Origin: an uncultured Planctomycetaceae bacterium
GTDB lineage: Bacteria > Planctomycetota > Planctomycetia > Planctomycetales > Planctomycetaceae
Length of the DNA: 43,885 nt
Assembly (NCBI GenBank): GCA_913031625.1
Contig: CAJWGB010000016.1
Span: 1-43,885, forward strand
Reading direction: 5' to 3'
Part shown: one piece after another, positions 1-43,885 of the stretch
Layout: the number at the start of each line of letters is the position of its first letter
Numbering within the stretch: position 1 is the first letter of the stretch
Made by a program: the position numbers and the translations under genes
The notes under the pieces: generated by a model
What the model was told of the DNA's origin: nothing
The model's input: the letters and a program-made list of their open reading frames with translations, nothing else
Databases searched by the model: none

Positions 1-16
1 TATTTTGGGGCATTCA

Positions 17-26
17 CCCCCCCCCC
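17..26. repeat. Run of ten C residues
   Basis: An uninterrupted tract of ten C lies very close to the window edge, preceded by a G4 run. It is outside any supported gene. Such a tract could vary in length by slippage, or could be a sequencing or assembly error near a contig end. Nothing in the surroundings decides between these. Confidence 0.5.
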
Positions 27-70
27 AACCGCGAACACAGAGTCCAATCCGCCGAAACTGCCGTTTGGGG

Positions 71-104
71 ATTCCCTGATGAATGACTGATCCGGTCAGG
101 GAAT
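71..104. repeat. Perfect 9-bp inverted repeat (hairpin)
   Basis: ATTCCCTGA at 71-79 is the exact reverse complement of TCAGGGAAT at 96-104, with a 16-base loop. It sits 52 bases before the small membrane-protein gene at 157. No T-tract follows on either strand, so a classical intrinsic terminator is not supported. It could be an operator, an RNA hairpin, or the end of a gene outside the window. Confidence 0.45.
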
Positions 105-156
105 GAACCGTTAGAACCGAGCACCTCCCCGTTCCTCTGACCGGACATCACACCCA

Positions 157-450
157 ATGATCGGAATCCTGATCGCTGCAGGCAGTCTCGGAATTATCAT
201 CGCCGTGATGGACGATGGGGACATGCCGGCCCCGCTTCCCCTGATCTGCAGCTCACTTGCGATCGGCCTGTCGACTCTGATAGCTCAGATATTGCTTCCA
301 GAGAGTCTCGCACTTCTCTCAATCGTAATTGGAGCCCTGATTGGCGGATGTGCCATCAGTCTCTTTCAGGGGATGTCGGTCAAACGGTCATGTATCGCTG
401 CATCGATCTATCTTGCTGTGCGAATGGGAGTCGCACTCGTGTTGTTTTAA
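157..450 (+). CDS. Small hypothetical membrane protein
   Basis: This encodes a 97-residue protein that I do not recognise. Three hydrophobic stretches are visible: about residues 2-18, 27-57 (possibly two passes close together) and 79-97. A short acidic segment, DDGD, follows the first. The protein ends in a hydrophobic tail (ALVLF) with no soluble domain, so it is probably an inner-membrane protein. The ATG at 157 has no clear Shine-Dalgarno sequence. Codon use resembles the planctomycete genes downstream. It stands alone on the plus strand before the oppositely oriented larE. It could be a spurious frame, but its consistent hydrophobicity argues for a real gene. Confidence 0.5.
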   Translation: MIGILIAAGSLGIIIAVMDDGDMPAPLPLICSSLAIGLSTLIAQILLPESLALLSIVIGALIGGCAISLFQGMSVKRSCIAASIYLAVRMGVALVLF

Positions 451-733
451 AACGTATCTGAGATATCTGTAGCGTCTCTGAGTGAGACAACGACCTGACA
501 GGCTGGTAACGCGACGGGTCACCGATGGAAAACGTTGCATTTGCAGACAGCCCCCGCGTTGACGCGTCGGGTTTCCATGCAGGCAGACCCAACACTGAAA
601 TCAAACGCGCTCCGGGCAATCGCTATCGCCGCTTCGCGGTGAGAGAACTGTGCATCTCCGGACCAGCGGACTGCCATCCGCAGCGATTCGATGCCGTCGC
701 TGGGCGACGCTGTGCGGTACCATAAATCCGCGA
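451..733. other. Intergenic region between the small membrane gene and the larE 3' end
   Basis: These 283 bases separate a plus-strand gene from the 3' end of minus-strand larE. Open frames exist on both strands here, but none shows recognisable protein character or a ribosome-binding site. I see no clear terminator hairpin, tRNA or repeat. Confidence 0.5.
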
Positions 734-1597
734 CTACGATTCAGACGGTACATCGAGGGACACAAACGGTAACGCTTCGTTTAGACTCCCCGAACGGAAC
801 CCCTGAAGGTCCAGCGTCACCTGACGAAACCCCAGCTTCAGCAGCTCCTCGACAATCTTCCCCCGCGACTCCGCCTTCATCAGATTACCAACTGACTCAA
901 CTGGAACTTCTATTCGGGCGAGCTCCCCTTCCTCCAGACGCACTCGGAGGACTTCGATTCCGGTGAGCGTCCTGATAAATCGCTCCGCCGATTCAATCAT
1001 CCTCACGCGCCCTTCAGTGACCTCAACACCGTATGCCACCCGACTGCTGAGACATGGGCTGGCCGGCTTTTCGGCGACGGACAGACTCCAGAATCGGGCC
1101 ACAGCTCGAACATCAGCCTTGGTCAGGCTCGCCTCAATCAGCGGGCTGCGCACCTGATGCGCATCTGCCGCTTTCATGCCCGGTCGATGGTCGCCACGGT
1201 CATCCAGATTGGCTCCATTTACCATGACAGTTAAGCCAACCTCCTGAAGGATAGACTCCGCGGCGGTATACAAAGTGTCCTTGCAGTAGAAACATCTGTT
1301 TCCGGCGTTCGCGCGGTATTCCGGGCGATCAAACTCCGCTGTCCTGATAAGACGATGCGGAATCCCAATCTGGGTGGCTTCAGACTCTGCTGTCGAAAGT
1401 TCATCCGAACCCAGACTGGCACTTACGGCAGTGACCGCCACCGATTCCCCGGGAAACGTTTCCTGAGCAGCTCGAGCCACCACTGCACTGTCTACTCCTC
1501 CGGAGAATGCCACCGCACACGGACCGATCTCGCGCATCGTGAACAGCAAACGCTCGGCGATCTCAGCAGCGGCCATCGATTCCTCAGACTCATACAT
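734..1597 (-). CDS. larE: LarE-family ATP-dependent sacrificial sulfur transferase
   Basis: LarE supplies sulfur for the nickel-pincer nucleotide cofactor of lactate racemase and related enzymes. It adenylates the pyridinium biscarboxylate precursor and then transfers sulfur. The 287-residue length is normal. Visible motifs are the PP-loop SGGVDS (residues 32-37), NGANLDDRGDHRPG (about 127-140) and PCLSSR with its key Cys (C182). A further NRCFYCK pair gives C102 and C105. Three cysteines are the arrangement reported for LarE forms that bind an iron-sulfur cluster, as opposed to the single sacrificed Cys of the Lactobacillus enzyme. I chose the ATG at 1597 because AGGA lies 7 bases upstream; a GTG sits just before it. 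No larB or larC is visible nearby, so the cofactor partners must be elsewhere. Confidence 0.9.
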   Translation of the reverse strand: MYESEESMAAAEIAERLLFTMREIGPCAVAFSGGVDSAVVARAAQETFPGESVAVTAVSASLGSDELSTAESEATQIGIPHRLIRTAEFDRPEYRANAGNRCFYCKDTLYTAAESILQEVGLTVMVNGANLDDRGDHRPGMKAADAHQVRSPLIEASLTKADVRAVARFWSLSVAEKPASPCLSSRVAYGVEVTEGRVRMIESAERFIRTLTGIEVLRVRLEEGELARIEVPVESVGNLMKAESRGKIVEELLKLGFRQVTLDLQGFRSGSLNEALPFVSLDVPSES

Positions 1598-1945
1598 CAC
1601 TCCATCCTAGTCTGCATGACGCCTAACTCAATGCTCAGTCGTTGTGTGGCAAAAACGCAACTCAACCGAGTAACCGGTCTGACGCACGACTTACCGTGTT
1701 CCTGGACTGCGTGTGTAGTTGTTTTTTTCCATCCACCCGGAACCAAATCAACAGGCATGCGGCAACCTCGCTGTCGCCCACTGGCGTTCTGTCGGCAGCG
1801 ATATGTAAATTCGGCGCAATGAGTAGACTTCGGGGTTCGAACAATCCTGGGAAAACTATCCACAATAGGAGGCTTTTCGGAGTCACAATCGACCTCCTCC
1901 CAGTCCCACCTTTTCCTGCCCAGAATCAAATTCGGAGCGGACCGC
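1598..1945. other. Divergent intergenic region upstream of larE and the first giant gene
   Basis: This 348-base region must hold the promoters of two divergent genes: larE (minus) and the 1,176-residue protein (plus). A T7 run occurs near 1723-1730. An inverted repeat AGGAGG (1867-1872) / CCTCCT (1893-1898) lies in the leader of the plus-strand gene; the AGGAGG has no start codon after it. The plus-strand gene has its own weaker GGAG about 9 bases before ATG 1946. No convincing -35/-10 pair or small gene could be assigned. Confidence 0.4.
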
Positions 1946-4900
1946 ATGCTTTCAGCCGCCTGCCCTGACCAGTTCACAGCTGTTGACTTTTCTCTGTCTG
2001 CCGGATCAAGACGCGGAATTGCCGCCCTGCTCTGTCTGATCGCAGTCGCTGGTCCCCTCGTCGCTCAGGAAAATGAGCCACCCTCCGGCGAGTCACCTCA
2101 AAAGTTGACGACGTGGGATCGACTGATCTATGTGCCATTTTCGGAGCTGAAGAAGGTCTTCAATAATCAACAGGCCTCTGCCGTGATTCCGTATTCGGAG
2201 TACATGGAATTGATGAAGGTTTACCTCGAGAAGCAGGCTCAGACCCCGGAGACAACTGAAGCTGTTATCGCCGAGTCCAGCTATACCGCAAAGGTTGAGA
2301 AGGACGTCGTCCGGATCTCTGCCGAGTACAACATACGCGTTTTAAAGAAGGAGGGCTGGGCAAAACTCCCGCTGACATTCGGCAACGTGGCTGTTGGGAA
2401 AGTCTCTGCAGCCGACAACAAAGACGTTGTCATGACCGGAGTCAGCCGAGGCAACTACCAGATCTTACTGAACGGAGCTGGTGACTACGCCGTTACGATC
2501 GAGCTGCTTGCTGCCGTCAAAACGTCTCCGGAAAGCAGGTCATTTGCATTCAACTGCCCGGTCACGGGTATCAGCGAAATTTCAGTGACAGTTCCGGAGC
2601 CCGACCAAACGATCGAAGTTCTGCCGCTGCGAGTTCATCTGCCGACAGACGGAAGCAATGACAGGCAGACTGTTGTCAAAGCCAGTGTTGGCGCCACAAA
2701 CAGTGTTGAAGTTCGGTGGAATCCGAGGGCAGGATCAAAACCGGTCATGGATCTTTTGACCAGCGTGAACAATACAACTTCAGTCAGCATCGAGCCGGGA
2801 TTGATTCAGTCCACCGCCACACTGACCTATGAGATTCTGCGGGGGGAGCTCTCAGAAACCACCATCCTGATTCCCAAAGACGCGCGCATCATTGATGTTG
2901 TTTCACCCCAGGGACGAATTCGCAACTGGACGCCGGAAGATGTCGGCAACCATCAGCGGATCCGGGTTGAACTGCTGACCCCGGCAACAAAAGACTTTCA
3001 GGTCACAGTACAGATTGAGCGAAACACGGCCGAACTTTTTCAGCTTGTGGGTAAGTCTGATGAGGGACTGCTGCAGGGCATTCATGCCGAGGGCGTCGTG
3101 CGCGAAAGTGGTCGTCTGAATGTTGTGACGGATTCATCACTGACAAGCGTGGTGACCGGACAATCAGGAGTGAAGCGAGTTGAATCAGGCGGCAACGCTA
3201 AAGGATCCGCCGTTCAGTCATGGGAGTTTTCCGGAACAACCGGAGTCTTGATCCTGCAGACTCGACCGGTCGAGCCACGTTTGCTCGTCGACCACAATAC
3301 AACTGCAGTTTTTGGCGATGACCAGCTGACCCAGACCAGTGTCCTGAATTACACCATCGAGCGAGCCGGTGTGTTCGAAGTCAAACTGGGTGTGCCAAAG
3401 GGGCTGACGATCGATACGGTTCGAGCCGACGGCATGAGTGAATTTAATCTGGATCGCGAGGCCGGACAGATCACCGTATCGCTCACTCAGAAACGCCAGG
3501 GAGCACTGGGCATTCACATTACTGCTCATCAGGATTTTGATTCTGTGAGCGCCGATGTGGAGACCACCATCGCAACCGTCGAACCGCAGGGAGTAGAGCG
3601 GGAGACCGGTATCATCGACGTGTTTGCGGCGAGATTTCTTGATGTTGCCACAGTTGAGGAACAGACCTCGGGCGTATTCCCTTCAGAATCAGACCCTGGC
3701 AACATTGGAAGAGCATCACGGATCGGCATGTGGAAATTTACACAACGTCCGTTCACTCTGGCATTCCGAACGTCGCCTCGACCATCCCAGGTCACGGCCA
3801 CAGTGGCCACGACGGCTCAGGTTGAACCAAGACGAATCGACGTAGCCAGTCAGATCGGCTTCCATATCCAGAACGCTGGCATCGACACCTTTCGAATTGC
3901 TGTCGCTGAATCACTTGCTGATCAGGTGAGTTTTGCCGCAACAAGTCCGGGACACAGAATTCAACAGAGCAGTCGTGCCACAGATGCGGTGGACGGCTGG
4001 GTGACGTGGACCATTGTTTTGCAGGATGAAGTTCTCGGCCATGTGACGCTGGACGCCACATGGATCATGCCACTGGAAGACGAGGCAGATGCGGACCGAG
4101 TCGTGTCCATCGAGCCGCTTCGTGTTTTGCCACCGTTTGCGGACGATCAGGAAGATCGCCGACAGGTCACACTGGCTGCTACTCAGGGAGAACTCCGACT
4201 CCTGCGGCATGAATCACTGTCGATCACAGCGGAGGGCAGCGGTGAGACCATGGAGATGGTGGATGTCCGGGAACTTAATCTGCTCCCGACGGAGGGCTAC
4301 ATCGCGTTCCGATATTTTGCTCAACCAGTGGCCACAAGTATTACGATTCGAAGCCATGAGATTCACGAAGTTGTTGCAACTGTCGTGTCTCGGGCCGCCT
4401 TTGAAGTGGTCACTGACAACCAGCGGATGGCCGGATTCCGAGCCCGCTACCGGATCACGACGAGTGAGCGGCAGCGACTTCGCGTTGATCTGCCTGCCGG
4501 GGTCGAACTGCAGGCTCCACTTCTCAACGACTCTCGAACAACGTTTGAAGACTCTCAGGAGGAAGCGGAAGACGGCTGGGTTGCTCGATACATCAACGTC
4601 AGCCGTGACAGCGCGTCCGATGAAGAATTTCTGCTGACCCTTCAGTTCCGCTGCCCCATCACGCCAAACGCAGATTCCTATCCGTGGGCCGGTCGTGGCA
4701 GTCGCCAGGACCTGCTGTTACCACAGATCAGCGGAGCAGTCGTTCAGGAGTCGCGGCTGGCAGTCTGGTGCCCGGAAGACATCGCCTTCGTCGGCAAACC
4801 GGATAACTGGTCACTTGCCGGGGATGCGTCATGGAGTGTCTGGAATCCACTGGTCTCGCCGTCGGCGAAGGTCGCGGCAGAAGATCTGTCGGTCTGGATC

Positions 4901-5476
4901 GGTGGCGGCAACGACGGCGACTTCGCGCGACAGGGCAACGTGACAGTCTATGATTCCGTCAGTCGGGTTTCCGGCATTCAAATCACCTGGCGCAACCGGC
5001 CGTTTCTGGTTGGAATCATCAGCCTTGGACTGCTCGCTGCCGGATTCATTCTCCGGAGAACTTCCTGGGAGAATCGTTTGACGATTGTCCTGACAGGGAG
5101 TCTGGCAATGGCTGTGTGGTGGATCTACGACTCTTCGGAAGCCCTGCAATACCTCTCCGCCGGTTCGTTGGCCATGATCACTGTAGCCGGTATCTGGCTC
5201 GCCGGACTTCTGACAGGACGGGAAGAAACAGAAAACCCGGGAGGAGCAGACGATTCCGGGCCACCAACTCCCCCGCAAACAAAGACACCAGCGCCGCCGG
5301 CGCCGCCTGAGCCGTCGGCGAGCTCGCCCCCTCCTGCCAAACCATCTGAACCGTCTCCCGCCAGCGGGACTGCAGAGCCGGTATCGGCCGAACCAACCGG
5401 AAACGAAGCACCAGCAGTGAGCCCGTCTCCTGAAGTCTCTCAGATGATCGATGAACTGATGGGAGGCAAGTCATGA
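1946..5476 (+). CDS. Large secreted/membrane-anchored planctomycete protein, unknown function
   Basis: I do not recognise a named family for this 1,176-residue protein. An N-terminal basic stretch and hydrophobic segment ending GPLVAQ (about residues 24-40) look like a signal peptide with a long n-region. A short unit follows, YVPFSELKKVF then IPYSEYMELMKVY (about 57-90), leading into some 900 residues rich in alternating beta-type hydrophobicity with many Thr/Val and no catalytic motif. Three membrane segments lie near 1020-1037, 1045-1062 and 1070-1090. A Pro/Ala/Ser/Glu-rich tail (about 1095-1160) ends in a short helix, EVSQMIDELMGG. The predicted layout is a large extracytoplasmic beta region anchored at the C-terminus. 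Its stop overlaps the next gene's start (ATGA), so the two are probably translated together. The N-terminal unit recurs twice in that neighbour. Confidence 0.85.
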   Translation: MLSAACPDQFTAVDFSLSAGSRRGIAALLCLIAVAGPLVAQENEPPSGESPQKLTTWDRLIYVPFSELKKVFNNQQASAVIPYSEYMELMKVYLEKQAQTPETTEAVIAESSYTAKVEKDVVRISAEYNIRVLKKEGWAKLPLTFGNVAVGKVSAADNKDVVMTGVSRGNYQILLNGAGDYAVTIELLAAVKTSPESRSFAFNCPVTGISEISVTVPEPDQTIEVLPLRVHLPTDGSNDRQTVVKASVGATNSVEVRWNPRAGSKPVMDLLTSVNNTTSVSIEPGLIQSTATLTYEILRGELSETTILIPKDARIIDVVSPQGRIRNWTPEDVGNHQRIRVELLTPATKDFQVTVQIERNTAELFQLVGKSDEGLLQGIHAEGVVRESGRLNVVTDSSLTSVVTGQSGVKRVESGGNAKGSAVQSWEFSGTTGVLILQTRPVEPRLLVDHNTTAVFGDDQLTQTSVLNYTIERAGVFEVKLGVPKGLTIDTVRADGMSEFNLDREAGQITVSLTQKRQGALGIHITAHQDFDSVSADVETTIATVEPQGVERETGIIDVFAARFLDVATVEEQTSGVFPSESDPGNIGRASRIGMWKFTQRPFTLAFRTSPRPSQVTATVATTAQVEPRRIDVASQIGFHIQNAGIDTFRIAVAESLADQVSFAATSPGHRIQQSSRATDAVDGWVTWTIVLQDEVLGHVTLDATWIMPLEDEADADRVVSIEPLRVLPPFADDQEDRRQVTLAATQGELRLLRHESLSITAEGSGETMEMVDVRELNLLPTEGYIAFRYFAQPVATSITIRSHEIHEVVATVVSRAAFEVVTDNQRMAGFRARYRITTSERQRLRVDLPAGVELQAPLLNDSRTTFEDSQEEAEDGWVARYINVSRDSASDEEFLLTLQFRCPITPNADSYPWAGRGSRQDLLLPQISGAVVQESRLAVWCPEDIAFVGKPDNWSLAGDASWSVWNPLVSPSAKVAAEDLSVWIGGGNDGDFARQGNVTVYDSVSRVSGIQITWRNRPFLVGIISLGLLAAGFILRRTSWENRLTIVLTGSLAMAVWWIYDSSEALQYLSAGSLAMITVAGIWLAGLLTGREETENPGGADDSGPPTPPQTKTPAPPAPPEPSASSPPPAKPSEPSPASGTAEPVSAEPTGNEAPAVSPSPEVSQMIDELMGGKS

Positions 5477-8400
5477 AAGCCGCGACCATAACCGCGATCA
5501 TCCTGAGTTTATGCGTGCTCCCGGCACCGGCTCAGGATGAGCCTCGAGAACTCTTTCTTCCAACAGATCAGCTGGACGCCGTATTCGAGCAGTTCCCGAA
5601 GGGCGTAATGCTCTCTCGGGAACGCTACGAAGAGCTCAGGAATAAGGCTGATGCTGCTGCGCAGAACCAGAACATCCCCACTCCGATCACGTTATCGTTC
5701 GTGTCCTACCGCGTGCGGCAGGCAGGCGAACAGGCGGTGATTGACGCGCAGCTGCGATTTCGACAGTTTGCCGATGACATGTCCAGTTGGCGCATCCCTC
5801 TGGGCAACCTGTCACCAGAGTCAGCCACAATCGACGGGCGAGCAGCTCCGGTCGCGTTCGACAAACAATCTAACTCTTTGGTTCTTTTTCACCACAGGGC
5901 CGAATCGTTCGTTCTTCATCTGACGTTATCAGCTCCGCTGGGATCTGCCGGCAGCGACCGGCTCGCGGCCTTTCGGCTGCTGCCGGGTGTGTCATCAGAA
6001 GTCACCGTGGAGTGTCCGGCAGAGCGTTATCTGGAGGTCAACAACCTGAAACTGAATCGGACAGCTCCGTCCGATCAACCAGCCAGTTACAGGATTCCTG
6101 CCGGCGACGATGCCGAGCTGCGTCTGCGCTGGACCACTGAACAGCAGGAGTCAGACATGCAGACTCTGATCTTTGTCAGATCACAGTCAGTGGCGAGGCT
6201 CAGCCGCGACAATCTCCGCTGGTCCTCCTCTTCACGAGTGTCAGTGTTCGGCAATGCGATCAATCAGGTCGTGATCAGAGTCCCTTCAACGCTGGAAGTC
6301 ACCAGTGTTGAATCCACCGGGCTGGAATCATGGAAACTGGAAGATACCCCGAACAACAAGTCACTGACACGAGTCATCCTGAATTACCGGCAGCCATTCT
6401 CGAACGACAGAATGGTCGAACTGTCGGCCGTGGCGCCTGTGTCGACAGGCGAACAGCAGGATGTCCCGGCTCTTGAGTTTGTTGATGTCACAGCTCATAC
6501 AGGCCGCATCGTTGTGACGCACGAAGATCAGCTGCGTCTGGTGTCTCGATCAGGTGAAGGAATTCGCCACCTCGGAACCAGCACAGGATCAGGCTCGCTG
6601 GCAGCAGGTGAAGTATTCGATCACTGGCTGCAACTTTACCGACTGCAGGTCTCCGTTCGACAACGAGAACGAGAGCTGTTTGCAGAGATCAACTCCGCTC
6701 TGTCCATAACCGATTCAGAAGGAATTCTGACCGCCGAATTGACCGCCGAACCGCTCAATGCACCATTGTTCGAACTGCCGCTTCAGCTTCCGAAGAGCTG
6801 GGAACCACAATCCATACTCGACGAGAAGCTGGTCCCCGTTCAATGGCGTAAAGGCACAACGGAGGATGTGATCATCATCCAGCCTGCCGCTCCTGTTGCC
6901 GCCGGAGGACTGCTCACGGTTAACGTGACTCTGAAACAGTCGATCGACAATCCGGATGAGCCACAGACGATTCTGATCCCCGCCATCCGCCCACTCGACG
7001 GGGTAACGGTGGGGGGCACCTATGAAATTGAGGTCACACGTGATTTGATCGTCGAGCCCGAGAATCTGCAGGGGCTTTCGCCAATTGGAGACAAAGACGG
7101 CGTGCTGCTGTTCGAAATTCAGGGCGCATCGGTTACTGGTCAGCTGACTGTTCGACGAAGACCAGTCCGACTGGCGAGTCGCACTGTCGTTCGGTCGTCG
7201 CTCAACAGTCGCTCCCGCTCCACGGAACTCGTGGTCACGGTGGATATTACAAATGGAACGACGCGAACACTGGAGTTATCCCTTCCCGAAGACGTTGGTT
7301 CTGATGTGCGATTCCACGTCCGCTCGATCGGCCAGGTTCCCGGCTATGAATCGCAGATCGTCCCGGGATCGGTGCGTATTGCTGAACAGTCAGCCGGCGA
7401 CGTCGTCGATGGTCGGCGACAGTTTCTGCTGACACTCGACGGGCGGATTGAAGGAGCACTCACGCTTTCCGCTGTCATCAATCAGGAATCTGAGGAGACT
7501 GAGATGCAGGCTCCTTCGCTGACAGTCGCCGGGGCAACACGGCAGCACGGTCTTGTCGTCTTCGACGCCTACCCGGAGCAACAGCTAAGTCCCTCTGCGA
7601 TGCAGGGACTCACACAGGCGGATGCAGGTCTGGTTCCGCCCGCTGATGCACGTCGAGGACTTCGAACAGCTCTCGTCTACCGATTCACGCGGCCTGGCTA
7701 CAGCCTCAATGTGAAAGCAGCAGAGTTTGGTACTGAATCCGTACCGTCCGCTGTCTGCGAAGCCATCGACAACGTTACGGTCGTGACTGACACAGGATCG
7801 ATTCAGCGGAGCTGTGATATGTCGATTCGCTGCTCTGGCGTGCAGACACTTCGGTTTGCTCTCCCGGAGAAGACGACACTGTGGTCAACCATGCTCAATG
7901 GAGAGCCGGTCGAAGTTCGTCGCGATGGCAATGACTATCTGGTCGCCGTCCCGTCGGAGGAACTGCAACTCAAGATTCTGTTTGCAACCGAGGGACGTTC
8001 GACAATCGAAGGGACGCTGACGCAGGAACCAGTACGACTCAGGATCAGTAATTCCAAAGGCAAACAGTCGCGGATTGAAATCCTGCAGCAAACGTGGCTG
8101 ATTCGGTTTCCGGATTCCGCTGTCATCGTGGATCACCAGGGAGGATTTGAAGATCTCAGCAAATGTTCCCAGACAGGGTGGCTGCAGTCATTGATCAGCC
8201 AGGCCTCCATTCCGTCGCCGAAAACTGCATGGGAGCGGTCAATCGGTGTCGCGATTGTTCTCGCAGTCCTGGCGTTGGTCACCACGCTGATTGTTCGCAA
8301 ACGCTGGAAGACTCTCGGGGTGCTGGGAACGACGGCTGTGATCGTCGTGATGGCAAATTCCATCAGAAACACCGCCGACAATATGACAATGGTACAGACC

Positions 8401-11400
8401 ACCAGAGAAGCAGCGTTAATGGAAGACGGATACGACGCGGGTGGCTACGACAAGTCAGTCAAAGAAAGTGCCGCCGCCATCGGAAACGACGACGGTAAAA
8501 TGGAAGGCAATACGGGCGGCATGCCTGCACCGGCAGAAGGCCTGCCAATGCAGGGGTTGGATGATATGTTCGATGCTGAGGCTGAAGAAGCAACCAAATC
8601 TGATGAAGTTGCATTGAGCGAAGATGAGCAGACCGGTGCCGCTCCGGGGGACTCACCATTCGCGCCCCCCGGAACAGAATCATCGACTCCGCTGTCGTCA
8701 ATTCGCTCAGCGAGGACAGACCTGGCTCGTCTCTCAGTCATCGCCAGAATCGTCAATCCGGACAGCTACACGAATCGGCAATACAGATCCATCGGTGCGG
8801 CTGACGAAGCTGCAACTCTGGCAATCACGTTTCGACGTTATACATCGCTGAATGCGTACCGATTCATCGCAGCCGCCATGATTCTGCTCATCGGTTTGTG
8901 GACGCGAAAGAAGTCACTGTCCGCGCGAATTGCGACGATCTCAATTCCCGCCGTGCTGGCCCTGGGGACTGTTCCTCTGCTACCGGCCGAATACCAACCT
9001 ATTGCTGATGGAATTGTGCTGGGTTGCGCACTGACGATTGCACTCTGGCTGAGCCTGCAGTGTTGCTGCTGTGTTTGCAGAGCAGTCTGTCACTGTTGTT
9101 CGTCTGTTGGTGCCGGAAAAGCGGCTTCTGCCGCAGGCCTCATCCTGATGCTGTTTAACAATACCGAAACCATTGGTCAGCAGCAAAAAAAGCAGACAAG
9201 CGAGCCAGACGTCATCGTCCCTTACAATCCGGACCGACCAGCCCTGCTGTCAGATCGAATCTATCTGCCTCAGGCGAGGTTCATGGAGTTGTATCGCGCA
9301 GCAAACCCCGACGAGTTTCCAGATCGCACAGCCGTACAGAGCGGTGTGGTGGCCGCATGGTACACATCAGAAGAACTGCGTCAGGTGAAGACGACGACGT
9401 GGAGTCAGCAGTTTACCGCTCGTTATGTCATCATAACCACAGGCTCCGGAGCGCGTTCCGTCCCCCTCCCGATTGGAACAGTGGCGATTTCATCAGCTGT
9501 CCTTGATGGACACCAGTCGGTTGTGACCGCAGCAAAGCCAGTTCCCCAACAGGCAAGGCAGCAGCAGAGCCAGGTGCCGGCCCGGCAGAAGAAAGCGGCG
9601 TCAGAACCGCCAGCCCCACAGGCTGTGTTCTTTGTGCGCATTCCTGAAGCATCCACGAATGACGGGATGCACATTCTGGACCTCAAATTCGAAGCTCCGG
9701 CTACTCAGGACAAGCAGGTCGGGCACGTGTCCCTTCCACTGCACTCAGTCCCTGTTGGCGCGCTTAAGTACACGCTTGCCGGACCGGACCTGACGACACG
9801 CGTCAACGGTCGCACAAATACGTTTCGCAGAGACGGAGATGCCCTCACGATTCCCATCGCTGCCGGGGGACCGCTTCGAATTGACTGGCGGCCGGACAGT
9901 GAGACAGGGCAAACGGAGACGACCCTCCATTCCAGCGTCAACAGTGCACTGCAGGTCAATGACCAGGGTCTTGCTCTTAACGCTGACGTAAGCATTACTG
10001 TGCGGCAGGGAGCAGTGTCCGAACTGCAGGTTGGTCTGCCCGCCGGGTACGCCCTCCAACAGGTCAAAGGACCTGACATTGCCGGCTGGAACGTGATTGA
10101 CGGAGATGACCCACAACTCAAGCTTGTCTTTCGCGCTCCTGTAGAGAATCAGTCAGCGATCAGCCTGACGCTGTTTCGACGGGAGGTATTTGGAAATGAG
10201 CCGGCAACAGTCGCAGTTCCGATTCCAGCCGTTCAGGGAGCCAGCCGTGATTCCGGTTATGCCACGGTAGTCGCCGGGACGGAACTGGATATTCGCGCCA
10301 ACACACTGTCAGGTGTCACTCAGATCAACCCTGCCGAGTCACAACTTCCCGCGACCATCGACAACTCCAGCCGACGCGTACTGGCGTGGCGATACACGCG
10401 CCACCCTGCCAAAGTCGCAGTCCGCATTCAACGAACTGATGACGAACTGAAAGCTCGAGTGCTCAACGGAATTCAGCTGGAATCAACCCGACAGCTGTGG
10501 ACCACACAGCTCACAGCAGACATTTCAGGGAGCCCACGCCGACGACTGGAAGTGGTTCTGCCGACAGATCTGGTCATTCTCGATGTCGCCGCACAGAACC
10601 TGGCCGACTGGTACCTTACCGCTGCTCCAAACGGTCAGACAGGAATACTCAACATTCACCTGACAAAGGCAACACGAGGAAAAGTCAGTGCCGTCATTCA
10701 GTCGCAGCGCAGCGCTGCTGTTGAGGGCGAAGCAACTCGACTCAGTGCGCCCGTTCTGATCGGAGCGGACAAGCAGGAAACTCACTTGAGCATCTGGCTC
10801 GATCAGGCAACGGAGTTTGCCAGTTCTCAGGCCGAGGGCTGGAAGCGAGCAAGTGCAAATCGACCGGTCCCCACAGAACTCAGAAAGTTGAAGACGGCGG
10901 CCCCTTCGCTTTCACTGGTCAATGATCAGATCGAACCAGCTCCGGTCTTTCTCAGCCTGCGACAGCGTCAGGTCACCGTGACACCGGAATCCGTAACCGT
11001 CACCAACGTGACTGATACAAGTCGTGAACTGACTCTGGGGCTCAACTGGCGAATCGACAATGCTGCGAAGGAGTTTTCATTCAGCCTGCCCGAAACCCTG
11101 CAGGGAGTATTCGATTTTCGTATTCCCGGTCTCCGACAGCTGGAGGAATCTGAGCCTGTCAATGGACGAATCACCTACACCGTGCATCTGCAGCAGCCCA
11201 TTTCCGAAAAGTTTTTCGTTATTGGTATTGGATCGCTGCCCCTGCCGGAAGATAGTCGCGTCACAGTCGAGCCACCCGAATTCGCGGCAGCGTCCTCCCA
11301 GATGACGGTCGCCTCACAATCACATTTCTGGGTGCTTGTGAATCAATCCAGTGGGTTGCTGTCACCAGAGAATGCAGATGAAGACACAGGACGTGACGTC

Positions 11401-13272
11401 CTGCCAGCTGATATTGAGATCCCGGACGGTTTCATGAACCAGGCGGTCGCCGTTCGACGACTGGCAAGCGGAGCGATCCCGGGCTGGAATCTCAACTTCC
11501 CGGAACAGCAGGCAGTTTCGCCGGCCGTAGTTGCACTGGCCGCTCATACAACCGTCATCGCGGAAGATGGAACATGGCGATCACTTCACAAGCTTCAGGT
11601 TCGCAACGAAGCCCGACAGTTCCTTCCGGTCATCCTGCCGGAAAAGAGCCGAGTGCTTTACTGCCGTGTTCAGGAGAATCCCACCCGAATCGTGTCTCGA
11701 CTGGAAGGCGATCAGACAGTTCATCTGATTCCAATCCCGCAGTCCGGTCAGCTGGCCGCACCATTTTCAGTTGAGTTCGCCATTGCCGGCGTTCTAACCT
11801 CGAATAAAACAAACATCAATGCTCGCCCAGTCTCACTGCCTGTGCCCATCTTTCCTGAGTACCGGGATCATCCTTCATTCGGGATCACCGTTTCACGCAA
11901 CACCTGGCGTGTCTATGTTCCCCGGAAATGGCAGGCAGCCATCAACAGCGACCCACGAAAGACGAACGTCGAAGCAGCATCGGAAGATGCTCTGGAAGAC
12001 ACACGGCTGCTTTCCGTCGTCGACGACGCTCGTTCCATCATCAGCTACGCGAATTCCAAAGCAACAAAGGACAACGTATCGCTTTATCAGGAGATTGAGA
12101 ACCGTCAGTACGTCCTGGAGCAGGTGATGGGCAACACGGATGAAGCCGAACAGCAGCGTGCTGATGCAATTGAGCAACTTGAAGTTCTGAAGCAGCAGAT
12201 CGACGTCCCGGAGAGCATCTCCATCTCCGGCAACAATCAGTTCCTCGACAACATCGACCTGAACACGAACGACTTCAATAATTCAAATACAGTTGATCTG
12301 CTCCGACGCAACATCAACCCACAACAGACAGATAACACAATCCAGAGCCACCCGTTCAATTTCACCCTGCCGGAAATGAATAAGGAGGCCGACAGGCAGA
12401 TCGACGAGTTTGAAAAGGATGCCGAGGCGTCGAAGGGCGGCAAAGAAAAGAGCCAGCCAACAAAGCCCGGACTGATCGATAATCGATCAAAGTTGCTGAA
12501 GCGGCGTGACTCAAACGTCAGGAAGAAGAGTGAAGAGCTGCGGAACCTCGAAGGGCGGCAAACAGAGAAATTTCTCAACGACAAAGGCCCCTTCAGTGGA
12601 GGTGCTCAGGCAGTACCTGGCGGGGGCGATGGAGTCGGAAACAGTCTTCCCGGCAACTTTTCCGGCAACTTTGGCGGCGGTGGTTTCGGTGGCGGTCAAG
12701 CGGCAAACGGCCAGCGACTTGGATCGGAGAATCAGGCAGGACTGGTGGATGGTGTACTCAATCAGAACGCTGACCGGGCAGGTGGCGCTGTACAGGGCCG
12801 GCCCAACCGCTCAAATGCCCCCGCACTGACCCCGCGGCTGCAGTCTGCTCCGGAAGAACCCGGCCGGAGGATTTCCGGCGAAGGACAGGATGGGCAAAAT
12901 GCTTCGTCCGGAGGAGTCCTTTCTCTGAGGTTTGAGATCCCTGAAGACGGTGTGCACTATGACTTTGTTCGCACCGGAGGCAATGCTCGGCTGACACTCG
13001 ATGTCCGCAGCCGGGAGTCACTCCACAACAGCTTCGGTCTACTCTGGGCAGCCGCCTGTCTCGTCGCCATCATCGTGCTGGTCAATGCGGAATCATGGCG
13101 TCATCTGGCCAGACGCCTGTGTGGAGTTCTCGTCTTCGGCGGACTGGCTGGCTGGCTGCTTTTCCCGATGACGACAGCTGTTCCCGCCCTGATCGTGATT
13201 CTGCTTGCCGCACTGACCTATGCCGTCGTCACGATCTACTCTGTTTACCGCCCGATTCCGGTGGAGTCCTGA
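5473..13272 (+). CDS. Giant 2,599-residue membrane protein built of two tandem paralogous halves
   Basis: There is no named family I can assign. A signal peptide (about 1-21, ending PAPAQ) is followed by a head unit, LFLPTDQLDAVFEQF (about 27-41), and then by a long beta-rich region. Two membrane segments lie near 922-942 and 946-963. An acidic low-complexity stretch (about 975-1090) and more membrane segments (about 1130-1146, 1154-1172 and 1177-1232) follow; this block includes the cysteine cluster CCCCVCRAVCHCC. A second head unit, IYLPQARFMELYRAA (about 1262), then starts another beta-rich half of roughly 900 residues. The C-terminal part has a Gln/Asn-rich possible coiled coil (about 2190-2330), a Gly-rich linker (about 2385-2425) and three membrane segments (about 2521-2590). 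The layout suggests fusion of two relatives of the upstream 1,176-residue protein. It is translationally coupled to that gene by ATGA. A surface or envelope structural role is only inference. Confidence 0.85.
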   Translation: MKAATITAIILSLCVLPAPAQDEPRELFLPTDQLDAVFEQFPKGVMLSRERYEELRNKADAAAQNQNIPTPITLSFVSYRVRQAGEQAVIDAQLRFRQFADDMSSWRIPLGNLSPESATIDGRAAPVAFDKQSNSLVLFHHRAESFVLHLTLSAPLGSAGSDRLAAFRLLPGVSSEVTVECPAERYLEVNNLKLNRTAPSDQPASYRIPAGDDAELRLRWTTEQQESDMQTLIFVRSQSVARLSRDNLRWSSSSRVSVFGNAINQVVIRVPSTLEVTSVESTGLESWKLEDTPNNKSLTRVILNYRQPFSNDRMVELSAVAPVSTGEQQDVPALEFVDVTAHTGRIVVTHEDQLRLVSRSGEGIRHLGTSTGSGSLAAGEVFDHWLQLYRLQVSVRQRERELFAEINSALSITDSEGILTAELTAEPLNAPLFELPLQLPKSWEPQSILDEKLVPVQWRKGTTEDVIIIQPAAPVAAGGLLTVNVTLKQSIDNPDEPQTILIPAIRPLDGVTVGGTYEIEVTRDLIVEPENLQGLSPIGDKDGVLLFEIQGASVTGQLTVRRRPVRLASRTVVRSSLNSRSRSTELVVTVDITNGTTRTLELSLPEDVGSDVRFHVRSIGQVPGYESQIVPGSVRIAEQSAGDVVDGRRQFLLTLDGRIEGALTLSAVINQESEETEMQAPSLTVAGATRQHGLVVFDAYPEQQLSPSAMQGLTQADAGLVPPADARRGLRTALVYRFTRPGYSLNVKAAEFGTESVPSAVCEAIDNVTVVTDTGSIQRSCDMSIRCSGVQTLRFALPEKTTLWSTMLNGEPVEVRRDGNDYLVAVPSEELQLKILFATEGRSTIEGTLTQEPVRLRISNSKGKQSRIEILQQTWLIRFPDSAVIVDHQGGFEDLSKCSQTGWLQSLISQASIPSPKTAWERSIGVAIVLAVLALVTTLIVRKRWKTLGVLGTTAVIVVMANSIRNTADNMTMVQTTREAALMEDGYDAGGYDKSVKESAAAIGNDDGKMEGNTGGMPAPAEGLPMQGLDDMFDAEAEEATKSDEVALSEDEQTGAAPGDSPFAPPGTESSTPLSSIRSARTDLARLSVIARIVNPDSYTNRQYRSIGAADEAATLAITFRRYTSLNAYRFIAAAMILLIGLWTRKKSLSARIATISIPAVLALGTVPLLPAEYQPIADGIVLGCALTIALWLSLQCCCCVCRAVCHCCSSVGAGKAASAAGLILMLFNNTETIGQQQKKQTSEPDVIVPYNPDRPALLSDRIYLPQARFMELYRAANPDEFPDRTAVQSGVVAAWYTSEELRQVKTTTWSQQFTARYVIITTGSGARSVPLPIGTVAISSAVLDGHQSVVTAAKPVPQQARQQQSQVPARQKKAASEPPAPQAVFFVRIPEASTNDGMHILDLKFEAPATQDKQVGHVSLPLHSVPVGALKYTLAGPDLTTRVNGRTNTFRRDGDALTIPIAAGGPLRIDWRPDSETGQTETTLHSSVNSALQVNDQGLALNADVSITVRQGAVSELQVGLPAGYALQQVKGPDIAGWNVIDGDDPQLKLVFRAPVENQSAISLTLFRREVFGNEPATVAVPIPAVQGASRDSGYATVVAGTELDIRANTLSGVTQINPAESQLPATIDNSSRRVLAWRYTRHPAKVAVRIQRTDDELKARVLNGIQLESTRQLWTTQLTADISGSPRRRLEVVLPTDLVILDVAAQNLADWYLTAAPNGQTGILNIHLTKATRGKVSAVIQSQRSAAVEGEATRLSAPVLIGADKQETHLSIWLDQATEFASSQAEGWKRASANRPVPTELRKLKTAAPSLSLVNDQIEPAPVFLSLRQRQVTVTPESVTVTNVTDTSRELTLGLNWRIDNAAKEFSFSLPETLQGVFDFRIPGLRQLEESEPVNGRITYTVHLQQPISEKFFVIGIGSLPLPEDSRVTVEPPEFAAASSQMTVASQSHFWVLVNQSSGLLSPENADEDTGRDVLPADIEIPDGFMNQAVAVRRLASGAIPGWNLNFPEQQAVSPAVVALAAHTTVIAEDGTWRSLHKLQVRNEARQFLPVILPEKSRVLYCRVQENPTRIVSRLEGDQTVHLIPIPQSGQLAAPFSVEFAIAGVLTSNKTNINARPVSLPVPIFPEYRDHPSFGITVSRNTWRVYVPRKWQAAINSDPRKTNVEAASEDALEDTRLLSVVDDARSIISYANSKATKDNVSLYQEIENRQYVLEQVMGNTDEAEQQRADAIEQLEVLKQQIDVPESISISGNNQFLDNIDLNTNDFNNSNTVDLLRRNINPQQTDNTIQSHPFNFTLPEMNKEADRQIDEFEKDAEASKGGKEKSQPTKPGLIDNRSKLLKRRDSNVRKKSEELRNLEGRQTEKFLNDKGPFSGGAQAVPGGGDGVGNSLPGNFSGNFGGGGFGGGQAANGQRLGSENQAGLVDGVLNQNADRAGGAVQGRPNRSNAPALTPRLQSAPEEPGRRISGEGQDGQNASSGGVLSLRFEIPEDGVHYDFVRTGGNARLTLDVRSRESLHNSFGLLWAAACLVAIIVLVNAESWRHLARRLCGVLVFGGLAGWLLFPMTTAVPALIVILLAALTYAVVTIYSVYRPIPVES

Positions 13273-13413
13273 TTCCAGGGGCGAGCATTTGGACAGCCGA
13301 CCAGCGTGAAGGAGCCAGGTCGGATTCCGCCTGCAGGAATTCTCGGCGTGATGCCTGAGACGCTTTCGAGGCAGCAGCTCAATTGTCAAGATATGCACAC
13401 TTAACAGCGTCCC

Positions 13414-14064
13414 ATGTCCAACGAAAGCCAAGCCGTGCGACCATTAGTGATTCTCGCCATTCTGACAGCGTTCACCGTTTCATCAGCGACTGCCGCTGAT
13501 GACGAAAAGGGCTTCAAGCCTCTGTTCGACGGCAAGTCATTCAAGTCGTGGAAGGGGGACCAGACGGTCTTCCGCATCGAGGACAAAGCGATTGTCGGGG
13601 GACAGTTAAGGGAGAAGATCCCACACAATTTCTTTCTGAGTCACGAGCAGGAGTTCTCCGATTTCGAACTGCGTCTGCAGTTTCGACTCAAGGGAGACAG
13701 GACCAACGCAGGCATTCAGATTCGCAGTGAGCGAATTCCAGATCATCATGAAATGATCGGATACCAGGCAGACCTCGGTCAGAAGTACTGGGGGGCCCTC
13801 TACGATGAATCACGTCGAAGAAAGATTCTGGCAGGCCCCGACCTGGAAAAACTGATGAAGGTCCTCAGGAAAGACGACTGGAATGACTATCGCATTCGCT
13901 GCGAAGGATCTCGAATTCAACTGTGGATCAACGGACTCAGGACCGTTGATTACACAGAAGAAGATGCCGAGATTCCTCTAAAAGGAAAAATCGCTGTGCA
14001 GATTCACGGCGGTCCGCCAGGAGAAGCCTGGTATCGCAACATTCGTATCAAGACTCTCAAGTAG
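13414..14064 (+). CDS. Secreted 3-keto-disaccharide hydrolase-type (DUF1080) protein
   Basis: This 216-residue protein has a Sec signal peptide (about 1-27, ending SATAAD) followed by one DUF1080 domain (Pfam 3-keto-disaccharide hydrolase, a concanavalin-like beta sandwich). Typical features are GFKPLFDGKSFKSW near the mature N-terminus, then FEL.LQFRLKGDR.NAGIQIRS, a WGALYDE strand, and the terminal G..AVQIHGGPP...W.RNI.I strands. Planctomycetes carry many such proteins, believed to act on or bind modified sugars outside the cytoplasm. The exact substrate cannot be read from sequence. It begins 141 bases after the giant gene and ends 19 bases before the IlvD-type gene on the same strand, so the latter pair may share a transcript. 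Confidence 0.9.
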   Translation: MSNESQAVRPLVILAILTAFTVSSATAADDEKGFKPLFDGKSFKSWKGDQTVFRIEDKAIVGGQLREKIPHNFFLSHEQEFSDFELRLQFRLKGDRTNAGIQIRSERIPDHHEMIGYQADLGQKYWGALYDESRRRKILAGPDLEKLMKVLRKDDWNDYRIRCEGSRIQLWINGLRTVDYTEEDAEIPLKGKIAVQIHGGPPGEAWYRNIRIKTLK

Positions 14065-14083
14065 CTGTACGTCAGGTTTACTC

Positions 14084-15784
14084 ATGTCGGAAAATAAGCC
14101 ACTCAACTGGAATAGTTCTCAGCTGACCGCGGGCTGGCAGAAAGGCGTCACAGCCTTCTATTATGCGATTGGAATGACGGCCGATGACTTTGGCCGCGCA
14201 CAGGTGGGAATTGGTGTCCCGCTGCTGGACGGCAATACGTGCAACGTACACGCCTATGAACTGGCGGGAGAGATCAAGGCGGGCTGTGAGGAATCAGGCC
14301 TGCTCGCATTTCCGTTCGGCACTCCCGGTGTCAGTGACAACATTTCTCAGGGCCATGAAGGGGGCAATGCGAGCCTGCCCTCTCGCAACCTGATTGCAAA
14401 CAGCGCGGAGTGTGTTGTCACGGCTCACTGCTACGACGCACTCATTGGACTACACCACTGCGACAAGAACGGGCCGGGATTTGCCATGGCCCTTGCCAGA
14501 ACAAATTACCCGGGCCTGATCGTCAGTGGTGGGAGTATTCTTCCAGGTTGCCACAATGGGAAAGACGTGACCATTCTGGACGTCTACGATTCGCAGGCAG
14601 CCGTGGCCGTCGGCGAAATGACGGAAGAAGAAGGTAACGAGATTCTCCGAACGGCCTGCCCTGGGCCCGGTGGTTGTGGAATTGCCGCCTCCTTCAATAC
14701 CTGGGGCATCGCCATGGAAGCCATCGGCCTGATGCTTCCGTCCAGCAGCAGTATTCCTGCAGTGGATGAGCAGAAACGGGCTGAATGCCGAGAAGTCGGA
14801 GCCGCCGTTCGAAATCTGCTGGCAAACGACATTCGCCCACGTGACATTCTCACACCCACTGCGTTCCGAAACGCCGCAGTTGCCATCGCCGCAGCAGGCG
14901 GATCGACCAATGGAGTCCTGCACCTGCTGGCCCTTGCTCGAGAAGCCGACGTCGATTTTGGACTCGCCGACCTGCAGCAGATCTTCCGCGACACCCCCGT
15001 GCTCTGCAGTTTTGCCCCGCGTGGGCCCCGGACGATGGTCGACCTGCATCACATAGGTGGAACACCGGTGCTCCTCAAACATCTGCTCGACAGCGGCTTG
15101 CTGGATGGCTCTGCACTGACAGTGACGGGCAGATCCATGGCCGAGAATCTGGCGGACGTTCCGCCTCCCGGCGACGATCAGGATCTCATCGTGTCACGGG
15201 ACAATTGCTACAAGCCGTTTGCAGACATGCAGATCTGCTTCGGGAACCTCGCACCAGACGGCATTGTCTTCAAAGTTTCCAGCATGGAGGAACCGGTGTT
15301 TGAAGGCGTCGCCGCCTGCTTCGATGATCCGCGTGATATCGTGAAAGCGGTGGAAGAGCGAAAGATCAAACCGGGAACTGTCATTGTTCTGCGATACTGG
15401 GGCCCGGCTGCCTCCGGGATGCCGGAAGTTCTCGTCGCGACTGCAGCACTCGCCGTTCCGGAGCTCGATGGCAAGGTGGCCTTCATCTCTGACACCCGTG
15501 TGAGCGGCGTGTCTCACGGAGCCATCGGTGTGCACTGTGCCCCCGAAGCGGCAGTCGGCGGACCTATCGGCTGCATCAATGACGGAGACGTGATCACATT
15601 TGATCTGCTTAAGGGGACTATCCAGGTAGATCTTTCCGATGACGAGCTTCAGTCGCGTCGCGAACAGCTCCCCAAATGGCGACCGCGTGACCCTCGTCGC
15701 GGCTACCTGTCTGACTTCTGCGCCACCACTGCTCAGGCAAATCACGGTTGCGTCAGTTCAGCTTTGCTGCCTGAGACTGAGTAG
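14084..15784 (+). CDS. IlvD/Edd-family dehydratase (dihydroxy-acid dehydratase-like)
   Basis: This family uses an Fe-S cluster and Mg2+ to dehydrate dihydroxy-acids (IlvD, branched-chain amino acid synthesis) or sugar acids. The 566-residue length is standard. Cluster-ligand candidates are C53 (NTCNVHA), C126 (HHCDKNGPG) and C198 (PGPGGCGIA); K128 is in the place of the carbamylated Mg2+-binding lysine. GGSTNGVLHLLA and SPSR-type SLPSRNLIA are also present. Two signature regions are unusual. The usual SDGIxMG reads SDNISQG (84-90), and the usual (T/S)DGRFSG reads SDTRVSG (about 469-475); the catalytic Ser is kept. Pathway IlvD and a paralogue acting on another hydroxy-acid both remain possible, so I give no gene symbol. 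The start ATG at 14084 has AGG about 10 bases upstream. Confidence 0.85.
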   Translation: MSENKPLNWNSSQLTAGWQKGVTAFYYAIGMTADDFGRAQVGIGVPLLDGNTCNVHAYELAGEIKAGCEESGLLAFPFGTPGVSDNISQGHEGGNASLPSRNLIANSAECVVTAHCYDALIGLHHCDKNGPGFAMALARTNYPGLIVSGGSILPGCHNGKDVTILDVYDSQAAVAVGEMTEEEGNEILRTACPGPGGCGIAASFNTWGIAMEAIGLMLPSSSSIPAVDEQKRAECREVGAAVRNLLANDIRPRDILTPTAFRNAAVAIAAAGGSTNGVLHLLALAREADVDFGLADLQQIFRDTPVLCSFAPRGPRTMVDLHHIGGTPVLLKHLLDSGLLDGSALTVTGRSMAENLADVPPPGDDQDLIVSRDNCYKPFADMQICFGNLAPDGIVFKVSSMEEPVFEGVAACFDDPRDIVKAVEERKIKPGTVIVLRYWGPAASGMPEVLVATAALAVPELDGKVAFISDTRVSGVSHGAIGVHCAPEAAVGGPIGCINDGDVITFDLLKGTIQVDLSDDELQSRREQLPKWRPRDPRRGYLSDFCATTAQANHGCVSSALLPETE

Positions 15785-16108
15785 TCCCGACGGATCAATT
15801 GATCGCGATGCAATTGGGTGGGCCACGATCAATCCGGGATGAAATTCGCAACCAGTTTGAACTGGTGTCTGAAGATGGTTGACCCAGAGTCTGTGTCACA
15901 CGTGAGTGCCCTACACCTTTCCAGAGGAGGGTCCAGCGATAGCTCGGGGAGGAACCGAGGAAGTGAGGCGTAGCGAGGAATCGGGCCCGTCACCAAATTG
16001 CCGTGTTCAATGCAGGAACCTCACCACGCCTGCTGTTGAGAATCAATAATCCACAACTGGCGAACGCTCAGGGTTCGCCTAAGATGTACTCAGTCCCTGG
16101 AGTCATCT
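15785..16108. other. Intergenic region after the IlvD-type gene
   Basis: These 324 bases lie between two plus-strand genes. They contain a purine-rich stretch near 15,920-15,985 with repeated GAGGAA/GCGAGGAA words, including GCGTAGCGAGGAATCGG, which loosely resembles the short dispersed element seen at 21,093, 28,996 and 33,644. GGAG about 8 bases before 16109 serves as the ribosome-binding site of the next gene. No small protein or RNA gene is evident. Confidence 0.4.
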
Positions 16109-16948
16109 GTGTCCGCTGCCACCGAATCATTTTCCCTGAGTGCCACGATCCGCATTAAATGGCTGATCCTGCGTACCGCCATGGAAGAACGCCTCGTTTA
16201 TCGAGGCGATTTCGCGTTTGCGACACTGGTCAGATTTCTGCCCATCATCACTCAGATCTTCCTCTGGCATGCAATCTACGCGGGGGACAGCGACATCGTC
16301 AGAAACGGATATCGGTATTCGGGCATGGTGTCATACTTTCTGCTGGTGATGGTTGCTCGTGCGTTCTCAAGTATGCCCGGGCTGGCGAACGGGATCGCAA
16401 TGAGCGTTCGAGATGGCTCTGTTCGCAAATACCTGCTGCAGCCTGTCGACATGCTGGATTACCTGTTCTGGCATCGTGTCGCACACAAGCTCGTCTACTA
16501 CATCGTCGCTGCGGGACCGTTTCTCCTTGTGTTCTATCTTTGTCGCGATTACCTGCCAGGGTGGCCCGCACCAGAAGTGACTGCAGCATGGGTCTGTTCA
16601 CTTCTGATGGCTTTTCTAACGGGTTTTCTGATTGAGTCACTGATCGGACTGGTTTCGTTTTGGTTCCTTGAAGTCAGCAGCCTGATCTTCATCTACATGA
16701 TGATGAGTTACTTTTTGTCTGGTCACATGATTCCTTTGGAGTGGATTGACCCATGGATCCCCTGGGTTCATTACCTTCCATTCAAGTACCTCGCTTACTT
16801 TCCAGCGGCCATCATGCTGGGGAAGGTCCCTCAGGATGCACTGCTGTTTGAGCTGGGAATTCAGGCAGCATGGATCTTTGTTCTGCTGCTCCTGAACCGA
16901 CTCGCATTCCAACTGGGCGTCAGGAGATACGGAGCATTCGGTGGATAA
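16109..16948 (+). CDS. ABC-2 type transporter permease (DUF990-like)
   Basis: This 279-residue integral membrane protein resembles the ABC-2 / DUF990 permease subunits of exporters. About six hydrophobic segments are visible: near 39-55, 71-85, 127-145, 158-185, 190-206 and 252-270. The cytoplasmic loop [17 protein letters not shown] (about 97-113) is typical of the family, with the sequence G.(I/V)...LL.P. The start is GTG at 16109 with GGAG about 8 bases upstream. These permeases normally occur as a pair with an ATPase gene, but neither a second permease nor an ATPase is next to it. Its end overlaps the MFS gene by 8 bases, so the two are co-translated. The substrate is unknown. Confidence 0.8.
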
Positions 16949-18272
16949 GCCGTCACCAGCCGAAACACGGCAACAACTCCCTGACAGCCCTTATCAGTCA
17001 CCGTCTGCGGAGCCGCAACCTGCTGCACAATTGCAGCTGGATCGGATCACTCATCCGGTCTTTATCCTTTCCTATGTTGCAAACCTGACGCTCGTCACAG
17101 CCAACACGGCGACATTTATTTTTGCTGACTGGATCGCATGGCTCGCTGAGAACGGTAATAGCTTTGGAACCTACCAGGAAGAGCTTCCCGGACGCATCAT
17201 TCAGTATGGCATCGCGGCCGCACTCTGCTGGCGAGTCTTTCTGGGCCAGGCAATTGACAGATTTGGCGTTCGACAGGTCTGGATTGCGATGAATCTGCTG
17301 GCGTTGGGGGGCATGTGCCTGTTTGCGAGTCTGACTGAACTCAATGGACTCGCGATCGTCGGCCGTATTCTGTTTGTCACTGGCGTTGGCGGCATGTTCA
17401 CGTGTGGCACATTCCATATTCAGTCATGCGTAGTCGAACATCGCCGAACTGAATTCATCGCACTGCTGGGAAGCAGCGGCTTTGTCGGCATGGTCCTGGG
17501 CCCGCACCTTGCCGAGCTGATCATCAGCCTGACGGGAGAGAATCGGGACGAGTACTTCCCGTTAATCTTCGGAGTCTCTGCCGGGCTCATGGTTGCCGTC
17601 TTGTTGTGTGTCGTCATGGTTACACGCGGTATCACTCGGCCAAAACGAACACCTCGCCCGTCGCTGCTCAAACTCATGCGCGCATACTGGCCCGGACTGA
17701 TCATGGGCGTCGCGATGGCAATGGGGCTGACATTCGTAATTCCGTCCGTCTTTCTGGCCCGGTTTAATCAGCACGAGCAACTTGGCGGAATCGCGACCTA
17801 CTGGACGGCCTATGCTGTCATGGCATTCCTGTTTCGGGTTTTCACCGCTGCGCTCAGTCAGAAAGTGGGACGATTTCGACTGGTCTCACTGGGGCTGCTC
17901 ACTCAAGGGGTTGGACTCTGGCTGCTGATCCCGGTCACTGAGTGGTGGCACCTTATTTTTTCAGCTGTATTGTGCGGCTTTGGCCATGCCCTGCTCTTTC
18001 CATCCATCGTCTCTCTGGGAACTCAGCCCTTTCCAGCCGAGTATCGCGGCAGCGGCACAAATCTCACACTGGGATGCTTTGACCTGGGAGCCGGCTTGTC
18101 GGCTCCTTTACTGGGGCGGATCATAGACATGCAGCAGTTTGACGGAGTGGGCTATCGCCCCATGTTTATGGTGGCCGGCCTGATTCCGTTCCTGATGGGC
18201 ATCATCTGGCTCCTCGCAAAACGCAATCAGGTAGACTCGCACGAACGGCCGGCAGAATCGTCAGAGAAGTGA
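16941..18272 (+). CDS. MFS transporter
   Basis: This is a 443-residue major facilitator superfamily protein with a hydrophilic N-terminal tail of about 35 residues and about 12 hydrophobic segments. [13 protein letters not shown] (about 103-115) fits the family's loop 2-3 motif (G.l.DR.G.R). A second R-rich loop in the middle ([12 protein letters not shown], about 229-240) separates the two halves. GQ/GYR-type C-terminal segments such as [17 protein letters not shown] are also present. The substrate cannot be told. The start is GTG at 16941 inside the end of the ABC-2 permease gene; this overlap supports that start, although a later start would also leave a complete transporter. The next gene on this strand begins about 130 bases on. 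Confidence 0.85.
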
Positions 18273-18276
18273 TGGG

Positions 18277-18302
18277 AGCCTCCACTTCCGATGAAGTCGG
18301 CT
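18277..18302 (+). other. Interrupted hairpin downstream of the MFS gene
   Basis: AGCC-tcc-ACTTC / GAAGT-c-GGCT forms a stem with an internal bulge and a CGAT loop, starting 5 bases after the MFS stop codon. No T-tract follows, so terminator activity is uncertain. It may be a weak terminator or a transcript-end stabiliser. Confidence 0.3.
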
Positions 18303-18402
18303 GACAAACGCATTTCCCTTGCAGCGCCGAAGAGCTGCCCGTAAGACACACGGGTAAACGCAATGAATGGACGTTCCTCCTAAGCCCCCGCTCCTGCGAG
18401 CA

Positions 18403-20235
18403 ATGACAGCAATCCTGGGAATCTCGGCCTTTTACCATGACTCCGCCGCCGCACTTGTGGTCGACGGAGAAATCGTTGCGGCAGCTCAGGAAGAACGATT
18501 CAGCCGGAAGAAACACGACGATCGATTCCCAACGCATGCGGTGGAGTTTTGTCTGTCTGAAGGAGGGCTGACTCCGGATCAGCTCGACTACGTTGGTTTC
18601 TACGATAAGCCGCTCACGACTTTTGAGCGACTTCTCGAGACGTGGCTGGCATTCGTTCCCGCAGGGTACCGGAGTTTCCGGAAGGGAATTCCAGTCTGGC
18701 TGAAACAGAAACTCCATCTGCCGAAAGAACTGAGACGAGGCCTCGGCGGCGACTACTCGGGCCGGTTTGTCTTTACCGATCATCATGAGTCTCACGCAGC
18801 CAGTGCCTTCTTTCCATCACCGTTTGAAGAGGCCGCCATCCTGACCCTCGACGGTGTGGGAGAATGGTCAACCTCGTGCCTCGGAGTGGGTCGGGACAAC
18901 GCGATCGAACTGATGAAAGAGATTCGCTTCCCTCATTCGCTCGGCCTGCTGTACTCCGCCTTTACCTATTACACCGGATTTCGAGTCAACTCCGGCGAGT
19001 ACAAAGTGATGGGGCTGGCGCCCTACGGAAGCCCCATCTACAAAGACAGACTCCTCGAACACGTCATCGACCTGAAGGAAGACGGCTCGTTCCGAATGGA
19101 TATGAGCTACTTCAATTACTGTCAGGGCCTGACGATGACCTCCGAACGATTCCACCAGCTCTTCGAGGGGCCTCCGCGTGCTCCCGAGTCAGACCTGACT
19201 CAGCGGGAAATGGACCTTGCTGCTTCGGTGCAGGCCGTCAGTGAAGAAATCATGCTGAGGATGGCCCGCTACGCATACGAGAAAACGGGGCAGAAGAACC
19301 TCGTAATGGCTGGCGGTGTGGCACTCAACTGCGTTGGAAATGGACGGATCCTGCGAGAAGGACCGTTCGAGAATGTCTGGATTCAACCGGCGGCAGGCGA
19401 CGCGGGAGGAGCATTGGGGACCGCGCAGTTCATCTGGCATCAACTCCTGAAAAGACCTCGCACTCTCACTGCACCCGACATGCAGCAATCGTCTCAGCTC
19501 GGCCCGTCGTATTCGGGTGATGAGATAGAGCGCGTGCTGGCCTCAGCGGGCGCTAAGTTCGCCGTCGCGGAGGATGACAATCAGCTGTGCGAGCAAGTGG
19601 CGGAGTTGATTGCTGATGAGAATGTTGTCGGCTGGTTCCAGGGACGGATGGAGTTTGGCCCCCGCGCATTGGGCGCCCGCAGCATTCTGGGTGATGCACG
19701 CAGCACAAAAATGCAGTCCGTGATGAATCTGAAGATCAAATTCCGCGAATCGTTTCGCCCGTTCGCTCCCATCGTGCTGCGGGAATTTGTGGACGAATAT
19801 TTTCAGATGCGGAAGGATGAAGACAGTCCGTACATGCTCCTCGTGGCCCCTGTTCAGGAAGGGCGACGTTTGCCAATGGATGAGTCAGTAACCGGAATTG
19901 ATCAGCTGCATTATCAGCGTTCCGACATCCCGGCTGTGACTCACGTGGACTACTCGGCCCGCGTCCAGACAGTCGACGTACAACGTAGTCCCCTGCTGCA
20001 CCGGCTGCTGACACGATTCCACCAGCAAACCGGATGCCCTGTTCTGATCAACACCAGCTTTAATGTACGCAGTGAACCAATTGTGTGTTCGCCCGAAGAC
20101 GCCTATCGATGTTTCATGATGACCGACATGGACGTTCTCGTGCTGGGTCGGCACATCCTTCTGAAACACGAGCAACCGCAGCAGTTGACGGAAGAACAGC
20201 GGCAGGAATTCCTGTCAAACTTTACGCTCGATTGA
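18403..20235 (+). CDS. Carbamoyltransferase (NodU/CmcH family)
   Basis: These enzymes move a carbamoyl group from carbamoyl phosphate, via carbamoyl-AMP, onto a hydroxyl of a secondary metabolite or glycan. From ATG 18403 the protein has 610 residues, the usual length. I prefer this start because family members begin MTAILGISAFYHDSAAA; an in-frame ATG at 18367 would add 12 residues. The ASKHA/Kae1-like N-terminal domain shows FYHDS (about 10-14), the metal/ATP motif HHESH (127-131), LTLDGVGEW (147-155) and later MAGGVALNC. The C-terminal domain has FGPRALGARSILGDAR and LINTSFNVRSEPIV. No biosynthetic cluster surrounds it, so the acceptor is unknown. In planctomycetes such orphans may decorate surface glycans (inference). 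Confidence 0.9.
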   Translation: MTAILGISAFYHDSAAALVVDGEIVAAAQEERFSRKKHDDRFPTHAVEFCLSEGGLTPDQLDYVGFYDKPLTTFERLLETWLAFVPAGYRSFRKGIPVWLKQKLHLPKELRRGLGGDYSGRFVFTDHHESHAASAFFPSPFEEAAILTLDGVGEWSTSCLGVGRDNAIELMKEIRFPHSLGLLYSAFTYYTGFRVNSGEYKVMGLAPYGSPIYKDRLLEHVIDLKEDGSFRMDMSYFNYCQGLTMTSERFHQLFEGPPRAPESDLTQREMDLAASVQAVSEEIMLRMARYAYEKTGQKNLVMAGGVALNCVGNGRILREGPFENVWIQPAAGDAGGALGTAQFIWHQLLKRPRTLTAPDMQQSSQLGPSYSGDEIERVLASAGAKFAVAEDDNQLCEQVAELIADENVVGWFQGRMEFGPRALGARSILGDARSTKMQSVMNLKIKFRESFRPFAPIVLREFVDEYFQMRKDEDSPYMLLVAPVQEGRRLPMDESVTGIDQLHYQRSDIPAVTHVDYSARVQTVDVQRSPLLHRLLTRFHQQTGCPVLINTSFNVRSEPIVCSPEDAYRCFMMTDMDVLVLGRHILLKHEQPQQLTEEQRQEFLSNFTLD

Positions 20236-20526
20236 TTCGAGTGGCTGTTGGGAACCCGTGACACTGCATGGCGTTGCTGTGGCCGCATCGCAACCGACAC
20301 CTCCAGCCGATTTCATGACACGGTCGTGTTCGACACTCAGTTCCGGTCGCGAAGCGACAGCAAGGGCCAGGTATAGTCCGGCAACCCAACGCGTCCGCCA
20401 GTGACAACGTCCTCCCGGCAGCAGCCCAGTCGCTCACACGCCACGATTCCATTAATCAGACTCCATGTCTAACCACTTTGTGGCAAGCGATCCTAATGAT
20501 CTCACCTGTTGTCACCGCAGATTCTC
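20236..20526. other. Intergenic region between convergent genes
   Basis: These 291 bases lie between the 3' ends of the carbamoyltransferase (plus) and the cupin gene (minus). A short CCAC-TTT-GTGG hairpin is present at about 20,473-20,483. No T-rich terminator, RNA gene or believable reading frame was found. Confidence 0.4.
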
Positions 20527-20844
20527 TCACCTCCAGAACACGGCCAGCCAGACCGTCGGCCGATCTGGATCTGTCCAGTCAACTCGGTGCCGCTCGCAAG
20601 CCGGAATCGTCACATGGTCTCCAGCTTCAAGTGTCAGGAGTCTCCCGTCTGCGTACATCAGCCGAGCCGATCCCTCGAGCAGCAACACCCATTCGTGCTC
20701 CTCCTGGTCATACCAGAAGTCCTCCCCACTGGCCTGCCCTGTCGAGACGATCCGCTCAATTCGCATCTCCCCGTGAGTCACCAATACGTCGACCAGTTCC
20801 TCAGGCAAAGAGGCAGGAGGATTGCTCAATAGGTTCTCGCGCAT
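20527..20844 (-). CDS. Small cupin-fold protein
   Basis: This 106-residue single-domain cupin starts at ATG 20844 (MRENLLSN). I prefer it to an upstream in-frame start that would add 38 residues unlike the family. The conserved core reads SGEDFWYDQEEHEWVLLLEG, then a small strand, LTLEAGDHVTIPA and HRVDWTDP. The metal site candidates are His/Glu in EEHEW and His in HRV. Related small cupins are common as stand-alone proteins and their substrates are mostly unknown. It is monocistronic here, with a convergent neighbour downstream. No strong Shine-Dalgarno sequence is seen. The exact reaction, if any, cannot be inferred. Confidence 0.8.
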   Translation of the reverse strand: MRENLLSNPPASLPEELVDVLVTHGEMRIERIVSTGQASGEDFWYDQEEHEWVLLLEGSARLMYADGRLLTLEAGDHVTIPACERHRVDWTDPDRPTVWLAVFWR

Positions 20845-21060
20845 CAGTGTTACGCCTGTTACCGAAGGAACACCCCTAACAAAGCCTGTGACAATAAGAG
20901 TCGGGCGGCTGTCACTATAATCGTCTACCCGGTAGCCACAGGCGCACGTGTCAGACAATCCACTCTCGAATGAATTCTCACGAATTCAGCTACGTTTCGC
21001 GACCGCGGGATCCTGCGGGCCTCAGGTTAAACGAATCTGAACGAAGTTTGTTGCCTGGAT

Positions 21061-21090
21061 AACCACAGAGGGTACGGAGATTCACGGAGG
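21061..21090. repeat. CACAGAG/CACGGAG-type short dispersed motif
   Basis: Here ACCACAGAGG, ACGGAG and TTCACGGAGG follow each other closely. Such CACAGAG...CACGGAG words recur as intergenic repeats in many bacterial genomes. Only this copy is seen in the window, so the assignment rests on recall of the pattern. Confidence 0.3.
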
Positions 21091-21092
21091 CA

Positions 21093-21120
21093 GGCCGGGT
21101 TGAGCAAAGCGAGAGCCGGC
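21093..21120 (-). repeat. Dispersed intergenic element, copy 1
   Basis: Read on the minus strand this starts GCCGGCT, has the core CTCGCTTTGCTC and ends ACCCGGCC. Two other window copies share the core CTCGCTnTGCTC flanked by GCC... and ...CGG(C/T)C. It begins 8 bases beyond the stop codon of the DUF922 gene. The GC-rich ends can pair, giving a short hairpin. Confidence 0.45.
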
Positions 21121-21127
21121 AAATGGG

Positions 21128-21787
21128 TCAGAATCTGCTCTTCGGGGATTCAGGGGTATCCGGTTCATCGTCCGGATCTTCCTTCGGCTTCTCCGGTGGC
21201 TGCCGCAACACTGCCCCCTGAGTCACACCATGCCCCGTTGTACGATCGTAGTCCAGTTCACGACTCCTGTGCTTCTTCAGGATCGCGTTGCAATGATCGC
21301 TCAGCAGCTTTGCCAGTTCATCCGGACTCCTTGCGATCCACCGCTTCGCCTGAACAGTGTTCCGCATCTCTTTGGCGGCATCCAGCCCAAAACGGGAATG
21401 CCCCTCTTCGTGCTTCTTTAATGCTGCCACGTATCGGTCCCACTCATCCAGCATTTCTGTAGATACATCTTTTGGCTTCTTCCAGTTTGGCAAAGTCTGC
21501 AGCGACTTCACCTGAATACTGAATGACTTGAGCAGAGTCGCACTGCCACGCGTCTGCGTGCTGACCGTCCAGACAACTTCCCAGTTCGTGTAGGCGTTGA
21601 ATTTTTTCGGACTGTTCTTCTTCATCGATGCGTTCAACTCAGCCGCATTCACGCCCTCAATCAGGTAGCTCTTGCGCCGCACCGTGTGCTTCACATCTCG
21701 ATCAGCTCCGCGTCGAGCCTGAGCCATGGATTCTGATGGCAACGCGACAGAGACAAGCAACAGACAGATTGAGAATCGAAGAGTCAT
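21128..21787 (-). CDS. Secreted DUF922-family putative zinc protease
   Basis: This is a 219-residue protein from ATG 21787, chosen because the signal peptide begins here (MTLRFSICLLLVSVALPSESMAQ region, cleavage near residue 23) and AGGTG lies upstream. An in-frame start 9 codons earlier would put His/Cys residues before the signal. The body carries the DUF922 domain, including the motif HEEGH (126-130) in KKHEEGHSRFG, which matches the HExxH zinc site the family is named for. A conserved T.W.V.WT strand (YTNWEVVWTV, about 66-75) is also present. The C-terminal 30 residues are charged and Pro-rich. It is probably a periplasmic metalloprotease, with unknown substrate. Its gene ends 67 bases after the prfA stop on the same strand. 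Confidence 0.85.
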   Translation of the reverse strand: MTLRFSICLLLVSVALPSESMAQARRGADRDVKHTVRRKSYLIEGVNAAELNASMKKNSPKKFNAYTNWEVVWTVSTQTRGSATLLKSFSIQVKSLQTLPNWKKPKDVSTEMLDEWDRYVAALKKHEEGHSRFGLDAAKEMRNTVQAKRWIARSPDELAKLLSDHCNAILKKHRSRELDYDRTTGHGVTQGAVLRQPPEKPKEDPDDEPDTPESPKSRF

Positions 21788-21853
21788 GACGCACCTGTGG
21801 TGAGACGTTGGCACCGCATCAATCTTACGGAGCAGTCAAGAGAATGCATCCGC

Positions 21854-22924
21854 TTATTCAGCGTTTCCCTTCAACCGTTCCTGACGGTCAAATTCAAGCA
21901 GCCCATTAATCAGCTCGTTCATGTCGCCCGTAATGATGCGATCCAGCTTGTGAATACTGAGTCCACAGCGATGATCCGTCACACGGTTCTGAGGAAAGTT
22001 GTAGGTCCGAATTCTCTGACTTCGGTCACCCGAGCCGACAAGAGTTCGACGAGCTTCGGCACGCTCGGCATTGGCCTGAGCCTGCTGCAGTTCAAGGACA
22101 CGGCTCTTCAGAACACGAAGTGCTTTCGCTCGGTTCTTGTGCTGGCTCTTTTCATCCTGAATTTTGACCACAATGCCGGTTGGCTTATGAGTCATCCGGA
22201 CGGCACTCTCAGTCTTATTGACTTTCTGTCCACCAGGCCCCTGAGCGCGCATCGTTTCGATTTCGAGATCCTCATTACTGATGTCGATCTCTACGTCCGT
22301 CGCTTCCGGCAGCACGGCGACCGTGGCCGCACTTGTATGCACACGCCCCTGAGTTTCGGTTTCAGGCACACGCTGCACTCGATGACCGCCGCTTTCGAAC
22401 TGCAACTGATGGAATGCCCCTTCACCCGTAACGGAGCAGACGACTTCTTTCACGCCTCCCAGTTCGGTAGCGTTGAATTCGATGAGCTCAACCTTCCAGG
22501 TGTTGACCTCACAGAAGCGCATGTACATGTCGTACAAATCTTTGGCAAACAACGCAGCCTCGTCGCCGCCGGTGCCTGCTCTGATTTCAAGAATCAGAGA
22601 TCCACGAGTGATTGAGTCTCCGGCAGTTGCCAGATCCTCAAGTTCCTCAGCCATTTCAGTTCGACGCGCAACCAGCCCATCGAGCTCTTCTTTAGCGTAG
22701 GCTTTTGCGTCAGCGTCGGTCTCCTCATCAACCATCATCTGCGCCGCTTCGATATCCCCCTCAAGGGAATGAAACTCACGGACAGCTGTGGCGACTTTGG
22801 CGAGCCCTCCCATTTCCTTCTGAATGGCGAGCATCTGATCGACGTTGGTGAGGACTTCAGGATCCTCGAGCTGCTTTTCCAGCTCTTCGTATCGAGCCAG
22901 TTTCTGTTCCAGACTGGGAAACAT
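21854..22924 (-). CDS. prfA: Peptide chain release factor 1
   Basis: RF1 reads UAA and UAG stop codons and triggers peptide release on the ribosome. The 356-residue length is standard. The catalytic GGQ is at 231-233 ([15 protein letters not shown]), and the codon-reading PxT loop appears as PET (187-189) in [17 protein letters not shown]1 would be expected here because RF2 carries SPF in this position. An N-terminal helical domain (about 1-110) and [13 protein letters not shown] (115-127) complete the family layout. It follows rpmE on the minus strand, a neighbourhood seen in several phyla, although a strong terminator stands between them (22,962-22,999). An independent promoter or read-through is therefore needed. 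Confidence 0.97.
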
Positions 22925-22961
22925 GTCTTACCTGTTCTGAATTCTGATTGTTCGTTCAAGA

Positions 22962-22999
22962 CAAAAACAAAGGACGCACACAGCATGCTGCGCGCGTCC
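22962..22999 (-). terminator. Strong intrinsic terminator after rpmE
   Basis: On the minus strand GGACGC-GCG-CAG / CTG-TGT-GCGTCC forms a stem of about 12 pairs (two of them G-U) around a CATG loop, followed at once by TTTGTTTTTG. It starts 25 bases after the rpmE stop codon and lies 38 bases before the prfA start. This is a textbook Rho-independent structure. Confidence 0.85.
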
Positions 23000-23024
23000 C
23001 ACGTCAGATTTTCAGATGAGGTTG

Positions 23025-23330
23025 CTAGTTGTCGGCTGACTCAGCGGCCTCTGTTGACTCTGCTTCTTTGGCGTCTTCGTTCTTCTTGCCCCAGTTGTAT
23101 TTCTTCTGGAACTTCTCAACACGACCAGCCGTGTCAACGAACTTCATTTTGCCCGTATAGAACGGGTGCGACGCTGAGCTGATTTCGACTTTGTACAGCG
23201 GGTACTCGTTGCCGTCCTCCCACGTGTCAGTTTCCTTACACTTGATGGTGGACTTCAGCAGGAATCGAGTTCCGTCTGATGTGTCGTGAAAAATGACGTC
23301 CCGGTATTCGGGATGAATTCCCTGTTTCAT
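23025..23330 (-). CDS. rpmE: 50S ribosomal protein L31 (type B-like)
   Basis: This 101-residue L31 starts at ATG 23330 ([16 protein letters not shown]). An in-frame upstream start would add 30 residues unlike any L31. Conserved parts are HP.Y..V.F.D, the central [30 protein letters not shown] and [14 protein letters not shown]. The CxxC zinc pairs of type A L31 are absent (only one Cys, in IKCKET), which marks the zinc-independent type B form. The last 25 residues are a Glu/Ala/Lys-rich acidic extension. It is followed by a strong terminator and then prfA. Confidence 0.95.
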
Positions 23331-23838
23331 TGTTCTTTGCTTTCGTGGAGCCACCGGTGTCAAGTACACAGGCTGAGGGCTGCATCGAGGGCCGTGGTCA
23401 GAATTTGATTTCGTCCGCATTCAAAATGGCTCAGCAGTCTACCTGCCCGGCCGAAAATCGAAGTCGCGAAGTTTAAACCTGCAGAAGCAGATCGGCAAGC
23501 AAAATCGGCTTCCTTCACTCAGGACGCCGGGAATCGCCGAAACCAGCGAAAATCAAGGCGAAATGGGCTCTCTAATCCCGGAATCAAGGGCATGAGGGAC
23601 CGCAACTGCCCGCCACGTCAGGCTGATTCTGCCCCCGACTCGAGGTTCCGGAAGGATTGCGTGCTGCAAGGTGTCGTGCACCGAGGGCCCTATGTAAACA
23701 GTGAGCCGGTCGGCAGAGGGATTGATGTACGTCATGAAGCAAAGCTAATCCGGGCAACCAGTGACAACCATGGATGCAATTCCCCTGTCAGCAGGGGATC
23801 TGCTCGCACATTCAACCTCTTCCAATTCGTTGTCGGTC
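23331..23838. other. Long intergenic region upstream of rpmE
   Basis: These 508 bases run from the rpmE start back to the 3' end of the dioxygenase gene. The rpmE promoter must lie in the part next to 23,331. The open frames present (both strands) are overlaps with the dioxygenase antisense or lack any protein-like character. No RNA gene, terminator or repeat was recognised. Confidence 0.4.
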
Positions 23839-24660
23839 CTATCCAGTCGTCTCGTCGTCGTCCTGAACCAGAAACGTCTGAGACTCCGCTGACCCACGCG
23901 CGCCCATCTCGACAATACAGTTGTCGGGCAGCACATCCAGCGGCGTATAGCTCGGATGATGGGACTCAAACCAGGGGTCATTGTGCTTTGTGTTATAACA
24001 ACACAGCAGCCCCCAGCGCGGTTCTTCGCTGGAGTTCGGGTCGGAGGCATGCAGCAGATTACTGTGAAAGTACAGACCATCCCCGGGTTCCATCACACAG
24101 TAGACCTTCTCCAGAATCTTCGCGGCTTCCGCCACACGTTCAGGGTCAGCTCCTGTCTGCTGTCCAAATCGACCATGCTCAATTCGACCAAGACGGTGTG
24201 ATGCCTTCAGAACCTGCATGCAGCCATTCTCCCGCGTACAGGGATCGACGGCGATAAAGATACTGGCCATGTCCGGATAGAGACACCCGTTGTTGTACCA
24301 GTACCCATAGTCCTGATGCCACTCCCATGCACCTCCCACGTGAGGCTCTTTTGCGCTCAATTTAGAGTGGTAGTGATACACTTCGTCATCGAGCAGTTGC
24401 TGCATTCCATAGACAATTCGTTCACTCCGCGCGATACAGCCATAGATATCGTCGCCGGGATGGTTCCACAGGGTCAATCCGGTGCGACGTCCCTGAGTAT
24501 CTTTCACATCCATGGCCGCGTTGCGCATTGTGTCGTCTGACCGCGCTGCCTGCTGCAGCAACGAAGTTTCCTGCTCCGTCAGCAGGCCACTGATGATCAG
24601 GTAGCCATCATGATGAAACTGAGCAACCTGTTCGTTCGTCAGAGGTGTCTTTGAAGTCAT
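23839..24660 (-). CDS. Phytanoyl-CoA dioxygenase (PhyH) family oxygenase
   Basis: This 273-residue Fe(II)/2-oxoglutarate dioxygenase has the PhyH fold. Fe ligands are visible as H115 and D117 in WEWHQDYGYWYNNG and as H204 in FHSNLLHASDPN. The following arginine (R215) is placed to bind 2-oxoglutarate. The N-terminus LTNEQVAQFHHDGYLIISGLL is characteristic of the family. Substrates vary widely (phytanoyl-CoA, ectoine, small metabolites, antibiotics) and cannot be told here. The start codon overlaps the stop of the upstream beta-helix gene by ATGA, so the two are translationally coupled and may serve one pathway. The protein lacks a signal peptide and is cytoplasmic, unlike its partner. Confidence 0.9.
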   Translation of the reverse strand: MTSKTPLTNEQVAQFHHDGYLIISGLLTEQETSLLQQAARSDDTMRNAAMDVKDTQGRRTGLTLWNHPGDDIYGCIARSERIVYGMQQLLDDEVYHYHSKLSAKEPHVGGAWEWHQDYGYWYNNGCLYPDMASIFIAVDPCTRENGCMQVLKASHRLGRIEHGRFGQQTGADPERVAEAAKILEKVYCVMEPGDGLYFHSNLLHASDPNSSEEPRWGLLCCYNTKHNDPWFESHHPSYTPLDVLPDNCIVEMGARGSAESQTFLVQDDDETTG

Positions 24661-25988
24661 GCGGTTCGCAGGTCCTGTATCTGAGTTCTGACACCACTGA
24701 TCTGATTCTCACTCAGCGTCAGCTTGCCAACGTCAGCGCCGATTCGGATACCGGTCCTCTGCATGGCCTTTCGTTCTTCGCGAATTTCATTCCCCGAAAT
24801 CCGGACGTCCTTAGTCTTGCCGGTGATATCGATGGCGACACCATCTTCAGCGCCACTATTGATGATCCGATTGTTTTCGACGACGTTTCGGTTCGCCCAG
24901 AAGTCGAGCCCACGGTGATCATCTCGGAATAGTATGCCCACCTTACCACTGTTCGAAATCTCATTCTTCCGCATCACGTTATCGGTGTCGCAGTGACCAA
25001 TGGAAATACCATAGGACGTGTTGCCATCGATTCTATTCCCTTCTGCCAGCCCAAATTTCACTCCCCAGCACCAGAACAGACCGAGGTTATTGCGGTCGAG
25101 TCGGCAGTTGCGAATAAGCGGGCGTTGAGAACCAGAACCGGGATGTACTCCGAGGTTGCTGTTGTTGTGGCTATAACAGTCTTCCACCACAACGTCGTGG
25201 CAGATCTGAAAACTGATGCCGTCACCGTCGTAGTTTCGGGTCTCCACCTTCTTCATGGTGTATCGATTGCAGTCCTGCAGAAAAATGCAGCCACCATAGT
25301 TGCCGTTGAAATTGGTACAGTTCTTTCGGTTGCCATCCAGAGTAATGTTCTCGATGACGACATCTGAGGTGTGCTCGCTGGTCAGCAGTGGAAAAAGGGA
25401 AGAGCAAGTCGGTTTGCCGGACACCCAGAGGTTTTTTCGCAGCCCGTCATTCAGCTTGAATCTATTGCCGGATCGGGCAACCAGTGTCCGTTTAATGACG
25501 GTTTGACTTCCATCATGTGGATTCTTTGCAAGCAGTGCCACCCCGTCCCCGACCTTGAAGCTTCCGCGCTGCTTCAGAGTAATCTCCTGATCGTACCAGT
25601 CGGAATCATCTGCGAATTCAACCGTCTCGGAAGGAATCCGAGTGATCACCGATTCCGGCCCACTGCCCTGCAGTCGAATCTTTGAAGGCAGCCAGACGGC
25701 ATTCCGCAGAGTATATTTGCCGGGCAGCACTTTGACCGTACCTCCCCCCATCCGAGCCACATAGTCAACGGCCGCCTGCAGGACGCGGTCATCGTGACCA
25801 ACAAGATCGCCATTCTTTGTTCCAACTGTCAGCGTCAGTCGGCTTTCCCAATCAGGCTCAAACCGTTCATCGCCATCTGTGGCTCGTGGCTGTCTCACAG
25901 GAGGTCGACCATCCTGAGCACCTGCTGATCCACCAATCGCTGCCATCGCAGCTGTTGTCGCCAGAAACGTTCGTCGATCAGATTTCAT
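24657..25988 (-). CDS. Tat-exported right-handed beta-helix protein
   Basis: This is a 443-residue protein with a twin-arginine signal (DRRTFLATTAAMAAIGG, residues 4-20). Start ATG 25988 has a strong GGAGG 5 bases upstream. After a Pro/Arg-rich linker comes a pectate-lyase-like parallel beta helix. Residues about 67-110 (LQAAVDYVARMGGGTVKVLPG) are the usual entry segment. About ten repeated coils follow with N-rich turns such as NNSNLG, DRNNLGL, DGNTSYGISIG and NRIINSG. Such proteins degrade or bind polysaccharides, or act as epimerases. No classical pectate lyase catalytic set could be confirmed by eye. Tat export suggests folding, perhaps with metal, before secretion. It is first in a two-gene operon with the PhyH-type oxygenase. 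Confidence 0.88.
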   Translation of the reverse strand: MKSDRRTFLATTAAMAAIGGSAGAQDGRPPVRQPRATDGDERFEPDWESRLTLTVGTKNGDLVGHDDRVLQAAVDYVARMGGGTVKVLPGKYTLRNAVWLPSKIRLQGSGPESVITRIPSETVEFADDSDWYDQEITLKQRGSFKVGDGVALLAKNPHDGSQTVIKRTLVARSGNRFKLNDGLRKNLWVSGKPTCSSLFPLLTSEHTSDVVIENITLDGNRKNCTNFNGNYGGCIFLQDCNRYTMKKVETRNYDGDGISFQICHDVVVEDCYSHNNSNLGVHPGSGSQRPLIRNCRLDRNNLGLFWCWGVKFGLAEGNRIDGNTSYGISIGHCDTDNVMRKNEISNSGKVGILFRDDHRGLDFWANRNVVENNRIINSGAEDGVAIDITGKTKDVRISGNEIREERKAMQRTGIRIGADVGKLTLSENQISGVRTQIQDLRTA

Positions 25989-26156
25989 CGCAGCCTCCGC
26001 AATCCGGACTTCTTGGGAACATCAAGCATGATACTTCGGCGATGCACTGGATTCGATCCGTCGAGTGATTTCCTGGCCTGCGAATTGCATTCTTCAATTT
26101 CACAATCACAGACAGGCTGACTAAGATCGGTGCTTATGACAACCGGAGACACGTCA

Positions 26157-27524
26157 ATGCAATCGATAGTGAAGATTACTGCAGTCCTGCTGCTGGCCGG
26201 CACTACGGTGACCGCTCAGGAATCCGCCTGGAAGGCGGGCGTCGCTGCAGCGGCAATCACTCCTGAGAATCCGATGTGGATGGCAGGTTACGCGGCCCGC
26301 ACCCGACCGTCGGAAGGGTCAGTCCATGACCTGCATGTGAAGGCACTCGCTCTCGAACATCCATCCGGCAGACGCATGGTCTTTCTGACGTCAGACCTGA
26401 TCAGCGTGCCTGGCCCTGTGAGAGCGTACGTCGTGCGGCAGGTGACGGAGAAGCTCGGGCTGCCACCTGAATGTCTCATGATGAACTGTTCGCACACCCA
26501 CTGCGGACCTGAAATCCGAACTTCTCGCTGGTCGCTTGATGGACTGCCTGCTGACAGACTGAAAACAGCCACGGACTACGTGGCATTTCTACAGCAGAAG
26601 ATGGTCTCAGTGATCGAAGCGGCCATCAGCAGGCTACAGCCATCTCGGGTCAGTTATTGCAGAGCACGCTGCGGCTTCGCGATGAATCGCCGGACTCCTT
26701 CGGCAACTGGCTTCAGAAACTTCCCCAACGCGGATGGTCCGGTTGATCATGATGTGCCCGTCCTGAAGATTCAGTCTCCGGACGGCAAAGAGCTGCGAGC
26801 AGTTATGTTCGGCTACGCGTGCCACAACACGACGCTTGGCTTCTATCAGTTCTGTGGAGACTACGCCGGGTTTGCACAACAGTACCTTGAGGAAGCTCAC
26901 CCGGGAGCGACTGCTCTGTTCGTCCTTGGCTGCGGGGGTGACCAGAACCCGTATCCACGTCGTACTCTGGAACTGGCGCAGCAACACGGAAGATCTCTTG
27001 CCAATGCTGTTGAGACAGCGCTCCTCACAACCGATCGACCACTCTCAGGTCCCCTCACAGCCCGAATGAAAACTGCCGAACTGTACTATGTGGCCCCGCC
27101 CACCAAAGAACAGCTGATGCAAAAGGCGGCATCCACAGACAAATACGACCGTCGGCATGCAGAGAGACTGCTGCAACAGCTGGAAGAGACCGGCGGGCTG
27201 ACGATGTCTTACAAGGCCCCCGTGCAGACAGTTCAACTCGGCGACCGCCTCACGATGGTCGCACTACCTGGTGAGACAGTTGTCGATTATTCTCTACGAC
27301 TCAAAGCAGAACTCAGCGACGAGCACAGCAGTTCGGCCATCTGGGTGGCGGGCTACAGCAACAACGTCTTCGCCTACATTCCCAGTCGCCGCGTGCTGCT
27401 TGAGGGCGGCTATGAAGCCGGTGGCGCCATGCGATACATGACAACAGTCCTTCAGCACGGACCGTTTCGAGAAGACGTTGAAGAGATTCTGATAGGTGCG
27501 GTTCACGAATTGATGAGAGATTAA
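26157..27524 (+). CDS. Secreted neutral/alkaline ceramidase-like protein
   Basis: This 455-residue protein starts at ATG 26157, with GGAG about 9 bases upstream. It has a signal peptide (about 1-21, ending TVTAQ). An in-frame start 9 codons earlier would lengthen the n-region without benefit. The body matches the N-terminal catalytic domain of neutral ceramidases: AGVAAAAITP..P.WMAGY near the start, the zinc-type motif SHTHCGP (112-118), and later GYACHNTTLG and LGCGGDQNPYPR. The C-terminal immunoglobulin-like domain of true ceramidases (over 600 residues) is absent. Planctomycetes carry many such short relatives and their substrates are not established, so amide or ester hydrolysis of a lipid or glycan is only likely. 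It is divergent from the beta-helix gene. Confidence 0.88.
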   Translation: MQSIVKITAVLLLAGTTVTAQESAWKAGVAAAAITPENPMWMAGYAARTRPSEGSVHDLHVKALALEHPSGRRMVFLTSDLISVPGPVRAYVVRQVTEKLGLPPECLMMNCSHTHCGPEIRTSRWSLDGLPADRLKTATDYVAFLQQKMVSVIEAAISRLQPSRVSYCRARCGFAMNRRTPSATGFRNFPNADGPVDHDVPVLKIQSPDGKELRAVMFGYACHNTTLGFYQFCGDYAGFAQQYLEEAHPGATALFVLGCGGDQNPYPRRTLELAQQHGRSLANAVETALLTTDRPLSGPLTARMKTAELYYVAPPTKEQLMQKAASTDKYDRRHAERLLQQLEETGGLTMSYKAPVQTVQLGDRLTMVALPGETVVDYSLRLKAELSDEHSSSAIWVAGYSNNVFAYIPSRRVLLEGGYEAGGAMRYMTTVLQHGPFREDVEEILIGAVHELMRD

Positions 27525-27589
27525 GTTCATCACACTTCACTCTCGCCCGGATAAGCTACTCCCGATTACCTTTCAACTGCCTGGTTGCG

Positions 27590-28993
27590 ATGACATACAG
27601 ACTCTCGATCCTCGTTATGTTACTGATGACCAACCTCTCAGCAGACGATGTGGTTTGGTTTCGGCATGATCACGGAGTTGTTGACGGAGCCCCCTTGCCA
27701 TCAACATTTGACAGCGAAGAGCTGGTCTGGCGGACGCCACTCGTTTCCGGAATCTCCTCGCCGTGTGTTCATGGGGATCGCATCTTCCTTTCCACGTTCA
27801 GGAAAGACTCCGAAGAACTCGCTACTGTCTGTCTGGACCGCAAAACAGGACGACTCCTGTGGTCAAAGAAGGCGCCTGCTGAGCAGATCGAACCCGTGCA
27901 TCCGGTTGGAAGCCCGGCCGCAAGTACGCCTGCATGCGACGGAAAGCATGTGTATTCATTTTTCGGCAGCTACGGACTGCTTTGCTACACAGTTAACGGA
28001 GAACTCGTCTGGAAGAAGCCAATGGGACCGTTTCAGGATGAGTTCGGTGCCGGCAGTTCACCGATTCTTGTCGACGACATGGTGATCCTGAATGAAGATC
28101 ACGACACCAACTGTTTTCTGATCGCTCTTGATAAGGAGACAGGGGACACTCGCTGGAGAATCACGCGTGACGGATTCACTCGCAGCTATTCGACCCCAAT
28201 CCTCGTTGAAAAGGACAATCAGCGGTCCCTGGTGGTCGCCGGATCACTGCGTCTTACAGGTTACGACGTCGCGACAGGCAACGTGCAGTGGTGGGTCCGT
28301 GGGCTGTCACGGATCGTCGACCCGACGCCGGTCCTTGCGAATGGACGCATCTTCATTGCGACTCAAACGGCTGGTGGAGACGCTACCAACCGAATCTCTA
28401 TGGAGCCGTTCGACGAAGCATTAACGACGTACGACAGGAATAGCGACAGCCATGTTGGAAAGGACGAACTTCCGGAAGGCCCGGTCCTGACACGTTTCTT
28501 TCGAATCGACCTGGACCAGGACCAGAAACTCAGCCGCTCTGAATGGGACTATCACACAAAGGTCTTTGAGCTCGCCCAGAATCAGGCACTCTCCATTAAG
28601 CCCGGCGGAACGGGAGACATCACTGAATCCGGTATCACATGGAAGTATCGCAAAGGCCTGCCCACCGTACCCAGTTCGGTGGTTTACAGGGATGTAATGT
28701 ACATGGTGAAAGACAGCGGCATCGTCACGTCGCTGGACGCCAGTAACGGGGAACTGCTGCAGCAGGGACGTTCTCGCGGACGTGGCAACTACTATGCATC
28801 CCTGATGGCTGGTGACGGAAAGGTCTTTCTGGCCAGTGAGCGAGGCGTCATAACAGTGCTGGAAGCAGGACGAAAATGGTCCGTCCTCGGTTCCCATGAT
28901 TTCAAGGAACGAATCCTCGCCACTCCCGCCATCCGCGACGGCCGAATCTATGTGCGAACAGACGCTGCTCTCTATTGTTTCCAGACAAAGTAG
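27590..28993 (+). CDS. Secreted PQQ-like beta-propeller protein with inserted EF-hands
   Basis: This is a 467-residue protein with a short signal peptide (about 1-19, ending NLSADD). PQQ/BamB-type propeller blades are recognisable from repeated strands: ...VCLDRKTGRLLWSKKAP, YTVNGELVWKKPMG, LDKETGDTRWRI, YDVATGNVQWWV and VTSLDASNGELL. Between blades lies an insert with two EF-hand calcium loops: DRNSDSHVGKDE (282-293) and DLDQDQKLSRSE (307-318). Fusion of propeller and EF-hand or dockerin-like elements is frequent in planctomycetes. The role is probably protein binding or scaffolding outside the cytoplasm. No residues of a PQQ-dependent dehydrogenase active site were seen. It lies 65 bases after the ceramidase-like gene on the same strand. 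Confidence 0.88.
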   Translation: MTYRLSILVMLLMTNLSADDVVWFRHDHGVVDGAPLPSTFDSEELVWRTPLVSGISSPCVHGDRIFLSTFRKDSEELATVCLDRKTGRLLWSKKAPAEQIEPVHPVGSPAASTPACDGKHVYSFFGSYGLLCYTVNGELVWKKPMGPFQDEFGAGSSPILVDDMVILNEDHDTNCFLIALDKETGDTRWRITRDGFTRSYSTPILVEKDNQRSLVVAGSLRLTGYDVATGNVQWWVRGLSRIVDPTPVLANGRIFIATQTAGGDATNRISMEPFDEALTTYDRNSDSHVGKDELPEGPVLTRFFRIDLDQDQKLSRSEWDYHTKVFELAQNQALSIKPGGTGDITESGITWKYRKGLPTVPSSVVYRDVMYMVKDSGIVTSLDASNGELLQQGRSRGRGNYYASLMAGDGKVFLASERGVITVLEAGRKWSVLGSHDFKERILATPAIRDGRIYVRTDAALYCFQTK

Positions 28994-28995
28994 AC

Positions 28996-29020
28996 CGCGT
29001 CGAGCACAGCGAGGGTCGGC
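28996..29020 (-). repeat. Dispersed intergenic element, copy 2
   Basis: On the minus strand this reads GCCGACC, the core CTCGCTGTGCTC, then GACGCG. It starts 3 bases after the stop codon of the propeller gene, in the gap between convergent genes. It shares the core CTCGCTnTGCTC with the elements at 21,093 and 33,644. Confidence 0.45.
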
Positions 29021-29105
29021 ATCGCGCACGAGTGATCACGCGACAATCGGTTGTCCGCGGGCGCAGTCCACGACATCAGGCATTCCGCAGGCCAACGTCG
29101 ACTCA

Positions 29106-30059
29106 TCATTCCTCAGGCGAATCGCCCACGTGACCAATCGGCGGAAATCCGTGCTGATCACGATGGTATCCCGAATCATAAAACTGAGTGCTCTTGTAAA
29201 CTTCAAATCGGCCGTCACCTGCTACAGGGCGAACGCGTTCCAATAACTCTTTCTGTTCCTCAGCGGTCATAGGGGTGAAGTTTCGTGCGATCTCCAGGTC
29301 CTGGTTCAAATCCTGCTCCGACTCCATGCCCGTCACCAGCACGCTTATCTCCTGCGACATGGAGTAACGTCTGCATTCCTGTGCGGTCAGGCCGGCACCA
29401 AGAACGGTCTGACCTCCGCCGCCAAGGCTCTTCATTCCGATACAGCCGATCTGCCGGCGCGTCAGCTCCGGCATGACTTCATCCAGAAAACTTCGGTAGT
29501 GACGGTCCATCACCGAGACGGGCATCTGAACAGTGTCCCAGTCAAAGTCCACATCCAGCATGCGACGAAAGATATGGGGACTCTTGTGCCCGGTAAATCC
29601 AATGAAGCGAATCTTTCCCGCCTGCTTTGCTTTGACGGCAGCGTCGATGGCTCCGTCCGGCCCAAACAGCCATTGCGGGTCGTTGTCATAATTAACTTCA
29701 TGAAACTGCCAGACATCGATGACATCAGTCCTGAGCCGGGTAAGAGACTCATCCAGCTGGGCAGCGGCCGTCTTCGCATCACGTGCACAGACTTTGGTCA
29801 TCAGCACAACTTTGTCACGTCGCCCCTCCAGTGCCATGCCCATGCGAACTTCCGACTCACCGTCATGGTATTCCCATGCGTTGTCCATGAACGAAATGCC
29901 CTGATCGATGCCGCTCTGGATCAGCCGGACAGCCTCCTGCTGCGGAATCGCCGCGCGGCCAATGTGACCACCGCCAAGGCCAAGGATCGACACTGACACT
30001 CCAGTCCTGCCCAGCGGACGTATGGGAATGCCTCCGCTGTTTTTCTCAAGGTCTGACAT
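29106..30059 (-). CDS. Aldo/keto reductase
   Basis: This 317-residue NADPH-type aldo/keto reductase of the TIM-barrel superfamily starts at ATG 30059 (MSDLEKNSGG), because AGGAG lies 6 bases upstream. An in-frame ATG six codons earlier would place this site inside the gene. The catalytic tetrad is visible: D59 and Y64 (FMDNAWEYHDGE), K89 (LMTKV) and H120 (WQFHE). The N-terminus RPLGRTGVSVSILGLGG is typical. A C-terminal tail rich in aromatic residues and His follows the barrel. The substrate is unknown. It is convergent with the propeller gene, and separated from the sensor operon upstream by an intrinsic terminator. Confidence 0.92.
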   Translation of the reverse strand: MSDLEKNSGGIPIRPLGRTGVSVSILGLGGGHIGRAAIPQQEAVRLIQSGIDQGISFMDNAWEYHDGESEVRMGMALEGRRDKVVLMTKVCARDAKTAAAQLDESLTRLRTDVIDVWQFHEVNYDNDPQWLFGPDGAIDAAVKAKQAGKIRFIGFTGHKSPHIFRRMLDVDFDWDTVQMPVSVMDRHYRSFLDEVMPELTRRQIGCIGMKSLGGGGQTVLGAGLTAQECRRYSMSQEISVLVTGMESEQDLNQDLEIARNFTPMTAEEQKELLERVRPVAGDGRFEVYKSTQFYDSGYHRDQHGFPPIGHVGDSPEE

Positions 30060-30221
30060 CTCACGCTCCTGATTCAAATCACAACTCTGGTTAGGTTATG
30101 AAAACAGGACACGAAATCGCCAGCAAGCTATGTCGTTGAGTCCGGTCGGGAGATCATCACGAGCCGCAGATCGGACCTGCACGGCTGGTCTCGCTGGCCT
30201 CGTCCGATCCAAGCCCTCAGG

Positions 30222-30251
30222 AAAGAAAAGAGGCAGGCACCATTGCCTGCC
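30222..30251 (-). terminator. Intrinsic terminator after the M56-DUF1559 gene
   Basis: On the minus strand the perfect 8-bp stem GGCAGGCA/TGCCTGCC (30,232-30,239 and 30,244-30,251) has a 4-base loop and is followed by TCTTTTCTTT. It lies 31 bases past the M56-DUF1559 stop codon. Confidence 0.8.
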
Positions 30252-30281
30252 CCAGTTCTTAGCACCAAGTATTTAACCGAG

Positions 30282-32972
30282 TTACAGCTTCTGGCGATCG
30301 ATCGGGTTTCCGTCATCCTTACGGAACAGATTTCGAAGGACTTCTTCGTCCACAGCCTCTGAAATGAACCGAACAGAGCCGTCCCCAAGTCCGGAGTTCC
30401 AGCCATTCGGCAGATAGCCACCCAGCTTCGGTAAATCACCATCATCTGCGTACGGAATGTCTTCAGGCTTAGTCCATGGAATGTCACGTTTGGCTTCCAC
30501 GATGACAATTGTATTGGCCGTACCATCCGTAAACTCGCGCAGTTTCTCACCTTCACCGGGCGTGTTGCCCAGCCCGGTCTGCCTGCCAACCAGCCCGAAA
30601 TAGGATGCGTTTTGCGATCCCTTTTCTGATGGGAACTGATAGACGGGAGGAACCTGGGCCAGCACCTTCTTATTGGCTTCGCTGTCCCACGGCTCATCAA
30701 ATCTGTATTGCCTGTAGAGCGCCTGCTGTTCGATGAAGGGCAGAATCGCAACCCGCCAGCTGTACTTCGTCTTGCCGTCCGGTCCGAGCAAAACTGCTGG
30801 AGGAAATGCCCGGTACGCGTCGTGATAATTGTGAAGCGCCAGCATGATCTGTTTAATATTGTTGGCAGACTGTGAACGCATTGCGGCCTCACGAGCAGTC
30901 TTTACTGCCGGCAGCAGCAGTCCAGTCAAAGTCGCAACACCGAGCCCATCTGCACCCAGGGTGACACTGGCTATGGTTCCATCCTGAGTCACTTTTGTGG
31001 TCTCCAGCGCCTGCTGTGTCAGCATGATGCTCTTTTGGATCAGTGTTTGAGCTTCTTTCGGAGCCTGAGCCACCGCCTGCTGACTGCCTGCCAACAACCC
31101 TTTGGCGACAGGAAGCAGATTCTTCACCGTCTGGGCAATCTCCGCAGCGCTGTCTTCGTTGGCGGCGTGGCCTTCCAGAACCAGATCCAACGAGTCTCGC
31201 ACCGCTGCACGAAGGATGAACATCTCTGTGTTCTGCCAGAGCGGACGCATCATGCCGAGCATTGGATTCGGCGTGCGAGTGAAATCCCGCTCAATCTCCG
31301 GACGAATAAAACTCACATCCATGGCCACGAGTGCCTGCCCGGTTCGAGCCGCATCAAGGCTGCCGATCCATTCCGGCTGCTTCCTGGACTTGACGACCCG
31401 CACAACATCACGGAACTGCCCCGAGACAAAAGTCCGGTCGTCAACCATATGCACGACGGATACCCGATCCGTTTCCGACGGGTCGAACTGAGCAAGCACA
31501 GCGACGCCATCAACGCTAAAGTCGTCCACTTCACCACCCACCTGCCACGAAGCATACTTGCTGGCGTTCGGTGCTTTCCTGAAGCGGAATTCCAGCACTG
31601 GCTGACTCATCCGACCTTCACGATCTGCCATGGGAATCCCCATTACAAGGACCTGATCGAGGTCACTCAGAGCAAAGCCCGCATCGTTCATCTGCTCCTG
31701 AAGGAGTTCCACAACCGGTTTCAGGTCCTTCCGGGCGATCAGTTCGGCAGGACGAACACCAAACAGAAGACGTGTGTCTCGCGCCACGCCTTCAAGATTA
31801 AACAGGGCTTCATCAACTGAAGCCGGACGAGGGTCCGGAGCAGGCTCGGCAGCAGCGACCTGAGCATCCGGTCGGCGAATGCCGGCCACAAACAATGCGG
31901 TCACCAGCGTGGCCACAACAATCATTCGACGACGCCAGGCAGAAAACACCTCTACCCCGCCTCGCGGTTCTTTTAACATCTCAATTCTCCTCAGTAAGGT
32001 TCCCCGAGTGGGAAGGAAAGCCCGAGCCGGCCAGGCAACAGATGTGGTCGGCTGACGAATGGCCAGTTCGGCCAGGTGAATAAGATAAGACTGCGGACCT
32101 CCGGTCGCCTGAGCGGCAAGCGCATCCGCTTCCAGCTCCTGATCCAGACCCAGTCGTCTGACCATCCAGTGCACCAGCGGATGGTAGTAGTGAATCAATA
32201 ATCCCAGCTGAGCCAGCAGCCAGGCGAATGAATCTCCGGACCGAATATGAGCAATCTCATGGGCCAGCACCGTTCGCAGCTCATCGTCTGTCCACTCACG
32301 CCATGTGGCAGGCAGAAGAATCACAGGACGAAAGATGCCCAGTGTCGCTGCTGAAGAAAGCTCCGTTGACTCACGCAGCTCAATCCGGGAAGGACAACTC
32401 ATTTGAGCCTGCAGGATTTCCAGTTCCTGCTGCAGTCCAGCGTCATGGACGACGACACTGCGACGGACTGACCGCTTCACCGAGAGCCAGCCAAACAACA
32501 GTCGTAGCGTCCCTGTGCCTGCTGCGACGAGAAAGATGATTGCAAACCAGCCGGTCCACCGAAGTCCGGGTGTTCGTTCACCTGGTGCAGAGGCGGCCGG
32601 TGGATCGAGGTCTCGCCCAAGGCCGTTCATGAACCCCGTGACGGCGTCCGACCAGGGTGATTCGAACTCAACGTCCGATTGCCCGGCGGTCTGTGGCGCG
32701 TCGATTGACGCTGCAGACCGCGGTCGATCGGTTGCGTTTGCTGCAGCTGTGTCAGTGACCGAAACAGCGTCCTCGCCGGAAGACTCAAAATCCCAGCGAG
32801 GCCACGGGCTGATCAGAGCAATGGTCAATGCCAGAACAGTAACAATGCCAATGAATGACGGCGAGTGGTTGCGACGACGAGTTCTCAGGACAGCGTCTGC
32901 AATCAGAACAACCGCAGAGACGACTGTGACACGTCCGGCCAACCAGATCAGGGTAACTCCAAGATCGTTCAT
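30282..32972 (-). CDS. M56 (BlaR1/MecR1-type) peptidase fused to a DUF1559 domain
   Basis: This 896-residue membrane protein resembles BlaR1-type sensors, which on a signal cut or trigger loss of a BlaI repressor. Membrane segments lie near 5-26, 40-57, 142-162 and 350-366. The zinc motif HEIAH (238-242) with ELEADALA (279-286) sits between them. Instead of a penicillin-binding sensor, the extracellular part has a domain of about 300 residues (380-680) with no family I know. It ends in a DUF1559 (SBP_bac_10) domain (about 683-896): LPAVKTAREAAMRSQSANN, HNYHDAYRAFPPA and LGDGSVRFIS. DUF1559 normally follows a pilin-like N-terminus, which is missing here. The start overlaps the stop of the blaI-like gene by ATGA, so they form one operon ending at the terminator near 30,240. 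Confidence 0.9.
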   Translation of the reverse strand: MNDLGVTLIWLAGRVTVVSAVVLIADAVLRTRRRNHSPSFIGIVTVLALTIALISPWPRWDFESSGEDAVSVTDTAAANATDRPRSAASIDAPQTAGQSDVEFESPWSDAVTGFMNGLGRDLDPPAASAPGERTPGLRWTGWFAIIFLVAAGTGTLRLLFGWLSVKRSVRRSVVVHDAGLQQELEILQAQMSCPSRIELRESTELSSAATLGIFRPVILLPATWREWTDDELRTVLAHEIAHIRSGDSFAWLLAQLGLLIHYYHPLVHWMVRRLGLDQELEADALAAQATGGPQSYLIHLAELAIRQPTTSVAWPARAFLPTRGTLLRRIEMLKEPRGGVEVFSAWRRRMIVVATLVTALFVAGIRRPDAQVAAAEPAPDPRPASVDEALFNLEGVARDTRLLFGVRPAELIARKDLKPVVELLQEQMNDAGFALSDLDQVLVMGIPMADREGRMSQPVLEFRFRKAPNASKYASWQVGGEVDDFSVDGVAVLAQFDPSETDRVSVVHMVDDRTFVSGQFRDVVRVVKSRKQPEWIGSLDAARTGQALVAMDVSFIRPEIERDFTRTPNPMLGMMRPLWQNTEMFILRAAVRDSLDLVLEGHAANEDSAAEIAQTVKNLLPVAKGLLAGSQQAVAQAPKEAQTLIQKSIMLTQQALETTKVTQDGTIASVTLGADGLGVATLTGLLLPAVKTAREAAMRSQSANNIKQIMLALHNYHDAYRAFPPAVLLGPDGKTKYSWRVAILPFIEQQALYRQYRFDEPWDSEANKKVLAQVPPVYQFPSEKGSQNASYFGLVGRQTGLGNTPGEGEKLREFTDGTANTIVIVEAKRDIPWTKPEDIPYADDGDLPKLGGYLPNGWNSGLGDGSVRFISEAVDEEVLRNLFRKDDGNPIDRQKL

Positions 32973-33352
32973 GCCTTCTTTTCCTGCAAAATGTCCTGCA
33001 ACGCCGACCGTTCTTTCTTCGTGATCTTCTGCTGTCCAAACAGACTCACCAGCAGCTTTTCACGCGATCCGTCGAAGACCTGCCTCAACAGCAGATCAAC
33101 AAGTCGCGAAGAAACCTCTTCGAACGACCGAATCGGCTGGTAGACAAAAGGCCGCTCTTCATTGGTTTGCTGCAGAAAGCCCTTCTCCGTCAGAATTCGG
33201 ATCAGAGTCGCCACCGTCGTGTATGCAAGGTCAGTTCCCCGATCCTGGAATCGGTCGCGAACCTGCTGAGCCGTCATGGGACCTTCGTCCCAGAAAACTC
33301 GCATGATTTCCAGCTCACGCTCTGTCAGCTCGGCTGCTTTTGGTCTGGCCAT
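32969..33352 (-). CDS. BlaI/MecI/CopY-family transcriptional repressor
   Basis: This 127-residue winged-helix repressor has the family layout. The N-terminal DNA-binding domain is LTERELEIMRVFWDEGPMTAQQV, followed by the recognition region LAYTTVATLIRILTEKGFL and the wing ERPFVYQP. The C-terminal helices (about 75-127) would dimerise and carry the proteolysis site. Start ATG 33352 has AGGAG with a 7-base spacer. The coupled downstream M56 peptidase is the expected sensor-protease partner. The pair probably controls its own promoter through the dyad near 33,401. The signal is unlikely to be beta-lactam, because the sensor lacks a penicillin-binding domain. Confidence 0.93.
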   Translation of the reverse strand: MARPKAAELTERELEIMRVFWDEGPMTAQQVRDRFQDRGTDLAYTTVATLIRILTEKGFLQQTNEERPFVYQPIRSFEEVSSRLVDLLLRQVFDGSREKLLVSLFGQQKITKKERSALQDILQEKKA

Positions 33353-33400
33353 ACTTCAGCTCCTGTGGGTCGTCAGATACAGAATTCGTTACCAGCACCA

Positions 33401-33415
33401 ATTTGTTTGACTAAT
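33401..33415. promoter_or_regulatory. Candidate operator dyad of the BlaI-like repressor
   Basis: ATTTGTTTGACTAAT is an imperfect palindrome (ATTnGTnnnACnAAT, 10 of 14 non-central positions symmetric) 48 bases upstream of the repressor start in a strikingly AT-rich stretch. A possible minus-strand promoter, TTGGTG-16 bp-TATCTG, lies just downstream. BlaI-family proteins bind such short dyads at their own promoters. The site is inferred from symmetry and position only. Confidence 0.4.
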
Positions 33416-33643
33416 TCTGAAAAACCAAATTTGATTTTTTAGATTTTAATCAGGGTCGATGCTGGGGTCCGGTCATCAAGCGGGAAATTGCGGAATCTTC
33501 CTGACACGGATCTGTTTGAACTCCCGCACAATTGGGCAGATCTCCCCTGGCGAGGACCCGATCGGCTGACTAAAGAAGCCGTATGAAGGCAATCTTTATC
33601 CCGATCCACATTGCTCGGCGGGCACGGCATCCAGGCAGACGAA
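33416..33643. other. Remainder of the repressor-mlaD intergenic region
   Basis: The region from 33,353 to 33,705 has no gene. Apart from the dyad (33,401) and the dispersed element (33,644), it holds an AT-rich stretch to about 33,450 with near-direct repeats of CAAATTTGG/CAAATTGG, probably part of the repressor promoter. Featureless sequence follows. Confidence 0.4.
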
Positions 33644-33671
33644 GCCCGGGCTCGCTCTGCTCGGCCCGGCC
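33644..33671 (+). repeat. Dispersed intergenic element, copy 3
   Basis: This reads GCCCGGG, core CTCGCTCTGCTC, then GGCCCGGCC. The ends CCGGGC/GCCCGG pair to give a 6-bp stem. It lies 34 bases past the mlaD stop codon and shares its core with the copies at 21,093 and 28,996. Confidence 0.45.
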
Positions 33672-33705
33672 TGCGGGGTGAGCCGCAGAACGATACTGGC
33701 AGCGG

Positions 33706-34830
33706 CTATTCTTTTGGGCGTTCGAATGATGCCGGTCGAACGTCGCCGTCCTTCAAGCCGTCACTGCCTCGGACGATGCCCCGGACACCCAGCAGCTCCG
33801 GATGGCGGGCAACCTTATCACTAAACACCTGCAGGTCTCGCACCACAGGCCTGAGATTCTGCAGCAGTGATGCGAGCGAAGCAGATGTCGAATTGAGATT
33901 GCGATACATGGTTGGATCGGTCGCCAGCCGTTTGAGCGAACCATCGTTTTCGTTCATCAGCCGCGACACTTCCGCAAGGTCCGCTGTGATTGTCTCGATG
34001 TTGGCCAGCGACTTATTCAAACGAGCAACCATCTGCGGGCTCTGATTTGCAAGAGGCTCTGTTGCGATATTGAGATTGGCAACCGTGGAATCGACTTCGC
34101 GAATGACTCCGTTGACAGCTTTGAGCGTGCCACGCGTCTCATTTAGTAACTCCGGCAGCGCCTCAAGCGTTGCCTGAAGATGTTTCTGATACCGGGGATC
34201 TGAAATGAGGGAACCGGCCGAGGCCAGAGTTTCTTCCGCGGCCCGCATTGTCTTTGTGAACTGCTCCAGCGCCTGAGCCGAACGCTGCATTGTGGAGACT
34301 CCGTCCGGACCAGTCGATTCCAGCATCTGATTCAGGTTGTGCCCCAGACGACTCCATTGCTGCCCCGTACTCTCAAACGAAGCCAGCGTGGTATCCAGTC
34401 GACGCTCGACTCGATTCACGACAGCCATGGGATCAGCCGCCGCACGACCCGCGATGCGATCGCCCTCCTTGATCGGTTCCCCTTCTGTTCCGGGGATAAT
34501 CTGAATGGCAGCGTCGCCCAGCAGCGACTGCTGAACCTGAGCTGTGGAATCATTCTTAAACGAAAACTCGTGATCAATGCGAACCGAGACCAGAACTCCA
34601 CGCCCATCAGCAATCAACTGAGTCGATTCCACCTGACCGATTCGAATGCCGCTCATCTGCACCGAAGATTGTGGCATCACTCCGGAAGCACTCGTCATCA
34701 CGATGCCGATGCGCGTCCCTGATCGCAGGCTGTTTCCGATTTCGCCAAACTTGAATACCATGATGACAGCCGCACTAACGGCGGCGATAGCCATCAGGCC
34801 GACGCGAAATTCCTGTGTTCGATCATTCAT
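33706..34830 (-). CDS. mlaD: MlaD-family (MCE domain) lipid transport protein
   Basis: This is the substrate-binding MCE subunit of an Mla-type phospholipid transporter. The 374-residue protein has one N-terminal membrane anchor (about 10-27), then an MCE domain (about 37-125) with the typical SGVMPQSSVQMSGIRIGQVE and LLGDAAIQIIPG. A long helical region follows (about 135-345) with many Leu/Ala/Asn heptads, which can form a needle or tunnel as in related multi-domain MCE proteins. Start ATG 34830 has AAGG about 8 bases upstream. It is last in the mlaE-mlaF-mlaD operon, 56 bases after mlaF. Confidence 0.9.
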   Translation of the reverse strand: MNDRTQEFRVGLMAIAAVSAAVIMVFKFGEIGNSLRSGTRIGIVMTSASGVMPQSSVQMSGIRIGQVESTQLIADGRGVLVSVRIDHEFSFKNDSTAQVQQSLLGDAAIQIIPGTEGEPIKEGDRIAGRAAADPMAVVNRVERRLDTTLASFESTGQQWSRLGHNLNQMLESTGPDGVSTMQRSAQALEQFTKTMRAAEETLASAGSLISDPRYQKHLQATLEALPELLNETRGTLKAVNGVIREVDSTVANLNIATEPLANQSPQMVARLNKSLANIETITADLAEVSRLMNENDGSLKRLATDPTMYRNLNSTSASLASLLQNLRPVVRDLQVFSDKVARHPELLGVRGIVRGSDGLKDGDVRPASFERPKE

Positions 34831-34886
34831 GATTGTGCCTTAGGAGATTCCATTCTCCCGATCCGTTCCCGGACCGTAATTCGCCG

Positions 34887-35687
34887 TCATGCGGCCAGTA
34901 AACCGGAAGTCAGCTCATCTCCGATGTATTCTCTGACCTTCGGATCGTTTGATTCTGCAAGCTCCGACGGTGATCCGTCGAAGATAACCTGCGACTCTGA
35001 GTCATCCAGTTTGGCCCGCGGATAAAACATGACCACGCGATCCGCCACACGTTGAACGGTCCTCAAATCATGAGTCACGATGATGCCCGTCACTCCTCGA
35101 GACTGTCTTACCGAATCAATCAGGTCATCAATACGTCTGCTGTTGACCGGATCGAGGCCGGTTGTTGGTTCGTCGTAGAACATCACATCGGGCCCCAGAG
35201 CCAGTGCTCTGGCGAGGCCAACGCGTTTCTGCATGCCTCCAGAGATCTCCGACGGGCGTTTGAAACGAATGTCGGCGGACAATCCAACCTCCGTGAGCCT
35301 GCCGATCACGGTCTGCTCGATCAGGTCTTCGTCTGTCTCCCCGGCATGGCGCAATCCAAAAGCCACGTTCTCGAAGATCGTGAGACTGTCGAACAGAGCA
35401 GCTCCCTGGAACAGATACCCAAGCCGCAGCCGATTGGCGAGGACCTGTTTGGGCTTCATTGAGCCAACATCCTGTCCAAACCATTTCAGCTCGCCGCTGG
35501 TCTGCGGAATCAACTGCATCATAACCTTCATGGTTACGCTTTTTCCGCAGCCACTCTCGCCAACAATCACGACCGTCTCGCCGGATGCGATCGACAGATC
35601 AACATCCCAGAGGACTTTCTGCGTTCCAAACACGCAGCTGATTCCGGACAGTTTCATTGCCGGAACAATGCTGGAGGACTGAGTCAT
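34887..35687 (-). CDS. mlaF: MlaF-type ABC transporter ATPase
   Basis: This is the ATPase subunit that powers MlaE-type lipid transport. It is a 266-residue protein from ATG 35687, whose first bases overlap the mlaE stop (ATGA). A frame extending 54 codons further upstream lies inside mlaE and looks nothing like the family. Motifs are Walker A GESGCGKS (about 43-50), Q-loop LFQGAALFDSLT, signature ISGGMQKR, Walker B VMFYDEPTTGLDP and switch HD in IIVTHDL. The segment GAALFDS...NVAF is typical of MlaF as opposed to other ABC ATPases. Confidence 0.93.
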   Translation of the reverse strand: MTQSSSIVPAMKLSGISCVFGTQKVLWDVDLSIASGETVVIVGESGCGKSVTMKVMMQLIPQTSGELKWFGQDVGSMKPKQVLANRLRLGYLFQGAALFDSLTIFENVAFGLRHAGETDEDLIEQTVIGRLTEVGLSADIRFKRPSEISGGMQKRVGLARALALGPDVMFYDEPTTGLDPVNSRRIDDLIDSVRQSRGVTGIIVTHDLRTVQRVADRVVMFYPRAKLDDSESQVIFDGSPSELAESNDPKVREYIGDELTSGLLAA

Positions 35688-36526
35688 CCCAGACCTCCCG
35701 TCGCAATGGACACTGCCTGCGGCCAAATCATGTAGTACGTCGTATTCAGGACGACATTCAGCAGAAAGTCGAGCCCGAGGATGGCAATGAAGGAAAGCAC
35801 GAACGACTGAGTCGCAGCTCGGCCAACCCCTTCCGCTCCCGCACCACACTGAAATCCCTGCTGGCAGGCAATGATCGCAATGCCACAGCCGAACAGGACA
35901 CTCTTCGTGAGTCCAGCCATGACGTCCCAGCCGGTCACAAACTGTTCTGCGAACTGCCAGTACTGAAAGGAGTTCACCCCCAAAACAACGCAGCTAAACA
36001 GCCACCCGGAAAAGATCCCTATTGCGTCGGCGATCGCGGTCAGCATCGGAATCAAAATGACGCATGCAAGAAACCGCGGAACGACGAGATATCGCACAGG
36101 GTCAGCTCCCAGCGCCGTAATCGCATGGATCTGCTCAGTGACGCGCATCGTGCCGAGCTCAGCGGCCATCGCAGACCCGACTCGACCGGCCAGCATGGTG
36201 GCTGCCAGCACAGGGCCCAGTTCAGCGACCAGAGTCATCGTAATGATCGCTCCCATCCGGGTTTCCATATGCATCAATTTGAACTGTTGATACGTCTGGA
36301 CGGCAAGGACCATTCCTATAAAGGCTCCCGTGACAAGAATCACCGGCACACTGCGGACGCCAATCTCATGCAGGATGGGAATCAACACATGCCGCCGCGG
36401 CATTCCGCCACGCAGGCGTTTGAAAATGCCGGTCGCAAAGAGAGTCAGCTCCCCGACTCCGTTCACGAAGCTGGAAGTGAGTTGTCCTAGCGCACTAATC
36501 GGGCGCGTTATTGAGAGACCGGCCAT
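35684..36526 (-). CDS. mlaE: MlaE-family lipid transporter permease
   Basis: This permease of the Mla system has 280 residues from ATG 36526 (MAGLSITRPISALGQ). A TTG 24 codons upstream is possible, but the extra residues are unlike the family and lie next to the suspected join. Family features are GAFIGMVLAVQTY.QF, the hallmark AGRVGSAMAAELGTM with VTEQIHAITALGADPVRYLV, and five hydrophobic segments. It is the first gene of the mlaEFD operon. Upstream sequence changes character within about 100 bases, so its promoter may be missing from this window. Confidence 0.92.
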   Translation of the reverse strand: MAGLSITRPISALGQLTSSFVNGVGELTLFATGIFKRLRGGMPRRHVLIPILHEIGVRSVPVILVTGAFIGMVLAVQTYQQFKLMHMETRMGAIITMTLVAELGPVLAATMLAGRVGSAMAAELGTMRVTEQIHAITALGADPVRYLVVPRFLACVILIPMLTAIADAIGIFSGWLFSCVVLGVNSFQYWQFAEQFVTGWDVMAGLTKSVLFGCGIAIIACQQGFQCGAGAEGVGRAATQSFVLSFIAILGLDFLLNVVLNTTYYMIWPQAVSIATGGLG

Positions 36527-36615
36527 TCCATTGCCAGAGAGAGTCCATTCGAGAGGGCCGGTAGTGTATTGGACCAGCAGAAAATGGAGCGACCCCAATT
36601 AGGATGCACATGGAA
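36527..36615. other. Probable junction: planctomycete to alphaproteobacterial DNA
   Basis: Genes left of this point are planctomycete in type. Those to the right are Rhodobacteraceae in type with different codon use. The plus-strand terminator at 36,616 has no gene before it, as expected if its gene was lost at a join. The exact breakpoint cannot be read by eye. Confidence 0.65.
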
Positions 36616-36640
36616 CCCGTCCAGGACCGGACGGGCATTT
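36616..36640 (+). terminator. Orphan plus-strand intrinsic terminator
   Basis: CCCGTCC (36,616-36,622) and GGACGGG (36,629-36,635) form a perfect 7-bp stem with a 6-base loop, followed by CATTTTC. No plus-strand gene ends anywhere near on the left, since mlaE runs on the minus strand. Read on the minus strand it could instead be part of the exit of the VPLPA-CTERM gene, but the T-run favours plus. Confidence 0.5.
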
Positions 36641-36664
36641 TCAAAGCCAAACCATCTATGTCAC

Positions 36665-36688
36665 GCTGACGCGGCAGATGGCGTCAGC
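36665..36688 (-). terminator. Hairpin after the VPLPA-CTERM gene
   Basis: GCTGACGC (36,665-36,672) and GCGTCAGC (36,681-36,688) form a perfect 8-bp stem with an 8-base loop, 17 bases past the stop codon of the minus-strand VPLPA-CTERM gene. There is no T-tract, so termination may be weak or the hairpin may protect the transcript end. Confidence 0.45.
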
Positions 36689-36705
36689 TTGCCATCCAAA
36701 GCGGA

Positions 36706-37377
36706 TCAGGCCGCTTTCTTGCGACGGCGCGCCAGGAAGCCTGCGCCACCAAGCGCACCCAGCAACAGCGGCAGAGAGGCCGGAACCGGCACCGGAGCAA
36801 AGCTCACTTCGAAGATCGAAGGGTTACCGTTGGTGGCAACGTAAAGCAGCGAAAGCTCACCACCGTTGAAACCCGACACCATTGTCGTGGTTTCACCGAC
36901 AGGACCAAGGCGTCCGCCGATACGCACACCATCGTCAAAGATGGCGAAGCCGTCATCATGCGTCACGGTAAAGTCGCCCGCACCGAAATTGGCCAGCGTG
37001 AAAAGGAAGAACGTGGTGGTAGCCGACCCGTTGTTGATGTTGGGATAGCTGAGCTGTGCATCCAGCGTGGCCGTTACGCCACTGAAGGAAGTATACGATC
37101 CTGTCTTGATGAATTCCCTGACAGAGTATGTCGCAGTCTGCGGCGCACCCACACGGAAATCCAGCAAGCCATTGTAACTGCCCGTTGATGTCAGGGCAGG
37201 ACCGAAGCCGCCGGACCAGGCAGTGTTGTAATTGCTCATCTTGGCCTGAGAGTCGCCGGAGTCCATGTATTCCACGTTCACGATATCCATCGTGAAGTTT
37301 CCGCCGACAGTGGCCGCGCTGGCAGCGCCGCCAACCAGACCGAAAGCCAATGCGGCCGTCATCAAAATCTTTTTCAT
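36706..37377 (-). CDS. VPLPA-CTERM sorted secreted protein
   Basis: This 223-residue exported protein has a Sec signal peptide (about 1-21, ending GAASAA). The mature part is rich in Gly, Ser, Thr and Asn with beta character and no enzyme motif. It ends in the sorting signal VPVPASLPLLLGALGG, a membrane helix and the basic tail ARRRKKAA. This VPxPA variant of PEP-CTERM (VPLPA-CTERM) is found mainly in Rhodobacteraceae and is processed by an exosortase, often for export with exopolysaccharide. Start ATG 37377 has AGGGA about 5 bases upstream. The matching exosortase is not in the window. The family is rare to absent in planctomycetes, so it marks the change of source organism. Confidence 0.9.
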   Translation of the reverse strand: MKKILMTAALAFGLVGGAASAATVGGNFTMDIVNVEYMDSGDSQAKMSNYNTAWSGGFGPALTSTGSYNGLLDFRVGAPQTATYSVREFIKTGSYTSFSGVTATLDAQLSYPNINNGSATTTFFLFTLANFGAGDFTVTHDDGFAIFDDGVRIGGRLGPVGETTTMVSGFNGGELSLLYVATNGNPSIFEVSFAPVPVPASLPLLLGALGGAGFLARRRKKAA

Positions 37378-37812
37378 TACTTCCCTCGCTTACGAAGTTT
37401 GGCGCCTCCTGACCCAAGCCGACTTTACGAAAGATCGTCCTGCGCAACCAAAGGAAGCGAATCGAATATCTTTCGAGACTACCATTCCTGGAGTTCATCC
37501 GGGAAAGGAAAACACAAAGCCGCCACAATTTTCGCGTGATTGCACCATTTTCCGACGTTTCCGGCGCCCTGTTCAAGGACGGTGCGGCAAGAAAGGCTGC
37601 CATTGTTAATATTTTGTAAACAAACCAGCAGCGCACGAAGATGCGCCCGCCTGACGCGATGTCCGGTCATTCACATACACAACCGGCCAGACCGCAACGC
37701 CGAAACTTTCCGGGTGTTCAAGGAAATCCCCGATCTGCCACGATACCCCTACCGGGAACGCAACGGAGATAGGCCGGAAAACGCGCCTAGGATCAATCTA
37801 TGGCAGGAAAAG
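37378..37812. other. Intergenic region between VPLPA-CTERM gene and tRNA-Thr
   Basis: These 435 bases have no supported gene. The AT-rich stretch TTGTTAATATTTTGTAAAC near 37,602-37,621 could be part of a promoter. No hairpin with T-tract or RNA gene other than the tRNA was seen. Confidence 0.4.
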
Positions 37813-37888
37813 TGGTGCCCCCACACGGACTCGAACCGCGGACCTACTGATTACAAATCAGTTGCTCTACCAGCTGAGCTATAGGGGC
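37813..37888 (-). tRNA. tRNA-Thr (anticodon TGT)
   Basis: This is a complete 76-base cloverleaf on the minus strand. The 7-bp acceptor is GCCCCTA/TGGGGGC, the D arm has AGCTCAGCTGGTAGAGC, and the anticodon stem ACTGA/TCAGT holds the loop TTTGTAA with anticodon TGT. The T arm contains GGTTCGAGTCC. Discriminator A and the CCA end are encoded in the DNA, as is usual for alphaproteobacteria. Confidence 0.96.
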
Positions 37889-37937
37889 ACTGCGGGCGGG
37901 AATACGAAAACCGGGGCGCCCGCGCAAGAGGGAAAGA

Positions 37938-39596
37938 TCAGCGATTTGCCCGTGCCAGCAGGCCCACGGCGGCCAGCCCCACGAGGATGACCAGCACCGC
38001 CGCCGGGGCGGCATCTCCGAGGTTCTCGAGGCTGGCCTGGTCATGCACCCGCGTGGCCAGGGTGTCGAAGTTGAAAGGCCGCAGCAGCAGCGTGGCGGGC
38101 AGTTCCTTGACGCAATCGACAAACACGAGCAGCAGCGCCGAACCGACAGACGCGCGGATCAGCGGGTAATAGACCTGCCCCAGCACCTGCCCCTGCGTGC
38201 GCCCCAGCGACCTGGCGGCCATCGGCAGGCTGGGCGACACGCGCCCCATCGCCGCATCCGCCGCGCCCTGCGCGATCGCGAAGAACCGCACCCCGTAGGC
38301 CAGCACAAGCGCAAAGGCCGACCCGGTCAGGACCAGCCCGATATCTATGCCGGTCGCCGCTTCGACCCCATCGGCCAGAACGTGATCGACGCTGGCCAGA
38401 GGGATCAGGATTCCGACCCCCAGCACGGCGCCGGGCGCGGCGTAACCGATCGTCGTCAGCGGCAAGAGCAGCCTTGGCAGGTTGCGCCCCGACAACCGCA
38501 CGCCGTAGACCATGAAGACACCTGCCAGCACAGTCACCACAGCCGCCGTTCCCCCGACGCTGAGCGTATTCCAGAGCGCGCGCAAAAGCTCGGGGTCGGC
38601 CCAGCGGTCGGAATTGCCCAGCGCGTGCGAGGTAATGACCGAAGCCGGAAGAACGAAGCCCAGCGCGAAAGGCAGGAAACAGGCGGCAAAGGCCAGCGTT
38701 CCGGCCAGCCCGGTCAGCCGATGGCGCGGCACCGGGCGGTGGCGGCCGGACATGTTGAAGAACCGCAGCCTGCGGCGGCTGAACTTCTCGAGCGTCACAA
38801 GAAGGATCACCAGAACCAGCACGACGCTGGCGATCTGCGCCGCGCCTCCGGCATTGTTGCTTTCCAGCCAGACGCTGAAAATGCCGGTGGTCAGCGTCTG
38901 CACGGCAAAGTAATCGACCGTGCCGAAATCGTTCACGGTTTCCATCATCACGATGGCCATGCCTGCGGCGATGGCCGGGCGCGCCAATGGCAGGCCGACG
39001 CGCAGAAAGCGGCCCAGCGGTCCCGCGCCAAGACTCATGGCGACCTCTTCGCTGGCGCCCGATTGTTCGCGGAACGCCGCGCGGGTCAAAAGATAGACAT
39101 AAGGGTAAAGCGCCGCCGTCAGCACCACGATGGCCGCGCCCATCGACCGGATTTCGGGAAACCAGTAATCGCGCGCGTTCTGCCAGCCCATCACCTGGCG
39201 CAATCCGGTCTGCACGGGCCCTGCATATTCCAGAAGATCGACCAGCGCATAGGCCCCGACATAGGCCGGGATCGCCAGCGGCAGCAAAAGCAACCATTCC
39301 AGCCAGCGCGAAAGGAAGAACCGGTACCGCGTGATCAGCCATGCGGCCCCGGTGCCGACCATCCCCGACAGGATGCCGACCGACAGCATCAGCACGGCCG
39401 TGTTGCCGAGATACCTGGGCAGGGTCGTCGAGATCAGGTGCGGCCAGATGTTTTCCTTGGGCGTCAACGCGATGACAAGAACCGACAGGATTGGCGCCAG
39501 AACGACGGCCGCGATCAGAACGGCCCCGGCGGACCAGACACCGCCGCCCGGCAGAATGCGTCGCGCGCGCGTTGGATTGATGGCTGTATCGGTCAT
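37938..39596 (-). CDS. fbpB: Iron(III) ABC transporter permease (FbpB/SfuB type)
   Basis: This is a 552-residue permease with two fused binding-protein-dependent transport domains and about 12 hydrophobic segments. That is the layout of ferric-iron importer permeases FbpB, SfuB and AfuB. EAA loops that contact the ATPase appear in each half: EEVAMSLGAGPLGRFLRVGLP (about 183-203, split here by a turn) and MAARSLGRTQGQVLGQVYYP (about 447-466). Start ATG 39596 has AAGGGA about 6 bases upstream. The binding protein and ATPase genes are not in the window. It reads toward the tRNA-Thr gene and is divergent from the sulfotransferase-like gene, 86 bases away. Iron is the likely substrate by family, with related metals or thiamine less likely. 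Confidence 0.9.
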   Translation of the reverse strand: MTDTAINPTRARRILPGGGVWSAGAVLIAAVVLAPILSVLVIALTPKENIWPHLISTTLPRYLGNTAVLMLSVGILSGMVGTGAAWLITRYRFFLSRWLEWLLLLPLAIPAYVGAYALVDLLEYAGPVQTGLRQVMGWQNARDYWFPEIRSMGAAIVVLTAALYPYVYLLTRAAFREQSGASEEVAMSLGAGPLGRFLRVGLPLARPAIAAGMAIVMMETVNDFGTVDYFAVQTLTTGIFSVWLESNNAGGAAQIASVVLVLVILLVTLEKFSRRRLRFFNMSGRHRPVPRHRLTGLAGTLAFAACFLPFALGFVLPASVITSHALGNSDRWADPELLRALWNTLSVGGTAAVVTVLAGVFMVYGVRLSGRNLPRLLLPLTTIGYAAPGAVLGVGILIPLASVDHVLADGVEAATGIDIGLVLTGSAFALVLAYGVRFFAIAQGAADAAMGRVSPSLPMAARSLGRTQGQVLGQVYYPLIRASVGSALLLVFVDCVKELPATLLLRPFNFDTLATRVHDQASLENLGDAAPAAVLVILVGLAAVGLLARANR

Positions 39597-39682
39597 GCCA
39601 TTCCCTTGCCCGAAACCGGTTTAACTGTCCAGAAAAGAGCGTATATTGCGCCCCTGTCACGACCATAAGAACCGGAAACCCC

Positions 39683-40558
39683 ATGCAGGTTGTCCTACAT
39701 GCAGGCGCACATAACACAGACGATGACCGCCTGATCAAATGCCTTTTGCGCAACCGCGACGATTTTCGCAAACGCGGCATCTCGGTCCCCGGTCCGTCAC
39801 GCTACCGACGGCTATTGCGCGATACCATTAATGCGATGTCCACCGGCAACCTGGCGCCGGATGCGCGGATGGTGCTGCTGGACGCAATCCTGGAAGAGGA
39901 CTACCCCGAGCGGCTTTTGCTTTCCAACGAGAACTTCTTTTCCGTTCCGAAACTGGCCGTATCGAAAGGCGTGTTCTACCCCCGGGCCGAATTGAAGCTG
40001 GCGCAGCTGTGCCGGATCTTCGAACGCGACGAGGTTGAGCTGTTCCTGGCCATCCGCAACCCGGCCAGTTTCCTGCCCGCGGTCTATGCCAATTCGCCGG
40101 ATATGAGCTTTGAGGATTTCATGGCGGGCGCCGATCCGCGCGACCTGCGGTGGTCCGAACTGGTCCGGCGCATACGCGAGCATGTTCCGGGGTTGCAGAT
40201 CACCGTTTGGTGCAACGAGGATACGCCCCTGATCTGGGCTCAGATCATCCGTGAAATGGCGGCACTCGAACACAATCAGAAGATCGTCGGCGGCTTCGAT
40301 CTGCTGTCGGACATCATGACCAAGGTCGGCATGAAGCGGTTTCGCGAATACCTCAAGAAGTATCCGAACATGAACGAGATTCAGAAACGCCGGGTCATCG
40401 CGGCGTTTCTCGACAAGTTCGCGATCGAAGAGGAAATCGAGGAAGAACTGGACCTGCCCGGCTGGACGGAAGACCTTGTCAACGAACTGTCCGATATCTA
40501 CGACGACGACGTGTTCGAGATCGGACGCATCCAGGGCGTCAACCTGATGGCGCCCTGA
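39683..40558 (+). CDS. Sulfotransferase-like protein with degenerate nucleotide-binding loop
   Basis: I recall similar 290-residue proteins only from Rhodobacteraceae, with no proven function. The N-terminus VVLHAGAHNTDDDRLIKCL has the place and rhythm of the 5'-PSB loop of sulfotransferases, where H.GAHKTG(T/S)(T/S) binds the PAPS phosphate. Here the Lys and the Thr/Ser residues are replaced by Asn and Asp, so PAPS binding is doubtful. The middle segment FLAIRNPASFLPAVY resembles the family's 3'-PSB region (RNP..), which carries the conserved Arg. The C-terminus is highly acidic (EEEIEEELDLP). It may be a non-catalytic sulfotransferase relative. Start ATG 39683 has only a weak GGAA upstream. 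Confidence 0.7.
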   Translation: MQVVLHAGAHNTDDDRLIKCLLRNRDDFRKRGISVPGPSRYRRLLRDTINAMSTGNLAPDARMVLLDAILEEDYPERLLLSNENFFSVPKLAVSKGVFYPRAELKLAQLCRIFERDEVELFLAIRNPASFLPAVYANSPDMSFEDFMAGADPRDLRWSELVRRIREHVPGLQITVWCNEDTPLIWAQIIREMAALEHNQKIVGGFDLLSDIMTKVGMKRFREYLKKYPNMNEIQKRRVIAAFLDKFAIEEEIEEELDLPGWTEDLVNELSDIYDDDVFEIGRIQGVNLMAP

Positions 40559-40571
40559 ACGCCGGGGGGCC

Positions 40572-40841
40572 TCAGCCCATTCCCAGCGCGCTCTTGTACA
40601 TCTCCAGCACCGCTTCCTCTTCGGCGATGTCGTCCGGTTCGCGCTTGCGCAGGGCGATGACCTTGCGCATCACCTTGGTGTCGTAGCCGCGCGCCTTCGC
40701 TTCGGCCATGACTTCCTTCTGCTGGTCGGCGATGTCCTTTTTCTCCATCTCCAGCCGCTCGAAGCGTTCGATGAACTGGCGCAGCTCATCGGCCGTCACG
40801 CGGTAGGTGGCATCGCCCTGTTTGTCATTCTCGTCGATCAT
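40572..40841 (-). CDS. gapR: GapR-like DNA-binding protein (DUF2312)
   Basis: This 89-residue DUF2312 protein is the length of Caulobacter GapR, a nucleoid protein that binds overtwisted DNA ahead of replication and transcription. Conserved parts are VTADELRQFIERFERLEMEKKDIA (split by a turn), EVMAEAKARGYDTKVMRKVIALRK and EEEAVLEMYKSALGM. The helix-rich, Lys/Glu-rich layout fits its tetrameric DNA clamp. I chose ATG 40841 because upstream in-frame sequence is Gly/Ala-rich and unlike the family. DUF2312 is largely alphaproteobacterial, which supports the origin assigned to this stretch. Confidence 0.93.
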   Translation of the reverse strand: MIDENDKQGDATYRVTADELRQFIERFERLEMEKKDIADQQKEVMAEAKARGYDTKVMRKVIALRKREPDDIAEEEAVLEMYKSALGMG

Positions 40842-40985
40842 CGCGTCTTTGTCCTGCTCGTTGCTGGATGTCCGGGGCCCTTTCCTAGCGCCCGCCCCTG
40901 CCCCCCGCAAGGGCGGATGCGTTGCGCCGCCGCGCGCAATGCGCTAACCCGCGCGCAGACGGAACGAAACAGGATACATGACGCG

Positions 40986-41201
40986 ATGGAAATCCTTGTC
41001 TGGATCGGGGCGGTGGTGTCGCTTCTGGGGCTGGCCGGACTGGTCTGGTGCATCCTGCGTGTGGCACGTGCGAAAAGATCCGGCCTGCCGGACGAGGAGC
41101 TGCGCGCCGTCGTTCAAAAGGTCGTGCCGTTGAACATGGGCGCACTGATGCTGTCGGTTCTGGGCCTCATGATGGTGATCCTGGGGATCTCTCTGGGCTG
41201 A
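40986..41201 (+). CDS. Small two-helix membrane protein
   Basis: This is a 71-residue protein from ATG 40986 (MEILVWIGAVVSLLGLAG). Two hydrophobic helices (about 1-24 and 50-70) flank a short basic/acidic cytoplasmic-type loop (RVARAKRSGLPDEELR). It has no known function; I recall similar small proteins in Rhodobacteraceae. An in-frame upstream extension of 23 residues is GC-rich and hydrophilic and is not favoured. It is divergent from gapR and ends 19 bases before the convergent dehydrogenase gene. Confidence 0.7.
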   Translation: MEILVWIGAVVSLLGLAGLVWCILRVARAKRSGLPDEELRAVVQKVVPLNMGALMLSVLGLMMVILGISLG

Positions 41202-41220
41202 CGCGCCGGTTGACGAACGC

Positions 41221-43392
41221 CTAGCCCGGGATTGGCCGGCGGTTCTTGCCCACCTTGTTCAGCGCATCGAAGTCTTCGCCATTCTTGACAAGCGCCGCGA
41301 AAGCCGGATCTGGGCTGTATAGCTCGGGCCAGTCGACCGCGAACCGCGTCAGCGCGCGCTGGACGTCGAAAAGGCCAAGCTGATCGGCCGCCTTCATAGG
41401 GCCACCACGCCAGCGCGGAAACTGCGTGCCCAGCACGCAGGCCACATCGATATCGGACGGGCGCAGCGCAAAGCCGGCGCGCAGCATCCGCGCACCTTCG
41501 TTCGCCATGGCCGAGATCACGCGCAGGCGGATTTCATCCTCGGACATCGCCATCCTGTCAGCCCCGGCCCCGAACAGCATCTCAGCCAGCATGTCGTCGG
41601 CATGGGCGTGCCCGGCCCCGTCCCATATATAGAAGCCCTGCCCGGACGCACGCCCCTTGCGCCCCGCCTCGACCAGACGCGCAAGGGCATCGAGATGCGC
41701 CGTCGGAAACCCGGCTGCCCGTGCCAACAGACGTCCACGCGTCAGAACAATGTCGCAGCCGATCATGTCGATCTGCCGGAAGATCCCCTGAGGCACCCCC
41801 CATTCCGCCATCACCCGGTCGATGCGTTCGATCGGGACGCCCATACCAAGCATCGAAAGCCCGGCATCGCGCGCGGCCGCGTTGATGCGTTCGGGCAGCG
41901 TACCGCCACCGGTTCCCGCCCGCACCGCAATCCGGCCCAGCTTGCCGCGCACAAGCGCGGCGACGGTCGCCACGGCCTTTGGATCCGTCTGCTTGCCGGG
42001 GATAACCTCGATCAGGCGCGACGCCCCCACCGGCGCATGGAAATGCAGCCCAAGCACATGATCGGGGCGCGCCGCGGCCGCCGCTATTGGATCTATCGGC
42101 AAGAGCCCCGATTGGGTCGCCAGGATGGCGTCTTCGGACGCCACTTCGGACAGTGCCGCGAAAACCTGTTCCTTGGTGTGCAACAGGTCGGCGACCGCCT
42201 CGACGATCAGATCGGCCTGCGACAGATCACCGAGCGATGTCGTTCCCTGCCAGCCGGCAAGATTGACGGGGGCGCCGTCGCTTCCCCGTGTCATCCGTTC
42301 GCGGGTCTTGGCCAGTGCGTCATCGGTGCGTTCGAACTGGATCACCGGCAAGCCGGCGGCCAGGCAAACGCTGGCGATGCCGCAGGCCGTCGGCCCGCCA
42401 CCGACAACGCCCACCATTTCGACACGGCGGGCGGCCCCCGGTTGGGTTTCCGGCATGTTGACGGCCCGGCGCTCTGCGCGGGTCACATGGCGCAGCGCGC
42501 GCGACTGTGACGACACAACGGCATCGCCGAAAACCTGCTCTTCCAGCGCAAGCCCGGCTTCGAACGGCAAGAGCAGCGCCGCCTCGACCGCAGCCACCAC
42601 GTCACGGGTTGCCGGCACCGGGCTGGCGGTCACCTCGTTGCGGCGGCGCGAAATCTCGGCCTGGTAGCCCGCCGGATCGCCGAACCCGTCGCGGCGCGCA
42701 CGGGTCGGTGGACGAGGCGTTTCCGAAAGATCCTTCGCCAAAGCTATGGCAGCGGCAACGGGGTCGGTCGCGGCGGCATCGTCATCGTTGTCACGGGCAA
42801 AGGGATTCGGCAGGTTGCCGGTCAGCGCCGCTGCGCCGAGACCCAGCGCGCCAATCCCGGCGACACCAGCGGCCAGCGGCCCCCAGCCGGCCAGACCACC
42901 GCCCGACACGCTGGAGAGCACCGAGGTGGTCTCCGTGACCATGCCAAGGTCACCGGCAATGCTGGACGCCAGCCAGACGTTTCCGCCGTTGAAGGCATAG
43001 TCACCGGCGGCGGCGGTCATCAACTCACCGTCCTTCAGGGTCAGCGCGAGGCTGCCGTCGTTCAGTTTCTCGGTGCGCAGCACGTCCGACTGGACGTTGC
43101 GGAAGTTCTTGGTCGTGACCGTGGTTTCGGCGTTGTTGAGCTGCGCCGTCTCGGTCGGGTTGAGCAGCGTCACCTGCGTGGTGCGAACCTCAGAGGTCGG
43201 CATGAACACCGGGGAGGTCGACGCGGTCTCGACACCGCCCAGCTCAACGCCGCTGTAGCTGTTCCAGCCCTGGACCTGCTGCTCAGTCGGGTACACGCTG
43301 GGTGCCGCGCTGCCGCGGGAGGAGGCGAGGCCGTCGGTCAGGCCGTCGGCGGTGGCAGCCAAGGGCAGCGTCGCGTTCACCAGCTCGTTCAT
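41221..43392 (-). CDS. 3-hydroxyacyl-CoA dehydrogenase (FadB/FadJ type) with unrelated N-terminus, probable chimera
   Basis: FadB/FadJ-type proteins oxidise 3-hydroxyacyl-CoA with NAD+ in fatty-acid beta-oxidation. From about residue 210 of this 723-residue frame the sequence is a normal bifunctional-enzyme C-terminal part. It has a linker (DPVAAAIALAKDL), the NAD-binding motif VGVVGGGPTACG (about 327-338), HFHAPVGASRLIEVIPG and two C-terminal helical domains ending in FPRWRGGP. The enoyl-CoA hydratase domain that should occupy the first 200 residues is missing. In its place are about 209 residues rich in Ser, Thr, Gly and Ala with a hydrophobic run (LAGWGPLAAGVAGIGALGLG) and DNDDD, which resemble the leader of a surface adhesin. 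ATG 43392 overlaps the DUF1285 stop (ATGA). The frame probably joins pieces of two genes at about 42,765. Confidence 0.75.
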   Translation of the reverse strand: MNELVNATLPLAATADGLTDGLASSRGSAAPSVYPTEQQVQGWNSYSGVELGGVETASTSPVFMPTSEVRTTQVTLLNPTETAQLNNAETTVTTKNFRNVQSDVLRTEKLNDGSLALTLKDGELMTAAAGDYAFNGGNVWLASSIAGDLGMVTETTSVLSSVSGGGLAGWGPLAAGVAGIGALGLGAAALTGNLPNPFARDNDDDAAATDPVAAAIALAKDLSETPRPPTRARRDGFGDPAGYQAEISRRRNEVTASPVPATRDVVAAVEAALLLPFEAGLALEEQVFGDAVVSSQSRALRHVTRAERRAVNMPETQPGAARRVEMVGVVGGGPTACGIASVCLAAGLPVIQFERTDDALAKTRERMTRGSDGAPVNLAGWQGTTSLGDLSQADLIVEAVADLLHTKEQVFAALSEVASEDAILATQSGLLPIDPIAAAAARPDHVLGLHFHAPVGASRLIEVIPGKQTDPKAVATVAALVRGKLGRIAVRAGTGGGTLPERINAAARDAGLSMLGMGVPIERIDRVMAEWGVPQGIFRQIDMIGCDIVLTRGRLLARAAGFPTAHLDALARLVEAGRKGRASGQGFYIWDGAGHAHADDMLAEMLFGAGADRMAMSEDEIRLRVISAMANEGARMLRAGFALRPSDIDVACVLGTQFPRWRGGPMKAADQLGLFDVQRALTRFAVDWPELYSPDPAFAALVKNGEDFDALNKVGKNRRPIPG
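42740..42790. other. Probable junction inside the dehydrogenase reading frame
   Basis: Between ARDNDDDAAAT and DPVAAAIALAKDL, codon use and protein type change without a stop. The right side lacks the hydratase domain that the left side requires. This marks either a rare gene fusion or, more likely, an assembly join to a third source. Confidence 0.55.
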
Positions 43393-43885
43393 CTCGCACC
43401 GTCGTCGAGGCGGCCCAGCGGGTGCCATGCCCCGCCACTGTACAGCCCGAGCTCGTTGCCCTGCTGCTCGGCGAGCTCGATCCAGCGGTAGTACAGATTA
43501 CGATGCAGACGCGCCTGCAAACCATGACGAACGGGCAGCGCCGGCAAGAGATCGCCATCCGGCGTCGCCAGCAGGGACAGCCGGTGTGACACATCCAGCG
43601 GTACGCGGTCACCGCAGGCAGTCACCGCGACCCAGTCGGCACCGACCTGATCGGCATCCGTGACCCATAGCGGTAGATCCTCGACGCGGATACGCAGCTT
43701 CTCTCCCGGCGTCACCAGGTAATAGTCGCCGTCGGCCTCCCGCCGGAGCACGCGGCTCAGCAAGTTGACCAGCGCCGGCCGTCGGATCGGCGTGCCTTCG
43801 TGGATCCACTCGCCGTTGGCCGCGATGCGCAGATCCATTTCGCCGCAGAAAGGCGGATCCCATCGTTCGAGCGGCGGAATGGCTT
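43389..43885 (-). CDS. DUF1285-family protein, 5' end cut by window edge
   Basis: The frame is open to the last base of the window and begins inside the gene: the first readable residues AIPPLERWDPPFCGEMDLRI match the DUF1285 entry segment. Other family features are EGTPIRRPALVNLLSRVL, YYLVTPGEKLRIRVED and, near the end, LGLYSGGAWHPLGRL. The internal ATG at 43838 is not the real start. About 165 residues are visible; full-length members have about 180-190. The function is unknown; the fold is two small beta domains. The style (VRHGLQARLHRNLYYR) is closer to gammaproteobacterial (Halomonas or Pseudomonas) members than to alphaproteobacterial ones, by memory. Its stop TGA overlaps the next ATG. 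Confidence 0.85.
   Translation of the reverse strand, partial: AIPPLERWDPPFCGEMDLRIAANGEWIHEGTPIRRPALVNLLSRVLRREADGDYYLVTPGEKLRIRVEDLPLWVTDADQVGADWVAVTACGDRVPLDVSHRLSLLATPDGDLLPALPVRHGLQARLHRNLYYRWIELAEQQGNELGLYSGGAWHPLGRLDDGAR

Follow-up and report, generated by a model that had tools for sequence, protein, structure and literature searches.

Gene content of the contig

The window, by which we mean the whole stretch of 43,885 nucleotides that was analysed, is very likely the whole of contig 16 of an assembly that has 444 contigs totalling 6,702,892 bases, with completeness rated at 96.12% and contamination at 2.13%; among the contigs retrieved, the numbering follows decreasing length (C15 has 46,097 bases and C17 42,994). 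Positions 1 to 36,600 form a segment of the assembly's own genus, planctomycete by its gene types, which ends in mla genes and a conserved mlaE promoter. The gene for the MlaE permease (35,684-36,526, minus strand) was recognized by its PF02405 domain (E 2.4e-73). Translation probably begins at 36,526 (ATG) and not at 36,598 (TTG), since in the protein alignment the relatives begin near the corresponding methionine. The mla region (34,000-36,700) was matched in all seven other genomes of the genus, with 67-72% DNA identity in the best rows; relatives were compared for this region alone, and the rest of 1-36,600 was placed by its even composition and gene types.

An earlier reading of the same DNA, made from the sequence only, had described all recognisable genes left of mlaE as planctomycete in type. 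The matches to the genus in the mla region agree with this description, and the name planctomycete itself comes from gene types which we take to be typical of the group, for example a BlaR1-DUF1559 protein and a 3-keto-disaccharide hydrolase (DUF1080) protein. Pfam and NCBIfam scans of five and seven left-hand proteins, respectively, returned general families, none of which proves a planctomycete by itself.

From 36,616 to 42,783 the window consists of DNA assigned, by its identity to Lutimaribacter saemankumensis DSM 28010, to the genus Lutimaribacter. The first gene of this segment (36,706-37,377, minus strand) encodes a VPLPA-CTERM sorting-domain protein of 223 amino acids, which scored 29.3 bits against TIGR03370 (cut-off 25.35). 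It is followed by a tRNA-Thr(TGT) gene with an encoded CCA (37,813-37,888, minus strand), found by ARAGORN and in the sequence itself, and by a gene encoding an ABC permease of 552 amino acids (37,938-39,596, minus strand) with a BPD_transp_1 domain, the best segment of which is 100% identical to a protein of L. saemankumensis. Next to it lies a gene on the plus strand (39,683-40,558) encoding an unnamed protein of 291 amino acids that had no Pfam or NCBIfam match. The gapR gene (40,572-40,838, minus strand; PF10073, E 9.6e-34) is the sole PF10073 match in the whole assembly. The last gene of the segment (41,221-42,783, minus strand) encodes a FadJ-like 3-hydroxyacyl-CoA dehydrogenase with PF02737 and PF00725 domains and has lost its N-terminal part; the FadJ match is below the NCBIfam cut-off and begins at profile position 234. 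The identities proposed in the sequence-only reading for mlaE on the left, and for the VPLPA-CTERM protein, the CCA-encoding tRNA-Thr and GapR on the right, were all confirmed. For its "FbpB permease" an ABC permease is indeed present, the name FbpB being that reading's own.

The permease had 549 relatives, and the best 80 of them were headed by L. saemankumensis DSM 28010, followed by L. pacificus at 95%, with the other 78 at 82% or less. Of these same 80, 78 carry alphaproteobacterial labels, in keeping with the alphaproteobacterial character that had been proposed for the right-hand side; the two exceptions are a MAG labelled 'Flavobacteriia', itself flagged as unverified, and Enemella evansiae. 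The search for best relatives that had been suggested along with that proposal has led to Lutimaribacter for the permease and to the assembly's own genus for the mla region.

Identity to DSM 28010 reaches 98.189% over 4,971 gapless bases (37,813-42,783), a stretch that includes the gene for the unnamed protein; the same stretch is 84.2% identical to L. pacificus. The region 36,616-37,075 aligns to DSM 28010 at 82% when gaps are counted, with 379 of 463 columns identical and one gap of 49 bases. When positions 36,500-37,812 were searched against 35 of 80 genomes, matches were obtained in two of them, DSM 28010 and a second genome (G033, 46 bases). In DSM 28010 these fall at G008:C20:689,172-689,584 (82%) and at a second place of 87 bases. 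The main match lies at 702,122-707,095 of contig NZ_FNEB01000001.1 (948,406 bases), 12.5 kb from the VPLPA match. Since both matches are on one DSM 28010 contig and only this distance apart, we read 36,616-42,783 as a single Lutimaribacter segment, in which 37,076-37,812 gave no match and is assigned by its neighbours.

We read the difference between DSM 28010 and the strain in the window as a strain-variable stretch at the tRNA-Thr gene. Both share the 98.19% stretch and a VPLPA-CTERM relative, but in DSM 28010 about 12.5 kb (L100:4586-17125), absent from the window's strain, separate the 3' end of the tRNA-Thr from a VPLPA-CTERM gene that has decayed, aligning in part and having a broken frame. 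Inspection by eye shows VPLPA-type proteins in this stretch, along with a short frame for an AlpA-like regulator. Among the three genomes compared from the genus Lutimaribacter, DSM 28010 alone matches the VPLPA stretch at length. An island or a further join at the tRNA-Thr was considered, as the DSM 28010 match halts exactly at the 3' end of this gene (37,813), and was rejected because 36,616-37,075 recurs on the same DSM 28010 contig. On the far side of the DSM 28010 stretch, no copy of more than 13 bases of the tRNA end was found.

The contig ends with two short pieces. The first one (42,784-43,331) has 548 bases and a GC content of 0.67, is open over 182 amino acids on the minus strand and is of untraced source. 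Its protein had no match in 398 Pseudomonadota genomes, a search run without a positive control, so that its empty answer is not informative alone. A search of viral contigs with this piece and the start of the helicase described below returned no relative, and NCBIfam gave no match. In the second piece (43,332-43,885), on the minus strand, a DUF1285 gene is present for the greater part of its length, and a UvrD-like helicase gene with its first residues only. The piece belongs to another proteobacterial genus, that of genome G351, as it matches G452 at 96.6% identity (554 bases) and G453 at 97.3% (552 bases), two of the 18 genomes searched in that genus; the other 16 matched more weakly. In G452 the DUF1285 gene adjoins the UvrD-like helicase gene, in the order seen in the window, and the neighbours, judged by eye from their translations, look like tmk, holB, a PilZ-like gene and tatD; genes in this order are known from gammaproteobacteria.

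DSM 28010 also has a DUF1285 protein, only 38% identical to that of the window, and two other Lutimaribacter genomes had matches of 95 bases to the DUF1285 gene at 73% and 78%, far under the 97% of G452 and G453. The viral-contig search with the DUF1285 protein found no relative. Among plasmid records 26 match this protein, all below 60% and with at most 43.6% among the 20 matches listed, and the joined region as a whole had 15 matches in plasmid records, each covering about 1% of its length.

Position of the joins

The nearest relative switches abruptly three times along the right end of the window, from the own genus (to about 36,600) to Lutimaribacter (from 36,616), then to the untraced piece and finally to the G351 genus (from 43,332). 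None of the three breaks respects the genes or signals that it meets.

The first join lies at 36,601-36,615, inside the interval 36,527-36,640 where the sequence-only reading had set the boundary. In blastn searches with seven stretches of the genus (9-14 kb around mlaE) the alignments end at 36,379-36,415, and none of the seven goes on beyond 36,415, which argues against horizontal transfer of the Lutimaribacter block. Closer to the join, a promoter-like block upstream of mlaE (TGG..TCG, then TACA or a longer form) is common to the window and the seven relatives, and in the window the alignment of the mlaE leader, trustworthy near the promoter only, reaches the AATTGG at 36,595-36,600. As similarity to the genus runs to 36,600 and similarity to Lutimaribacter starts at 36,616, 15 bases are left for the break.

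On the Lutimaribacter side of these 15 bases, positions 36,616-36,640 (minus strand) hold the remnant of a terminator-like hairpin that follows the VPLPA-CTERM gene. In DSM 28010 the hairpin is intact, with a stem of 14 pairs, a run of four U and a folding energy of -22.6 kcal/mol (z -4.96, reached by 0 of 200 shuffles). The one in the window has nine pairs and -16.8 kcal/mol (z -2.04, 6 of 200 shuffles), the outer five pairs of the stem and the U run being missing. Since these parts are lost and a promoter stands on the other side, the break halves a terminator-like hairpin and sets what is left of it against the promoter region of mlaE. No obvious shared sequence was seen at this join.

The second join (42,783/42,784) cuts the dehydrogenase gene. 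At 42,783 L. saemankumensis and L. pacificus run on alike and the window departs from both, within the N-terminal half of the dehydrogenase; in all three genomes compared from the genus Lutimaribacter the matches stop at or before this position. The third join (43,331/43,332) cuts the helicase gene, the match to the G351 genus beginning at 43,332 or 43,334. The join of two organisms claimed by the sequence-only reading therefore describes the first of these breaks correctly and misses the two further ones.

Base composition

The same reading had reported markedly higher GC and more GC-ending codons immediately to the right of the boundary, which was not borne out. The VPLPA-CTERM gene (GC 0.577, GC3 0.673) is close to mlaE (0.571 and 0.661), and the permease gene is the one that stands higher (0.663 and 0.824). 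In intervals of 1 kb, the earliest with a GC content above 0.60 is the one that begins at 37,501, and the value is back to 0.583 at 39,501-40,500. The GC step does not mark the first join, the rise coming from about 37.5 kb. By a composition score based on an order-3 Markov model, the Lutimaribacter segment (z -2.9 to 1.3) is not set apart from the bulk of the assembly.

Origin of the joined contig

With a high degree of confidence, the contig is a false join in which three organisms at the least, and probably four, are represented, a judgement that covers both wrong joining by the assembler and chimeric molecules made beforehand; the foreign part would thus come from at least two organisms, probably three. 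This agrees with the central claim of the sequence-only reading, a false assembly join of a planctomycete and a Rhodobacteraceae-like bacterium, the partner at the first join being now named as Lutimaribacter by the 98.19% identity over 4,971 gapless bases. The halved hairpin, the two additional pieces on the contig and the foreign ends of other contigs of the assembly (see below) speak for it as well. We infer that the fusion arose outside any cell, while a mixed sample, probably a marine one judging by the kinds of relatives found, was assembled or made into a library. When the assembly was searched with 20 kb of the DSM 28010 locus, the only match outside this contig was one of 74 bases at a tRNA-Lys gene.

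Most likely, host contigs were lengthened by the assembler through wrong overlaps in such a mixed sample. In the present case a planctomycete-type contig of about 36.6 kb would have been extended at its right end, at first with 6.2 kb of Lutimaribacter DNA, and then with 548 bases of untraced source and 554 bases of another proteobacterium.

A second way of arriving at a false join is that the molecules were fused physically, in whole-genome amplification or library making, and that the assembler was faithful to them. Three joins within 7.3 kb, with two pieces of about 0.55 kb among the parts, and the lack of obvious shared sequence at the first join would suit such an origin, and the occurrence of foreign ends on several contigs is compatible with either source. 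However, other contigs carry pieces of varied organisms and of viruses, as in a bulk sample, and fewer partners would be expected had a single cell been amplified. We therefore consider physical fusion a less probable route, although one to be taken seriously, and misjoining by the assembler the likelier.

Real horizontal transfer, in which a planctomycete of the host genus would very recently have acquired, across phyla and without a mobile element, a 6-kb Lutimaribacter block (VPLPA-CTERM gene, tRNA-Thr, permease, gapR and dehydrogenase) in its chromosome, is highly improbable. In its favour, the block is unbroken within a single contig, and integration often takes place at tRNA genes. Against it stand an identity of 98% across a phylum boundary, the gene or hairpin cut at every one of the three joins, the two more pieces at the contig end and the foreign ends on other contigs, together with the failure to find an integrase or transposase among the nine proteins scanned with Pfam (33.7-43.8 kb). 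The direct repeats seen in 36,300-43,885 belong to two weak families, neither of them placed at the joins, and the contig holds no second border with host DNA. The sequence-only reading had likewise judged lateral transfer much less likely than a false join and had seen no integrase at the boundary, and on both points our results lead to the same view.

A tRNA-borne genomic island resembles the segment in having a tRNA gene within foreign DNA. It differs in that here no integrase was found among the nine proteins scanned and the direct repeats seen do not bracket the block, and in that the tRNA gene sits inside the foreign DNA, away from the host border. Another parallel is the interspecies chimeric contig of metagenome assemblies (PMC7881036), with which the present one has in common an abrupt change of nearest relative, breaks inside genes and foreign contig ends. 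The contig studied here does not differ from it in kind, except that three joins follow one another within 7.3 kb. The right end is thus almost certainly an ordinary artefact rather than the product of gene transfer.

As a result, users of the assembly would wrongly assign to the host a GapR, a VPLPA-CTERM protein and an alphaproteobacterial permease. The quality rating is unremarkable, and the contamination estimate of 2.13% gives no pointer to the fault.

Ends judged foreign on other contigs

Several other contig ends also need trimming. The survey covered 136 stretches of 97 further contigs (1,960,593 bases), scored in composition windows of 1 kb. Once six wholly masked contigs had been removed, 91 contigs with 174 ends were left; 44 contigs were scored whole and count with two ends each, the others being 47 heads and 39 tails. 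Five of these 174 ends, on contigs C12, C33, C127, C39 and C110, were judged foreign: two by DNA alignment, one by viral protein matches, and two by composition and domain breaks only. This count is a lower bound, because foreign DNA of similar make-up is missed, as the unflagged Lutimaribacter segment itself demonstrates, and because as many as 495 terminal bases of a stretch fall outside the scored windows. The start of C17 was flagged by composition and, after its genes had been read, judged not foreign. Also flagged at one threshold or another, outside the five, were C3, C10 (in two places), C24, C30, C120, C403 and an inner stretch of C33.

At the start of C110 (L262:1-500, GC 0.65-0.74) amidohydrolase-like and EamA-like fragments, both matched below the Pfam cut-off, lie beside a cut sulfatase gene. 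At the end of C39 (L260:9250-10001, GC 0.64-0.70) the cut gene is again a sulfatase, here fused to an acyltransferase-like frame.

The first 2,024 bases of C12 (L162:1-2024) carry purB and a cut purC at a GC content of about 0.3 and are joined to DNA of host composition. They are collinear, at 90% over 2,029 bases, with a genome of 1.2 Mb (G402), to whose PurB the protein is 99% identical. The low GC content and the small genome of this relative suggest a SAR11-like source. A second purC is present on C13, and the cut copy on C12 is therefore surplus.

Two of the ends carry viral sequence. The start of C33 (L184:1-400) has a gene for a viral protein joined to a cut nuoD-type gene; this protein is 96% identical to that of an IMG/VR contig, the DNA matches a viral contig at 90% over 257 bases, and weaker matches occur in 46 phage records. 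The end of C127 (L279:16370-17384) is viral DNA with a frame of 212 residues, in which residues 1-132 match seven viral contigs and residues 151-212 match eleven others.
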